From: Acidobacteriota bacterium
GTDB taxonomy: Bacteria; Acidobacteriota; Aminicenantia; Aminicenantales; Saccharicenantaceae
Reading direction: 5' to 3'
DNA length: 53,005 nucleotides
Assembly: GCA_014894455.1 (NCBI GenBank)
Contig: JADBLN010000028.1
Span: 1 to 53,005, forward strand
Positions 1 to 53,005 of this stretch are shown here, piece by piece. Under the pieces are notes generated by a model, which was not told the DNA's origin, made no database searches, and worked only from the letters and a program-made list of their open reading frames with translations. The number at the start of each line of letters is the position of its first letter. Position 1 is the stretch's first letter. The position numbers and the translations under genes were made by a program.

Positions 1-1
1 C

Positions 2-55
2 TGGCGGCTGGGCGCCAAGCTTTACGTCTTCGAGGCCATCGTCTTCCGGGAGTAG
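2..55 (+). CDS. C-terminal end of an unidentified protein (truncated by window edge)
   Basis: An open frame enters from the left edge and ends at TAG (53-55). It encodes WRLGAKLYVFEAIVFRE, which reads like an ordinary folded protein tail rich in alternating hydrophobic residues. The other two forward frames give arginine- and proline-rich noise, which favours this one. No family can be named from 17 residues. The following 300 bases hold only the repeat at 111-189 and the promoter of the next gene. Confidence 0.45.
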   Translation, partial: WRLGAKLYVFEAIVFRE

Positions 56-110
56 TGGGGCCTCGGGATATCGCCTCCGTCCGCTGGAAAGAATAATCCA
101 AGACTCGTTC

Positions 111-189
111 CGGATATTTCCCAGAAGTGCGGCTCCGAGCCACTCCGCCGCGCTTCTGACGGTCGCTCCCGAGAGTCCGCTCCCCGCCG
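111..189. repeat. Dispersed palindromic repeat, family R2, copy a
   Basis: About 79 bases that recur at 31671-31747 with roughly 85 percent identity. The core is a hairpin: CAGAAGTGCGGC (122-133) pairs with GCCGCGCTTCTG (147-158) around a 13-base loop, with one wobble or mismatch. Both copies are preceded by GATATTT and followed by a conserved arm ending in TCCGCTCCCCGC. The repeat is intergenic and shows no coding potential. Confidence 0.75.
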
Positions 190-305
190 CTCCGCTCCGG
201 CGACACCCCTCGGCCCTAGGTTTAGCGGTCGCCGCGCTCGCGGCACTCAAGATCCATGTCGACACGATTCCGATGCCACGCCAATCATCGGCACAATGTG
301 ATTTC

Positions 306-314
306 TGTTATAAT
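306..314 (+). promoter_or_regulatory. Extended -10 promoter for the fmdB-like gene
   Basis: TGTTATAAT carries a perfect TATAAT (309-314) with the extended TGn motif. No good -35 hexamer lies 16-18 bases upstream, as is common for extended -10 promoters. The start codon follows about 40 bases downstream, after a GGGAG ribosome-binding site near 340. Confidence 0.55.
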
Positions 315-354
315 ATGTATGCTATCGAATCATAAGGACCGGGAGATCGCCGCG

Positions 355-654
355 ATGCCGATTTACGAATATCAGTGCACCACGTGCCGCGAGGTATGCG
401 AGGTGCTCCAGAAAGCCAAGGACAAGCCGCCCGAGAAGTGCCCCAAATGCGGCGGTCCCGTCATCAAGATCACTTCCTCCCCGGCCATCCAGTTCAAGGG
501 GAGCGGCTGGTATATCACCGACTACGCCAAGAAAAGCTCGGCGCCCGCCGAGAGCAAGGCCGAGGCGAAAGTCGCGCCCGCCGAGAGCAAGGCCGAGGCG
601 AAGACCGCCCCCGCCGAAGCCGCCAAGCCCAAGCCCGACAAGACTTCTTCTTAG
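355..654 (+). CDS. FmdB-family zinc-ribbon protein
   Basis: A 99-residue protein beginning MPIYEYQC, the hallmark of the FmdB/CxxC_CXXC_SSSS regulatory family. Four cysteines (C8 and C11, then CPKC near 29-32) form a zinc ribbon, followed by the family signature TSSPAIQFKGSGWYITDY. The Met at 355 is chosen over upstream starts because the family always begins MP(I/T)YEY. The C-terminal third is a low-complexity Ala/Lys/Glu tail containing an 11-residue tandem repeat (APAESKAEAK plus one residue; 33-base DNA repeat at 541-606). Family members are small putative regulators of unknown mechanism. It is probably co-transcribed with rsh. Confidence 0.85.
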   Translation: MPIYEYQCTTCREVCEVLQKAKDKPPEKCPKCGGPVIKITSSPAIQFKGSGWYITDYAKKSSAPAESKAEAKVAPAESKAEAKTAPAEAAKPKPDKTSS

Positions 655-735
655 CCGTCATATCGGAGGTCTTCGCCACCGGCGAACATTTGTCATGCCG
701 ACACGCTGGGCCCTTTTTCTCGACCGCGGCCGGAG

Positions 736-822
736 CCCCGGGCTTTGCAGTCCTCATGCGCGAAGCGATGAGGGCGGGCTTGCCCGGGGGTCTACTTCCG
801 CCGCGAAGGCTCGTCCCTTGAC
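736..822 (-). repeat. Dispersed composite repeat, family R1, copy a (X-Y arrangement)
   Basis: Module X (736-789) is an imperfect palindrome bounded by CCCCGGGC and GCCCGGGG, with inner arms CCTCAT and ATGAGG and the left foot GCAGTCCT. Module Y (about 791-822) is the reverse complement of GTCAAGGGACGAGCCTTCGC and its extension. The same Y-X element occurs at 7313-7400 in the opposite orientation, and a solo Y lies at 4431-4460. It occupies most of the 240-base gap between fmdB and rsh. Confidence 0.8.
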
Positions 823-894
823 CGCGACGTGTTCGGCCGCCGACGCCCTCGAAGCCGCCGCCGGGATCCTCGGACAAGGGGGGGCCGTCCGTCC

Positions 895-3048
895 ATGATC
901 CGGTTTGACGACATCCTCGAAAAGGCCTCCTCTTACATCAGCGAAAAAGAGGCCTTCGTCCTCCAGAAGGCCTACGTGTTCGCCGGCAAGGCCCACAAGG
1001 GGCAGGTCCGCCGTTCCGGGGAACCTTATCTCAGCCATCCGCTCGAAGTGGCCGACTACCTCGCCGACATGAAGCTCGACAAGACGACGCTCGTCGCCGC
1101 CCTTCTCCACGACGTCCTAGAGGACACGGACGCGACGGCCGCGGACATCCGCGAGAATTTCGGCAAGGCGGTCGCCGACCTGGTCGAGGGCGTGACCAAG
1201 ATCAGCCGGGTCCAGGAAGTGTCGCCCGAAGTCCGCCGGGCCGAGACCATCCGGAAGATCATCCTGGCCATGACCGACGACATCCGGGTCATCTTCATCA
1301 AGCTGGCCGACCGGATCCACAACCTCAAGACCCTCCGGCACCTCGACGAGGAGAGGCAGCGGCAGATCGCCCGCGAGACGCTCGACATCTACGCCCCGAT
1401 CGCCAACCGGCTCGGCATGGGGCGCATCCGGGCCGAGCTCGAGGACCTGTCCTTCCGCTACGTGGCCCCCGAGGAGTTCGCCAAGATCGCCGCGTCCGTG
1501 GAGCCCGGGAGAAGGGCGGCCGAGGCGGACCTCAAGGCCATGAAGAAGACGCTCGAGGAACTCGTCCGGGAGAACGGCATCCCGGCCGAGGTCTTCTCCC
1601 GGATCAAGCGCCCCTACAGTGTCTGGAGCAAGATGAAGCGGCGGGACATCGCCTTCGACCAAGTCTTCGACTTCCTGGCCCTGCGGGTCATCACCGACTC
1701 CGTCAAGAACTGCTACGCCCTCCTCGGCATCATCCACCAGCGCTGGCCGCACCTGCCCCAGCGGTTCCGCGATTTCATCGCCATGCCCAAGCCCAATCTC
1801 TACCAGGCCCTGCACACGACGCTCATCACCGAGGGACGGAAGATGTTCGAGATCCAGGTCCGGACCCGGGAGATGCACGACCTCGCCGAGAACGGCATCG
1901 CCGCCCATTGGCTGTACAAGGACGACTCGCCGCCCGGCCCGATGAAAGAGGACCGCCGGCTCCACTGGCTCCGCGAAATGGCCGCCCTCTTCGAGGAGCA
2001 GAAGAACCCGCGGGAGTTCCTTCGCAGCCTGAAAACAAACCTCATCCCGGAGGAGGTCTACGTCTTCACTCCCAAGGGAAAAGTCGTCGACCTTCCGCCC
2101 GGCGCCACGGCCCTCGACTTCGCCTTCAAGATCCACTCGGAGATCGGGCTCCACGCGTCCGGGGCCCGGGTCAACGGCTCCCCGTCCCCGCTCAAGACCG
2201 TTCTCAAGACGGGGGACATCGTGGAGATCCTGACGTCGGACGAGAGGACGCCGACGCGGGGCCTGCTCGCCTCGGCCGCGACCGCCGGCGCGCGCCAGCA
2301 GCTCAAGCGCTGGCTCAACCTCAAGAGCCGGACGACGAGCGTCGCCCTGGGACGGAAGCTCTGGGAACGGGAGATCCGCAAGTACATCCTCCCCGCCGAA
2401 TTCCGGAGGGAGGAGGATCTCGCCCGGCAGTTGGCCGCCACCCTCGGCCCGCGGGCCGCGACCATGGAGGAGTTTTACAGGCAGGCGGGGCTCGGCAAGA
2501 TCGTCGTCAACCCCGAACTCATCGAAGCCGTATTCCCCGCCGGCCAGGTCACGCCGCGCCGGCCGGGCCTGCTCGGGAAAGCGGCGGCCAGGTTCGCTCC
2601 GGGCCCGGGACCGGGGGTCAGGATCAAGGACATCGATGGACAGATGATCAAGCTGGCGAAGTGCTGCTCTCCGGTCAAGGGCGAGCCCGTCGTCGGGTAT
2701 ATCACGGCGGGGAAGGGGCTGAGCGTCCATTCTCTCCGTTGCCCGCTCGTGACCAAGGAGATCCTGGACGGTCAGCGGCTGGTCGAGGTGTCCTGGGACC
2801 CGGCCTTCGCCGGGACGTTCAAGGCCCGTCTCCTGGTCAAGTCCGAGGACTCGCCCGGGGTCCTGGCCAAGGTTGCCACCGCGGTCGCGGAGCTCGAAGG
2901 GAATATCTCCAAGGCCGAGGCGGCAATGCTCGCCGAGGGCAAGGCCAAGATCAGGCTGGACATCAGGATCCGGGACATCCGCCATCTCGAGGACATCACG
3001 CGGCGCATCTCCGCGCTGAAAGAGGTTTTGTCTGTCGAGAGAGTGTAG
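895..3048 (+). CDS. rsh: Bifunctional (p)ppGpp synthetase/hydrolase, RelA/SpoT family
   Basis: Makes and degrades the alarmone (p)ppGpp in the stringent response. From the Met at 895 the protein has 717 residues, normal for long RSH enzymes. Domains in order: HD hydrolase (about 25-190) with intact LLHDVLEDT (H72, D73, E77, D78); synthetase (about 230-345) with RPYSVWSKMKRR and RDFIAMPKPNLYQALHT; TGS (about 385-445, VYVFTPKGKVVDLPPGATA); a zinc-finger-like region (IKLAKCCSPVKG, about 585); and a C-terminal ACT domain (about 637-715). The HD residues argue for active hydrolase and the basic synthetase motif for a bifunctional enzyme. The longer frame from 829 runs through repeat DNA, so 895 is preferred. 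Confidence 0.93.
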   Translation: MIRFDDILEKASSYISEKEAFVLQKAYVFAGKAHKGQVRRSGEPYLSHPLEVADYLADMKLDKTTLVAALLHDVLEDTDATAADIRENFGKAVADLVEGVTKISRVQEVSPEVRRAETIRKIILAMTDDIRVIFIKLADRIHNLKTLRHLDEERQRQIARETLDIYAPIANRLGMGRIRAELEDLSFRYVAPEEFAKIAASVEPGRRAAEADLKAMKKTLEELVRENGIPAEVFSRIKRPYSVWSKMKRRDIAFDQVFDFLALRVITDSVKNCYALLGIIHQRWPHLPQRFRDFIAMPKPNLYQALHTTLITEGRKMFEIQVRTREMHDLAENGIAAHWLYKDDSPPGPMKEDRRLHWLREMAALFEEQKNPREFLRSLKTNLIPEEVYVFTPKGKVVDLPPGATALDFAFKIHSEIGLHASGARVNGSPSPLKTVLKTGDIVEILTSDERTPTRGLLASAATAGARQQLKRWLNLKSRTTSVALGRKLWEREIRKYILPAEFRREEDLARQLAATLGPRAATMEEFYRQAGLGKIVVNPELIEAVFPAGQVTPRRPGLLGKAAARFAPGPGPGVRIKDIDGQMIKLAKCCSPVKGEPVVGYITAGKGLSVHSLRCPLVTKEILDGQRLVEVSWDPAFAGTFKARLLVKSEDSPGVLAKVATAVAELEGNISKAEAAMLAEGKAKIRLDIRIRDIRHLEDITRRISALKEVLSVERV

Positions 3049-3054
3049 ATGAGG

Positions 3055-3249
3055 TTAGGCCGCTTTGACCACTTTCCCCGAGCGCAGGCATCTCGTGCAG
3101 ACCCAGATCTGGCGCACGCCGCCCGCCGGGGTCTGGGCCTTGACGTGCTGAAGGTTGGGCTTCCATTTTTTCGGGGACGACTTGTGGGAATGGCTGACAT
3201 TATGCCCGAAAATCGGGCCTTTTTTACAGATATGACAGGTTTTCGGCAT
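3055..3249 (-). CDS. rpmB: 50S ribosomal protein L28
   Basis: A 64-residue basic protein starting MPKTCHICKKGPIFGHNVSHSH, the classic bacterial L28 N-terminus. It has the zinc-binding version with CHIC near the start and CTRC near the end. Its size is normal. It is transcribed alone, convergent with rsh (6 bases between stops), from a good promoter at 3283-3311. Confidence 0.96.
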   Translation of the reverse strand: MPKTCHICKKGPIFGHNVSHSHKSSPKKWKPNLQHVKAQTPAGGVRQIWVCTRCLRSGKVVKAA

Positions 3250-3282
3250 GGTCGTATCTCTCTCGTCTCAGGATGAGCCGAA

Positions 3283-3311
3283 TTTATACCATAAAAACCG
3301 GCGCGAGGCAA
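3283..3311 (-). promoter_or_regulatory. Sigma70-type promoter for rpmB
   Basis: On the minus strand TTGCCT (3306-3311), 17 bases, TATAAA (3283-3288), with TGG immediately before the -10 as an extended element. Transcription would start near 3276, about 27 bases before the rpmB ATG. Confidence 0.7.
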
Positions 3312-3331
3312 GTTGGCGACGTTTGTTTCGC

Positions 3332-3360
3332 TTGACCGGGGAGTCCGAAAGGCGTAACTT
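3332..3360 (+). promoter_or_regulatory. Sigma70-type promoter for the two lipoprotein genes
   Basis: TTGACC (3332-3337), 17 bases, TAACTT (3355-3360), ending 15 bases before the start codon at 3376. The hexamers match partially. It would be back to back with the rpmB promoter. Confidence 0.45.
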
Positions 3361-3375
3361 TCCTTCGAGGCCGGC

Positions 3376-3771
3376 ATGAGACCCAATGTTTTTCTGGCTC
3401 TCGTTTTTCTCTCTTTGCCCCTGGCCGCGGCCTGCCGGTTGCCCCTCGCTTCGAAAACCCTCATGAACGGCGTTGCGGCGGCCCGCGCGGACAGATGGGA
3501 CGACGCCGTTGTCCACTGGAAGAACGCCCTGGCCCAAAATCCGGGTTCAGAGGCGGCCCACAACAACCTCGCGATTGCCTACGAAAAAAAGGGGGCCTGG
3601 GAGGAGGCCCGAAAGGAGTACGAGGCGGCCCTCGGCCTTGCCCCGGATAATCCGACGATCAAAGATAACTTCGAGCGGTTCAAGAGCCGCCAGGAAGCCG
3701 CCAGGACCGACAAAGGCCCGGCGGCCCGCGGCGGCAACGTCGCCGATTCCGCCCCCGGGAGAGGCCGATGA
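3376..3771 (+). CDS. TPR-repeat lipoprotein
   Basis: A 131-residue protein with a lipoprotein signal peptide: MRPN, a hydrophobic stretch, then lipobox LAAAC with Cys at about 20. Two tetratricopeptide repeats follow (about 33-100), including WDDAVVHWKNALAQNPGSEAAHNNLAIAY-type spacing and the second repeat EEARKEYEAALGLAPDN. It is probably an envelope-anchored scaffold. Its last codons overlap the next lipoprotein gene by ATGA, so the two are translationally coupled and likely act together. The substrate or partner is not evident. Confidence 0.75.
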   Translation: MRPNVFLALVFLSLPLAAACRLPLASKTLMNGVAAARADRWDDAVVHWKNALAQNPGSEAAHNNLAIAYEKKGAWEEARKEYEAALGLAPDNPTIKDNFERFKSRQEAARTDKGPAARGGNVADSAPGRGR

Positions 3772-4424
3772 GGAGGCCGGCGATTTTCGCCCTGGCCATC
3801 ATCCTGGCGGCAGCCGCCTGCTTTTCGCGTCCTCCGGTCCCGGTCAAGGTAGAGATGCCCGGCGTTTCGGCCTTTCCGCCCGGCCTCTTCAGCGAGATCA
3901 TCGTGACCGATTTCCGCGACGACGCCCCGTCCCAGGATTTCGCGCTCGGCCGGGAACTCCAGAACTATCTCGCGGCAGCACTCGGCCGGTCCTTCAAGGG
4001 CACGGTCTCCCGCATGGATCTCTCCCGGGACGGCAAGGCCGCCGCGGACGACCCGGCGTTCTGGAAACAGGCGGCAGCCGGCCGCGAACGGGCGGTCCTC
4101 CTCACCGGCTCGGCCGGGCTCGTCGGCCGAACCCGCAAGGCCCTGAAGAAAACGAATCTTCCCGTGGACGGCCCGTTCAACGTCGACCGCCGCGGCCTCA
4201 TCGAGCAGCGCCAGTGGACCCTCTCGGTCGACTTCTCCGTCGTTTCCGCCGCGACCGGGGAAGCCCTTTATAAAATAACCTTCCGCGAGGAACGGGAGTA
4301 CCTCGACCTCGATAAACCGGCCGAGTTCGCTTTTGCCGAGCTCGCCGACCGTATCCGGGCCCGCCTTTTCCCGGTCCTTTTCGGCGCCCCGACGATCGAG
4401 GCAAGGACCCTCCTCCGGCGCTGA
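3768..4424 (+). CDS. Putative lipoprotein of unknown function
   Basis: A 218-residue protein with a lipoprotein-type signal (AIILAAAACFSRPP, Cys at about 19). The mature part has alternating strands and helices, with VTDFRDDAPSQDFALGRELQNYLAAALG near 45-70 and ALYKITFREEREY near 165. This layout resembles periplasmic proteins that open with a conserved DFR/D motif followed by a helix, but I cannot assign a family. It is translationally coupled (ATGA) to the upstream TPR lipoprotein. Confidence 0.65.
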   Translation: MRRPAIFALAIILAAAACFSRPPVPVKVEMPGVSAFPPGLFSEIIVTDFRDDAPSQDFALGRELQNYLAAALGRSFKGTVSRMDLSRDGKAAADDPAFWKQAAAGRERAVLLTGSAGLVGRTRKALKKTNLPVDGPFNVDRRGLIEQRQWTLSVDFSVVSAATGEALYKITFREEREYLDLDKPAEFAFAELADRIRARLFPVLFGAPTIEARTLLRR

Positions 4425-4430
4425 CCCGGT

Positions 4431-4460
4431 CCACTTCCGCCGCGAAGGCTCGTCCCTTGG
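4431..4460 (-). repeat. Solo module Y of repeat family R1
   Basis: CCACTTCCGCCGCGAAGGCT and the following CGTCCCTTGG match the Y half of the composite repeat at 736-822 and 7313-7400, without module X. It lies directly after the lipoprotein stop. The rest of the 319-base gap up to dnaA holds GC-rich sequence with no evident gene, the dnaA promoter and DnaA boxes. Confidence 0.7.
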
Positions 4461-4629
4461 CTAAGCGTGTAAAAACGAACGGTTTTCCCCGTCCGGCGGG
4501 GGCCTCGCCCGGGGCCTCTTTTCGGCCGTTTTTCGAGCCCTCAGGGGCCCTCCGGAAGCGCTTTTCCGGCGCCCCGGACCGGGGCTTTCGACGACGGCCC
4601 CGAAATACCGTTTTCCCCTAAAAAAAAGC

Positions 4630-4658
4630 TTGAAATGACCTCCCCGTGGTGCTATGAT
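4630..4658 (+). promoter_or_regulatory. Sigma70-type promoter for dnaA
   Basis: TTGAAA (4630-4635), 17 bases, TATGAT (4653-4658) with TGC before the -10. The predicted start of transcription near 4665 gives an untranslated leader of about 80 bases that contains three DnaA boxes, so DnaA could repress its own gene. Confidence 0.7.
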
Positions 4659-4698
4659 TGCCAGGCCTCCCCCGGTCCAACCTATTCCCCGGAGAGGA

Positions 4699-4730
4699 TT
4701 TTCCACAGATGTGGAAATATCTGTGGAAAA
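4699..4730. other. DnaA-box cluster, probable part of oriC and dnaA autoregulation
   Basis: Three closely spaced DnaA boxes: TTTTCCACA (4699-4707, forward), TGTGGAAAT (4710-4718, reverse, one mismatch to TTWTNCACA) and TGTGGAAAA (4722-4730, reverse, perfect). They lie in the dnaA leader, a position known for autoregulation and often for the origin. Location next to dnaA and dnaN supports an origin; a single tight cluster alone would be a small one. Confidence 0.75.
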
Positions 4731-4743
4731 AATAGCAGCACCT

Positions 4744-6075
4744 ATGGAACCTAAAGAAAATCAAAACCTTTGGATTCAAATCCTCCGGGCCGTCGAAACC
4801 AAGGTCGACCCCAACTCGTTCGAGACCTGGTTCGATCCGACGAGCTTCATCGGCCAGGAACAGGATTGTTTGTACATCAAGGTCCCGAATTCCTATTTCC
4901 GCGACTGGCTGTCCTTCCATTATTCGAACATCATCAACGAATGTTCGCGGGACCTCTTCGGCAAAACCTTCGATGTCCGCTACATCCACGACGACACGCC
5001 GTCGTCGTTCATGAGGCGATCGCCCGACGAGAGGAAGACCAAGCAGGGCCAGTCCATCAATCCCAACCTCAACCCCAACTACACGTTCGAGAACTTCGTC
5101 GTCGGCAGCTGCAACCAGTTCGCCCACGCGGCCGCCTTGGCCGTAGCCAAGAACCCGGCCAAGTCCTATAACCCTCTCTACATCTACGGCGGGGCGGGCC
5201 TCGGCAAGACCCATCTCATGAACGCCATCGGCCACTTCAGCCTCCAGCAGAACGAGCGGAATAAGATCCTCTACGTCACCACCGAAAAATTCATGAACGA
5301 TCTCATCAACCATCTCCAGTACGGCAAGGTCCTCGAGTTCCGCGAGAAATATCGGAGCGTCGACGTTTTGTTGATCGACGACATCCACTACCTCGCCGGC
5401 CGCGAGCGGACGAAAGAGGAATTTTTCCACACCTTCAACCACCTTTATGACAGCCAGAAACAGATCGTCATCTCGAGCGACTGCCCGCCCAAGGAAATCC
5501 CCCATCTCGAGGAGCGTTTCCGGTCCCGGTTCGAATGGGGCCTCATCGCCGACATCAAGCCGCCGGACATCGAAACCCGCATCGCCATCCTCAAGAAAAA
5601 AGCCGAGGCCGAGGCGGTCTCCCTGCCCGAGAGCGTGGCCCTCTACATCGCCGACAAGGTCCAGTCCAACATCCGGGAGCTCGAGGGCTACCTGAGACGG
5701 GTCATCGCTTTCGCCTCGCTCAAGGGCGAAAGGATCGATTTGGACCTGACCAAGGAAGCCCTCAAGGGTCTTCTCGACTCGTCGACGACGATCGTCACTG
5801 TGGAAAAAATCCAGAAACTCATCTGCCACAAGTTCAAAATAAAGCCTTCCCAGCTCAAGTCGAAGAACAACTCCCCCAAGATCGCTTTTCCTCGACAGAT
5901 CGCCATGTACCTGGCCAAGGAATTGACCAAGTCGTCCCTTCCAGAAATCGGCAAGAAATTCGGTGGAAAGCACCACACGACGGTCATCTACAGCGTCCGC
6001 AAAATCGATAAGCTTCGGACGGACGATCCGGAATTCAACAAAGAGATCAACAGTCTCCTGGCCTTCATCCAATGA
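4744..6075 (+). CDS. dnaA: Chromosomal replication initiator protein DnaA
   Basis: AAA+ ATPase that binds DnaA boxes and melts the origin. The 443 residues start at the Met at 4744 (MEPKENQNLWIQILRAVETK, a typical domain I); the frame upstream of it runs through the DnaA boxes. Walker A is GGAGLGKTHLMNAI (about 147-160), Walker B LLIDDIHYLAG (about 210), and the sensor/arginine-finger region is RFRSRFEWGL. The C-terminal domain IV carries the DNA-binding signature GGKHHTTVIYSVRKI (about 410-424). Length and order are normal. dnaN follows after 127 bases. Confidence 0.97.
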   Translation: MEPKENQNLWIQILRAVETKVDPNSFETWFDPTSFIGQEQDCLYIKVPNSYFRDWLSFHYSNIINECSRDLFGKTFDVRYIHDDTPSSFMRRSPDERKTKQGQSINPNLNPNYTFENFVVGSCNQFAHAAALAVAKNPAKSYNPLYIYGGAGLGKTHLMNAIGHFSLQQNERNKILYVTTEKFMNDLINHLQYGKVLEFREKYRSVDVLLIDDIHYLAGRERTKEEFFHTFNHLYDSQKQIVISSDCPPKEIPHLEERFRSRFEWGLIADIKPPDIETRIAILKKKAEAEAVSLPESVALYIADKVQSNIRELEGYLRRVIAFASLKGERIDLDLTKEALKGLLDSSTTIVTVEKIQKLICHKFKIKPSQLKSKNNSPKIAFPRQIAMYLAKELTKSSLPEIGKKFGGKHHTTVIYSVRKIDKLRTDDPEFNKEINSLLAFIQ

Positions 6076-6202
6076 GGATTATCAACGTGTTCGGCGGGAT
6101 ATGCACATTTCCAGAGGACTTTCTTATTTCTCTTCTTGATTTTAGTTATCTTTATGAAATAAATAATAAGAATATAAGGAATCCGGTTCGAGAGGTGGCA
6201 AA
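6076..6202. other. AT-rich dnaA-dnaN spacer, candidate DNA unwinding element
   Basis: The segment 6116-6180 is far richer in A and T than anything else in the window, with runs such as GAAATAAATAATAAGAATAT. TTATCAACG (6079-6087) resembles a degenerate DnaA box. The spacer also must hold the dnaN promoter and its ribosome-binding site (GAGGTGG, about 6190-6196). An unwinding element is a plausible reading but not proven. Confidence 0.45.
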
Positions 6203-7300
6203 ATGAAATTCTCACTCCCCAAAGAAGTATTTCTAGAAGAGCTGCAGCTCCTCCAGGGGATCGTCGAAAAACGGAACACCATGCCCATCCTGGCCAACAT
6301 CCTGATGAACGTCTCGGCGTCGGACATCGAACTGACGGGAACCGACCTCGAGGTCGGGCTGAGGACGCATCTCGAGGCGGCCATCGATAAAGCCGGGGCG
6401 ATCACGGTCAACGGCAAGAAGATCTTCGAGATCGTCAAATCCCTGCCGGAAGGGCAGACCGTCCAGGTGGAAAAGGTCGGCGACAACATCGAGATCAAGG
6501 CAGGCGACAGCGAGTTCAAGATCCTGTGTCTGCCCAAAGAGGATTATCCCCAGGTCCCGGAACCGAAATTCGAGAAAGGCATCAAATTGGCGTTGAAGGA
6601 CGTCAACGACATGATCGACCGGGTTTACTACGCGATCACCCAGGAGCAGAGGTATTATCTCAATGGAGCCCAGCTTTCGCTCAAGAACCGGCAGATCGAA
6701 CTCGTCAGCACGGACGGGCACCGCCTGGCGTACACGAAAAAGGCCCAGGACGGGCTGAAACTCGACCAGGACATCAGCGTCATCGTGGCCAAGAAGACGC
6801 TCAACGAGATCAGAAAATTCGAGGACGAAACCGTCGAGTTCGACCTCGACGAGCACAACCTTTTCTTCAAGGTCGGCCGGAGGACCCTCATCTCCCGGAT
6901 CATCGACAGTAAGTTCCCTAACTATCAGGCGGTCATCCCCAAGGACAACCCCGGCCGGCTGGCCGTTTCGCGCGAAGAGCTGGCCAACGCCATCCGGCGC
7001 GTGTCCCTCCTCTCGGCCGAGCGGTCGAAGGGGATCAAGTTCACCATCGAGAAGAACCGGATGAGGCTATTCTCCTCCAACCCCGAGATCGGAGAGGCGC
7101 GCGACAGGCTGGCCGTCGAATACAAGGGCCAGGACCTGGAGATCGGGTTCAACGCCCAGTATCTGCTCGACTTCCTCACGTCGGTCGCGTCCGAACGGGT
7201 CGTCTTCGAGATCAAGGACGAGAACAGCGCCGTTCTGCTCAAGCCGGAGGCCGAGGAAGGCATCACCAACATCTACGTCCTGATGCCGATGAAGATCTGA
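6203..7300 (+). CDS. dnaN: DNA polymerase III beta subunit (sliding clamp)
   Basis: A 365-residue ring-forming processivity factor. The start MKFSLPKEVFLEELQLLQGIVEKRNTMPIL matches DnaN, and the C-terminus YVLMPMKI is the family ending (usually MPMRL/I). The middle contains ELVSTDGHRLAYTKK, the conserved domain 2 motif. It follows dnaA in the usual order, but recF and gyrB do not follow; a repeat and the minus-strand hydrogenase operon do instead. Confidence 0.97.
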   Translation: MKFSLPKEVFLEELQLLQGIVEKRNTMPILANILMNVSASDIELTGTDLEVGLRTHLEAAIDKAGAITVNGKKIFEIVKSLPEGQTVQVEKVGDNIEIKAGDSEFKILCLPKEDYPQVPEPKFEKGIKLALKDVNDMIDRVYYAITQEQRYYLNGAQLSLKNRQIELVSTDGHRLAYTKKAQDGLKLDQDISVIVAKKTLNEIRKFEDETVEFDLDEHNLFFKVGRRTLISRIIDSKFPNYQAVIPKDNPGRLAVSREELANAIRRVSLLSAERSKGIKFTIEKNRMRLFSSNPEIGEARDRLAVEYKGQDLEIGFNAQYLLDFLTSVASERVVFEIKDENSAVLLKPEAEEGITNIYVLMPMKI

Positions 7301-7312
7301 CCCGGCCGAGGA

Positions 7313-7400
7313 GTCAAGGGACGAGCCTTCGCGGCGGAAGTGGACCCCCAGGCTTTGCAGTCCTCAGGCGCGAAGCGAATGAGGGCGGGCAAGCCCGGGG
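7313..7400 (+). repeat. Dispersed composite repeat, family R1, copy b (Y-X arrangement)
   Basis: Module Y (GTCAAGGGACGAGCCTTCGC onward, 7313-7342) is followed by module X (about 7350-7400) with GGCTTTGCAGTCCTCA and ATGAGGGCGGGC. It is the same element as at 736-822 in the opposite orientation. It lies between the 3-prime ends of dnaN and the hydrogenase maturation protease gene and may act as a bidirectional transcription end. Confidence 0.8.
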
Positions 7401-7420
7401 CCCCGGCCGCTGTCGATCCC

Positions 7421-7915
7421 CTAACCTGCGTCGAGGGCGCTCCGGAGGGCGGCGACGACCCTCCGGACGGCCCGGTCGACAACCGGAGAGACCGGGGCCC
7501 CCTCCGCGAACGATGAAGGCCCTATCCCCAGGATCAAGACCCGGCAGTCCATCGTTTCGCGGATATAGCGGGCGAGGCGCGTCAGAGGAATGCGGTGGGT
7601 GGAAACGTCCTCGTCGGCAACCTCGGTGGGATCGACGAGAAAGACCGCACCCGGCGGCCGCCCGGCCGCGGCGGAGTCGACGAGGACCGCGAGGTCGGGC
7701 GAAAACGCCCGGATGACCCCCGTGAAATTTTCGGGGGCCTCTTCTGCGGGAATGACGAGGGCCTTCGCCGGCAACATGCCGGGTCCGGCGAGGAGGGCCC
7801 GGGCGGCGAGGGCCCCGGCGGCGTCATCGCCCCTGGCGACGTTCCCGACACCGACGACGGCGACGCGGGCGGACCGGCGGATCTCCCGCCGGAGAACTCG
7901 CTTCCAGGATTCCAT
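7421..7915 (-). CDS. [NiFe]-hydrogenase maturation endopeptidase (HycI/HyaD family)
   Basis: A 164-residue protease that removes the C-terminal tail of the hydrogenase large subunit after nickel insertion. Visible motifs are VVGVGNVARGDDAAG (about 19-33; the GDD acidic residue binds nickel), VLVDSAAAG (about 75-83; second acidic ligand) and STHRIPLTRLARYI (about 105-118; His ligand). It is the last gene of the operon, 88 bases after the ferredoxin-like subunit. Its presence agrees with a large subunit that still carries a DPCxxC motif and a long tail. Confidence 0.88.
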   Translation of the reverse strand: MESWKRVLRREIRRSARVAVVGVGNVARGDDAAGALAARALLAGPGMLPAKALVIPAEEAPENFTGVIRAFSPDLAVLVDSAAAGRPPGAVFLVDPTEVADEDVSTHRIPLTRLARYIRETMDCRVLILGIGPSSFAEGAPVSPVVDRAVRRVVAALRSALDAG

Positions 7916-8003
7916 GGCTTGATTGTAGGACTTCCCGCGCCCGCCCGCAAGGCGCCGCCCTGCAGGGAACGGCGCGGTCGTCCCGGCCCGGGCGGGGGGG
8001 GGG

Positions 8004-8435
8004 TTAGGCCTTCGGCTCGGCCGCAGGCGGCGGGGTCGCCGGCGCCGCCGCCTTGGGCTTGAGCACGGCCCGGACGTAGACCCAGTCCTTTTTCAGCTTG
8101 TGGCGGTCGTCGTCGGCGAGCTCGAACAGGCTGTCCATCAACATGGCCTTGGGGGTCGTCGGACAGGAGTCGACGCACTGGGCGCAGTGGACACAGCGGT
8201 CGTTGTGGATGATCATCTTGAAGCGCTTCTCGGCCTCGTTGACCGAGGAGATCTCGATGGCCTCGGCCGGGCAATCCCGCTCGCAGGCCCGGCAGACGAT
8301 GCATCTCTCCGGGTTGAGGTAGGGCGTGCCGCGGAAATTCACCGGGACCGCAAGCTTCTTGAAGGGGTAGTCGACCGTAGCGGGTTTCTTGAAAAGGTGG
8401 CGGAGAAGCTCGGGGAGGAAGACCGCTAGTTTCAT
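8004..8435 (-). CDS. Hydrogenase ferredoxin-like subunit, NuoI/EchF/HycF type
   Basis: A 143-residue iron-sulfur subunit. Two 4Fe-4S motifs are seen: CIVCRACERDCP and CVHCAQCVDSCP, each followed by the usual proline. The N-terminus is the amphipathic NuoI type (LLRHLFKKPATVDYPF); the C-terminus is a Lys/Ala/Pro-rich tail. It would carry electrons between ferredoxin and the small-subunit cluster on the cytoplasmic side. The start (8435) overlaps the NuoH-like stop by ATGA. A run of ten G residues (7994-8003) lies directly after its stop. Confidence 0.9.
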   Translation of the reverse strand: MKLAVFLPELLRHLFKKPATVDYPFKKLAVPVNFRGTPYLNPERCIVCRACERDCPAEAIEISSVNEAEKRFKMIIHNDRCVHCAQCVDSCPTTPKAMLMDSLFELADDDRHKLKKDWVYVRAVLKPKAAAPATPPPAAEPKA

Positions 8436-9403
8436 GACAGCAATCCCTTCAGGAGGATGGTGACCAGGAGCTGGAGGACGGCCAGCGGGGCCAGGTATTT
8501 CCAGGCGAAGGACACGACCTGGTCGATGCGTATCCGCGAGGTCAGGGCCCGGAGAAGCGACAGGAGGAAGATGACGAAGAGCGTCTTGACCACGAAATGG
8601 AGGAACCCGACGACGGCGCCGCCGGGGAAACCGCCTAGGAAGACGGCCGCGAGGAGGCCGCTCGAGATGACGAGCTCGATGTCGAAGGTCAGGCGGAAGA
8701 GGGCCAGCTTCTTCCCCGAATATTCGGTGAACGTCCCGCCGACGATCTCCGTTTCGGCGTGGGGGATGTCGAAGGGGGTCCGCTCGAGCTTGGCCTGGAC
8801 GGCGATGACGGCGACGATGAAGCCCAGCAGGTTCGTCAAGAGGAGGAGGGGCTTCGCCTGGTAGAAGGCCGCGATCTCGGCCAGGCGCCAGGAGTCGGCC
8901 AGGATGGCCGGGCCGAGGACGGCCAGGAAGAGCGGGACCTCGTAGCCGAAGAACATGGTCAGGACGCGGGCGCCGCCGATCGTGGCGAAGGGGTTGGTCG
9001 AGGCCCAGGCGGCCAGGAAGAGGATGAGCGTCGGCAGGCTGAGGAGGTAGAGGACGACGATGATGTCGCCGGAAAACGACGTCGGGCCGGGGTTGGCCAG
9101 GTCGAAGTTCCAGACGGGGAGCAGCAGCCCCGCCGTCGCGACGACGGCCAGGCCGACGACCGGCAGGATGTTGAAGAGACGCTTGTCCGCGGCCTCGGGG
9201 ACGATGTCCTCCTTGGCCATGAGCTTGAAGAAGTCGGCGATGGGCTGGAGGAGCCCGAACCGGCCCGTGTGGGTCGGGCCCATCCGGTTCTGGAGCCTGG
9301 CGTAGACCTTGCGGTCGAACCACTCGCAGAAGGTCGAATAGACGAAGAGGAAGAGAAGCCCGGGGTAAACGACGAGATAGAGGAGTGTTCTCACAACGGC
9401 CAT
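8432..9403 (-). CDS. Hydrogenase membrane subunit, NuoH/EchB/HycD type
   Basis: A 323-residue integral membrane protein that joins the catalytic arm to the ion-pumping arm. About eight membrane segments are visible. Family motifs are GRFGLLQPIADFFKLMAKED (about 49-68) and ERTPFDIPHAETEIVGG (about 200-216), with the acidic residues of the E-channel region. Start MAVVRTLLYLVVYPGLLFLF at 9403 lies inside the end of the large-subunit gene (13-base overlap). Confidence 0.9.
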   Translation of the reverse strand: MAVVRTLLYLVVYPGLLFLFVYSTFCEWFDRKVYARLQNRMGPTHTGRFGLLQPIADFFKLMAKEDIVPEAADKRLFNILPVVGLAVVATAGLLLPVWNFDLANPGPTSFSGDIIVVLYLLSLPTLILFLAAWASTNPFATIGGARVLTMFFGYEVPLFLAVLGPAILADSWRLAEIAAFYQAKPLLLLTNLLGFIVAVIAVQAKLERTPFDIPHAETEIVGGTFTEYSGKKLALFRLTFDIELVISSGLLAAVFLGGFPGGAVVGFLHFVVKTLFVIFLLSLLRALTSRIRIDQVVSFAWKYLAPLAVLQLLVTILLKGLLS

Positions 9404-10593
9404 ACCGCATTCCTTTTCACGGGAGCGTTTTGATGCCGGGCGATCGCCCGCCGGCGCAGATCGCTCATCCGGACGACCGACTCCTCGCCGCTTCCGGCGG
9501 CGACCAGGGTGACGGTCCGTTCGGCGCAGCAGATGCAGGGGTCGATGGCGGCGAAGATGAGCGGGATGTCGGCGATGAAGCCCTTCCGGAGCATCTCCAC
9601 CGTGGCCGGGTAGTTGGCCAGGGTGGGGGCCCGGACCTTCAGGCGCTCGGGCTTGTCCGTCCCGTTGGCCTTGATGTAATGGATGTTCTCGCCCCGGGGC
9701 GCCTCGTAGCGGCTGACGACCTCGCCGGGCTTGGCCTTGCGCGGGGCCTTGACGGCGATGTCGCCGGCCGGCAGGCCCTTGACCATCTGCTCGATGAGCT
9801 TGTAGGACTCGAGCAGTTCCTTGACCCGGACGACGACCCGCCCGAGGACGTCGCAAGTGTCGGCCGTCGCCAGCTCGAAGTCGAGCTCCCCGTAGACGGC
9901 GCACGGGTCATCCTTGCGGACGTCGCGGGCGACGCCCGAGGCCCGGGCGACGGGGCCGACGGCGCAGAGGGCGATGGCCGATTCCTTGGACAGGTAACCG
10001 ACGCCGGCGATCCTGGCGACGAAGCTCGGTTCGTTGGCGCCGATGTAGAAATAATATTCGCTCCGCTTTCTCAACGTGGCGACGCCTTCCAGGATCTTGG
10101 CCTTCTGGCCCTCGTCGATGTCACGGCGCACGCCGCCGAGCGTGTTGATGGCGTAGTGGACGCGGTTGCCGGAGATCATCTCCAGGAGGTCCATGACGAT
10201 CTCGCGGTCGCGCCAGGTGTACATGAAGAACGAATCGAAACCGGCCTCGTGGCCGGCGACGCCGAGCCAGAGGAGGTGGCTGTGGACGCGCTCGAGCTCG
10301 GCGACGAGGTAGCGGATATAAAGGCCGCGCCGGGGCGGCGCGAGCTCCATGAGCTTCTCCACGCCCTGAACGTAGCAGGTGGCGTGGGAATGGGAGCAGA
10401 TGCCGCAGATGCGCTCGGTGACGTAGATGTTCTGGAGCCAGGATTTCTCCTCGGCCAGCTTCTCCATACCGCGGTGATTGTAGCCGAGGCGCATGTCGAC
10501 GTCCGTGATGACCTCCCCCTCGACGGTCATGCGCAGGCTGATCGGCTCCTTGAGGGCCGGGTGCTGGGGACCGATGGGGATCTGGAAACTCAT
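9391..10593 (-). CDS. Group 4 [NiFe]-hydrogenase large (catalytic) subunit, NuoD-like
   Basis: A 400-residue catalytic subunit. Both nickel-binding motifs are intact: ERICGICSHSH with C63 and C66, and DPCICC with C353 and C356 followed by AER. True NuoD proteins have lost these cysteines, so this should be an active hydrogenase. About 41 residues follow AER and would be removed by the protease at 7421-7915. The N-terminus IPIGPQHPALKEP matches the NuoD/EchE/HycE fold. It overlaps the NuoC-like gene by ATGA. The likely reaction is ferredoxin-linked proton reduction coupled to ion export. Confidence 0.94.
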   Translation of the reverse strand: MSFQIPIGPQHPALKEPISLRMTVEGEVITDVDMRLGYNHRGMEKLAEEKSWLQNIYVTERICGICSHSHATCYVQGVEKLMELAPPRRGLYIRYLVAELERVHSHLLWLGVAGHEAGFDSFFMYTWRDREIVMDLLEMISGNRVHYAINTLGGVRRDIDEGQKAKILEGVATLRKRSEYYFYIGANEPSFVARIAGVGYLSKESAIALCAVGPVARASGVARDVRKDDPCAVYGELDFELATADTCDVLGRVVVRVKELLESYKLIEQMVKGLPAGDIAVKAPRKAKPGEVVSRYEAPRGENIHYIKANGTDKPERLKVRAPTLANYPATVEMLRKGFIADIPLIFAAIDPCICCAERTVTLVAAGSGEESVVRMSDLRRRAIARHQNAPVKRNAVWPL

Positions 10594-11063
10594 GACTTTC
10601 CTCCGGGGATGACTTCCTGGGGCCGCACGTGCTTCCAGTCTTTCCTCAAAGGGTATTGGCCTTCGGGCCAGTCGTCCGGCAGGACGAGGCGGCGGGGGTC
10701 GGGGATGCCCTCGACCTTCACGCCGAACATCTCCTGGAGCTCCCGCTCGTAGAGGACGGCGCCCGGGATGACGGCGCAGATGGACGCGATGCGGGGCTCG
10801 GATTTCGGGAATTCGGTCCGCAGGTTGATGTTGGCGACGGGCGACGCGAAATGGTACAGGAACTCGAACGTGTCGCCCTTGTCGACCCCGCTGATCGTGG
10901 CCAGGTAGGCGCAGTCGTACTTGTCGCGGAGGAGCGTCACGACCGGAACGAGCTCCGGCGGCGCGATCTTGACAAAAATGCGGCGGACGTCGGGATTCGT
11001 TAGATCGAGGGCCTTCTCCCCGAGGTCCCGCTTCAGGCTTTCGACGATTTCGATGTCGGACAT
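10590..11063 (-). CDS. Hydrogenase subunit, NuoC/EchD type (30 kDa subunit domain)
   Basis: A 157-residue soluble subunit. It contains the complex I 30 kDa signature with NINLRTEFPKSEPRIASICAVIPGA and ERELQEMFGV (about 105-125), then DDWPEGQYPLRKDW near the C-terminus. The Met at 11063 (MSDIEIVESLKRDLG) is used because sequence further upstream belongs to the NuoB-like gene in another frame. It supports docking of the large and small subunits. Confidence 0.9.
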   Translation of the reverse strand: MSDIEIVESLKRDLGEKALDLTNPDVRRIFVKIAPPELVPVVTLLRDKYDCAYLATISGVDKGDTFEFLYHFASPVANINLRTEFPKSEPRIASICAVIPGAVLYERELQEMFGVKVEGIPDPRRLVLPDDWPEGQYPLRKDWKHVRPQEVIPGGKS

Positions 11064-11079
11064 GTCGGTTCCTTGATGC

Positions 11080-11499
11080 TTAGAGTTTACCCAGAAGCTT
11101 GACGACGCCGTCGATGATGGCGTCGGGCCGGGCCGGGCAGCCTGGGACGTACATGTTGACCGGGATGACCTGGTCGATGCCGCCCATGATGTTGTACGCG
11201 CCGCGGTAGACACAGCCGGACATGGCGCAGGCGCCCACGGCGATGACGAACTTGGGGTCGGGGACCTGTTCGTAGATGCGGATGATCCGGTCCCTTATCT
11301 GGCGGGTGACCGGGCCGCTGGCGATGATGACGTCGGCGTGGCGGGGCGTGGCCTTGAGGAGGATGCCGAAGCGCTCGACGTCGAACCGCGGGGTCAGCGC
11401 GGCGACGATCTCGATGTCGCAGGCGTTGCAGGCGCCGGAGTTGAGGTGGAGGATCCAGGGCGACTTGATCCTGGACCAGCGCGTGAGCTTGTTCAGCAT
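11080..11499 (-). CDS. Hydrogenase small subunit, NuoB/EchC/HycG type
   Basis: A 139-residue subunit holding the proximal 4Fe-4S cluster. Cysteines are GACNACDIE (C24, C27), VGACAMSGC and PGCPARP. The CxxC spacing in the first motif is of hydrogenase type; complex I NuoB has adjacent cysteines. This independently supports a hydrogenase rather than a quinone reductase. Its length is short, as in EchC and other group 4 enzymes. Confidence 0.92.
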   Translation of the reverse strand: MLNKLTRWSRIKSPWILHLNSGACNACDIEIVAALTPRFDVERFGILLKATPRHADVIIASGPVTRQIRDRIIRIYEQVPDPKFVIAVGACAMSGCVYRGAYNIMGGIDQVIPVNMYVPGCPARPDAIIDGVVKLLGKL

Positions 11500-11500
11500 G

Positions 11501-11833
11501 TTAGCTCCTTGTGACCAGGGCCATGACGGACAGGAAGATCATGAGCAGGTAGAAGACGGCGAAAAAGACGATCTTGCCCGAGGGAACGGTGGCGATGACC
11601 AGGACGGCCACGTGCATCATCGTGAAGAACAGGGCGACGAAGAAGAAGAGGCGGTAGCCGAACTGGATCTTGACGCCCGGGATGTCCTCGCCGCAGGCGT
11701 AGGTCGTGAGCTTGCCGCCGACCTTGGTCAGCTTGGGCGCCATTTTCGATCCCAGGCCGTAGAGGGCGAAGGCCGTCCCCAGGAAAAAGAGGAAGGCGAC
11801 GGGCGGGGAGAGGAGGAAACCGATTCCCTTCAT
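11501..11833 (-). CDS. NuoA-like membrane subunit of the hydrogenase
   Basis: A 110-residue protein with three membrane segments. The loop LTTYACGEDIPGVKIQFGYR corresponds to the YECG loop of NuoA. The second membrane segment reads FTMMHVAVLVIA where NuoA has a conserved FDxE, so the acidic residues used in complex I are missing. It lies 1 base from the NuoB-like start and 3 bases after the NuoK-like stop, within one operon. Confidence 0.8.
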   Translation of the reverse strand: MKGIGFLLSPPVAFLFFLGTAFALYGLGSKMAPKLTKVGGKLTTYACGEDIPGVKIQFGYRLFFFVALFFTMMHVAVLVIATVPSGKIVFFAVFYLLMIFLSVMALVTRS

Positions 11834-11836
11834 GGC

Positions 11837-12145
11837 TCAACCTTTCAGCCTGGCCAGCTTGCGGACGTCCAGGCTTTTCGTCTGCCGGGCGATGTTGATG
11901 ATGAGGGCCAGGGCCGTGGCCACGAGGCTGACCTCGACGACGATGAACGTGACGACGAGGGTCTGGGCGACGAGGATGTTGTCCTTGGCGAACCCGGTCC
12001 CCAGGAGGAGCAGGCTGATGCCCTTGGCGATGACTTCGATGGCGATGAAGAGCTTGATGAGGTTCCGCCGGAGAAGGAGGCCGAGGATCCCGGCGAAGAT
12101 GAGGGCGGCCGCGAAAAACAGGTAGAAGTACCAGGTGTTAGTCAT
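11837..12145 (-). CDS. NuoK/MnhC-like membrane subunit
   Basis: A 102-residue protein with three membrane segments. Two membrane glutamates typical of NuoK are present: LFIAIEVIAKGISLLLLG (about E37) and TFIVVEVSLVATALAL (about E71). These are the E-channel residues for ion transfer in complex I. Its start overlaps the NuoJ-like stop by 8 bases. Confidence 0.85.
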   Translation of the reverse strand: MTNTWYFYLFFAAALIFAGILGLLLRRNLIKLFIAIEVIAKGISLLLLGTGFAKDNILVAQTLVVTFIVVEVSLVATALALIINIARQTKSLDVRKLARLKG

Positions 12146-12620
12146 GTTTGTCCCCCTTGCGGAACAGGGCCAGGACGGCGAACACGCCGGCCAGGATGAC
12201 GGCGATCTGGCCGACGAGGTCGAACGTCCTCCCTTTCCAGAGGACGTCGCCGAAGGTGCCCGTCTCCGCCCCCGAGGCGAGGGCCGGGATCTTCCGGAGG
12301 AGGCCCTTCATGACCAGGGCGTCGATGATGATGAAGGCGACGAAAAAGAGGGGGAAGACCCAGTTCACGGCCCGGGATTCCCGGACCTCGTCGCCGGCCT
12401 TTGTCAGGGCGATGGTCAGAATGAAGAGGACCGTGATCAACCCGGCGACGACGGAGATCTCGAAGACGCCGGCGTACGGGGCGTTCATCCGGAAGAAGAT
12501 GATCCCCAGGAACAGGCTGGCGGCGGCGAGCGAGATGGCCGACTTGAGCAGGTCGCGGAGCAGGATGGCCAGGACCGAGAACAGGACCAAACCGACGAGG
12601 AGAGCTGTTTGCACGATCAT
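12138..12620 (-). CDS. NuoJ-like membrane subunit
   Basis: A 160-residue protein with about five membrane segments. The stretch AGVFEISVVAGLITVLFILTIAL (about 50-72) corresponds to the NuoJ TM3 pi-helix region. A loop of about 40 residues separates it from a last segment before the charged C-terminus RKGDKHD. It lies between the NuoN-like and NuoK-like genes, matching the J-K order of complex I operons. Confidence 0.8.
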   Translation of the reverse strand: MIVQTALLVGLVLFSVLAILLRDLLKSAISLAAASLFLGIIFFRMNAPYAGVFEISVVAGLITVLFILTIALTKAGDEVRESRAVNWVFPLFFVAFIIIDALVMKGLLRKIPALASGAETGTFGDVLWKGRTFDLVGQIAVILAGVFAVLALFRKGDKHD

Positions 12621-12623
12621 CGT

Positions 12624-14105
12624 TTAAAATCCCCACGATCCGATCACGGCGTGGACCCCGTCCGCGAGCACGTCGGCGGCGGGCTGGATCCAGGTCGTGA
12701 CGGTCGACGAGAAGAGGATGCCGATCCCCACGCAGAGGAGGGCCAGGAAGACGGTCGCGGCCGTCATCCAGAAGGGCGCTTCCTTGACGGCGGCCCACTT
12801 CTCGTTAAGCTTGCCGAAGAAGGCCTTCCGCTGCATGAGGAGGTAGTACCAGAGGGTCAGGACCGAGGTCAGGACGGCGATCACGGCGAATACGGGGTGC
12901 CCGGACTGGACGAGGGCGATGATGATGATCAGCTTCGACCAGAACCCGTTGAGCGGCGGGACGCCGGCGATCGACAAGGCCCCGACGAGGTTCGTTGCGG
13001 CCGTGATCGGCATGCGCTTGGCCAGGCCGCCCATCTCGTCGAGGTTCCGGGTGCCCGTGGCTTGCTGGACGGAGCCGCTGGTCAAGAACAGGAGCCCCTT
13101 GGCCAGGGCGTGGTTGAAGAGGTGGAAGAGCCCGCCGGCGATGCCGAGGGGCGTCCCGATGCCGATCCCCAGGACGACGTAGCCGACCTGGCTGATCGAG
13201 GAATAGGCCAGCATCCTCTTCATGTCCTTCTGGCCCAGGGCGAGGAACGCGGCGACGACCATGGATAGCGCGCCCAGGGACATCAGGACCGTGGACAGGG
13301 CCGGCGTCAGGCCGAAGACGTTGAGGAAGATCCGGGTCATGGCGTAGACGCCGGAGACCTTGATCAGGAGGCCGGACAGGACGGCCGAGATGGGCGCCGG
13401 GGCCGAAGGGTGGGCGTCCGGAAGCCAGGCGTGGAACGGGATGAGGGCCGCCTTCAGGCCGAAGCCCATGAGGAAGAAGGCGGAGGCGACGCCGACCGCG
13501 GCGCCGGCGTTGAGCTCCTGGAGGGCCTTGGCCACGGCCGCGAAGTCCAGGCTCCCAGTCATCCCGAAGATGACGGCAACGCTGATCAGGATGAAGGCCG
13601 TGGCCACGACGGAGAGCATGAGGTACTTGAAGGCGGCCTCGAGCTCGTCCCGCCCCAGCCCGAAGGCAACGAGGGCGTAGGATGCGACGGCCGCCACCTC
13701 CATGAAGAGGTAGACGTTGAAGAGGTCCGTGGCCAGGACGAGTCCGTTCATCCCGGCGATCATGACCAGGAACAGGGCGTAATAATTGGCCTTGGCCCCG
13801 TAGTGCTCCATGTAGTCGATGGAAAACAGGCAGGCCGCCAGCCCGACGAGGGCGATGGCCAGGAGCATGAGCAGGCTGAACCCGTCCAGGGCCAGCCGGA
13901 TGGCGACGGGCTCACCGAACCAGGAGAGCTGTTGGAGGACGGGCCCGCCGGCGATGAGGTGACGTCCGGCGATCGCGGCGTAGACGAGCAGGAAGAGCAG
14001 GGCCGCGTTGGCCAGCAGGTCCGGCACGACCCGCCGGGAGACCTTGCCGACGAGAGGGAGAATCCCCGCCACGACGAGCGGCAGCGCAACGAAAAGTATG
14101 ATCAA
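12624..14105 (-). CDS. Antiporter-like membrane subunit (NuoN/MrpD type)
   Basis: A 493-residue protein with about 14 membrane segments. Key residues are visible: YLFMEVAAVASYALVAFG (TM5 glutamate), FGLKAALIPFHAWLPDAHPS (TM7 lysine and the family signature), LSGLLIKVSGVYAM (TM8 lysine) and QKDMKRMLAYSSISQVGY. The start is TTG at 14105, supported by GGAGG four bases upstream; no ATG is available nearby. It is one of three proton- or sodium-pumping modules in this complex. Confidence 0.88.
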   Translation of the reverse strand: MIILFVALPLVVAGILPLVGKVSRRVVPDLLANAALLFLLVYAAIAGRHLIAGGPVLQQLSWFGEPVAIRLALDGFSLLMLLAIALVGLAACLFSIDYMEHYGAKANYYALFLVMIAGMNGLVLATDLFNVYLFMEVAAVASYALVAFGLGRDELEAAFKYLMLSVVATAFILISVAVIFGMTGSLDFAAVAKALQELNAGAAVGVASAFFLMGFGLKAALIPFHAWLPDAHPSAPAPISAVLSGLLIKVSGVYAMTRIFLNVFGLTPALSTVLMSLGALSMVVAAFLALGQKDMKRMLAYSSISQVGYVVLGIGIGTPLGIAGGLFHLFNHALAKGLLFLTSGSVQQATGTRNLDEMGGLAKRMPITAATNLVGALSIAGVPPLNGFWSKLIIIIALVQSGHPVFAVIAVLTSVLTLWYYLLMQRKAFFGKLNEKWAAVKEAPFWMTAATVFLALLCVGIGILFSSTVTTWIQPAADVLADGVHAVIGSWGF

Positions 14106-14115
14106 CGCTCCTCCT

Positions 14116-15984
14116 CTATTTCGCGAGCAGGCTGATCGCGCCCGCCACGATGATCAGGCCGGCCAGGCACCAGGCGAGGTAGTTCGCGTAATGCCCGTTG
14201 TGGGCCTTCCTCAGGATGGCCGTGAATTTCTCCCCGGCGACGGTGACGACCTTCTCGAAGACGAAATCGATGGGCCGGTCGACGGCCTTGTACAGGACGA
14301 GAGACAGCCCGTGGAGGACCTTGATACCCTGCTCGTAGGGGTCGAACACCCGGGCCTCGGCCAGGTCGTAGAGCTTGTGGACCACAGGGAGGTTATGGAC
14401 GGGTTCGGAGGCCAGGTAGGGCTTGCGGCCGGACTTCAGGAAGCCGTGCCGATGGAGCAGGAAGGCCAGAACGAGACAGCCGATCGAGATAAGGGCCACC
14501 GGGTTAAAGATGTCCAGGGCGTGACTGGTAAAATCGAGATGGGCGCCGGCCTCCGCGTGACCCGCAAGGATGGGCTGGATGAAGAGGGTCAGGGGGAGCT
14601 TATTGTAGACGCCGAAGAGAATGCAGAGGGCCGCCAGGACGAGGATGGGGACGACGATGGCCGGTTGGCTCTCCTTGACCGCTGGGATCTCGCGGGTCCG
14701 TTCGCCGAAGAACACGGAATGCCCGGCCTTGAGGAAGGAGGCGAAGGTGAAGATCGCCCCGACCCAGGCCGCGATGGCGAAAACCGTGTAGCCCGATTCG
14801 AGGGCGCCGTGGAAGACCATCTCTTTGGAAACGAAACCGTTGAGCGGCCAGACCCCGGAAATGGCCAGGGCGCAGACGGTGAATCCGAAGGCCGTCAGCG
14901 GCATCTCTTTCCGCAGGCCGCCGAGCTTCTTGAGCTCGGTCGTGCCGGTCCGGTGCTCGACCGAGCCGGCGCTCAGGAAGAGGCCGCATTTATACATGGC
15001 GTGGTTGATCATGTGGAAGAGCCCGCCGGCGATGCCGAACGGCACGGCCGTCCCGATGCCGAGGATCATGTAGCCGACCTGGCTGACGGCGTGATAGGAC
15101 AGGAGCCGCTTGAGGTCCTTCTGGACGAGGGCCATGAGGACGGCCAGGACGATGGTCACCGCCCCGAGAACCATGAGCAGGACGGAGAGGCCGCTCCCCG
15201 GCCGGAGCTTGAAGAAGTCGAGGGAGATCCGGGCCAGGAGGTAGATGCCCAGCAGCTTCTCGAAGGCGGCCGGCAGGAAGGCCATGAAAGTCACGGGCGC
15301 GTCGACGGCGGCGTCGGGGATCCAGGTGTGGAAGGGCATGGCCCCGGCCTTGCCGGCGGCTCCGATCATCATTAGGACGAAGGCGATCGCGGCCAGCCCC
15401 GTCGGCTCGACCGAGACCTGGGACATGGTCAGCGTACCGCTCACGGTCCACAGGAGCCCGATGCCCAGGATCATCGAGAAGTCGCAGAAACCGCTGATCA
15501 GGAGGGCCTTGACCGCGGTCCGGCCGGACGTCGGCCGGCCGCCGATCGTGATCAATCCGTAGAGCGTGACGAGCAAGCCTTCCCAGAAAAAGACGAGGGG
15601 GACGAAGTTATTGGCCAGCACCGCCCCGTTGGCGAAAGCGGCGGTCAGGAAGACGTAGGCGAAGAATTCCCGGGCCCGCGGCGCGTCCTTCATCTTGACC
15701 GTCGAATAGAGAATGATCAGGATGAGGAACCCGGCCAGGGCGAGCAGGATGAAGCTCGAGAAGTGGTAGAGGCGGAGATCGAAGTCGATGCCCATGCCGA
15801 GCCAGGGAACGTTGAACCGGAGGTCCTTCAGGGAGAAGAAGACGAAGCCGTAATACAGCAGGGCCGCCGCGCCGGCCAGGGCCAGGGCATCCCGGACGAG
15901 GCGGAGCGTCCGCGGGATGACGAGGAGGACGACGGCCAGGACGGCGGGCAGGAGGATCGGGAGAAGAAGCATTTTGGGCGTCAT
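14116..15984 (-). CDS. Antiporter-like membrane subunit with lateral helix (NuoL/HyfB type)
   Basis: A 622-residue protein. The pump core has FFWEGLLVTLYGLI (glutamate), GAAGKAGAMPFHTWIPDA (lysine), FEKLLGIYLLARI and QKDLKRLLSYHAVSQVGY. After the core comes a long C-terminal extension: an amphipathic helix (KAVDRPIDFVFEKVVTVAGE, about 555-575) and a final membrane helix, as in the lateral HL helix of NuoL. The start MTPKM (15984) is chosen because it overlaps the upstream stop by ATGA; an upstream ATG at 15996 is possible. Confidence 0.88.
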   Translation of the reverse strand: MTPKMLLLPILLPAVLAVVLLVIPRTLRLVRDALALAGAAALLYYGFVFFSLKDLRFNVPWLGMGIDFDLRLYHFSSFILLALAGFLILIILYSTVKMKDAPRAREFFAYVFLTAAFANGAVLANNFVPLVFFWEGLLVTLYGLITIGGRPTSGRTAVKALLISGFCDFSMILGIGLLWTVSGTLTMSQVSVEPTGLAAIAFVLMMIGAAGKAGAMPFHTWIPDAAVDAPVTFMAFLPAAFEKLLGIYLLARISLDFFKLRPGSGLSVLLMVLGAVTIVLAVLMALVQKDLKRLLSYHAVSQVGYMILGIGTAVPFGIAGGLFHMINHAMYKCGLFLSAGSVEHRTGTTELKKLGGLRKEMPLTAFGFTVCALAISGVWPLNGFVSKEMVFHGALESGYTVFAIAAWVGAIFTFASFLKAGHSVFFGERTREIPAVKESQPAIVVPILVLAALCILFGVYNKLPLTLFIQPILAGHAEAGAHLDFTSHALDIFNPVALISIGCLVLAFLLHRHGFLKSGRKPYLASEPVHNLPVVHKLYDLAEARVFDPYEQGIKVLHGLSLVLYKAVDRPIDFVFEKVVTVAGEKFTAILRKAHNGHYANYLAWCLAGLIIVAGAISLLAK

Positions 15985-17411
15985 CGGAGCCACCAACTCA
16001 TCTCGGTCGTCGCGATGTTGACGAGCTTCATCGGGTAGGCGACGAAGAGGCCGGCCGCCAGGCTGAGGACGGCCAGGACGGCGACGACAAAGACCATGGA
16101 TTTCGTTTTCTCGGGAGCCGGGTGCTTGAGCTCACCCAGGAACACCAGGCTGAAAACCCTGAAAAGGTAGTACATCGTCAGGACGGCGGTGAAGAGGGCC
16201 GCGGCGGCGAGCCAGGGCCGGCCGGCCTGCACGGTCCCCATGATGACCAGGAATTTCGAGAAGAAGCCGCCGAAGGGCGGGATGCCGATGACCGAGAAAG
16301 AGCAGACGAGGAAGGCGATCGCCGTGACCGGCATCGTCTTGACGAGGCCGCCCATCTCCCGGATGTCCTTGGTGTGGACGGCGTGGATGACGATCCCGGC
16401 GCAGAGGAAGAGCCCGGCCTTGGCCAGCCCGTGCATCAGGATGAAGAGAAGCGACCCGGAGATCCCGGCCGCATTGGCCACGCTGAAGCCGAGGAAGATG
16501 TAGCCGATCTGGCTGATCGTCGAGTAGGCCAGGATTCTTTTAATGTCGTTCTCCACGGCGGCCGCGCCCGCCGCGACGAGGCTGGAGACGACGACGATGA
16601 TGGGAATGGCCTGCTGCCAACCCTCGGGCAGCCGGAAGGTGTAGAGGAAGAGGCGGGCGAAGGCGTAGACGCCGATCTTGACCAGGACGGCGGCGTGGAG
16701 CAGGGCTGTGACCGTCGTCGGCGCGACGCCGGCGTCCGGGAGCCAGGTGTGGAGCGGAATGGTGGCCGATTTCGAGAACAGGCCGAAAAGGATGAGCAGG
16801 ACGGCCGTCCCCGGGACGAGGGTCCCCCGCATGGCCGTGATGTCGAAGGTGTTGGTGACGCCGTAGATCTGGATGAAGCCGAGGAGCATGACCACGGCGC
16901 CGAAGAACGTCACCAGGAAGGCTTTGTCGGCCTTGCGGACGTGAGCCGGCTCCCGGTAGAAGCCGATGAGTCGCCAGCAGCTGATGGCGATGATCTCCCA
17001 GAAGAGGTAGAGGAAGATGAGGTTCCCGGAGAAGACCAGACCCATCATCGCCCCGATGAAAAGCAGAACCATCAGGTAGTATTCGTTCTGGTTCTCTTCC
17101 TTATGGATGTAGCCGACGGAGTAGACGACGATGAGACAGCCGACGAACGACGACACCCCGGCCATGAAGATCGACAGCGGGTCGATGATCAGGACGAAGT
17201 CGAGGCCCAGGACCAGGCTTTTGCGCACGACGAGCTCCCCCCCTTGGAGAGCGAGGGGGATCAGGGTCAGCGGCAAGACGGCCGTCACGGCGCTCACCAG
17301 GATGGCCCAGACCGACCGGGCGCGCCTGGACAGCAGGCTGGCCAGGGGGGTCGCGAACGAGCCGACGACGGGGACGAGGATCGTTAGGAGGACGATTGTT
17401 TCCGCGTTCAT
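15981..17411 (-). CDS. Antiporter-like membrane subunit (NuoM/MrpA-D type), first gene of the operon
   Basis: A 476-residue protein with about 14 membrane segments. The core motifs are LYLFWEIIAISCWRLIGFY (glutamate), FGLFSKSATIPLHTWLPDAG (lysine), LLHAAVLVKIGVYAFARL (lysine) and ENDIKRILAYSTISQIGY. It is the promoter-proximal gene, with GGAAGG about 12 bases before ATG. Together with the next two genes it gives three pump modules, the number found in complex I. Confidence 0.88.
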   Translation of the reverse strand: MNAETIVLLTILVPVVGSFATPLASLLSRRARSVWAILVSAVTAVLPLTLIPLALQGGELVVRKSLVLGLDFVLIIDPLSIFMAGVSSFVGCLIVVYSVGYIHKEENQNEYYLMVLLFIGAMMGLVFSGNLIFLYLFWEIIAISCWRLIGFYREPAHVRKADKAFLVTFFGAVVMLLGFIQIYGVTNTFDITAMRGTLVPGTAVLLILFGLFSKSATIPLHTWLPDAGVAPTTVTALLHAAVLVKIGVYAFARLFLYTFRLPEGWQQAIPIIVVVSSLVAAGAAAVENDIKRILAYSTISQIGYIFLGFSVANAAGISGSLLFILMHGLAKAGLFLCAGIVIHAVHTKDIREMGGLVKTMPVTAIAFLVCSFSVIGIPPFGGFFSKFLVIMGTVQAGRPWLAAAALFTAVLTMYYLFRVFSLVFLGELKHPAPEKTKSMVFVVAVLAVLSLAAGLFVAYPMKLVNIATTEMSWWLR

Positions 17412-17444
17412 TGGGACAGGTTGCCTTCCTTATTTTGAGGGCCA

Positions 17445-17473
17445 AGTATAGTGATGGGCCGGAGGGTTGTCAA
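17445..17473 (-). promoter_or_regulatory. Strong sigma70-type promoter of the hydrogenase operon
   Basis: On the minus strand TTGACA (17468-17473) is followed by exactly 17 bases and TATACT (17445-17450). Transcription would start near 17438, giving a leader of about 27 bases before the first gene. No operator palindrome is obvious next to it. Confidence 0.82.
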
Positions 17474-17530
17474 GAATTTCCACATGCCTTCCTCACCTTT
17501 TAAACAGGTTTTTTCAGAGATAAAAACCGA

Positions 17531-17559
17531 TTGCTTTTTCCCCTGGAATGTAGGATAAA
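17531..17559 (+). promoter_or_regulatory. Sigma70-type promoter for the YghO-like gene
   Basis: TTGCTT (17531-17536), 17 bases, GATAAA (17554-17559). A GAGGAG ribosome-binding site follows at about 17574-17579, before the ATG at 17591. It is divergent to the hydrogenase promoter. Confidence 0.5.
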
Positions 17560-17590
17560 AGAACGAATCCGCCGAGGAGAGTGAACAAAC

Positions 17591-18715
17591 ATGCCCATCG
17601 AGATCCGCGAGGTCCTTTCCAGCAAAGACCTGAAGACGTTCATCTACCTACCCGAGAAGATCCACGCCGGGCACGAGAACTGGGTCCACCCCATCTACAT
17701 GGACGACTGGAAGTACTTCGACAAGAAAAAGAACAAAGCCTTCGGCTACTGCGACACGATCCTCCTTCTGGCTTGGAAGGACGGACGGCCCGTGGGCCGG
17801 GCCATGGGCATTATCAACCACCGCTTCAACGAACACCGGAACGAAAAGACGGCCCGTTTCGGGTACCTGGACATCTACGAGGACAAGGAAGCGATCCACG
17901 CCATCCTCGGTTTCATCGAAGCCTGGGCCCGGGCCAAGGGGATGACCAAGGTGGTCGGCCCCTACGGCTTTTCCGACCAGGACCCCGAAGGCTTCCTCAT
18001 CGAAGGCTTCGAGCACCGGGCGACCATCGCCACCTACTACAATTTCGAATGGATGCCGAAGTTCCTCGAAGACGAAGGCTACGCCAAGGACAACGACTGG
18101 TTCGTCTACAAGCTTGACGTCCCCAAGGAGCTGCCGGAATTCTATAAAAAGATCTACGAGCGGGCCATGAAGCGCGGCACTTACGAGATCGTCGAGTTCC
18201 GCAAGAGGAAGGAGCTCAAGCCCTGGATCCGTCCCATCCTGTCGCTCATGAACGAATGTTACATTGCCGGCAACATCTACGGCTTCGCCCCCCTCGAAGA
18301 AGAGGAGATGGACGACCTGGCCAAGCGCTTTCTCCCGATCGTCGACCCGCGTTTCGTCAAGGCCATCAAGAAGGACGGGGACGTTGTGGCCTTCATCATC
18401 GCCATGCCCGACATGACCGAGGGTATCCGCAAGGCCAGGGGCCGCCTGCTCCCCTTCGGGTTCATCCACGTCCTCCGGGCGGCCAAGAAGACCAAACAGC
18501 TCGACCTCCTGCTCGGGGCCGTCAAGGAGCAGTACCGGGGCCAGGGTCTCGACGTCCTCATGGGCGTCAAGACCCTCATGTCCGCCCACGAGGCCGGCTA
18601 CGAGATGATGGACACCCACCACGAAATGGAAGCCAACGTCAAGGTCCGGGCCGAGATGGAGCGCATGGGCGGGACCATCTACAAGAAATACCGGGCTTTC
18701 TACAAGATGCTCTAG
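17591..18715 (+). CDS. YghO-like GNAT-fold N-acetyltransferase
   Basis: A 374-residue soluble protein. The N-terminus has the YghO pattern: IREVLSSKDLKTFIYLPEKI, then NWVHPIYMDDWKYFDKKKN and GRPVGRAMGIINHRFNEH. The second half has an acetyl-CoA-binding-like loop EQYRGQGLDVLMG (about 315-327). This suggests a tandem GNAT fold of about 370 residues, the usual size of the family. The substrate is unknown. It is a single gene between its own promoter and a hairpin terminator. Confidence 0.7.
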   Translation: MPIEIREVLSSKDLKTFIYLPEKIHAGHENWVHPIYMDDWKYFDKKKNKAFGYCDTILLLAWKDGRPVGRAMGIINHRFNEHRNEKTARFGYLDIYEDKEAIHAILGFIEAWARAKGMTKVVGPYGFSDQDPEGFLIEGFEHRATIATYYNFEWMPKFLEDEGYAKDNDWFVYKLDVPKELPEFYKKIYERAMKRGTYEIVEFRKRKELKPWIRPILSLMNECYIAGNIYGFAPLEEEEMDDLAKRFLPIVDPRFVKAIKKDGDVVAFIIAMPDMTEGIRKARGRLLPFGFIHVLRAAKKTKQLDLLLGAVKEQYRGQGLDVLMGVKTLMSAHEAGYEMMDTHHEMEANVKVRAEMERMGGTIYKKYRAFYKML

Positions 18716-18744
18716 CCGGGACTGTCCCTCTTTATACGTTCGAC

Positions 18745-18785
18745 GGCGCCAAATCCCGTTTTTTTAAAACGGGGTAAAAAGCGCC
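18745..18785. terminator. Bidirectional hairpin terminator between the YghO-like gene and polA
   Basis: The inner stem CCCGTTTT (18755-18762) pairs perfectly with AAAACGGG (18766-18773) around TTT. Outer arms GGCGC (18745-18749) and GCGCC (18781-18785) can extend it. It lies between two converging genes. A terminal T-run is present only in part on either strand, so efficiency is uncertain. Confidence 0.6.
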
Positions 18786-18830
18786 GCTCAGTATTAACCC
18801 TAAGCAGACCGGGGAGTCGAGGGGTTGATT

Positions 18831-21500
18831 TTATTTCGCGTCGGCCCAGTTCGGGCCGAAGCCTAGGCGCACCTTGAGCGGGACCAGGAGCTCGGCCGCG
18901 CCCTCCATGGCCTCTCGCACGAGCGGCTCGATGGCGGCTTTTTCTTTTTCGGGGACCTCAAAAACAAGCTCGTCGTGGACTTGGAGGATCATGCGCGTCC
19001 CGAGCTTCCGGGCCTCGAGCGCCCGGGCGGCGCGGAGCATGGCCACTTTGACGAGGTCGGCCGCCGAGCCCTGGATGGGGTTGTTGAGGGCGATGCGCCG
19101 GCCGGCCTGCTGGATGTTCCGGTCGGGCATGCGCAGCTCCGGCACCGGCCTCCGCCGGCCGAGGATCGTCTCGGAATAGCCCCGCTCGCGGGCCTCCTCG
19201 ACGACCCTGTCGAGATAGGCCTTGACGCCCGGGAGTTCGCCGAAGTAGCGGTCGATGAACTTCTGGGCTTCGGCCGCCGATGTCCCCAGCTCCTTGGCCA
19301 GGGAAAAGGCCGAGGTCCCGTAGACGATGCTGAAATTGATGATCTTCGCCCGCCGCCGCGTCTCCTCCCCGCCATTGTCCCCGAAGACGAGCCGGGCGGT
19401 CTCCTCGTGGACGTCCCGGTCCTCGAGGAACGTGGCGATGAGCTTGGGGTCCTGCGAGAGATGGGCCAGGACGCGCAGCTCGATCTGGGAATAGTCGGCG
19501 GCCAGCAGGAAGTGTCCCTTGTCCGGGACGAAGGCCCGGCGGAAGCGCGCCCCCCACGGGCCCCGGATGGGGATGTTCTGGAGGTTCGGGTCGCTTGACG
19601 ACAGGCGGCCGGTGGAGGCCACGGTCTGGTTATAGGAGGTGTGGATGCGGCCCGTGGCCGGGTTGATGAGCTGGGGGAGGGCGTCGGCATACGTCGACTT
19701 GAGCTTGGACATCTGCCGGTAATCGAGGACGTGCCGGGCCAGGGGATGGACGGCCGCGAGCTCCTCGAGGATGTCGAGGGACGTGGAGTAGCCCTTGGTG
19801 ACCTTCGTCCGCCGGGCGGCCGGCAGTCCCAGCTTGTGGAAAAGGATGTCGGCCAGCTGGCGGGGCGAGTTGATGTTGAAGGCGCCCCCGGCGAGCGCGT
19901 GGATCTCCTTCTCGAGACGCCCGAGCTCCCCCCCCAACTCCTTGGACATGGACTTCAGCACCGCGGGGTCGACGCGCACGCCCCATATCTCCATCCGGGC
20001 CAGGAGCCCGATGAGCGGCCGTTCGATATCTTCGTAGAGCCGGTCGAGCTTCTTGGCCTCGATCTTTTTCCAAAGGACCCGGTCGAGCTCCAGGGCCAGC
20101 GCGGCGTCCTGGCAGGCGTAAGGCGCGGCCCGGTCGACGGCGACCTTGTCCATCGTCAGCTCGCTCTTCCCCCGGCCGACGATGTCCTTGTAGGGCGTTT
20201 TCGTCTGCTGAAGGTAGTGGAGAGCCAGCTTCTCGAGGCCGTGCTGGCCCCAGTTCGGCTCGAGAAGATAGGACAGGACCATCGTGTCCCGGGAGACGCC
20301 GGCCAGGCGCACGCCCTCGTGCTCGAGGACGATGAGGTCGTACTTGATGTTCTGGCCGATCTTGCGGACGGCCGGGTCCTCCAGGACGGAGCGGAGGATG
20401 TCCAGGGCGCGCTCCTTGGGGATCTGAGGCGGAGCGCCCAGGCCGTCGTGGCCGACGGGGACGTAGAAGGCCTCTCCCGGGACGAGGGAAAAGGACAGCC
20501 CGACGAGGCGGGCCCGGGTGGGGAAGGCGCTGTCGGTCTCCGTGTCCAGGGCCACCTCTCCGGCCCTCGCGATCCGGGCGGCGAGCGCCCGGAGCTCGGC
20601 CTCCTCGAGGATCGTGTGGAATTCTTTTTCGACCGGGAGCCGCGGCTTCTTCAGAAAGTCGGCCAGGAGGGAGGAGAATTCGAGCTCCTGGAAAAGCCGG
20701 ATGGTCTCCTTCTCGTCGGGCGCTTGGACGGCGTAACGCGCGAGGTCGAGCTCGAGGTCGAGGTCGCGGGTCACCGTGACGAGCCGCCGGCTGAGCTCGA
20801 GGAGCTCCCGGTTCTGGGTGATCCTCTCCCGGACGCGGGGGTTCTTGACCCGGTCGATGTTCCGGAGGAGGTTGTCGAGGGAGCCGAATTCCTGGATGAG
20901 GGACTTGGCCGTCTTTTCGCCGATCCCGGGAACGCCGGGGACGTTGTCCGTCGGGTCGCCCCAGAGGGAGAGGACGTCGACGACCTCCCCGGCGCCGACC
21001 CCGAAGACGTCCTTGACGCTCCCCGCGTCGATGGTCGTTTCCTTCGACGGATTCCAGATGGACGTCGTGGCGTCGACGACCTGGAGGAGGTCTTTGTCCG
21101 TGGTCACGATGACGGTCAGGATCCCCTTCGCCGCCGCGCGCGCGGCCAGCGTGGCCAGGGCGTCGTCGGCTTCGTACTTCGGGTACTCGGCCGTGGCCAC
21201 CCGCAGGGCCCGGAGGACCTCCTTGAGGACCGGGAGTTGGGCGACGAGGTCCTCGGGCATCGGCTTGCGGTGGGCCTTGTAGGCGCTGAACTCCTCGTGG
21301 CGGACCGTCGGGCCCTCGACGTCGAAAACGACGCCCAGGTAGTCGGGTTTTTCCTTGTCGACGATCTTCCGCAGGGCGTTGATGAAGCCGTAGATGGCGC
21401 CCGTCGGGAAGCCGCCGGAGTTGGCGAGCCCCTGGATGGCGTAGTAGGAACGGTAGAGGAGGGAATGCCCGTCGATGAGGAAGAGGCGTTTCGGACTCAG
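18831..21500 (-). CDS. polA: DNA polymerase I
   Basis: About 889 residues with all three activities. The 5-prime nuclease domain (1-285) begins KRLFLIDGHSLLYRSYYAI. The 3-prime proofreading domain has DTETDS (about 318), NIKYDLIVLEHEG and YACQDAA, all intact. The polymerase domain has motif A ADYSQIELRVLAHLSQD (about 667), motif B RRRAKIINFSIVYG and motif C QVHDELVFEVPE (about 845). No ATG, GTG or TTG lies between the upstream stop and the first conserved residues. The best start is CTG at 21500, overlapping the TGA of the upstream 81-aa gene as CTGA. Confidence 0.93.
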   Translation of the reverse strand: MSPKRLFLIDGHSLLYRSYYAIQGLANSGGFPTGAIYGFINALRKIVDKEKPDYLGVVFDVEGPTVRHEEFSAYKAHRKPMPEDLVAQLPVLKEVLRALRVATAEYPKYEADDALATLAARAAAKGILTVIVTTDKDLLQVVDATTSIWNPSKETTIDAGSVKDVFGVGAGEVVDVLSLWGDPTDNVPGVPGIGEKTAKSLIQEFGSLDNLLRNIDRVKNPRVRERITQNRELLELSRRLVTVTRDLDLELDLARYAVQAPDEKETIRLFQELEFSSLLADFLKKPRLPVEKEFHTILEEAELRALAARIARAGEVALDTETDSAFPTRARLVGLSFSLVPGEAFYVPVGHDGLGAPPQIPKERALDILRSVLEDPAVRKIGQNIKYDLIVLEHEGVRLAGVSRDTMVLSYLLEPNWGQHGLEKLALHYLQQTKTPYKDIVGRGKSELTMDKVAVDRAAPYACQDAALALELDRVLWKKIEAKKLDRLYEDIERPLIGLLARMEIWGVRVDPAVLKSMSKELGGELGRLEKEIHALAGGAFNINSPRQLADILFHKLGLPAARRTKVTKGYSTSLDILEELAAVHPLARHVLDYRQMSKLKSTYADALPQLINPATGRIHTSYNQTVASTGRLSSSDPNLQNIPIRGPWGARFRRAFVPDKGHFLLAADYSQIELRVLAHLSQDPKLIATFLEDRDVHEETARLVFGDNGGEETRRRAKIINFSIVYGTSAFSLAKELGTSAAEAQKFIDRYFGELPGVKAYLDRVVEEARERGYSETILGRRRPVPELRMPDRNIQQAGRRIALNNPIQGSAADLVKVAMLRAARALEARKLGTRMILQVHDELVFEVPEKEKAAIEPLVREAMEGAAELLVPLKVRLGFGPNWADAK

Positions 21501-21742
21501 TCGTACCCGCCTTCGACGATCTGTCCGAGGATCGTCTTGTGCTGGTCCTCGATCATCCGTTCGATCCGCTCCCTGACGTCGGGCAGGTTCATGAAGGCGG
21601 TGTAAAAGGTCCTTTTGGAGGCGAGCAGCCGTCCCGCCTTGTAGATCAACGATTCGACGTACTGGGCCGCGAGACCCTTGTCCTGGGTTTGGATGATGTA
21701 GGCGTCCCCCCTGTATTCCACTCGGGTGTTGTAGCCGCTCAT
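21497..21742 (-). CDS. Small protein of unknown function co-transcribed with polA
   Basis: An 81-residue protein starting MSGYNTRVEYRGDAYIIQTQ. It is predicted to form a short beta hairpin followed by helices (LAAQYVESLIYKAGRLLASKR and DVRERIERMIEDQHKTILGQI). It has no cysteines, signal peptide or membrane segment. I do not recognise a family. The stop overlaps the polA start, so the two are translationally coupled and expressed from the promoter at 21760-21787. Confidence 0.6.
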   Translation of the reverse strand: MSGYNTRVEYRGDAYIIQTQDKGLAAQYVESLIYKAGRLLASKRTFYTAFMNLPDVRERIERMIEDQHKTILGQIVEGGYD

Positions 21743-21759
21743 GAAGGTCGTCCGCCCTC

Positions 21760-21787
21760 ATTATACTCGTCCGGGCGGGCGGTTCAA
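21760..21787 (-). promoter_or_regulatory. Sigma70-type promoter for the 81-aa gene and polA
   Basis: On the minus strand TTGAAC (21782-21787), 16 bases, TATAAT (21760-21765). Transcription would start about 10 bases before the ATG at 21742, leaving a very short leader. Confidence 0.6.
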
Positions 21788-21813
21788 GCCCGATTTCCCC
21801 GGCCCGGGCGAAT

Positions 21814-21841
21814 TTGACAACCGGGTCCCACTTGGTATAAT
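21814..21841 (+). promoter_or_regulatory. Consensus sigma70 promoter of the yceD-rpmF-plsX-fab operon
   Basis: TTGACA (21814-21819), 16 bases, TATAAT (21836-21841), both hexamers perfect, with TGG before the -10. It is the strongest-looking promoter in the window. Transcription would start near 21848, and GAGG (21858-21861) precedes the TTG start codon by eight bases. Confidence 0.85.
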
Positions 21842-21869
21842 AAGATGAAAATTTTTTGAGGATGATCAT

Positions 21870-22400
21870 TTGGACACGACGATGCTGATCGATATCGACC
21901 GCCTGCCGAAGGAAGGCCTCCGCCTGTCCGGGGATTTCGAGTTCCTGAACCTGGACCTGGTCGAGGAAAACGCCGTTTTCCTCGAGCCGGCCCACGCCGA
22001 GGTCGCCGTCCGCCTCATCGGCGAGGAGATCCTCATCCGGGGCGAGATCACGGCCCAGCTGAGCTTCGTCTGCTCGCGCTGCCTGATCCCGTTCGAATTC
22101 CCCGTGGCCAGCAAGTTCGACCTCGTCTACCTCCCCGAGGAGCTCGACGCCCTGTCCGAGGAGCTGTCCGACGAGAAGCTCGACCAGATGTACTACAGCG
22201 GCCGCCAGCTCGACCTGCGGGCCGTCGTCCTCGAGCAGCTGAACCTGACCTTCCCGGCGAAGCCCCTGTGCGGGCCCGGCTGCGAGGGGATCTGCGCCGT
22301 CTGCGGCGAGCTCGTCCACGACGCCCAGTGCTCGTGCCTCGTCAAAGAGTCCGATCCCCGTTGGAATAAAATCAAATTCAACGTGAGAGGCAAGAGTTAA
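21870..22400 (+). CDS. YceD/DUF177 family protein
   Basis: A 176-residue protein of the family linked to 23S rRNA accumulation, nearly always encoded just before rpmF, as here. It has CSRC (about 69-72) and CGPGCEGICAVCG near 130-142, the zinc-binding type, and an acidic middle. The TTG at 21870 is chosen because GAGG lies eight bases upstream; the internal ATG at 21882 lacks a ribosome-binding site. The stop is immediately followed by the rpmF ATG. Confidence 0.85.
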   Translation: MDTTMLIDIDRLPKEGLRLSGDFEFLNLDLVEENAVFLEPAHAEVAVRLIGEEILIRGEITAQLSFVCSRCLIPFEFPVASKFDLVYLPEELDALSEELSDEKLDQMYYSGRQLDLRAVVLEQLNLTFPAKPLCGPGCEGICAVCGELVHDAQCSCLVKESDPRWNKIKFNVRGKS

Positions 22401-22583
22401 ATGCCTAATCCAAAGAGACGCCATTCGCCGACGAGAAAAGGGAAACGCCGGGCCCACGACGGGCTCACCATCCCCACCTTCTCCGTCTGCCCCAAATGCG
22501 GCAACCCCAAGCTGCCGCACCGGGCCTGCCCCGAGTGCGGGCACTACAAGGGACGGCAGGTGACGGAAGGGACCGAAGACTGA
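22401..22583 (+). CDS. rpmF: 50S ribosomal protein L32
   Basis: A 60-residue basic protein beginning MPNPKRRHSPTRKGKRRAHD, the family N-terminus. CPKCGNPKLPHRACPECG supplies four zinc-binding cysteines. No gap separates it from yceD, and 14 bases lead to plsX, the widely conserved yceD-rpmF-plsX order. Confidence 0.97.
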   Translation: MPNPKRRHSPTRKGKRRAHDGLTIPTFSVCPKCGNPKLPHRACPECGHYKGRQVTEGTED

Positions 22584-22597
22584 CCCGGGTCCCGTGC

Positions 22598-23611
22598 ATG
22601 AGAATCGCCGTCGACGCAATGGGGGGGGATTTCGGCCCTAAGGCCACCGTGCCCGGCGCCATGCGCGCGGCCGAGGATTTCGGCATCGACATCCTCCTCG
22701 TCGGCCTCGAGAACGTCATCCGCCGGGAGATCGACCGGACGGGCCTGCGCAAGTCCCGGGTCACGATCGTCGACGCCCCCGAGGCGATCGGCATGGGCGA
22801 GAGCGTCCTCGCCTTCCGCAAAAAGAAAGCCTCCTCCATCCGCGTCGCGGCCCAGCTCGTCAAGGACGGCCGGGCCGAGGCCTTCGTCAGCATGGGCAAC
22901 ACCGGGGCGGTCGTCTACATCTCGCGCGAGGTCCTGGGTTCTCTCAAGGGCGTGGACCGGCCGGCCCTGGCCCTCCTCGTCCCCGGCGTCGAGGGGCAGA
23001 CCCTGCTCATCGACGTGGGGGCCAACGCCAACTGCCAGCCCCACAACCTCGTCCAGTTCGCGGTCATGGGCAAGATCTTCATGGAGGCGGTCGTCGGCGT
23101 GCCCGACCCCCGGGTGGGTTTGATGAGCATCGGCGAGGAAAAAGGCAAGGGCAACGATCTCGTGCGCGAGTCGTTCGACAGGCTCCAGGCGCTGCCCATG
23201 CGCTTCATCGGCAATGTCGAGGGGAAGGACCTGTTCTCCGGCGTCGCCGACGTCATCGTCAGCGACGGCTTCACCGGGAACGTGGCCCTCAAGGTCTCGG
23301 AAGGGGTCGTCCAGAGCGTCCTGTCGATGGCCCGCCACGAGATCACCAAGAACATCTTCGCCAAGCTCGGCTACCTCCTCATGAAGCGGCACCTGAAAAA
23401 GATCTATAAAAAGGTGGATTACTCCGAATACGGCGGCGCCCAGCTCCTCGGCGTCGACGGCGTCTGCATCATCGGCCACGGCCGGTCCACCGCGGAAGCC
23501 GTCCGCAACGCCGTCCTTCGGGCCCGGGAGTTCGTCGCGAACCGGGTCCAGGAGAAGATCCAGGCGGAGATCCTGCGCTACGAGCACGCCCTCAAAGGAG
23601 TGAGCGCATGA
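22598..23611 (+). CDS. plsX: Phosphate acyltransferase PlsX
   Basis: A 337-residue enzyme that converts acyl-ACP to acyl-phosphate, the first step of phospholipid synthesis in most bacteria. The start [14 protein letters not shown] is diagnostic. Further motifs are [18 protein letters not shown] and [11 protein letters not shown]. The stop overlaps the fabG start by ATGA. Confidence 0.96.
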
Positions 23612-24351
23612 GACGCTTCGAAGGACGGGTGTCGATCGTCACCGGCGCCTCCCAGGGGATCGGCGAGGCCATCGCCCGCGACCTCGCCGCCGAAGGGGCG
23701 GCCGTCGTCCTCGTCGACGTGCAGCTCGACAAGCTCGAGGCCGTGGTCCGATCGATCGCCGACGCCGGCGGCAAGGCCGAGGCCCACCAGGCCGACGTCG
23801 CCGACGCGGCCGCCGTCGAGCGCGTCGTCGCCGCTGTCGCCGCCGCGCACGGCCGGATCGACCACCTGGTCAACAACGCCGGCATCACCCGCGACGGTCT
23901 GCTCATGCGCATGCGGGAGGAGGACTGGGACGCTGTCATCCGGGTCAACCTCAAGGGGACCTTCAACTTCTCCAAGGCCGTCATCCGGACCATGATCGCG
24001 GCGAAATACGGCCGGATCGTCAACATCGCCTCGGTCGCGGGCCTCATGGGCAACGCCGGACAGGCCAACTACGCGGCCTCCAAGGCCGGCGTCATCGCCT
24101 TCGCCCGGTCCCTGGCCCGCGAAGTCGGCGTCCGGGGCATCACCGTCAACGCGGTCGCGCCGGGGTTCATCGCGACGGCCATGACGGACGTTTTGCCCGA
24201 GGACGTCAAGAAGACCTACCTCGAGCTCATCCCCATGAAAAAATTCGGGCTTCCCAAAGACGTGGCGTCTGCGGTATTATTTCTACTCTCCGACGACGCC
24301 GCTTATATCACGGGCCAGGTGGTCAGCGTGAACGGCGGCATGTATATGTAG
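23608..24351 (+). CDS. fabG: 3-oxoacyl-[ACP] reductase
   Basis: A 247-residue short-chain dehydrogenase that reduces beta-ketoacyl-ACP with NADPH in fatty acid elongation. Visible motifs: TGASQGIG (about 12-19), NNAG (about 88-91), the catalytic serine region NIASVAG, and YAASK (about Y152, K156). The context between plsX and acpP makes FabG more likely than another SDR. Confidence 0.95.
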
Positions 24352-24395
24352 GCGGTCCGCCATCATCTTTATCAATTTTGTTTGAGGAGGACAGT

Positions 24396-24638
24396 ATGGA
24401 AAAAGACGAACTGCTCAAGAAAGTCAGGGCGATTGTTTCGGACAAGCTGAGTATCAGCGAGGAGCAGGTCACCGAAGACGCGTCCTTCATCGATGATCTC
24501 GGCGCCGACTCTCTGGATACCGTCGAGTTGGTCATGGCCCTGGAGGACGAGTTCGGGCTGGACATCCCCGACGACCAGGCCGAGAAGCTGACGACGGTCG
24601 GCAAGGCCATCGACTACATCGTGGGGCACGCCAAGTAA
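24396..24638 (+). CDS. acpP: Acyl carrier protein
   Basis: An acidic 80-residue protein; [10 protein letters not shown] carries Ser39, which receives the phosphopantetheine arm. GAGGAGG (24384-24390) lies five bases before the ATG at 24396, which fixes the start against an upstream TTG. It sits between fabG and fabF as in most fab clusters. Confidence 0.97.
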
Positions 24639-24674
24639 TCTCCCGGCCCCCTTTCCTCAAGAATCGTTGGTTCC

Positions 24675-25937
24675 ATGGGCAGGTATAGCTTTCCCGGCCG
24701 CCGGGTCGTCGTGACGGGCATCGGCCTCGTTTCGCCGCTCGGCACGGGGACGGACAAGAACTGGCAGGCCCTCCTCCGCGGCGAAAGCGGTATCGCGTCC
24801 CTGACCCGGTTCGACGTCACCCGCTACACGACCCGCTTCGGCGGTGAGGTCAAGGACTTCGACCCCCTCCTGTTCATCGACCGCAAGGAGGTCCGCAAGA
24901 TGGACCTCTTCATCCGCTTCGCCGTGGCCGCGGCTTATCTGGCCGTGGAGGATTCCGGCATCCCCCTCGGCGACCTCCAGTCGGACCGGGCCGGCACCTA
25001 TGTCGGCTCGGGGATCGGCGGGATCGGCTCCATCGAAGAGAACCTCAAGGTCCTTTGGGAAAAAGGCCCCGACCGCGTCTCCCCGTTCTTCCTCATCCAG
25101 ACGATCATCAACGAGGCCTCGGGCCAGATCTCCATCCGCTACGGCGCCAAGGGCCCCAACTGCGCCAACGCGACGGCCTGCAGCACCGGCACCCACGCCG
25201 TAGGCGACTCGTTCCGGATGATCGCCCGCGGCGAGGCCGACATCATGATCGCGGGAGGGGCCGAGGCCCCGCTGACGCCGCTCAGCCTGGCCGGCTTCAA
25301 CGCCTTGAAAGCGCTGTCTGAGAGAAACGACGCGCCGGCCAAGGCCTCGCGGCCGTTCGACGCGCAGAGAGACGGTTTCGTCATGGGCGAGGGGGCCGGC
25401 GTCCTCATCATCGAAGATCTGGGCCGGGCCTTGCGGCGGGAGGCCCGGATCTACGCTGAGATCGTCGGCTACGGGATGACGAGCGACGCCTACCACGTCG
25501 CCGCGCCCGCGCCCGACGGCGACGGAGCCGTCAGGGTCATGCGCCGGGCCATCGAGGACGCCGGGGTGCAGCCGGAGGACGTCCAGTACATCAACGCCCA
25601 CGGCACGTCGACGCCGTTCAACGACAAGACCGAGACCATGGCCATCAAGAAGGTCTTCGGAGAGCATGCGCAGCGGCTGGCCGTCAACTCGACGAAATCC
25701 ATGACCGGCCACCTGCTCGGCGCCGCGGGTGGCCTCGAGGCGGGGGTCACGGCCCTCTGCCTTTTCCACCAGATCATGCCGCCGACCATCAACTACGAGT
25801 TCCCAGACCCGGAGTGCGACCTGGACTACGTCCCGAACGCCTCGCGGAAAGCCGAGATCATCCACGGCCTCAGCAATTCCTTCGGTTTCGGCGGGACCAA
25901 CGGCTCGCTCCTCTTCAAGAAGTTCGAGAAACCGTAG
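24675..25937 (+). CDS. fabF: 3-oxoacyl-[ACP] synthase II
   Basis: A 420-residue condensing enzyme. Catalytic residues are in place: Cys in ATACSTGTHA (about 168), His in NAHGTSTPFND (about 310) and His in STKSMTGHLLGAAG (about 345). The N-terminus RRVVVTGIGLVSPLGTG is typical. The cluster has no fabH or fabD, which must lie elsewhere. A GC-rich palindromic gap of 116 bases separates it from etfB. Confidence 0.96.
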   Translation: MGRYSFPGRRVVVTGIGLVSPLGTGTDKNWQALLRGESGIASLTRFDVTRYTTRFGGEVKDFDPLLFIDRKEVRKMDLFIRFAVAAAYLAVEDSGIPLGDLQSDRAGTYVGSGIGGIGSIEENLKVLWEKGPDRVSPFFLIQTIINEASGQISIRYGAKGPNCANATACSTGTHAVGDSFRMIARGEADIMIAGGAEAPLTPLSLAGFNALKALSERNDAPAKASRPFDAQRDGFVMGEGAGVLIIEDLGRALRREARIYAEIVGYGMTSDAYHVAAPAPDGDGAVRVMRRAIEDAGVQPEDVQYINAHGTSTPFNDKTETMAIKKVFGEHAQRLAVNSTKSMTGHLLGAAGGLEAGVTALCLFHQIMPPTINYEFPDPECDLDYVPNASRKAEIIHGLSNSFGFGGTNGSLLFKKFEKP

Positions 25938-26053
25938 GGCCGGGTCCCCGGCCTTGCCGGTCTCCAGCGCCGGCACTGCAAAGCCGGTGGGAAGCCCGGC
26001 CGCCGCCTTCCCGCCGGCGCGGCGGCGGGACTTTTCTAAAGAGGAGAGGACAC

Positions 26054-26836
26054 ATGAACATTCTCGTTTGCGTCAAGCGGGTTCCCGACACGGAATCCCG
26101 GATCCGGATCCGGCACGAGACGAAATCGATCGTCGAGGACGGGCTGAATTTCGTCATCAGCCCCTACGACGAATACGCCGTGGAGGAGGCCCTCAAGCTC
26201 AGGGAAGCCAAGGGCGGAATGGTCCGCGTCGTATCCGTGGGAAAGGACGAGGCCGTCGCCGTCCTCCGCAAGTGCCTGGCCATGGGGGCCGACGAGGTCT
26301 TCCTGGTCAAGGACAACTCCCCAGAAACCTACGACGGTCTGCGGACGGCCCGCATCATCGCCCGGGCCGTGGAACGGAAGTTCGCCGGAACGGACCTCCT
26401 CCTTTTCGGGAAGCAGTCGGTGGGCGCCGACAACAGCCAGGTTCCGGCCATGGTCGCCGAGCTCCTCGGCCTGCCCCAGGCGACCGTCGTGACGAAGCTC
26501 GAGGTCGAGGGGGCGTCCGCGACGGCCCTCCGCGAGATCGAAGGGGGGATGGAAAGAGTCGTCCTCTCTCTTCCCGCGGTCGTCACCGCCCAAAAGGGCC
26601 TGAACGAGCCCCGCTACGAAACGCTCAAGGGCATCATGGCCGCTAAGAAAAAGGACATCCCGGTCGTCAAGCTCGAAGAGCTGGGCCTCGGGCCGGACGA
26701 GCTTGCCTCGCAGGTCGAGGTCACCGGCCTGGACGTCCCGGCCCAGAGACAGGCCGGGAAAATCCTGAGGGGCGACCCGGCCGAGACGGCCCGCGAGCTC
26801 GTGCGCCTCCTCCGGGACGAGGCCAAGGTCATATAA
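26054..26836 (+). CDS. etfB: Electron transfer flavoprotein, beta subunit
   Basis: A 260-residue subunit beginning MNILVCVKRVPDTESRIRI. The AMP/FAD-binding signature region includes GADNSQVPAMVAELLGLPQATVV (about 125-147), split here by normal variation, and TAQKGLNEPRYETLKGIMAAKKK, the EtfB recognition loop. GAGGAGAGG precedes the start. It forms a heterodimer with the next gene product and transfers electrons from acyl-CoA dehydrogenases or related enzymes. No partner dehydrogenase is present here. Confidence 0.94.
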   Translation: MNILVCVKRVPDTESRIRIRHETKSIVEDGLNFVISPYDEYAVEEALKLREAKGGMVRVVSVGKDEAVAVLRKCLAMGADEVFLVKDNSPETYDGLRTARIIARAVERKFAGTDLLLFGKQSVGADNSQVPAMVAELLGLPQATVVTKLEVEGASATALREIEGGMERVVLSLPAVVTAQKGLNEPRYETLKGIMAAKKKDIPVVKLEELGLGPDELASQVEVTGLDVPAQRQAGKILRGDPAETARELVRLLRDEAKVI

Positions 26837-26848
26837 AGGAGAGGGACG

Positions 26849-27826
26849 ATGATCGCCGTATTCATGGAAACGCGGGACGGGAAGATCAAGAAGAGCTCCC
26901 TCGAAGCCCTCTCCGAGGCCAAACGCCGGGCCGGCGAGATGGGGGTCGAGACGGCCGCGGTCCTCGTCGGCGGCGCCGTCGCGGACCTCGCCCCTGCGGC
27001 CTTCGGCCGCGGGGCGGCCCGGGTCTTCGCCCTCGAGAATCCGGTCCTTGCCGATTATTCCTCCCAGGGGTACGCGCTGGCCCTGGCCGAGTTCGTCGGG
27101 GAGGCGAAACCCGCGGCCCTCTTCTTCGCGGCCACGGCCATGGGCCGGGACCTCGCGCCGCGGGTCGCCGCCCGGCTCGGCGCGGGCCTCGCCTCGGATT
27201 GCGTGAAAATCGCGGTCAAGGCCGGAGCGCTCGAGTTCACCCGCCCCATCTACGCGGGCAAGGCGTACCTTTCCTTCACCCTGAGATCCACGCCCAAGCT
27301 GGCGACCCTCCGGCCGAACACGTTCCCGCTTGGAGAAGCCGTTTCCGGCGGCGGGGAAGTCGTCAGGAAAAGCGTTTCCATCCCCGATGGAGCGGTCAAG
27401 GGCCGCGTCGTAGGGGTTATCAAGGAAGACAGCGCGGAAGTCGATGTCACCGAAGCCGACGTGATTGTTTCGGGCGGCCGCGGCCTCAAGGGGCCGGAGA
27501 ACTTCGCCCTGCTCCGGGACCTCGCCGCCGTCTTTCCGCGGGCCGCCGTGGGCGCCTCGCGCTCGGCCGTCGACTCCGGCTGGATCGGCCACCAGCACCA
27601 GGTCGGCCAGACCGGCAAGACCGTTTCGCCGAACCTTTATGTGGCCGTGGGGATTTCCGGGGCCATCCAGCACCTGGCCGGCATGTCGTCCTCCAAGGTC
27701 ATCGTGGCCGTCAACAAGGACGCCGAGGCGCCGATCTTCAAGGTCGCCGACTACGGCATCGTCGGCGATCTCTTCGAAGTCGTGCCGCGGCTCAGGGACG
27801 AACTGAAGAAGGTCCTGGCGGAATAG
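26849..27826 (+). CDS. etfA: Electron transfer flavoprotein, alpha subunit
   Basis: A 325-residue subunit. The C-terminal FAD domain is clear: [31 protein letters not shown] and [10 protein letters not shown]. The N-terminal half follows the usual EtfA alpha/beta fold. It lies 12 bases after etfB. Bifurcating EtfAs have specific differences I cannot judge by eye. Confidence 0.94.
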
Positions 27827-27829
27827 GTC

Positions 27830-29443
27830 TCATTTATACGGATCGGCGGGCGTCTCCTTTGTGATATCGAGGAGCAGCCGGTTCGTCGCCGAACGCGTCT
27901 CCCCGACGCTCGTGACGAAAATCGCCGGGTCGTCCATGACCGGGCACTTGTTCTCGCAGATCCCGCACCCCGTACAAAGCTCGAGGTCGACGACCGGGGC
28001 CTTCTGGACAGCGACCGAGCCGTCGGGAAGTTTGGTCTCTGCCTCGACGAGCTTGATGGCCTTGGGCGAGACCGGGCAGTGCTCCTCACAGACGATGCAG
28101 GGTTTGCCCAGGACGTAGGGGATGCAGCGGCTCTTGTTGACCCAGGCCGTGCCGATCTTGACCTTGTTCTTATCTTCGATGGTCAGTTTCTTGATGGCCC
28201 CCGTCGGGCAGACCTGCGTGCAGAGCGAGCAGTAATATTCGCAGTAGCCGACCTTGGGGACGAGCATCGGCGTGTAGATCCCCTCCGGCCCGGCTTCGGT
28301 CAGGACGGGCTGGAGCCCGCCCGTCGGGCAGGCCCGCATGCACTGGCCGCACTTGACGCACTTCGCCAGGAACTTGTCCTCGGGGAGCGAGCCGGGCGGC
28401 CGGATGAGCTTGAGAGAGGCCCGCTTGTGGGAAGGCGTCAGCCGGAAGAAGGGCACCGCGACAATGCCCAGCAGGGTCGTCAGAATGAGCTTCCGCCGCG
28501 ACAAATCGACGTTCGACACGTTGGTCATTTTTTCGGGCCGGAGGGAGACCGGGAAACGGATGGCGCCGGTCGGGCAGATCGAAGCGCAGTTCTGGCAGTA
28601 GACGCACTCGCCGCTTTTCCACTTCTCGTTAGGATAGGGGTTGGCCTGCGTCTCGCAATGCTGAGTGCAAAGGCCGCACTTGATGCATTTCTCCTCGTCG
28701 ATCTTGAGCTTGAACAGGTTCCAGCGGCTGAGGAGGCCGAGAAGGGCGCCGGTCGGGCAGAGATAGCGGCACCAGAACCTTTCCTTACGGGAGTTGAGCG
28801 CGACCGCGCCGAGGAAGAGAAGGCCGACGGAGAACCCTTGTTGAAAAGTGACGTTAATCGTCCAGTTCTCGAGGGCCTGGGAGATCGACCGGGCCAGGCC
28901 GGTCGTCCCGAGTCCGTAGAGGATGCCGTTGAAGCCGGAAAGGGCGTAGGCCAGCGAGGGGAAAACGGCCACGGAGAAGGACCGGGCCAGGAAAGAGAAG
29001 GGATCGAGGTATCCGGCCAGGTCCAAGCCGAAAAGCGCCCCGGCCAGGACGATGATCAGGATGTAGTACTTCCAGGCCAGGCTCGCCTTCTCTTCCCGGG
29101 GCGGCTTGAGGAACTTCGTCTTCTTGAAGACGAAAGACGAGAACTGGTGGACGGCGCCGAGGGGGCAGACCCAGCCGCAGAAGACGCGGCCGAAGAGGAT
29201 GGTCGCGACAACGGTGATCAGCGCGAACGCGAAGAGCGTGTAGACGAGCCGGGCCGCGACGAGGGTGACGAGAGCGAGCAGCGGGTCGAAGTGGAAGAAG
29301 CGCTGGACGGTCGAGCCGATGTAGTCCTCGCCCGTGTAATGGGCGCCCAGCAGGAGGGTGAGGAAGAGCCCGAAGAACGCCGTCTGGCTGGCCATCCGGA
29401 GGAGCTCGAGGACGCGGTGCTTCCTAGATTTTTCTCTTTTCAA
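27830..29443 (-). CDS. NapH-NapG-like membrane polyferredoxin fusion
   Basis: A 537-residue protein. The first part (1-245) is NapH/CcoG-like, with several membrane helices and the two CP motifs FCGWVCPLG (about 88-96) and WCRYLCPTGAL (about 224-234). Two 4Fe-4S motifs follow (CIKCGLCTQHCE, 253-264; CVYCQNCASICP, 280-291). At 314-333 comes a twin-arginine-like LSRRKLILTTLLGIVAVPFF, then RPPGSLPEDKFLAKC and four more cluster motifs, as in NapG/MauM. Start TTG at 29443 is supported by GGAGAAGG. Electron donor and acceptor are not evident. Confidence 0.82.
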   Translation of the reverse strand: MKREKSRKHRVLELLRMASQTAFFGLFLTLLLGAHYTGEDYIGSTVQRFFHFDPLLALVTLVAARLVYTLFAFALITVVATILFGRVFCGWVCPLGAVHQFSSFVFKKTKFLKPPREEKASLAWKYYILIIVLAGALFGLDLAGYLDPFSFLARSFSVAVFPSLAYALSGFNGILYGLGTTGLARSISQALENWTINVTFQQGFSVGLLFLGAVALNSRKERFWCRYLCPTGALLGLLSRWNLFKLKIDEEKCIKCGLCTQHCETQANPYPNEKWKSGECVYCQNCASICPTGAIRFPVSLRPEKMTNVSNVDLSRRKLILTTLLGIVAVPFFRLTPSHKRASLKLIRPPGSLPEDKFLAKCVKCGQCMRACPTGGLQPVLTEAGPEGIYTPMLVPKVGYCEYYCSLCTQVCPTGAIKKLTIEDKNKVKIGTAWVNKSRCIPYVLGKPCIVCEEHCPVSPKAIKLVEAETKLPDGSVAVQKAPVVDLELCTGCGICENKCPVMDDPAIFVTSVGETRSATNRLLLDITKETPADPYK

Positions 29444-30323
29444 AGCGGACCTTCTCCAGTTCGAATTCCCCGAGACCCCGCTCCCGGGCCAGGCGCAGAT
29501 AGGGGAGCTCCCGAGGCGTGACCGCGAAGAACGTCGCCCCCAGGGCGTCCACGGCGACGGGGTCCGTCCCGGCGACGACGGTCTTCATGAGCTGGGTGTC
29601 GGAAAGACGCCCTCCCTGCGGCCCGTTGCGGACGAGGATGCGGTAGGCGTCGAGGACGGTCAGCTGGGGCTTGAAGAAAGCGGCCAGGTCGACCACGGCC
29701 TTATCGAGGTCCTGGTGGAACTGGTTGCGGGCGCCGCCGGTCGCGCCGAGCCAGTTCTTCATGCCCAGGGTCAGGCGGCAGAGCGAATGGTGCTTGGCGA
29801 TGGGGACGTTGATGACCTTGTCCGCCTCGATGACGTCGAGAAGGACGTCCCATTCCTTGATCCAGGCGCCCTTGAGGGCCGTTTTCTTGACCCGGTAGTC
29901 GTCGACGAAGAGCATGTCGCCGCCGGCCTGCTTCACGGCCTCCTGGATGCCGGAGCGGACATAGCACCGCTTGGCCTGGTTGGTCGTGTTGTCGATGACG
30001 ATGGCCTTCTTCGCCCCGGCTTCGAGGACGAGCTCGACCAGGGTCTTGACCACCTCGGGATTGGTGCAGGCGGCCATCTCGGGGGTCCGGTCCCAGCCGA
30101 TGTTCGGCTTGATGACGACCTTGTCGCCCTTGCCCACGAACCGCTTCATCCCGCCGAGCGCGGCGATCGCCTCCCGGGTGATTGCGGCGGGGGATTCGCC
30201 CTCGACCGCGACGAGAACCGGGACCGCGGCCGGCGTCGCGATCGCCCCGGCCAGCGCCCCCGGCCCGAAACGGAGAGCCAGGCTGCCTGCGGCCATGTCC
30301 CTGATGAAATCGCGTCTCTTCAT
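29424..30323 (-). CDS. DUF362 protein with Tat signal
   Basis: A 299-residue protein. It begins MKRRDFIRDMAAGSLAL, a twin-arginine signal (RRDFIR), suggesting export of a folded cofactor protein. The body has KVVIKPNIGW (about 68-77), INVPIAKHHSLCRLTLGMKNWLG (about 170-190) and GTDPVAVDALGA (about 250), all DUF362 signatures. Function of the family is poorly known; it often lies next to iron-sulfur proteins. It overlaps the polyferredoxin gene by 20 bases. Confidence 0.82.
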   Translation of the reverse strand: MKRRDFIRDMAAGSLALRFGPGALAGAIATPAAVPVLVAVEGESPAAITREAIAALGGMKRFVGKGDKVVIKPNIGWDRTPEMAACTNPEVVKTLVELVLEAGAKKAIVIDNTTNQAKRCYVRSGIQEAVKQAGGDMLFVDDYRVKKTALKGAWIKEWDVLLDVIEADKVINVPIAKHHSLCRLTLGMKNWLGATGGARNQFHQDLDKAVVDLAAFFKPQLTVLDAYRILVRNGPQGGRLSDTQLMKTVVAGTDPVAVDALGATFFAVTPRELPYLRLARERGLGEFELEKVRFEKRKI

Positions 30324-30328
30324 CGTCT

Positions 30329-31549
30329 CTATCCTTTCCCGAGGGAGCGTATGTATTCCATGATCCCGTCGTAGATGCCCTGGGCGGCCAGTTCGCGGTA
30401 TTTCTTGGTCTTGAGCTTGGCCTCCTCCTTGGCGTTGCTGAGGTGGGAGATCTCGACCAGCACGGAAGGCATTTCGCCGCCGATGAGGACCCAGAAGGGG
30501 CCGCCCTTGACGCCCAGGTTCTTGATCGCGGGCAGATCAGTGGACAGGGCCCGAACGAGACTCTGCTGGATGAACTCGGCCAGGTCCCGCGATTCCTGGA
30601 TCTTGCTGTTCCGGACGATCTTCTGGAGGACCGTCTTCATCTCGCCGATGTTCTTGGTCGAGGTGGCATTCTCGGACGCGGCCAGCTCGATAACCGAAGG
30701 GTCGGGACTGATGTTCAGGAAAAACGTCTCGACGCCGCCGCGCTTTTTGTCCCGGTGGGCGTTGGAGTGGATGGACACGAACAGGTCGGCCCGTTTCTGG
30801 TTGGCGATGACCGTCCGGTTCTCGAGGGGCACGTCGACGTCCGACTCCCGGGTCAGAATGGCGTCGAGGCCGGCCTTTTCCTTGAGCAATTTCCGGAGGG
30901 CCAGGGCGACGTCGAGGTTGACGGTTTTCTCCTGGAGGCCGCTCTTGCTGATCGTGCCGGGCCGCGGGCCGCCGTGCCCGGGGTCGATGACGATGGTCCG
31001 GACGCCGAGCCCGAGCTGGCGGGCCATGGAGGTCCCGGCGAGGCTCGGGTCTCGAGGAGCGACCTCGCGTTTCACGGGCGGCTGGGTCTTGTCGACGGGG
31101 AGCGGAGCCTTGTCGGGCGGCGCCGCCGAGGGGGAGGCTTGCGTTTCGCGCGGGTAGATGTCGATGACCAGCCGGAACGGGTCGAAGAGATGATAGATCC
31201 GGTAAGATTGGATCTTGGAAAACACGACGTCGACGGCGACCCGGACCGTCGAGGGCGTTTTCTGCGAGATCCGAACCTGGCTGATGTAATCCGCCTTGAC
31301 CGGGTAGGATTGGCCCTGGAGGATGGGATTGAGCTTGGCCTGGAAGACGTCGAGGTAGATCCGGCCGGGGTCCCGAAGTTCGCCGGGATTATACTCGCGG
31401 AGCTTGCCGATGTCGAGGACGATGCGGGTGAAGTTCGTATGGGTGTAGCTGCGGAGGTTGACGATCTCGACCCGCGGGTCGTCCTGGGGCGCGGCCGCGA
31501 GGAAGACAGAGAGGCAGGCCAGGACCGGGAAGAGCGGCCGTATCCTCAT
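30329..31549 (-). CDS. N-acetylmuramoyl-L-alanine amidase with AMIN domain
   Basis: A 406-residue exported cell-wall hydrolase that cuts the amide between MurNAc and the stem peptide. A signal peptide (LFPVLACLSVFLAAA) is followed by an AMIN domain (about 25-130, VEIVNLRSYTHTNFTRIVLDI), a proline-rich linker and an Amidase_3 domain (about 185-400). Zinc ligands are visible: IVIDPGHGG, LQEKTVNLD, SIHSNAH; catalytic Glu in LVEISHLSN. ATG at 31549 is preferred; an in-frame TTG lies three codons upstream. It starts an operon with the DUF362 gene five bases downstream. Confidence 0.9.
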   Translation of the reverse strand: MRIRPLFPVLACLSVFLAAAPQDDPRVEIVNLRSYTHTNFTRIVLDIGKLREYNPGELRDPGRIYLDVFQAKLNPILQGQSYPVKADYISQVRISQKTPSTVRVAVDVVFSKIQSYRIYHLFDPFRLVIDIYPRETQASPSAAPPDKAPLPVDKTQPPVKREVAPRDPSLAGTSMARQLGLGVRTIVIDPGHGGPRPGTISKSGLQEKTVNLDVALALRKLLKEKAGLDAILTRESDVDVPLENRTVIANQKRADLFVSIHSNAHRDKKRGGVETFFLNISPDPSVIELAASENATSTKNIGEMKTVLQKIVRNSKIQESRDLAEFIQQSLVRALSTDLPAIKNLGVKGGPFWVLIGGEMPSVLVEISHLSNAKEEAKLKTKKYRELAAQGIYDGIMEYIRSLGKG

Positions 31550-31614
31550 GGGCTTCAATTCATATTGATTTTATAGGACCCGTCGCCCGTTGTCTACCGG
31601 CCGGATCCCCCCTC

Positions 31615-31643
31615 GGGGACATGTACCTCCGGTACGTGTCCCC
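31615..31643. repeat. Near-perfect hairpin upstream of the amidase gene
   Basis: GGGGACATGTACC (31615-31627) pairs with GGTACGTGTCCCC (31631-31643) around TCC, with one G-T mismatch. It lies about 65 bases upstream of the amidase start and next to repeats R2b and R3a, so it may belong to a repeat element or end transcription from apgM. Confidence 0.65.
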
Positions 31644-31670
31644 CTTCTTCACCCCGCAGGACTCAATTCA

Positions 31671-31747
31671 GATATTTACCAGAAGTGCGGCTCCGAGCCA
31701 CTCCGCCGCACTTCTGTTGGTCGCTTCTCAGAATCCGCTCCCCGCTG
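31671..31747. repeat. Dispersed palindromic repeat, family R2, copy b
   Basis: Second copy of the 79-base element at 111-189. CAGAAGTGCGGC (31680-31691) pairs perfectly with GCCGCACTTCTG (31705-31716), 12 pairs around 13 bases. The flanking arms are conserved to TCCGCTCCCCGCTG. Confidence 0.78.
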
Positions 31748-31835
31748 GAGGGGGACTCGCCGCTTACGGCGGGGGGAACCGCCGGGACTGGTTCCCGGGG
31801 GGCCGGGGGATATGCATGACCCCCATTGCTGCCGA
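31748..31835. repeat. Palindromic element, family R3, copy a
   Basis: Contains GGGAACC...GGTTCCC flanking GCCGGGACT, then GGGGGGCCGGGGG and the right end ATGCATGACCCCC. It matches the reverse complement of 52781-52898 at the core and right end; the left end seems shortened. With the hairpin and R2b it fills the 310-base gap between apgM and the amidase gene. Confidence 0.7.
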
Positions 31836-31860
31836 AACGGGGGGCATCTTTAGGCCCGTA

Positions 31861-33063
31861 CTACGCGCCGTATTTGTTCAGCTTGAGGGCGTGGGCGAGC
31901 ATGAGCGGCATGGCCGAGATGGAGCGGAAACGTCCGAGAATGCCCTTGGCGCAGGCCCGCTCCGTGAACGCCGCGACGTCGTCTGTCCCGGCCGTCGGCG
32001 AGACCAGGACGAAGGGGTTCGGATGCCAGGAGTGGCCCTTGAGAAGGGCCGGCGTCGAGTGGTCGGAGGTGACGACGAGGACGTCCGGCTTGAGGGCCAG
32101 AAGGCGCGGGATGAAGGGGTCGAGGGCCTCGATCGCGGCGACCTTGGCCGCGAAATTTCCGTCCTCGCCGGCCGAGTCTGTCTTTTTATAATGGATGTAG
32201 AAGAAATCGTGCCCCGCCCAATTCTTCTCCAAGGCGTCGAAAAGATCCGCCGTTTCGCTCCCGACGTCCATCACCTCCATGCCGAGGATCTTGGCCAGGC
32301 CTTTGTACATCGGGTAGTTGGCGATGGCCGCCGGACGGACCTTGAACAGCTCCTGCATGGTCGGGATGGAGGGGAATTTGGAGAAGCCGCGGAGGAGGGC
32401 CGCGTTGGCTTTGGCCTCGCCCGCGAGGACGACGGCGGTGTCGTCGAGAAAGCGGTTGACGATGGCCGAAGCCTTGGCCGCCCCGGGGACGAGAGGCGCC
32501 GTCGGGACCGGGGACCGGTCCTCCTGCTGCGGATCGGCGTCGGATAAATTGTCGGCCAGGCCCTCGGCCGTGAACCGGGCGACGAAGCGGTGCTCTTTCC
32601 CCGGAAAAACCCGGACCTCGACGCCGTCGCGCTGGGGAAGATGGGCGTTCAGATACCCGCAGACGCGGACGTTTTCCTCGGTCGGGATGCGGCCGGCCCG
32701 GCGGTCGACGACGAGGCCGTCCCGGACCGTGGCGAAATTGCCGCGGGCCACGAGGTCGTTCCGGCCGACCTCGACGCCCGAGCCCAGGGCCTCGAGGATG
32801 CCGCGGCCGAGCTGGTGGCGGAGCGGGTCGTAGCCGAAGAGGGCGAGATGGGCCGGGCCGCTGCCGGGCGTGATGCCCATCATGACGGGGTCGGAAACGC
32901 CGCACACGCCCCGTTTCGCCAGGTCGTCGAGATTCGGCTTGCGGGCCGTCTCGAGCTCCGTTTTTCCGTCTACGGGCAGGCCGCCGACGCCGTCCATGAC
33001 GAGGAGGACGATCTTCGTCTCGGTCGTTTGGCTCAGCTCCCGGGCCAGGTCTTCCCATTCCAT
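31861..33063 (-). CDS. apgM: 2,3-bisphosphoglycerate-independent phosphoglycerate mutase, archaeal type
   Basis: A 400-residue glycolytic enzyme of the alkaline phosphatase superfamily that interconverts 3- and 2-phosphoglycerate. Motifs: LLVMDGVGGLP (metal-binding Asp), GITPGSGPAHLALFGYDP (nucleophilic serine region, about 64-81), YIHYKKTDSAGEDG and VVTSDHSTP (C-terminal metal ligands). The length of about 400 and the signature distinguish ApgM from the 510-residue GpmI. GGAGAG precedes the ATG. An extended -10 (TGTTAAAAT on the minus strand, around 33094-33102) could serve as its promoter. Confidence 0.9.
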   Translation of the reverse strand: MEWEDLARELSQTTETKIVLLVMDGVGGLPVDGKTELETARKPNLDDLAKRGVCGVSDPVMMGITPGSGPAHLALFGYDPLRHQLGRGILEALGSGVEVGRNDLVARGNFATVRDGLVVDRRAGRIPTEENVRVCGYLNAHLPQRDGVEVRVFPGKEHRFVARFTAEGLADNLSDADPQQEDRSPVPTAPLVPGAAKASAIVNRFLDDTAVVLAGEAKANAALLRGFSKFPSIPTMQELFKVRPAAIANYPMYKGLAKILGMEVMDVGSETADLFDALEKNWAGHDFFYIHYKKTDSAGEDGNFAAKVAAIEALDPFIPRLLALKPDVLVVTSDHSTPALLKGHSWHPNPFVLVSPTAGTDDVAAFTERACAKGILGRFRSISAMPLMLAHALKLNKYGA

Positions 33064-33106
33064 GATTGTTCTCTCCTCTGAAAAGCCTCCTGTATTTTAA
33101 CACAAA

Positions 33107-33135
33107 TTGAAACTCCGCCTCCGCTCTGATAATAT
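33107..33135 (+). promoter_or_regulatory. Sigma70-type promoter of guaA placing the start at the ATG
   Basis: TTGAAA (33107-33112), 17 bases, TAATAT (33130-33135). The first base of the guaA ATG (33142) lies seven bases after the -10, exactly where transcription is expected to begin. No ribosome-binding site is seen before the ATG. Confidence 0.6.
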
Positions 33136-33141
33136 CTCTCT

Positions 33142-34674
33142 ATGCAGAAAGTCCTCATCCTCGATTTCGGGTCGCAGTACACCCAGCTCATCGCCCGGAA
33201 GGTTCGCGAGCTCGGCGTCTACTCGGAGATCCTGCCGTTCTCGACCCCGCTCGCCGCGATCCGCAAGGAGAAGCCGGCCGCTCTCATCCTTTCCGGAGGG
33301 CCGCAGAGCGTCTACGGCAAAGGCGCGCCCCACCCGGCCAAGGGCGTCTTCGACCTCGGCGTCCCGGTCCTGGGCATCTGCTACGGCGTCCAGCTCATGG
33401 CCTACTCGCTCGGCGGCAAGGTCGTCCCTTCCAAGGAGCGCGAATACGGCTTCGCCGCCCTTCGCGTCGCCGACCGCTCGGGGCTCCTGGCCGAGGTCAA
33501 GGACAAGGAGCAGGTCTGGATGAGCCACGGCGACCGGCTCGAATGCGTGCCGCCGGGGTTCGCCGTCACCGGCAGCACGGCCAACACCCTGGCGGCCGTC
33601 ATCGAGGACCCGGCCCGGAAATTCTTCGGCGTCCAGTTCCACCCCGAGGTCATCCACACCACGGAAGGTCAGAAGGTCCTGGGCAATTTCCTCTTCGGGC
33701 TGGCCGGACTGCGCGCCGACTGGACGATCTCCTCGTTCATCGACCGCAAGGTCAAGGAGATCCGGCGGACGGTCGGGACGGGCAAGGTCATCTGCGGCCT
33801 GTCGGGCGGCGTCGACTCGCTCGTCACTTCGCTCATCATCCACAAGGCCATCCGCAACAACCTGACCTGCATCTTCATCGACAACGGGCTCCTGCGGAAG
33901 GGCCAGTACGAGGCCCTGATGGAGGCCTTCCGCCACAAGTTCGCCCTGAAGGTCATCGGCATCGACGCCTCGGACCTGTTCCTCGACAAGCTCCGGGGCA
34001 TCGTCCCGCCCGAGCGCAAGCGCAAGACGATCGGCCGGATCTTCATCCACCTCTTCGAACGCGAAGCGACGCGGATCGGCGGCGCCGCGTTCCTGGCCCA
34101 GGGCACGATCTACCCCGACGTCATCGAGTCCAACCCGGTCAAGGGGCCCTCGTCCGTCATCAAGTCCCACCACAACGTGGGCGGCCTGCCGAAGGGCCTG
34201 AAATTCAAGCTCGTCGAGCCCCTCCGCGAGCTCTTCAAGGACGAGGTCCGGGCCCTGGCTCTCGAGCTCGGGGTCGACGCGGATTTCATCCATCAGCACC
34301 CCTTCCCCGGGCCCGGGCTGGCCGTCCGGCTGATCGGGGAGGTCGATCGGGACAGCCTGGAGATCCTGCGGGCCGCCGACGACATCGTCCTCCAGGAAGT
34401 CACCCGGGCGGGGATCTATAAGAAGCTGTGGCAGGCCTTCGCCGTCCTGCTCCCGGTTCGCTCGGTCGGCGTCATGGGCGACCAGAGGACCTACCACCGC
34501 GTCGTCGTCGTCCGGCTCGTCCAGAGCACGGACGGCATGACGGCCAACTGGTACCCGGTGTCGCCGAAGCTCATGGCCCGCATCTCGACGCGCATCGTCA
34601 ACGAAGTCCAGGGCGTCAACCGCGTCGTCTACGACGTGACGACCAAGCCGCCCGGGACGATCGAGTGGGAATAA
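33142..34674 (+). CDS. guaA: GMP synthase (glutamine-hydrolysing)
   Basis: A 510-residue enzyme that aminates XMP to GMP. The class I glutamine amidotransferase domain (1-190) has catalytic Cys80 in LGICYG and HPEV near 168. The ATP pyrophosphatase domain has the PP-loop GLSGGVDS (about 219). The C-terminal dimerisation domain ends YDVTTKPPGTIEWE, the universal GuaA tail. The start is fixed by MQKVLILDFGSQYTQLIARK. It may be leaderless. Confidence 0.97.
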   Translation: MQKVLILDFGSQYTQLIARKVRELGVYSEILPFSTPLAAIRKEKPAALILSGGPQSVYGKGAPHPAKGVFDLGVPVLGICYGVQLMAYSLGGKVVPSKEREYGFAALRVADRSGLLAEVKDKEQVWMSHGDRLECVPPGFAVTGSTANTLAAVIEDPARKFFGVQFHPEVIHTTEGQKVLGNFLFGLAGLRADWTISSFIDRKVKEIRRTVGTGKVICGLSGGVDSLVTSLIIHKAIRNNLTCIFIDNGLLRKGQYEALMEAFRHKFALKVIGIDASDLFLDKLRGIVPPERKRKTIGRIFIHLFEREATRIGGAAFLAQGTIYPDVIESNPVKGPSSVIKSHHNVGGLPKGLKFKLVEPLRELFKDEVRALALELGVDADFIHQHPFPGPGLAVRLIGEVDRDSLEILRAADDIVLQEVTRAGIYKKLWQAFAVLLPVRSVGVMGDQRTYHRVVVVRLVQSTDGMTANWYPVSPKLMARISTRIVNEVQGVNRVVYDVTTKPPGTIEWE

Positions 34675-34699
34675 GTCCGCTGCCGGCTGACGGATCACG

Positions 34700-37600
34700 A
34701 TGGAACCGACATTCGTTCATCTTCACAACCATTCCGAGTACAGCGTCCTCGACGGCTGCCTGAAGGTCGCCGACCTCGTCGACGCGGCCTACAAGAACAA
34801 CATGCCTGCGGTCGCCATCACCGACCACGGCAACATCTTCGGCGCCGTCCAGTTCTTCAAGCAGGCCAAGGCCAAGGGCGTCAAGCCCATCCTCGGCTGC
34901 GAGGTCTACGTCGCCCCGCAGAGCCGTTTCGACAAGCATTCGAGCCCCGGGGACGACATCCACCACTTCCACCTCATCCTCCTCGTCAAGGACGACCGCG
35001 GCTACAAGAACCTCTGCAAGCTCGTCACCCAGAGCTATCTCGAGGGCTTCTATTACCGGCCGCGGATCGACAAGGAGCTCCTGGCCGCCCACGCCGAAGG
35101 GCTCATCGGGCTCTCGAGCTGCCTCAAGGGCGAGCTGGCCACTTGGCTTTCCCGGGGGTTTCCCGAGAAGGCCGAGGATTCCGCCCGGGCCTACGCCTCG
35201 ATATTCCCGCCCGGCGACTTCTACGTCGAGCTCCAGGACCACGGCCTCCCCGAGCAGAAAGCGGTCAACCCCCAGCTCGTCGCCGTCGCCCGCAAGCTCG
35301 GCCTGCCCCTCGTGGCGACGAACGACATCCATTTCGCGCGCCGGGAGGACGCCGAAAGCCAGGACGTTCTCGTCTGCATCCAGACGAACCGGAAGATCTC
35401 CGACCCGGACCGGCTCAAGTTCAGCACGGACCAGTTCTACTTCAAGTCCGCGGCCGAGATGACGGAGCTTTTCCGCGAGACGCCCGAGGCCATCCGGAAC
35501 ACGGGCCGGATCGCCGCCCAGTGCGGCTTCGATTTCCCGACGAAAACCTATTACCTCCCGAAATTCGCCCCGCCGAGCGGCAAGGACCTCGGCGAGTACT
35601 TCGAAGAGGTCGCCTGGGCTGGCTTCCGGGCCCGCATGGCCAGACGCCAGGCCGAGGGACCGAACGGCCCCGCCTCCCACTCCATGACGGAATACGAGGA
35701 GAGGATGGAGCGGGAGATCAAGCTCATCAAGGAGATGGGCTTCGAGGGCTACTTCCTCATCGTCTGGGACCTGCTCAAGGCCGCCCGCGAGAAGGGCATC
35801 CCCGTCGGGCCGGGCCGGGGGTCGGCGGCTGGCAGCCTCCTCGCCTATGCCCTCGAGATCACCGAGATCGATCCGATCGAGTACGACCTCCTCTTCGAGC
35901 GCTTCCTCAACCCCGAGAGGATCAGCCTGCCCGACATCGACATGGACTTCTGCGCCCGCCGCCGCCAGGAGATGATCGAGTACGTAACCAAGAAATACGG
36001 CCAGGAGAACGTCTGCCAGATCATCACCTTCGGGACCATGGCCGCCCGCGGCGCCATCCGCGACGTCGGCCGCGTCCTCGAAGTGCCGCTCCCCGAGGTC
36101 GACCGGATCGCCAAAATGATCCCCTTCGTGCCGGACGCGACGATCGCCGACGCCCTGAAGAGCGTCCCCGAGCTGAGGACGCTTCGCGACAGGAACTCCA
36201 AGATCGCCCAGCTCCTGGCCATCGCCCAGCGGATCGAGGGCCAGGTCCGCCACCCCTCCATCCACGCCGCGGGCATCGTCATCACGCCCCGGCCCCTGGT
36301 CGAGTTCCTGCCGCTCTACCAGTCGGTCAAGGGCGAGATCACGACCCAGTTCCCCATGGGCGACGTCGAGGCCCTGGGCCTGCTCAAGATGGACCTCCTG
36401 GGCCTCCGGAACCTGACCGTCATCGATGACGCCCTGGAGCTCATCCGCAAGGAGACGAGCCTGGTCATCGACATCAACAACCTGCCCCTCGACGACGGCC
36501 TGACCTTCGACGTCTTCAAGGCCGGGAACACGGACGGCGTCTTCCAGTTCGAGAGCCCGGGCATGAAGGACCTCCTGCGCCGTTTCCGCCCCGGGGAATT
36601 CCGGGACCTCATCGCCCTTAACGCCCTCTACCGGCCGGGCCCGCTCAAGAGCGGCATGACCGACGAGTTCATCCACCGCCGCAACCACCCCGAGCGGGTC
36701 GCCTACGAACTGCCCGAGCTCGAGCCCGTCCTCAAGGAGACGCGCGGCATCATCGTCTACCAGGAACAGGTCATGCGCATCGCCACCGACCTGGGCGGGT
36801 TCACCCTGGCCGGGGCCGACATCCTGCGCAAGGCCATGGGCAAGAAAGATAAGGAGACGATGAAGGCCCAGAAGCAGAAGTTCGTCCAGGGGGCCAAGAA
36901 GAAGGGCATCAGCCAGTCCAAAGCGGACAAGATCTTTGAGCAGATCAAGGAGTTCGCCGAGTACGGCTTCAACAAGTCCCACAGCGCCGCCTACGCCTTC
37001 CTGGCCTTCCAGACGGCCTACCTCAAGGCCCATTACCCCGTCCATTTCCTGGCCGCCCTGCTGACGTCCGAGGCCGAGCGCGGGGCGACGCCCCAGGTCG
37101 TCAAGTACATCGGCGAGTGCCACGAGATGGGCATCCAGGTCCTGCCCCCGGACATCAACAAGAGCGAGTTCCGGTTCACGGTCGAGGGCCGCGACATCCG
37201 CTTCGGGCTGGCCGCGGTCAAGGGCATCGGCCAGGCGGCCGTCGAGGAGCTCGTCGCGGCCCGCAAGAGAGCCGGCGGCTTCAAGTCGCCGTTCGACCTC
37301 TTCCTCGAACACGACACCAAGGTCCTCAACCGCAAGGCCATGGAAAGCCTGATCAAGGCCGGCGCCTTCGACTCGCTGGGCTGGAAGCGGTCGCAGTGCT
37401 TCCACATGCTCGACCGGATGATCGACTTCGGCCACGATGTCCAGAAGGCCCAGGCCACCCGCCAGACGTCCCTCTTCGGCTCGGGCGAGGCCGAGCCACC
37501 GCCCATCCCCCAGGAAGTCCGGGAGATGCGGGAGTGGGACGAGTCCCACGTCCTGTCCTACGAGATGGACGCCCTCGGCCTTTACATCACCGGCCATCCC

Positions 37601-38179
37601 CTGGCCCAGCACAAGGACCGGGTGCGAAAGCTCGTCAGCCACCTCCTCAGCGAGCTGGACTCCGAACGGGACTTCGACAAGGAAGTCCGCCTGGCCGGCA
37701 TCGTCGGCTCGCTCAAGCAGCTCAAGACGAAAAAGGACGATCGCATGGCCACCTTCGTCCTCGAGGATCTGACCGGCAAGATCGAGGTCGTCGCCTTCCC
37801 TGAGTGCTACGGCAAGTACGGGACGTACCTGAGGGAAGGCCAGCTCCTCTGGGTCAAGGGCAAGTACATGGGCGAGGAGGACAACCGCCGCATCAGCCTG
37901 AGCCAGGCCATGCCTCTCGCCGAGGCCTTCGAGAAGCAGGCCAAGCGCGTCGTCGTCCGCATCTTCCTGCCCGGCCTCGAGGAGGCGACGCTCTCCGAGC
38001 TCAAGGTGATCTTGGACGCCCACGAGGGGAAGTGCCCCGTTTACTTCGAGCTCGAGACGCCCCGCTCCTACCGCCTGACGGCCCAGAGCGCCGAGGTCCA
38101 GAAGGTCACGCCTTCGGAGGACCTCATCAAGAAAGTCGAGTCCCTGCTCGGCGAGAAGTCGGTCTCGGTCGATTATTGA
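34700..38179 (+). CDS. dnaE: DNA polymerase III alpha subunit
   Basis: A 1159-residue replicative polymerase of DnaE1 type. The N-terminal PHP domain begins FVHLHNHSEYSVLDG with DHGN soon after. The catalytic palm has LPDIDMDFC (about 410-418), preceded by GPGRGSAAGSLLAY. The YGFNKSHSAAYAFLAFQTAYLKAHYP motif (split here only for description) lies near 755. A helix-hairpin-helix region follows, then an OB domain (about 997-1037). It lies 25 bases after guaA. Confidence 0.97.
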   Translation: MEPTFVHLHNHSEYSVLDGCLKVADLVDAAYKNNMPAVAITDHGNIFGAVQFFKQAKAKGVKPILGCEVYVAPQSRFDKHSSPGDDIHHFHLILLVKDDRGYKNLCKLVTQSYLEGFYYRPRIDKELLAAHAEGLIGLSSCLKGELATWLSRGFPEKAEDSARAYASIFPPGDFYVELQDHGLPEQKAVNPQLVAVARKLGLPLVATNDIHFARREDAESQDVLVCIQTNRKISDPDRLKFSTDQFYFKSAAEMTELFRETPEAIRNTGRIAAQCGFDFPTKTYYLPKFAPPSGKDLGEYFEEVAWAGFRARMARRQAEGPNGPASHSMTEYEERMEREIKLIKEMGFEGYFLIVWDLLKAAREKGIPVGPGRGSAAGSLLAYALEITEIDPIEYDLLFERFLNPERISLPDIDMDFCARRRQEMIEYVTKKYGQENVCQIITFGTMAARGAIRDVGRVLEVPLPEVDRIAKMIPFVPDATIADALKSVPELRTLRDRNSKIAQLLAIAQRIEGQVRHPSIHAAGIVITPRPLVEFLPLYQSVKGEITTQFPMGDVEALGLLKMDLLGLRNLTVIDDALELIRKETSLVIDINNLPLDDGLTFDVFKAGNTDGVFQFESPGMKDLLRRFRPGEFRDLIALNALYRPGPLKSGMTDEFIHRRNHPERVAYELPELEPVLKETRGIIVYQEQVMRIATDLGGFTLAGADILRKAMGKKDKETMKAQKQKFVQGAKKKGISQSKADKIFEQIKEFAEYGFNKSHSAAYAFLAFQTAYLKAHYPVHFLAALLTSEAERGATPQVVKYIGECHEMGIQVLPPDINKSEFRFTVEGRDIRFGLAAVKGIGQAAVEELVAARKRAGGFKSPFDLFLEHDTKVLNRKAMESLIKAGAFDSLGWKRSQCFHMLDRMIDFGHDVQKAQATRQTSLFGSGEAEPPPIPQEVREMREWDESHVLSYEMDALGLYITGHPLAQHKDRVRKLVSHLLSELDSERDFDKEVRLAGIVGSLKQLKTKKDDRMATFVLEDLTGKIEVVAFPECYGKYGTYLREGQLLWVKGKYMGEEDNRRISLSQAMPLAEAFEKQAKRVVVRIFLPGLEEATLSELKVILDAHEGKCPVYFELETPRSYRLTAQSAEVQKVTPSEDLIKKVESLLGEKSVSVDY

Positions 38180-38239
38180 CGGGCCGGGGCGAAAAGGGTA
38201 GATTAAGTTGACTATTTTCATTATTTTCTGAGGATTGAC

Positions 38240-38833
38240 GTGCCCTACAGGATCATCGTTGCCGACCCCAGTCCTACGGTCCAGAAGACCGTTCAGCTCG
38301 TCTTCGCCGAGCCGGAGTTCAGGGTCTTCGCGTTCGAGGACGGGGCGTCTCTCCTCGAATCGGTCGCGGACGTCCGGCCGGACGCGCTCCTGGTCAGCTT
38401 GACGCTCCCCGGCCGTGACGGCTACGAGGTCGGCCGGACCCTGAGGAGCCGGAAGGAGCTCGAGACGGTCCCCCTCATCGGCCTGAAGGGGACGTTCGAG
38501 TCCCTGGACACGGACAGGAACCCGCCCGCCGATTACGACGAGGTCGTCCAGAAGCCTTTCGATTCGGAGCGGCTGGCGGCCGTCGTCCGGGAGCTCATCG
38601 CCCGGAAGACCGGGCCATTGTCGCTGCCCGAGGAGCCGCTCTGGCCCGCGGCCGGAGGCGATTCCGGGGCGCCGGCGCCTGCCGCGCCGGTGAAAACCGG
38701 TCCGGCGGACGCCGCGGACCAGGGCCTCAAGGACTGGGTCCGCGAGGAAATGGTCGGCATGGAGCGGGAGATCGAGAAGCGGGTCCGGGCGCGCGTCGTC
38801 GCGGACCTCAAGGAATGGATGTCGAAACCATGA
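38240..38833 (+). CDS. Degenerate receiver-domain protein
   Basis: A 197-residue protein from GTG (38240), with GAGGAT upstream. The first 120 residues follow the CheY fold: IIVADPSPTVQKTVQLVF, LLVSLTLPGRDGYEV and VVQKPFDSERL. The usual phosphorylated aspartate is Ser53, and the acidic pair near the N-terminus is reduced to D9-P10; the lysine is kept. It is thus probably not phosphorylated. A Pro/Ala linker (about 130-160) leads to a charged helix (EEMVGMEREIEKRVRARVVA). It overlaps valS by ATGA. Confidence 0.8.
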   Translation: MPYRIIVADPSPTVQKTVQLVFAEPEFRVFAFEDGASLLESVADVRPDALLVSLTLPGRDGYEVGRTLRSRKELETVPLIGLKGTFESLDTDRNPPADYDEVVQKPFDSERLAAVVRELIARKTGPLSLPEEPLWPAAGGDSGAPAPAAPVKTGPADAADQGLKDWVREEMVGMEREIEKRVRARVVADLKEWMSKP

Positions 38834-41466
38834 ACACCAAAGACGAGCTGGCCAAGGCCTACGACCCTAAACCCGTCGAGGAGAAATGGGGGAAATTCTG
38901 GCTGGACGAAGGGCTCTTCGTCGCCGACGCCAAGTCCCCGAAGCCCAAGTTCTCGATGGTCCTGCCGCCGCCGAACGTCACCGGCATCCTGCACATGGGC
39001 CACGCCCTCTGCTTCACCCTGCCCGACATCATCATCCGCTGGAAGCGGATGCAGGGCTACAACTGCCTCTGGCTCCCGGGCACGGACCACGCCTCGATCG
39101 CCGTCCACAACGTCATCGAGAGGAGCCTGGCCGAGAAGGGCCTGACCCGGGAGAAAGTCGGCCGCGAGGAATTCCTCCGCATCGCCTGGGAATGGAAGGC
39201 GAAGTACGGCGGGGCCATCACCGGCCAGCTCAAGAAGCTCGGCGCCTCGCTCGACTGGTCCCGGGAACGCTTCACCATGGACCCGGGCTTCAGCCGGGCC
39301 GTGAAACAGGTCTTCGTCTCCCTCTACGACGAGGGGCTCATCTACCGCGATTATTTCCTCGTCAACCGCTGCCCGCACTGCCGGACGGTCCTCTCCGACA
39401 TCGAGATCGAGCACAAGGACCTCCACGGCAAGCTCTGGCACATCCGCTACGCCATCGAGGGGTCGGCCGAGTCCGTGACCGTAGCGACGACGCGGCCGGA
39501 GACCATGCTCGGCGATACGGCCTTGGCCGTCCACCCCGACGATGGGCGCTACACGCACCTCCACGGCAGGCGCGTCATCCTGCCGCTCCAGAACCGCTCC
39601 ATCCCGGTCATCACCGATGAGCGCGTCGAGCGGGAGTTCGGCACGGGCGCGGTCAAGGTCACCCCGGCCCACGATCCCGTCGACTTCGAGCTCGGGAAAA
39701 AACACGGTCTGGAGCAGATCATCGTCATCGACGGCTCGGGCCGGATGACCGAGGCGGCGGGCCCGGACTTCGCCGGCCTCGACCGCTTCGCCTGCCGGGC
39801 CAAGGTCGTCGAAAAATTGCGCGAGCTGGGGCTCCTGGTCAAGATCGAGGACCACGACCACGCCGTCGGCCACTGCTACCGCTGCAAGAACGTCATCGAG
39901 CCGCACCTCTCGTGGCAGTGGTTCGTCCGCATCAAGCCGCTGGCCGACGAGGCCATCCGCGTCGTCGAGGACGGCTCGATCGAGTTCATCCCGGCGAATT
40001 GGGCCAAGACGTATTTCGAATGGATGTACAACATCCACGACTGGTGCATCTCCCGCCAGCTCTGGTGGGGGCACCGCATCCCGGCCTGGTACTGCCGGGA
40101 CTGCGGCCGTGTGATGGTCGGCATGGATGCGCCGGCGAAATGCGACAAGTGCGGCGGCGCGCTCGACCAGGACGAGGACGTCCTCGACACCTGGTTCTCG
40201 TCCGCCCTGTGGCCCTTCGGGACGCTCGGCTGGCCCGACGAGACCGAGGACCTCCAGACGTTCTACCCGACCGATCTCATGTCCACCGGCTTCGACATCA
40301 TCTTCTTCTGGGTCGCCCGCATGATCATGATGGGACTCAAGTTCCGGGGCCGGATCCCCTTCCGCCACGTCTTCATCAACGGCCTGGTCCGGGACCTCAA
40401 ACGGCGCAAGATGAGCAAGTCCGAGGGCAACATCATCGACCCGCTGGAGATGATCGAAAAATACGGCACCGACGCCCTGCGCTTCACCCTGGCCGCGCTG
40501 GCCGTGCCCGGCATGGACCTGGCCCTGTCCGAGGAGCGCATGTCCGGCTACCAGGCCTTCGCCAACAAGATATGGAACGCCTCGCGCTTCGTCCTGATGA
40601 ATCTGGGTGAGGACCGTCCCGCCGTCCGGGAAGCCGAGCTGACGCTCGCCGACCGCTGGGTCCGGAACCGTCTCGCCGAGGTCACGGCGGAGCTTTCCTC
40701 GAGCCTGGAGCAATACAAGTTCTATGAAGCGGCCGACCTCGTCTACCACTTCATCTGGCACGAGTTCTGCGACTGGTACATCGAGTTCGCCAAGGTCGGG
40801 CTCCGGGAAGGCAACAGGACGACCGAGGCCGTCCTGGCCGACGCTTTCGACCGCATCCTGCGCCTCCTCCATCCTTTCATGCCGTTCATCACAGAAGAGA
40901 TCTGGCAGCACCTGCCCGGGGCGGGCAAGTCGATCACCGTCGCGCCCTACCCCGTTCCCGAAGCGGGCTGGAAGGACGAGGCGGCCGCCAAGGCCATGAC
41001 GCTCGTCCAGGCCGTCATCGTCGAAACGCGGACGGTCCGGGCCGAGAACAAGATCGCGCCCAAGGAAAAGCTCCGCCTCCTCGTCAAGACCGCCGGCCGC
41101 GAAGAAACCGCCGTTCTGGAAGCCCAGGCCGCATCGGTCCGGGCGTTGGCCGGTCTCTCGACGCTCGAGTTCACGGCCGTCTTGCCCGAGGGGCCGAGCG
41201 TCCTCAAGGGCGTCGCCGGGCCGTTCGAGGTCGCCATCATCCTGGACAAGCCGGCCGACCTGGGCCAGGAAAAAGAGCGGCTGCAGAAGGAGATCACCAA
41301 GGTCGAAGCGGAAACGGCCAAGATCGAACGCAAGCTCGAGAACGCCGATTTCGTGACCAAGGCGCCGGCGGCCGTGGTCGAGGAAAACCGGGTCCGACTC
41401 GAAGAGCTCCGCGCCCGGCGGGAGAAGCTCGGCCAGAACCTGGCCAAGGTCGCCGCTGCGTCCTGA
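38830..41466 (+). CDS. valS: Valyl-tRNA synthetase
   Basis: An 878-residue class I synthetase. HMGH is at 55-58 (LPPPNVTGILHMGHA) and KMSKS at about 526-530 (RRKMSKSEGN). The editing (CP1) domain contains TTRPETMLGDTALAVHP. The C-terminal anticodon-binding domain is followed by a coiled coil (about 810-878) typical of ValS. ATG at 38830 overlaps the preceding stop as ATGA. Confidence 0.97.
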   Translation: MNTKDELAKAYDPKPVEEKWGKFWLDEGLFVADAKSPKPKFSMVLPPPNVTGILHMGHALCFTLPDIIIRWKRMQGYNCLWLPGTDHASIAVHNVIERSLAEKGLTREKVGREEFLRIAWEWKAKYGGAITGQLKKLGASLDWSRERFTMDPGFSRAVKQVFVSLYDEGLIYRDYFLVNRCPHCRTVLSDIEIEHKDLHGKLWHIRYAIEGSAESVTVATTRPETMLGDTALAVHPDDGRYTHLHGRRVILPLQNRSIPVITDERVEREFGTGAVKVTPAHDPVDFELGKKHGLEQIIVIDGSGRMTEAAGPDFAGLDRFACRAKVVEKLRELGLLVKIEDHDHAVGHCYRCKNVIEPHLSWQWFVRIKPLADEAIRVVEDGSIEFIPANWAKTYFEWMYNIHDWCISRQLWWGHRIPAWYCRDCGRVMVGMDAPAKCDKCGGALDQDEDVLDTWFSSALWPFGTLGWPDETEDLQTFYPTDLMSTGFDIIFFWVARMIMMGLKFRGRIPFRHVFINGLVRDLKRRKMSKSEGNIIDPLEMIEKYGTDALRFTLAALAVPGMDLALSEERMSGYQAFANKIWNASRFVLMNLGEDRPAVREAELTLADRWVRNRLAEVTAELSSSLEQYKFYEAADLVYHFIWHEFCDWYIEFAKVGLREGNRTTEAVLADAFDRILRLLHPFMPFITEEIWQHLPGAGKSITVAPYPVPEAGWKDEAAAKAMTLVQAVIVETRTVRAENKIAPKEKLRLLVKTAGREETAVLEAQAASVRALAGLSTLEFTAVLPEGPSVLKGVAGPFEVAIILDKPADLGQEKERLQKEITKVEAETAKIERKLENADFVTKAPAAVVEENRVRLEELRARREKLGQNLAKVAAAS

Positions 41467-41484
41467 AGCCGGAAGCGGGGACCC

Positions 41485-42243
41485 ATGCCCCTAGGAACCA
41501 TCGTCCATCGGAGAGAGTGCGTCGCCTCGACGAACGATACCGCCCGTGAGTTGGCCCTAGCCGGGGCCGACCACGGCACGGCCGTCGTTGCCGGGGAACA
41601 GACCCGGGGCCGGGGCACGAAAGGCAGGGTCTGGCATTCGCCGCCCGGCCTGGGGCTCTACGCGTCGTTCATCCTCCGCGGCCCTGCGGCGGGCCCGGTT
41701 CCCTTTCTTCACCTCCTGCCCCTCGCCGCGGGGCTGGCCGCTTCGGACGCGGTCCTGGCCGTCGTCGGCGCCGCCGTCCGGCTCAAGTGGCCGAACGACC
41801 TCGTCCATGACGGGAAAAAGCTCGGGGGCATCCTGTCCGAGGGCGTCTCCGGCGGGCCGGCCGGAGATTTCGCCGTCGTCGGGGTCGGCATCAACGTCGG
41901 TCACGATCCCCAGGACTTCCCCGCCGACCTTCGCGCGTCGTCGACCTCCCTCCGGATCATCGGAGGCAGGGCGGTGACGATCGAGTCCGTTTTCGACGGC
42001 CTTTGCCGGGCGCTCCACTGCTGGTATAATGCCCTCGCCCGGGGAGACAAGGGGTCGGTCATCAGGACGTTCGAAGAGAGGCTGGCCTTTCCGGCCGGCC
42101 GGCCCATCCGGGTCACGACGGCCGCCGGGACGTTCACCGGCATCTGCCGCGGCCTCGACGAGGACGGCCGGCTCGTGGTCGAACGCGCCGACGCTGCGGG
42201 CACGGTTGCCCTCGACGCCGTCCTCGGCCTCGACGGGGCATGA
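41485..42243 (+). CDS. birA: Biotin--[acetyl-CoA-carboxylase] ligase
   Basis: A 252-residue enzyme that attaches biotin to carboxylase carrier domains. Motifs: CVASTNDTA, GRGTKGRVWHSPPGLG (biotinyl-AMP loop) and LKWPNDLVHDGKKLGGIL. A small C-terminal SH3-like domain follows. It lacks the N-terminal DNA-binding domain, so it is a monofunctional ligase. The stop overlaps the region of the coaX ribosome-binding site. Confidence 0.92.
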   Translation: MPLGTIVHRRECVASTNDTARELALAGADHGTAVVAGEQTRGRGTKGRVWHSPPGLGLYASFILRGPAAGPVPFLHLLPLAAGLAASDAVLAVVGAAVRLKWPNDLVHDGKKLGGILSEGVSGGPAGDFAVVGVGINVGHDPQDFPADLRASSTSLRIIGGRAVTIESVFDGLCRALHCWYNALARGDKGSVIRTFEERLAFPAGRPIRVTTAAGTFTGICRGLDEDGRLVVERADAAGTVALDAVLGLDGA

Positions 42244-42257
42244 AAAGGAGGACCGAG

Positions 42258-43034
42258 ATGCTCTTGGCTTTCGATGTCGGGAACACGACCATCGCCGTCG
42301 GGCTTTTCCGCGGCAAGAAGCTCGTCAAGAGCTGGAAGATCAAGACGGACAGCGACAAGACGGGCGACGAATACGGGGCCATCCTGCTCAACCTGATCCA
42401 GGTGGCCGGGCTGCAAACCAAGACGATATCGAGCGCCATCATCTCGAGTGTCGTCCCTCCCTTGACGCCCGTCATCGAGGACTTGTGCCGGGAGTATTTC
42501 GGGACGGCGGCTGCGGTCGTCGGCCCGGGCCTCAAGACGGGTATGCCTATCCTCTACGAGAACCCCCTCGAGGTCGGGGCGGACCGGATCACGGCTGCGG
42601 TCGCCGCTTTCGAGAAGTACGGCGGCCCGGCCATCGTCGTCGATTTCGGTACGGCGACGACGTTCGACGCCGTCTCGGCCAAGGGCGAGTACTTGGGCGG
42701 GGCGATCGCCCCAGGCATCCAGATCGCCGCCGAGGCCCTCTATCTCAAAACGGCCCGCCTCCCCCGCATCGAGATCAAGAAGCCGAAGCGGGCCATCGGC
42801 CGCACGACCGTGTCCAGCATGCAGGCGGGCCTCTACTTCGGCTACGTCGGCCTGGTCACAAACACGATCGAGGAGGTCCGCAAGGAGCTCGGCAAGAACG
42901 TCCGGGTCGTGGCCACGGGCGGCTTCGGCAGCCAGATCGCGGCGGAGATCCCGGCGATCGAGGCCTACGAGCCGGACCTCGTCCTCGAAGGCCTGAGGAT
43001 CATCCACGAGAGGAACCGCGACGCCAAGCCCTAG
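42258..43034 (+). CDS. coaX: Type III pantothenate kinase
   Basis: A 258-residue enzyme for the first step of coenzyme A synthesis. ASKHA-fold motifs: MLLAFDVGNTTIAVGLF (phosphate-binding), GADRI and VVDFGTATTFD. The ATG at 42258 is chosen because AAGGAGG lies about six bases upstream; an upstream in-frame ATG at 42240 would overlap birA. The pairing birA-coaX is common in bacteria. Confidence 0.93.
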   Translation: MLLAFDVGNTTIAVGLFRGKKLVKSWKIKTDSDKTGDEYGAILLNLIQVAGLQTKTISSAIISSVVPPLTPVIEDLCREYFGTAAAVVGPGLKTGMPILYENPLEVGADRITAAVAAFEKYGGPAIVVDFGTATTFDAVSAKGEYLGGAIAPGIQIAAEALYLKTARLPRIEIKKPKRAIGRTTVSSMQAGLYFGYVGLVTNTIEEVRKELGKNVRVVATGGFGSQIAAEIPAIEAYEPDLVLEGLRIIHERNRDAKP

Positions 43035-43056
43035 ACCGCGCGCCGGCCGGACGACC

Positions 43057-43695
43057 ATGGACACCGAAGACAAAGGACAGAGCGGGTACTACCAAACGAT
43101 CGCCCGCGAGCTGCTCGCCCGCCGCGGCGCGCCGTTCTTCCTGTCGCCGCGGGACCAGTCCACGATCGCATCCTGGGAATCCCGGCGAGTCCCTCTCCGA
43201 GTCGTTCTCGAGGGCATCGGCCGGGCCTTCGACGGCCTCAAGACGAGGGGCCGGGGGACGAAGGGAGTATCGCTCGCCTTTTGCGACAGGCAGGTCGCCG
43301 CCGCCCTGGCCCAGCACCTGGACCGGTCGGCCGGCCGGGGAAACGCCGCCGGGCCGCGGCCCGGAAAAAAGGATCGGGCCCGCCGGGAGGTCGAGAAAGG
43401 GCTCCGCGGCCTGGCCCCGGACGACCGGGAGACGGCTTGCCTGCTCGAGGCGGCGCTTGCGGTCCTGGCCGCGCCGAAGCCCGACGAGGCCGCTCTCGAG
43501 CGAATCGACGCCGAGGTCGAAGAGCTCCTCTGGGGCCGGGCAACGGGTCCGGAGAAGGGCGCGGCCGAGGCCGAGGTTCGCAAAGGGCTTCGGGGCCGGC
43601 GGCCCGAAGGGCTCGAAGCCATGGTCCGCCGTCAGGTCATCAAGGAGTCGCGGGACGGCCGCAAGATCCCCCACGTCTCCCTCTATTATTACTGA
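43057..43695 (+). CDS. Protein of unknown function
   Basis: A 212-residue, highly charged protein, largely helical, starting MDTEDKGQSGYYQTIARELLARRG. The N-terminal 90 residues (LSPRDQSTIASWESRRVPLRVVLEGIGRAFDG, shown in part) look like a small helical DNA-binding-like domain; the rest is Ala/Arg/Glu-rich. It ends KIPHVSLYYY. No catalytic motif, signal or membrane segment is visible and I do not recognise a family. It sits between coaX and rnr with short spacing, so it is likely in the operon. Confidence 0.7.
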   Translation: MDTEDKGQSGYYQTIARELLARRGAPFFLSPRDQSTIASWESRRVPLRVVLEGIGRAFDGLKTRGRGTKGVSLAFCDRQVAAALAQHLDRSAGRGNAAGPRPGKKDRARREVEKGLRGLAPDDRETACLLEAALAVLAAPKPDEAALERIDAEVEELLWGRATGPEKGAAEAEVRKGLRGRRPEGLEAMVRRQVIKESRDGRKIPHVSLYYY

Positions 43696-43701
43696 GAGGA
43701 C

Positions 43702-45777
43702 ATGCCCATGACTGCCCTTAAGGTCCTTGCCCTTCTCAAGAAACACAAGGAAGGGCTGCCCTTCGACGAGATCCTGACCGAGCTCGGCGTCAAACGCCGG
43801 GACAGGGCCAAGGCGCTTGCGGAGATCCGGAAACTCGAAGCCCGGGGGCAAGTCCGTTACCTCCGCAGCCGCTTCCTCCTCGCCGAGAAGACGGACCTCG
43901 TCCGCGGCCGATTCGTCACTGCCCGTCCCGGCTTCGGGTTCGTCACGCCGGAGGGCGGCGGCAAGGACATCTTCATCCCCGCCCGTCATGCGCAGGGGGC
44001 CCTTCCGGGCGACGAGGTGACGGTCGTCGTCAACGAGCGGGGCAAGTTCGGCAAGCCCGAAGGGAAGGTCGAGCGCATCCTCAAGAAGGGACGGACGGCG
44101 CTCCTCGGCGTCTACCGCGAGCGGGGCGGCGCCGCCTTCCTTCAGCCGTTCGACTCGCCGTCGCAGGACGACGTCCCTCTCAAGTCCCGCGGCAAACTCG
44201 GGCCCGCCCCGGGGATGATCGTCGAAGCCGACCGAGCCACCCTGACCGTCACGCGGGTTTTCGGGATGCCCGAGGACCCGGGTGTCGACGCCCAGGTGGT
44301 CATCCGGCGGTACGGGCTCCGGCCGCAGTTCCCGGAGGAGGTCCTGAATGAGGCCGTCGGGATCGCGGACGTTTTATCCGCCGCTACGATCGAAGGGCGG
44401 CGGGACTTCCGCGACTGGCCGTCCGTGACCATCGACGGGGAGAAGGCCCAGGATTTCGACGACGCCGTCAGCATCCGTCGCCTCCCCGCCGGGGGCTGGC
44501 TCCTCGGCGTCCATATCGCCGACGTCTCCCACTACGTCCGGCCCGGGAGCCCGCTCGACCGCGAAGCCTTCGAGCGGGGTACGAGCGTCTATTTTCCCGA
44601 TCTGACCCTGCCCATGCTTCCCGAGAAACTGTCCAACGACCTCTGCAGCCTGCGGCCCCGGGAACCCCGCCTCACGGTTTCCGCCCTGATGGACATCGGC
44701 GACGACGGCCGGGTCCGCGGGGTCGAGTTCGCTCCTTCCATCATCCGCACGGCCCACCGGATGACCTACACTTCGGTGTTCAAGATCTTCGAAGGGGACG
44801 CCGCGGAAGCGAAAGCCTATGCTGATGTCGTCCCCGACCTCCTGCTGATGCGGGAGCTGGCCCGGGCCCTGCGGGAACGGCGCCTGGCCGACGGGAGTCT
44901 CGACTTCGACCTCGCCGAGCCCGAGCTCATCTACGAGGAGGGGAAGCTCCTCTCCGTCGCGGCCGCGGAAAGGAACGAGGCCCACCGCCTGATCGAGGAG
45001 TTCATGGTCGCCGCCAACGTCGCCGTGGCCACGGCCTTTTCGGAGAAGAAAATCCCGGCCATCTACCGGGTCCACCCCCAGCCGGACGTCGGCGACCTCG
45101 AAAAATTGCGCGACCTCATCCTCAATTTCGGTTTGACCCTGCCGGAGCCGGCCAAGGTCCGGTCGAAGGACCTCCAGCGCGTCCTCGAAAAGGCCGCGGG
45201 TCTCCCCGGCGAGAAGTTCGTCGGCCGGCAGGTCCTGCGGGCCCTGAAGCTCGCCGTTTATTCGACCGAGAACGTCGGCCACTACGGCCTGGCCCAGGTC
45301 CACTACACGCATTTCACTTCGCCCATCCGCCGCTATCCCGACCTCGTCGTCCATCGCCTCCTCAAGGGCCTCCTGGCCCGGGAGGAGCCGGGCCGGCTTC
45401 CCCTCGATACGATCGCCGCGACGTCCTCCGAGCGGGAGCGGAACGCCGGAGAGGCCGAGCAGGCGCTCCTCGAATGGCGGATCTTCCGCTTGCTCAAAGA
45501 CCGCTTGGGCGACGAGTTCAGCGGGATGGTCGTCGACGTCATCAAGGCCGGCCTCATCGTCGAGGTCGACGAGTACTTCGTCTCCGGTCTCCTGCCCTTC
45601 GACTCCCTGAAGGGGGACTACGAGCCGAAGCCGGGGGCTCGACGGCTCCGGCCGCACCGGCGCCGGAAAACGTTTGACTTGGGGGACGAAGTTCGTGTAA
45701 TCCTTGTCTCCTGCGACCCGGTCTTGCGCCGCATGAGCTTTGTCCCGGCGGCGGACCCGGAGGAACGCCGTCCATGA
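43702..45777 (+). CDS. rnr: Ribonuclease R
   Basis: A 691-residue 3-to-5 exoribonuclease. The order is an N-terminal winged helix (1-65), cold-shock domain (about 70-110; GFGFVTPEGGGKDIFIP), second OB fold, RNB domain beginning near 240 (DGEKAQDFDDAVSI with catalytic aspartates; HYTHFTSPIRRYPDLVVHR near 535-553) and a C-terminal S1 domain (about 610-690). A second Met two codons in is equally possible. The stop overlaps the next gene by ATGA. Confidence 0.94.
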   Translation: MPMTALKVLALLKKHKEGLPFDEILTELGVKRRDRAKALAEIRKLEARGQVRYLRSRFLLAEKTDLVRGRFVTARPGFGFVTPEGGGKDIFIPARHAQGALPGDEVTVVVNERGKFGKPEGKVERILKKGRTALLGVYRERGGAAFLQPFDSPSQDDVPLKSRGKLGPAPGMIVEADRATLTVTRVFGMPEDPGVDAQVVIRRYGLRPQFPEEVLNEAVGIADVLSAATIEGRRDFRDWPSVTIDGEKAQDFDDAVSIRRLPAGGWLLGVHIADVSHYVRPGSPLDREAFERGTSVYFPDLTLPMLPEKLSNDLCSLRPREPRLTVSALMDIGDDGRVRGVEFAPSIIRTAHRMTYTSVFKIFEGDAAEAKAYADVVPDLLLMRELARALRERRLADGSLDFDLAEPELIYEEGKLLSVAAAERNEAHRLIEEFMVAANVAVATAFSEKKIPAIYRVHPQPDVGDLEKLRDLILNFGLTLPEPAKVRSKDLQRVLEKAAGLPGEKFVGRQVLRALKLAVYSTENVGHYGLAQVHYTHFTSPIRRYPDLVVHRLLKGLLAREEPGRLPLDTIAATSSERERNAGEAEQALLEWRIFRLLKDRLGDEFSGMVVDVIKAGLIVEVDEYFVSGLLPFDSLKGDYEPKPGARRLRPHRRRKTFDLGDEVRVILVSCDPVLRRMSFVPAADPEERRP

Positions 45778-46850
45778 AAGCGTCCGCATTCGATGCCGTC
45801 CTCGATTTCCCGCTGGGGAAACACGGCCAGGACGTACGGGCCGAGGCCGTCTTCCCCGACGGTGCCGTCACCGCCCATTTCAGCGAGTATCCGGTCCCAG
45901 GCCGGAAGGACGCCCCGTTCGTCCGGGCCCTGGCCATCGGGCCCGTCGATGTCAAGTGGGGAGACCCGTTCGAAGTCGGGACGGCGGACGGCGGCATCCT
46001 CGGCCGCGGCACCTGTCTTTATCCGGGCTCCCCGTCGCCCGACGAGCTCAAGCTTTCGAGGCGCAAGGCCCTCCTGACGCGGTTCTCGCTCGGGGAAAAA
46101 GACATGATCCTGACCCTCGCGGAGGAGGGCGGCCTGAAGGGCCTGAAGGGGGAGGAAATCGCCGATTTCTGCCGCCTGCCCGGGTCCCGCGTCGAGGCCC
46201 TGGCGCGCCTCCTCGAGGAGGAAGGGAAAGTCCGCATCCTCGCGTTTTCGCCCCTGTTCCTCGTCTCCCAGGGCACCTTGGATTTTCTCCGCGGCCGGAT
46301 CGTTTCCTTACTCACCCAGTACCATAAGAAACACTCCTCCCAGAGAGGGGCCCCCCTCGAGAAGATCGAGAAGCGCTTCGACGCCCCCCGGGCGGTCCTC
46401 GTCCTGGCCCTCCGGCTGCTGGCCAAGGAGGGGCGGATCATCGAGGAGGCGGGGATCGTCCGGCTTCCCGATTTCCGGATCCCCCTCACGGCCGCAGACG
46501 AAGAGACCGTAGCCGCGCTCGAACGGATGGTCCTCAGCGGCGAGCTCGGGAGCGTGACCCTGGACGACATCCAGGCCGAATTCAAGCTCACTCAGGGGAA
46601 GCTTCATACGCTCCTCGCCGTCCTCGCCGAGCGGAAGAAGATCGTCGAGGGCCTGGACGGATTCATCCTCCATTCCAGCTGGCTCGACGAGATCGTCCGT
46701 AAGATCCGAGGGTCCGGGAAACGGGAATTGACCGTCGCCGATTTCAAGGTGATGACCGGCCTCTCGCGCAAGTACAGTATCCCTCTGCTTGAACTGCTCG
46801 ATAGTATGGGAGTGACACGCCGCAAGGGCTCTGTGCGCGACATTCTATAA
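45774..46850 (+). CDS. Free-standing SelB C-terminal winged-helix protein (no GTPase domain)
   Basis: A 358-residue protein resembling only the C-terminal half of SelB, the selenocysteine elongation factor. Winged-helix motifs are seen: LKGEEIADFCRLPGSRVEAL (about 125-145), SLLTQYHKKHSSQRGAPLEK (about 180-200) and the final FKVMTGLSRKYSIPLLELLD followed by SMGVTRRKGSV, which matches the SelB wing that binds SECIS RNA. The first 95 residues may be a remnant of an EF-Tu-like domain. No G1-G4 motifs exist here or upstream, where rnr overlaps by ATGA. It could be an RNA-binding protein or half of a split SelB. Confidence 0.75.
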   Translation: MKASAFDAVLDFPLGKHGQDVRAEAVFPDGAVTAHFSEYPVPGRKDAPFVRALAIGPVDVKWGDPFEVGTADGGILGRGTCLYPGSPSPDELKLSRRKALLTRFSLGEKDMILTLAEEGGLKGLKGEEIADFCRLPGSRVEALARLLEEEGKVRILAFSPLFLVSQGTLDFLRGRIVSLLTQYHKKHSSQRGAPLEKIEKRFDAPRAVLVLALRLLAKEGRIIEEAGIVRLPDFRIPLTAADEETVAALERMVLSGELGSVTLDDIQAEFKLTQGKLHTLLAVLAERKKIVEGLDGFILHSSWLDEIVRKIRGSGKRELTVADFKVMTGLSRKYSIPLLELLDSMGVTRRKGSVRDIL

Positions 46851-46966
46851 TTCACATCGGTCGCACTTGTTTTGTTCCGGAGGGATACAGTCCTCATCCT
46901 CATATTCTTATGAGGGTGAGGGCAGCGAAGCAGTCCTAACCCTCATGTTTCCATGAGGGTTAGGGC

Positions 46967-47041
46967 AGCATCCCCCTCCTTGAGCTATTAGACAGCATGG
47001 GGGTGACGAGGCGAAAGGGTTCTGTGAGAGACATACTTTGA
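46967..47041 (+). pseudogene. Recoded copy B of the SelB-like gene tail (24 codons plus stop)
   Basis: Encodes SIPLLELLDSMGVTRRKGSV then RDIL and TGA, identical in protein to the last 24 residues of the upstream gene (46776-46850). In the last 17 codons it differs from that tail at 13 positions, all synonymous. It has no start codon or upstream coding part and begins exactly where a hairpin ends. Confidence 0.85.
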
Positions 47042-47082
47042 CCCCCATGCAGTCCTAAGCCTCGTCTTCTGACGAGGGTTAG

Positions 47083-47133
47083 GATAGTATGGGGGTAACG
47101 CGAAGAAAAGGATCGGTCAGGGACATCCTGTAA
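47083..47133 (+). pseudogene. Recoded copy C of the SelB-like gene tail (16 codons plus stop)
   Basis: Encodes DSMGVTRRKGSVRDIL and TAA, again protein-identical to the gene tail, with 14 synonymous differences from it and none that change an amino acid. The 50 bases after the stop also match the 3-prime region of the real gene (TTCACA.CGGTCG...TTGTTTTGT), so the copy includes downstream untranslated sequence. Confidence 0.85.
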
Positions 47134-47237
47134 TTCACAACGGTCGTATTTGTTTTGTCCCGGATGGGATGCAGTCCTAATCCTCATCTCTTAATGACTG
47201 GTTCATCTCCCGATTGCGGAGAAGTCCTACATGAGGC

Positions 47238-47352
47238 GGCGATGGATGTCGCCCCGAAGACCCCCGTAGCGGAGGGGGGCCCGCCGAAGGCGGGGGGACC
47301 GTCGGGACAGGTCCCCTGGGGGGCCGGGGGGATGGGGGCGACATCCATCGCC
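47238..47352. repeat. Palindromic element, family R3, copy b, with 18-base terminal inverted repeats
   Basis: GGCGATGGATGTCGCCCC (47238-47255) is perfectly inverted at 47335-47352. Inside are CCCCCGTAGCGGAGGGGG and GGACCGTCGGGACAGGTCCC-type palindromes shared with copies at 31748 and 52781. The remaining sequence of the 545-base gap 46851-47395 is the hairpin array and about 40 bases on either side with no other feature. Confidence 0.8.
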
Positions 47353-47395
47353 CAGCCGAATAGAAGAGTTACCCGGAAACGGGAGATGAACCTAG

Positions 47396-49444
47396 TTACT
47401 TCGTCTCGTCTTCGGGCTTCTTGTCGTCCTTTTTCTTGAGGGCGGTCTTGAGCAGGTCGCCGAAGATGCCGAACCTGGGCTGTTCTTTCGGGGCCGGTTT
47501 GAACTCCTCTTTCTTTTCCTTGGCCCGCTGTTCGAGGCCCTCTTCCGCTTTTTCCTTGACGGCGGCCAGGGCTTCCTGTACCGATTCTTCCTCGACGAGC
47601 TTCTCTTCGATGACCCGGCGTTCGCTTTTCTTCGGGCCCTGGCCCTTCTCGCTCTCGGATATGAGTTTCTTTTTCTTGAAGACCTTTGCTTTCTTCTGGG
47701 GGGCGTCGGGGTCGGGGGGGGAAGCGGGCGCCTTCGGGCGTTCCCTGGGGACCTCTACCACGGGGGCCTGGGCTCCCCGCAGCTCTTCGGCCACGGCTTC
47801 GAGAGCCGCTTCCTCGGGCGTGACGGCTTCGGCCTCGGGTTCGGCGTAGGTTTCGGGGAAGGCGGCTTCGAGCGGCGCTTCCTCTTTCGGGACGTAGGGC
47901 TCGTGATACGTGAAAACGCCCTTTTTCTTATCGGACTTGACGAATTCCGGCGAGTTCAGGAGCGTGAATTCCACATCCTCCTGGTTCGTTTGGCGGATGA
48001 CGTCGACGAGGTGGTAGGCCCGCAGGAAATGGAGGGAATGCGCAGACGTGGCCAGGGCGGGGTCCTTGAAAATGGGGACGACGAGCTCCTTGAGGTCGAG
48101 GCCCTCGCGTGTCGCGACGAACGGCAGGATCCTTGCCAGCGTCTCGCGCTCGATGTAGATGATCTTGTTGGGCTCGGCGTAGGTGTAGACCTCCTCACCC
48201 GCGTCGCGGAACTCGTCCTTTTCAGTGTCGTAGGCCAGGCGGGCGACCGACATTTTCTTCTTCGATTTCTTGATCCAGAACTTGAAGGCGTTGGGGCCTG
48301 TTTTTTCGAGGGTCAGGCTCGTCCCCTGGGGGACGTTGTATTGGGCGTAGAAATCCTGGAGCCCCAGGAAGAAGTTCTGGTTCGGGTAGTAATAGAGCGT
48401 GTAGGACTTCCCCTCCTCGGGATCCGTGAACGTGTATTCCCGGGCGTGGGAGAGCTCCTTGTTCAAGCTGCGAGGGACCTTGAGCCCGCCCGAGAGGATC
48501 TCGCGCCAGGTGAGGTAGATCTTGATCGGGAAGGCCTGGACGATGCTCATCTCGGGCTTCTCGACCTCCTCGAACTCGGGGACCTTGGCCATCGGGGCGG
48601 CCAGGGGGAGGTTCTCGGGCAGGGCGTTGAGGATCGATTTGAGGTGCCACTTTCCCCAGCCGGATTCGGCCAGGAGGATGAAATCCTTCTTGTGTTTCTT
48701 CTCGAGGAGGGCGGAGAGGCTCAGGCAGGTGAGGTCGAAGAGGTCGCTCGACGCCTCCAGGCCGAAATATTTTTTGATAAGGTCTTCCGTCGCGGCCGAG
48801 CGCCGGGTTTCGATGAACTCGCTTTCGATCTCCTGGACCTTCTCGGGAAGAATGTCCACGCGCTTGGCCGAAAGCTGCCAGCGGTCGTTCCAGCTGAAGA
48901 CTTTGGGGTTCTTGGCCAGGGCGGCGCGGAGGTTTTTCTCGAGCGTCTTGAGATCGCGCTCGGTCATGGGCAGTTCGGTCAGCCGCGGGTCGTCGCTCTT
49001 GGCCATGATCTCGACGGCCTGGTTCCGGCCTTCGAGGCTCGCGGGGAGCAGAACCTGGGTCCTGGTCTTTTTCATGTAATCGATGTATTTCCGGAAAACG
49101 CCGCCGCCGGGGTAGTCGAGTTCGAGCATCTCGCAGTTGAAATGCTTGGAATACGTCTTGGCGACGACCTTCAGGATGACCCGGCCCTCGAAGTGCTCGA
49201 CGGCCTTGCTGCCCACGGCCAGGGGCTCGTTGTAGTCCTTTTCGATGAAGTCGCCCACCTCGTAGTGGGCGTAAGGGTCGTATTTCTTGACGTCCTGCGT
49301 CCGCTCCGTGGCCGTCTTCTCGAAGGCCAGCTTTCCGGCGAGCGCGTGCGTCGACTGGGGCTGGGGAGTCCGTTCGAGCTCCCGCTCGACGAGGGCGATG
49401 TCCTCGGTGGACATCGTAGTGAGGGCGGTCATTTCGCTGTTCAT
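47396..49444 (-). CDS. Large protein of unknown function with charged C-terminal tail
   Basis: A 682-residue soluble protein. Residues 1-515 look folded, with beta-rich stretches (YEVGDFIEKDYNEPLAVGSK, about 63; GRVILKVVAKTYSKHFNCEM, about 87) and helical parts (DLIKKYFGLEASSDLFDLTCL, about 222, split by description). Residues from about 530 are Glu/Lys/Pro/Ala-rich and likely disordered. I see no signal peptide, membrane segment or catalytic motif and do not recognise the family. It may be restricted to this lineage. It lies directly after argF with a 2-base gap. Confidence 0.75.
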   Translation of the reverse strand: MNSEMTALTTMSTEDIALVERELERTPQPQSTHALAGKLAFEKTATERTQDVKKYDPYAHYEVGDFIEKDYNEPLAVGSKAVEHFEGRVILKVVAKTYSKHFNCEMLELDYPGGGVFRKYIDYMKKTRTQVLLPASLEGRNQAVEIMAKSDDPRLTELPMTERDLKTLEKNLRAALAKNPKVFSWNDRWQLSAKRVDILPEKVQEIESEFIETRRSAATEDLIKKYFGLEASSDLFDLTCLSLSALLEKKHKKDFILLAESGWGKWHLKSILNALPENLPLAAPMAKVPEFEEVEKPEMSIVQAFPIKIYLTWREILSGGLKVPRSLNKELSHAREYTFTDPEEGKSYTLYYYPNQNFFLGLQDFYAQYNVPQGTSLTLEKTGPNAFKFWIKKSKKKMSVARLAYDTEKDEFRDAGEEVYTYAEPNKIIYIERETLARILPFVATREGLDLKELVVPIFKDPALATSAHSLHFLRAYHLVDVIRQTNQEDVEFTLLNSPEFVKSDKKKGVFTYHEPYVPKEEAPLEAAFPETYAEPEAEAVTPEEAALEAVAEELRGAQAPVVEVPRERPKAPASPPDPDAPQKKAKVFKKKKLISESEKGQGPKKSERRVIEEKLVEEESVQEALAAVKEKAEEGLEQRAKEKKEEFKPAPKEQPRFGIFGDLLKTALKKKDDKKPEDETK

Positions 49445-49446
49445 GT

Positions 49447-50370
49447 TCAGTCTTTTTTCCCCATCAGAGCGAGGAGGATGGCCTTTTGGGCGTGGAGCCG
49501 GTTCTCGGCCTGGTCGTAGACGACGGAGCCCGGCGCGTCGATGACTTCGTCGGTGACCTCGTCGCCGCGGTGGGCCGGCAGGCAGTGCATGAAGAGGGCC
49601 CCGTTCTTGGCGTGGGACATGAGGCGGGCGTTGACCTGGTACGGGGCGAAGATGCGGGCCCGTTTCTCCTTTTCCGCCTCCTGGCCCATGGATGCCCAGA
49701 CGTCGGTGTAGACGGCATCGGCCCCGCTCGCGGCCTCTTCGGCCGAATTCGTCAGGGTCAGGGCGAAGCCGGTGTCCTTGCCGTCCTCCCGGGCCGCCTG
49801 GACCATTTCGGGATTCGGCTCGTAACCGGCGGGCGTCCCTACGGCCATCTTCGTCCCGCCCCGGGCGGCGGCCAGCATCAGGCTGTGGCAGACGTTGTTG
49901 CCGTCGCCGACGTAGGCCAGCTTGAGATTGGCCAGGGAGCCCTTGTGCTCGCGCAGGGTCTGGAAATCGGCCATCGCCTGGCAGGGGTGGGAGAGATCGG
50001 TCAAGGCGTTGATGACCGGGATCTTCGTGCTGGCGGCGAGGTCGACGGCGATCTGGTGCCCGAACGTCCGGAGCATGATCCCGTCGACCCAGCGCTCGAG
50101 GTTCTTGCCGATGTCGTAGGCGCCCTCGCGGCTGCCCATCTGGATGTCCGAGGGGGCGAGGTAGATGGCCTCGCCGCCGAGCTGGAGCATGCCCGCTTCG
50201 AAGGTCATGCGCGTCCTCAAGGAGGGCTTCTGGAAGATCATGGCCAGGATCCGGTGTTCGAGCGCCCGGCGATACTTGCGCGAGTGCTTCTTCACCTCCG
50301 CCGCGCGGTCGAGCAGCTGGCTGAATTCGTAGATGCTCAGGTCGCGTATCGACAGGAAATCTTTCTTCAT
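49447..50370 (-). CDS. argF: Ornithine carbamoyltransferase
   Basis: A 307-residue enzyme exchanging carbamoyl phosphate and ornithine for citrulline and phosphate. Signature motifs: FQKPSLRTRMTFEAG (carbamoyl-phosphate-binding SxRTR), DLSHPCQAMADF (HPxQ) and FMHCLPAHRGDEV (HCLP, ornithine binding). Start at 50370 with AGGAGGAG just upstream. The downstream position relative to arcC suggests a catabolic role, but the sequence alone does not separate anabolic from catabolic types. Confidence 0.93.
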   Translation of the reverse strand: MKKDFLSIRDLSIYEFSQLLDRAAEVKKHSRKYRRALEHRILAMIFQKPSLRTRMTFEAGMLQLGGEAIYLAPSDIQMGSREGAYDIGKNLERWVDGIMLRTFGHQIAVDLAASTKIPVINALTDLSHPCQAMADFQTLREHKGSLANLKLAYVGDGNNVCHSLMLAAARGGTKMAVGTPAGYEPNPEMVQAAREDGKDTGFALTLTNSAEEAASGADAVYTDVWASMGQEAEKEKRARIFAPYQVNARLMSHAKNGALFMHCLPAHRGDEVTDEVIDAPGSVVYDQAENRLHAQKAILLALMGKKD

Positions 50371-50381
50371 TGCGGCTCCTC

Positions 50382-51332
50382 CTAGCGTGAAGCGATAATC
50401 CGGGTCCCCGAGCGGTTGAGCATGGCGGCCTTGAGATGGGAGTCCTTGGTGATGAGGACTTCCCGGCCGCCGGCCTCGATGTACTCGACGGCGGCCCGGA
50501 TCTTGGGCCCCATCGATCCCGGCGGGAACTGGCCGTCCGCCAGGTGCTTCCTGGCCTCGTCCACGGTCAGGACCGGGGCCTCCGCCTGGTCGGGCTTGCC
50601 GAAATTGATGAAGACGCGCTCGATGGCGGTCAGGATGACGAACAGGTCGACCTTGACCTCGCGGGCGAGCAGGCTCGCGGCGTAGTCCTTGTCGATGACG
50701 GCCTCGACGCCCTCGAAGAAGCCGTTGCCGTTGATGATGACCGGGATGCCGCCGCCGCCGGCCGCGATGACGACCCGGCCGGCTTCGACGAGCTCGCGGA
50801 TGATGCCGTTGGGGACGACGTCGATGGGCTTGGGCGAGGCGACGACCTTGCGGTAGCCGCGGCCGGAGTCCTCGACCATCGTCCACTTCTTCTCCCGGGC
50901 GAGCATCTGGGCCCGGTACTTCGAGTAGAAAGGCCCGACGGGCTTGGTCGGCTTCCCGAAGGCGGGGTCGTCCTTGTCGACGACGACCTGGGTGATGAGG
51001 GAGGCGACCTCCTTGTCGATCGAGTGCCGGCGGAGTTCGTTGATGATCGCCCTCTCCAGCATGAAGCCCATGCTGCCCTCGGTCATGGCGTCGCAGACGT
51101 CGAGCGAATAGGGCGGGATCTTGTTGGCCGCCTCCTCCATCTGGAGGAGCAGGTTGCCGACCTGGGGCCCGTTGCCGTGGACGATGATGAGCTCGTAGCC
51201 CTTGCGGACGATGTGGACCATGAGCTCGGCCGCCTTCTGGGCGTTCCGCATTTGCTCGGCCTGCAGACCTCTCTGGTCGTCGGGGAGCATGGCGTTGCCG
51301 CCGAAGGCGACGAGGGCGATCTTTGGTCTCAT
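50382..51332 (-). CDS. arcC: Carbamate kinase
   Basis: A 316-residue enzyme making ATP from carbamoyl phosphate. Motifs: VAFGGNAMLPD (N-terminal phosphate loop), VHGNGPQVGNLLLQME and VIAAGGGGIPV; the C-terminal part has FPPGSMGPKIRAAVEYIEAGG, typical of the family. With argF it gives the last two steps of arginine or citrulline fermentation. arcA (arginine deiminase) is absent from this window. Confidence 0.95.
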   Translation of the reverse strand: MRPKIALVAFGGNAMLPDDQRGLQAEQMRNAQKAAELMVHIVRKGYELIIVHGNGPQVGNLLLQMEEAANKIPPYSLDVCDAMTEGSMGFMLERAIINELRRHSIDKEVASLITQVVVDKDDPAFGKPTKPVGPFYSKYRAQMLAREKKWTMVEDSGRGYRKVVASPKPIDVVPNGIIRELVEAGRVVIAAGGGGIPVIINGNGFFEGVEAVIDKDYAASLLAREVKVDLFVILTAIERVFINFGKPDQAEAPVLTVDEARKHLADGQFPPGSMGPKIRAAVEYIEAGGREVLITKDSHLKAAMLNRSGTRIIASR

Positions 51333-51338
51333 CGATCC

Positions 51339-52643
51339 TCAGAACTTCTTGAGCAGGTCCTTGAGCGTGGGCGAGCCGATCTCCTCGAGTTCGTAGCCGA
51401 CGCGGAGGATGGGTTTAGAGACCTTGATGACCCGGGTGATGTCGATCGGAGTCGCGCTGACGACGAGGTCGCAATCGATGGCTTCGATCGTCTTGGCCAG
51501 CTCGCGGGTCTGCTTGTCGCCGTAGCCCATGGCCGGCAGGACGTTGTCGAGGTGGCTGTACTTCTCGAAGGTCTTCTTGATCGTGCCGACGGCGAAGGGA
51601 CGGGGGTCGATGATCTCGGCCGCGCCGTACTTCCTGGCGGCGACGATGCCGGCGCCATACTTCATGCCGCCGTGGGTCAGGGTCGGGCCGTCCTCGATGA
51701 CGAGGACGCGCTTGCCCGTGATCCGGCCGCCGTCCTCGACGATGGTCGGCGAGTTGGCCCGGACGATGGCCGCCTTGGGGTTGATCCTCTTGATATTGGC
51801 CAGGACGATGTCGATGTCCTCTTTCTTGGCCGTGTCCATCTTGTTGATGACGATGACCTGGGCCCGGCGGAAGTTCGTTTCGCCGGGGTGGTAGCGGAGC
51901 TCGTGGCCGGCCCGGTGGGGGTCGGCGACGACGATCTCGAGGTCGGACTTATAGAAGGAGAAGTCGTTGTTGCCGCCGTCCCAGAGGATGACGTCGGCCT
52001 CTTTCTCGGCCTGGCGGAGGATGGCCCCATAATCGACGCCGGCGTAGACGATAATGCCCTTGTCGATGTGGGGCTCGTACTCCTCGCGCTCTTCGATCGT
52101 GCACTCGTGCTTGTCGAGGTCGGCGTAGTCGGCGAAGCGCTGGACCTTCTGCTTGACCAGGTCGCCGTAAGGCATGGGATGGCGGATGGCGACGACCTTG
52201 CGGCCCTTCTTCTGGAGGATCTCGGCCACCCTGCGGCTGGTCTGACTCTTGCCCGAGCCGGTGCGGACGGCGCAGACCGAGATGACAGGCTTGCGGCTCT
52301 TGATCATCGTGTCGTTGGGGCCGAGCAGGACGAAGTTGGCCCCGGCGGCCATGACCTGGGAGGCCTTCTGCATGACGTACTCGTGGGAGACGTCGCTGTA
52401 GGCGAAGTGGACGTCGTCGACCTTGTGGGTGGCGATGAGGTCGTTGAGCTCCGCCTCGGCGTGGATCGGGATGCCCTTGGGGTAGAGCTTTCCGGCCAGC
52501 TCCGCGGGGTACTTGCGCCCTTCGATATCGGGGATCTGCGTCGCCGTGAAGGCGACCACCCGGTAGTCCTTGTTGTCCCGGAAATAGGTGTTGAAGTTGT
52601 GGAAGTCGCGCCCGGCGGCACCCATGATGATGACCTTTTTCAC
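51339..52643 (-). CDS. COG2403 P-loop protein (annotated in databases as cyclic 2,3-diphosphoglycerate synthase-like)
   Basis: A 434-residue protein. The N-terminal part is Rossmann-like (KKVIIMGAAGRDFHNFN). A P-loop appears as VRTGSGKSQTSRRVAE (about 126-141), with NKMDTAKKED as an NKxD guanine-type motif (about 269) and WDGGNNDFSFY. Start is GTG (52643) with AGGAGA upstream. Archaeal relatives make cyclic 2,3-diphosphoglycerate, but bacterial members often sit with carbamate kinase, as here, so the true reaction is open. It is first in the operon. Confidence 0.75.
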   Translation of the reverse strand: MKKVIIMGAAGRDFHNFNTYFRDNKDYRVVAFTATQIPDIEGRKYPAELAGKLYPKGIPIHAEAELNDLIATHKVDDVHFAYSDVSHEYVMQKASQVMAAGANFVLLGPNDTMIKSRKPVISVCAVRTGSGKSQTSRRVAEILQKKGRKVVAIRHPMPYGDLVKQKVQRFADYADLDKHECTIEEREEYEPHIDKGIIVYAGVDYGAILRQAEKEADVILWDGGNNDFSFYKSDLEIVVADPHRAGHELRYHPGETNFRRAQVIVINKMDTAKKEDIDIVLANIKRINPKAAIVRANSPTIVEDGGRITGKRVLVIEDGPTLTHGGMKYGAGIVAARKYGAAEIIDPRPFAVGTIKKTFEKYSHLDNVLPAMGYGDKQTRELAKTIEAIDCDLVVSATPIDITRVIKVSKPILRVGYELEEIGSPTLKDLLKKF

Positions 52644-52720
52644 GATGCGTTCTCCTTTCCTTTTATAAAAACTTCTCCATTCGCTAATTCCGAATCTTCA
52701 GTTGTCCAAAAAGAAGCATA

Positions 52721-52749
52721 AGTATAGCCCACCAAGGGATTTAAATCAA
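52721..52749 (-). promoter_or_regulatory. Sigma70-type promoter of the COG2403-arcC-argF operon
   Basis: On the minus strand TTGATT (52744-52749), 17 bases, TATACT (52721-52726). Transcription would start near 52714, leaving a leader of about 70 A/T-rich bases before the GTG start. Confidence 0.7.
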
Positions 52750-52780
52750 TTGCTGATGGACGCCGCCCGTTTTGTCAGCG

Positions 52781-52898
52781 ACGGGGGCCATGCATTTCCC
52801 CCGGACCCCCGGGAACCAGTCCCGGCGGTTCCCCCATCCCGATTCTCTCGAAGCGGGATGGGACCCCCTCCGCTACGGGGGCTATGCATGGCCCCCAT
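52781..52898. repeat. Palindromic element, family R3, copy c
   Basis: Terminal inverted repeats GGGGGCCATGCAT (52783-52795) and ATGCATGGCCCCC (52884-52896) match perfectly. Inside are GGGAACC/GGTTCCC (52811-52833) and CATCCC/GGGATG (52835-52860) hairpins and CCCCCTCCGCTACGGGGG. It is in reverse orientation to copies a and b. The last 107 bases of the window hold no feature I can support. Confidence 0.8.
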
Positions 52899-53005
52899 CA
52901 CTGCCCGGGCGACGTTAAGACCGGCTAACGGAGACGACCCCCGAGGACCCTAAGCGGCCGACGGCGGGAACTCCCTTATTTGGGCTTTGAGGGAGGGGAA
53001 ATTTT

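Follow-up and report, generated by a model that had tools for sequence, protein, structure and literature searches.

Organisation of the locus

The window (the whole stretch of DNA that was analysed, 53,005 nucleotides from the genome of an uncultured Aminicenantes bacterium (Acidobacteriota), G000 in our numbering) carries an RNase R gene (43702-45777) adjoined by a SelB-C-like gene, the start of which at 45774 coincides with the RNase R end. The 358-aa product of the second gene contains SelB winged-helix domains 2 and 3 according to Pfam and lacks the GTPase domain, and the search for the SelB-like gene brought up no full-length SelB in G000. The gene itself was found in 60 of the 60 genomes of the initial search. 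Its working 3' end, tail A, consists of 24 codons and a TAA stop and is followed by two further copies of the tail, interspersed with hairpins and inverted repeats. Known structured RNAs and tRNAs were looked for as a target at the locus, and none was found. The features are as follows.

45774-46850, + strand: SelB-C-like gene, 358-aa product (Pfam SelB-wing_2, 2e-6; SelB-wing_3, 8e-16), conserved class-wide
46776-46850, + strand: live tail A (type I), with its junction, TACAG|TATCCC, at 46777|46778, where a divergence step against genome G004 lies (body 95% identical, tail 71%)
46851-46887, + strand: type I spacer after live tail A, ending in GAGGGATA (46880-46887)
46888-46925, + strand: hairpin 1, CAGTCCTCATCCTCATATTCTTATGAGGGTGAGGGCAG
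46931-46968, + strand: hairpin 2, whose GGGCAG foot meets tail B (GGGCAG|CATCCC)
46967-47041, + strand: displaced tail B, type II, 24 codons ending in TGA; corresponds to the G010 live tail (genome G010)
47041-47049, + strand: ACCCCCATG, inverted repeat of CATGGGGGT (46996-47004) within tail B (type II)
47050-47087, + strand: hairpin 3, whose GGATAG foot meets tail C (GGATAG|TATGGG)
47083-47133, + strand: displaced tail C, a type I tail that begins at the second junction site, 16 codons and a TAA stop; counterpart of the G004 live tail
47134-47171, + strand: type I spacer of copy C, with 2/38 differences from the spacer behind the G004 live tail
47172-47199, + strand: hairpin 4, left part only, cut by the inverted-repeat element 3' of it
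47200-47392, no strand assigned: MITE-like inverted-repeat element, GGTTCATCTCCCG...CGGGAGATGAACC, distinct from the array and interrupting hairpin 4
47393-47395, + strand: TAG beside the next gene; by-eye alignment suggests that its G010 equivalent is the stop of a native-looking last tail (TTTAG-CTACTTCG)

The units of the array share one order. After each tail comes either a spacer or, immediately, an inverted repeat of a tail site. A hairpin of the form CAGTCCT..AGGRYAG comes next, and its foot adjoins the following tail; all junctions lie at hairpin feet. The gap from A to B is 116 bp and that from B to C is 41 bp. Two types of unit can be told apart, each with its own junction site and with an inverted repeat matching that site. 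For instance, GAGGGATA is an exact inverted repeat of TATCCCTC, the start of live tail A. The hairpin feet (..GGRYAG) also resemble the two sites within the gene tail, TACAG|YATCCC and GAYAG|YATGGG. The hairpin arms covary, with 9 cells changed on both sides (1 of 500 shuffles scored as high), and the type II unit folds as DNA far better than its shuffles (z -6.5). At the far end of the array, the MITE-like element appears to occupy the former place of the native tail. Sequence like this element is also present beside the gene ends of genome G012.

Synonymous recoding of the tail copies

Tails A, B and C all translate to (SIPLLELL)DSMGVTRRKGSVRDIL and end in TAA, TGA and TAA, respectively. Of 75 bases, 20 distinguish A from B, and over the 51 bases shared by all three there are 13 differences between A and B, 14 between A and C and 14 between B and C, none of which changes an amino acid. 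A recount thus bears out the earlier note, which had described three protein-identical but recoded tails in tandem. If substitutions were random, all of them would be synonymous with a probability of 1e-10 to 3e-12 for A and B and, where pairs are compared over 51 bases, of about 1e-8; these values cover a range of transition bias.

It is important to ask whether the copies could be translated and selected where they now stand, either as a mini-ORF (MGVTRRKGSVRDIL) or by read-through. The same note had dismissed this partly on the ground that the copies lack a start, which is not strictly correct: each holds an in-frame ATG (DS-M-G), with an AGGA a few bases 5' of it in C and in the second tail of G010 (G010_2). 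However, B is also conserved 5' of this ATG, where all 9 of its differences from A in 30 bases are synonymous, which indicates that the tail was under selection as a piece of the whole gene. Since the frames of B and C relative to A are +2 and +1, read-through cannot explain the copies. Nonsynonymous changes are found in the displaced copies of G010 and G012, and most congeners have only a single tail. Translation in place is therefore very unlikely, and the note's conclusion on this point stands; read-through, which the note had named as a refuting explanation, was rejected.

Tail arrays in related genomes

A search with the 28-aa tail across 142 genomes of the class revealed more than one tail at the locus only in G000, G010 and G004. 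A decayed array lies on a second contig of G012 and there is a possible trace in G003; all of these genomes belong to one genus, most members of which have a single tail. The suggestion that a relative might be found with a live tail matching B or C proved correct for both copies. Copy C and the live tail of G004 are separated by 2/51 differences, with 2/38 in the spacer and a hairpin that matches too, while the G010 live tail differs from B at 4/51. Outside the array-bearing species, none of the native tails sampled is close to A, B or C (at least 8 differences). The largest stack, in G010, has four tails: a B-like live tail, one of type I, one of type II and a native-looking last tail that runs directly into the end of the next gene (TTTAGCTACTTCG). 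All genomes used here are draft assemblies and some are MAGs, which leaves room for a chimera of strains, but comparable arrays occur in the independent genomes G004, G010 and G012, with the same architecture in G004 and G010. An assembly artefact, which the earlier note had listed as a refuting outcome, is thus scarcely credible.

Displaced copies in these genomes decay. Changes include V>E and I>M in G010_3 and L>P in G004_2, and G012b_2 and G012b_3 have several changes and a lost stop. The unit has also been duplicated in tandem in situ in G004 (77 nt, 94%) and in G010 (167 nt, 84%), again with decay of the displaced copy. The window and G010 have B in common, at a divergence like that between the species, whereas the tail behind it is not shared (C and G010_2 differ at 12/51), and the history must therefore be more tangled than a single event per copy. 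The gene end is also present twice in G012, on contigs C271 and C266 (L036, L037); the two bodies are similar but the tails differ, which represents either a strain mixture or a second copy.

Similar gene bodies with different live tails

Between the window and G004, the body of the gene differs by only 5.0%, while the live tail differs at 16/51 bases. The comparison with G010 is similar, with 7.7% in the body and 15/51 in the live tail. The reverse is seen in the native genes of G005 and G009, where the body differs by 25% and the tail at only 6/51. The step in divergence at TACAG|YATCCC is significant in the window, G004, G010 and G011 comparisons (Fisher p 2e-6 to 3e-4), although the sequence flanking it is conserved and the crossover base is resolved only to a block. 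Array tails are also AT-richer than single native tails (GC3 of 0.38-0.69 versus 0.75-1.00) and show more synonymous divergence. Their third positions differ by 56-81% and type I spacers by 16-18%, which points to constraint on the spacer or to unusually rapid divergence of the tails.

This raises an alternative in which the tail region beside the hairpins simply mutates fast, with in situ duplication only and without foreign DNA. The drop in GC3 and the excess synonymous divergence of array tails would fit such a process, as would the in situ duplications in G004 and G010, and palindromes are known to be fragile, rearrangement-prone sites (PMC7999016). However, displaced copies should then gain nonsynonymous changes, yet B and C have none at 14/51 differences (p about 1e-8), and divergence is lower in the hairpin-adjacent spacers than in the tails. 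We regard this explanation as improbable.

Hairpins elsewhere and the search for a mobile element

Similar hairpins are dispersed at gene ends and make up a REP-like family (CAGTCCT..AGGGCAG), of which those in the array are members. A covariance model combined with the foot pattern detects more of them in G000, with other stems (C21, C84, C85:68248, C98, C115, C122), as well as several in G004; these additional hairpins are mostly intergenic and a few lie directly 3' of a TAG stop. The foot pattern CAGYCCT/AGGRYAG has 11 matches in 2.95 Mb, some of them by chance. Contig C21 of G000 (L049, 1-330) carries a row of hairpins with similar feet and different stems, directly after a TAG stop (YPV*) at the contig end. 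At another site, shared by G000 and G004 (C85:68248 and C15; L067, L112), a hairpin lies just 3' of one gene's TAG stop and upstream of the next gene; here G005 has only a short core (GGGACTGTCCC), several congeners have none, and about 2 kb of additional sequence is present in G004. In G034, of the same order, there are 18 matches to the hairpin model, several with identical scores, which probably form a separate dispersed palindrome family.

The earlier note suggested looking for other genes followed by hairpins and recoded tail copies. Such hairpin loci exist, but tail copies are absent from all those examined, and a scan of 328 kb of the genome, with 1529 ORFs, picked out only the SelB-like gene above background. 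The tail-hairpin unit was found nowhere but at this locus in the genomes, viral contigs, phages and plasmids searched. Across 84,980 species genomes, the strict hairpin pattern recurs only as chance coding matches, including two in Chloroflexi that look like chance in coding DNA, and it is absent from the viral contigs. As phages, plasmids and viral contigs are all without a match, a prophage or plasmid carrier was rejected.

Could the array nevertheless be the work of a dedicated, non-autonomous unit? Such a unit would consist of a recoded tail, spacer and hairpin, would insert site-specifically at AG|YAT while restoring the gene, and would depend for its movement on a recombinase acting in trans, either of REP type (RAYT/Y1) or of another kind. 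The precise junctions at one of two sites are consistent with this, as are the two types with their site-matched inverted repeats, the likeness of the hairpin family to gene-end REPs and a spacer more conserved than synonymous sites. RAYT-size Y1 transposase genes are also present in many congeners (L099-L110). However, the unit contains no mobility gene (integrase or Y1 transposase), and no Y1 transposase (PF01797) was found in G000 or in the 71%-complete G010. Where RAYT genes of the genus were examined, the palindromes beside them are different ones, such as GGGGACATGT..ACGTGTCCCC or AAGAAGGTACCAGG..CCTGGTACCTTCTT. These results, together with the empty searches above, leave the dedicated unit as a possible but tentative explanation, and RAYT mobilisation in particular was rejected given that G000 lacks a Y1 gene. 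A more extreme version is a minute selfish unit made of nothing but a recoded gene ending and a hairpin, spreading between species into one conserved gene, replacing its end without effect on the protein and mobilised in trans. We consider this version rather doubtful.

A model for the origin of the array

Our reading of B and C is that they are former live tails, displaced downstream as diverged tails arrived. This rests on direct comparison: live tails of relatives match the copies, gene bodies are near-identical while tails are not, the last copy of G010 abuts the next gene and displaced copies decay. To this extent the proposal in the earlier note, that older live tails were pushed away by recoded replacements, is upheld. 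Its second part, active insertion of a hairpin element that brings in the recoded tail, stands on less secure ground, given the hairpins elsewhere without tail copies, the absence of a mobility gene from the unit and the absence of Y1 from G000. Nor is a dedicated inserting element called for by the layout, as ordinary tandem duplication is seen in G004 and G010 and recombination with array-bearing relatives would give the same arrangement.

We give roughly an even chance to a model that combines hairpin-seeded tandem duplication with recombination among the arrays of relatives. REP-like hairpins, with feet resembling the two tail sites, lie at the end of the SelB-C-like gene in this genus, and a unit of tail, stop, spacer and one or more hairpins would have been repeated in tandem there. 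Lineages bearing the unit would diverge synonymously, with the live tail under strong protein-level selection. When DNA from a relative recombines into the locus, a diverged but protein-identical tail would take the live position, and the resident tail, left behind the hairpin, would lose selection and decay. A horizontal origin of the incoming tails is suggested because two diverged and intact tails should be unable to arise side by side with only one selected. We infer recombination rather than a dedicated enzyme, and likewise infer that the hairpins caused the duplications. Several findings sit poorly with this combined model. Among them are the lack of a close counterpart to A in the native tails sampled outside the array-bearing species and the tangled history around B. 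Simple exchange leaves unexplained the GC3 drop and the excess third-position divergence relative to spacers, and left junctions fall at the same short site in several lineages although homologous recombination needs no such site.

On this reading, the locus can be seen as a readable record of repeated end replacement, in which the tails that served as sources are still in use in neighbouring species. The synonymous identity of a gene end can turn over far faster than the remaining gene, which would mislead trees and codon-usage studies there. Two ideas also become testable: that gene-end hairpin repeats serve as tail-swapping recombination sites, and that a very small unit can persist because it restores the gene into which it inserts.

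Comparison with known systems

Stacked, recoded and protein-identical gene ends were not described in any work found in a limited literature search, but parts of the arrangement have parallels. In CIME-type accretion of att-flanked islands, serial stacking at a gene end leaves several copies of that end; the array described here differs in having no recombinase genes or cargo between the copies. Diversity-generating retroelements direct amino-acid-changing mutations to adenines and were rejected, as the differences among A, B and C are all synonymous and show no adenine specificity. Template switching can maintain complementarity between hairpin arms (PMC8794818) and could account for inverted repeats that track the tail they face, but not for protein-identical recoded tails.

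REP palindromes are known at gene ends (PMC3733652, PMC3116915), and the hairpins share with REP/RAYT systems their short imperfect palindromes, conserved feet and extragenic position 3' of genes. In contrast to REPs, which occur in high copy with GTAG or CGTC tags (PMC3733652), they have the CAGYCCT/AGGRYAG feet and few matches noted above, at only a handful of other loci and with variable stems. A Y1 transposase flanked by its own palindrome is likewise missing, as G000 has none and those of congeners have other palindromes. The gene tail inside the unit is a further feature foreign to REPs.

Att sites with a replacement gene end are also known, for example for prophages in icd (PMC10111431). 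Such elements place an integrase and cargo between attL and attR, whereas the unit here is about 100-190 bp, is stacked in tandem and lacks an integrase, the gaps between tails are only those given above and the locus yielded no complete element. The likeness lies in the outcome: incoming DNA swaps the 3' end, the gene remains intact and works on, and the old end is displaced downstream.
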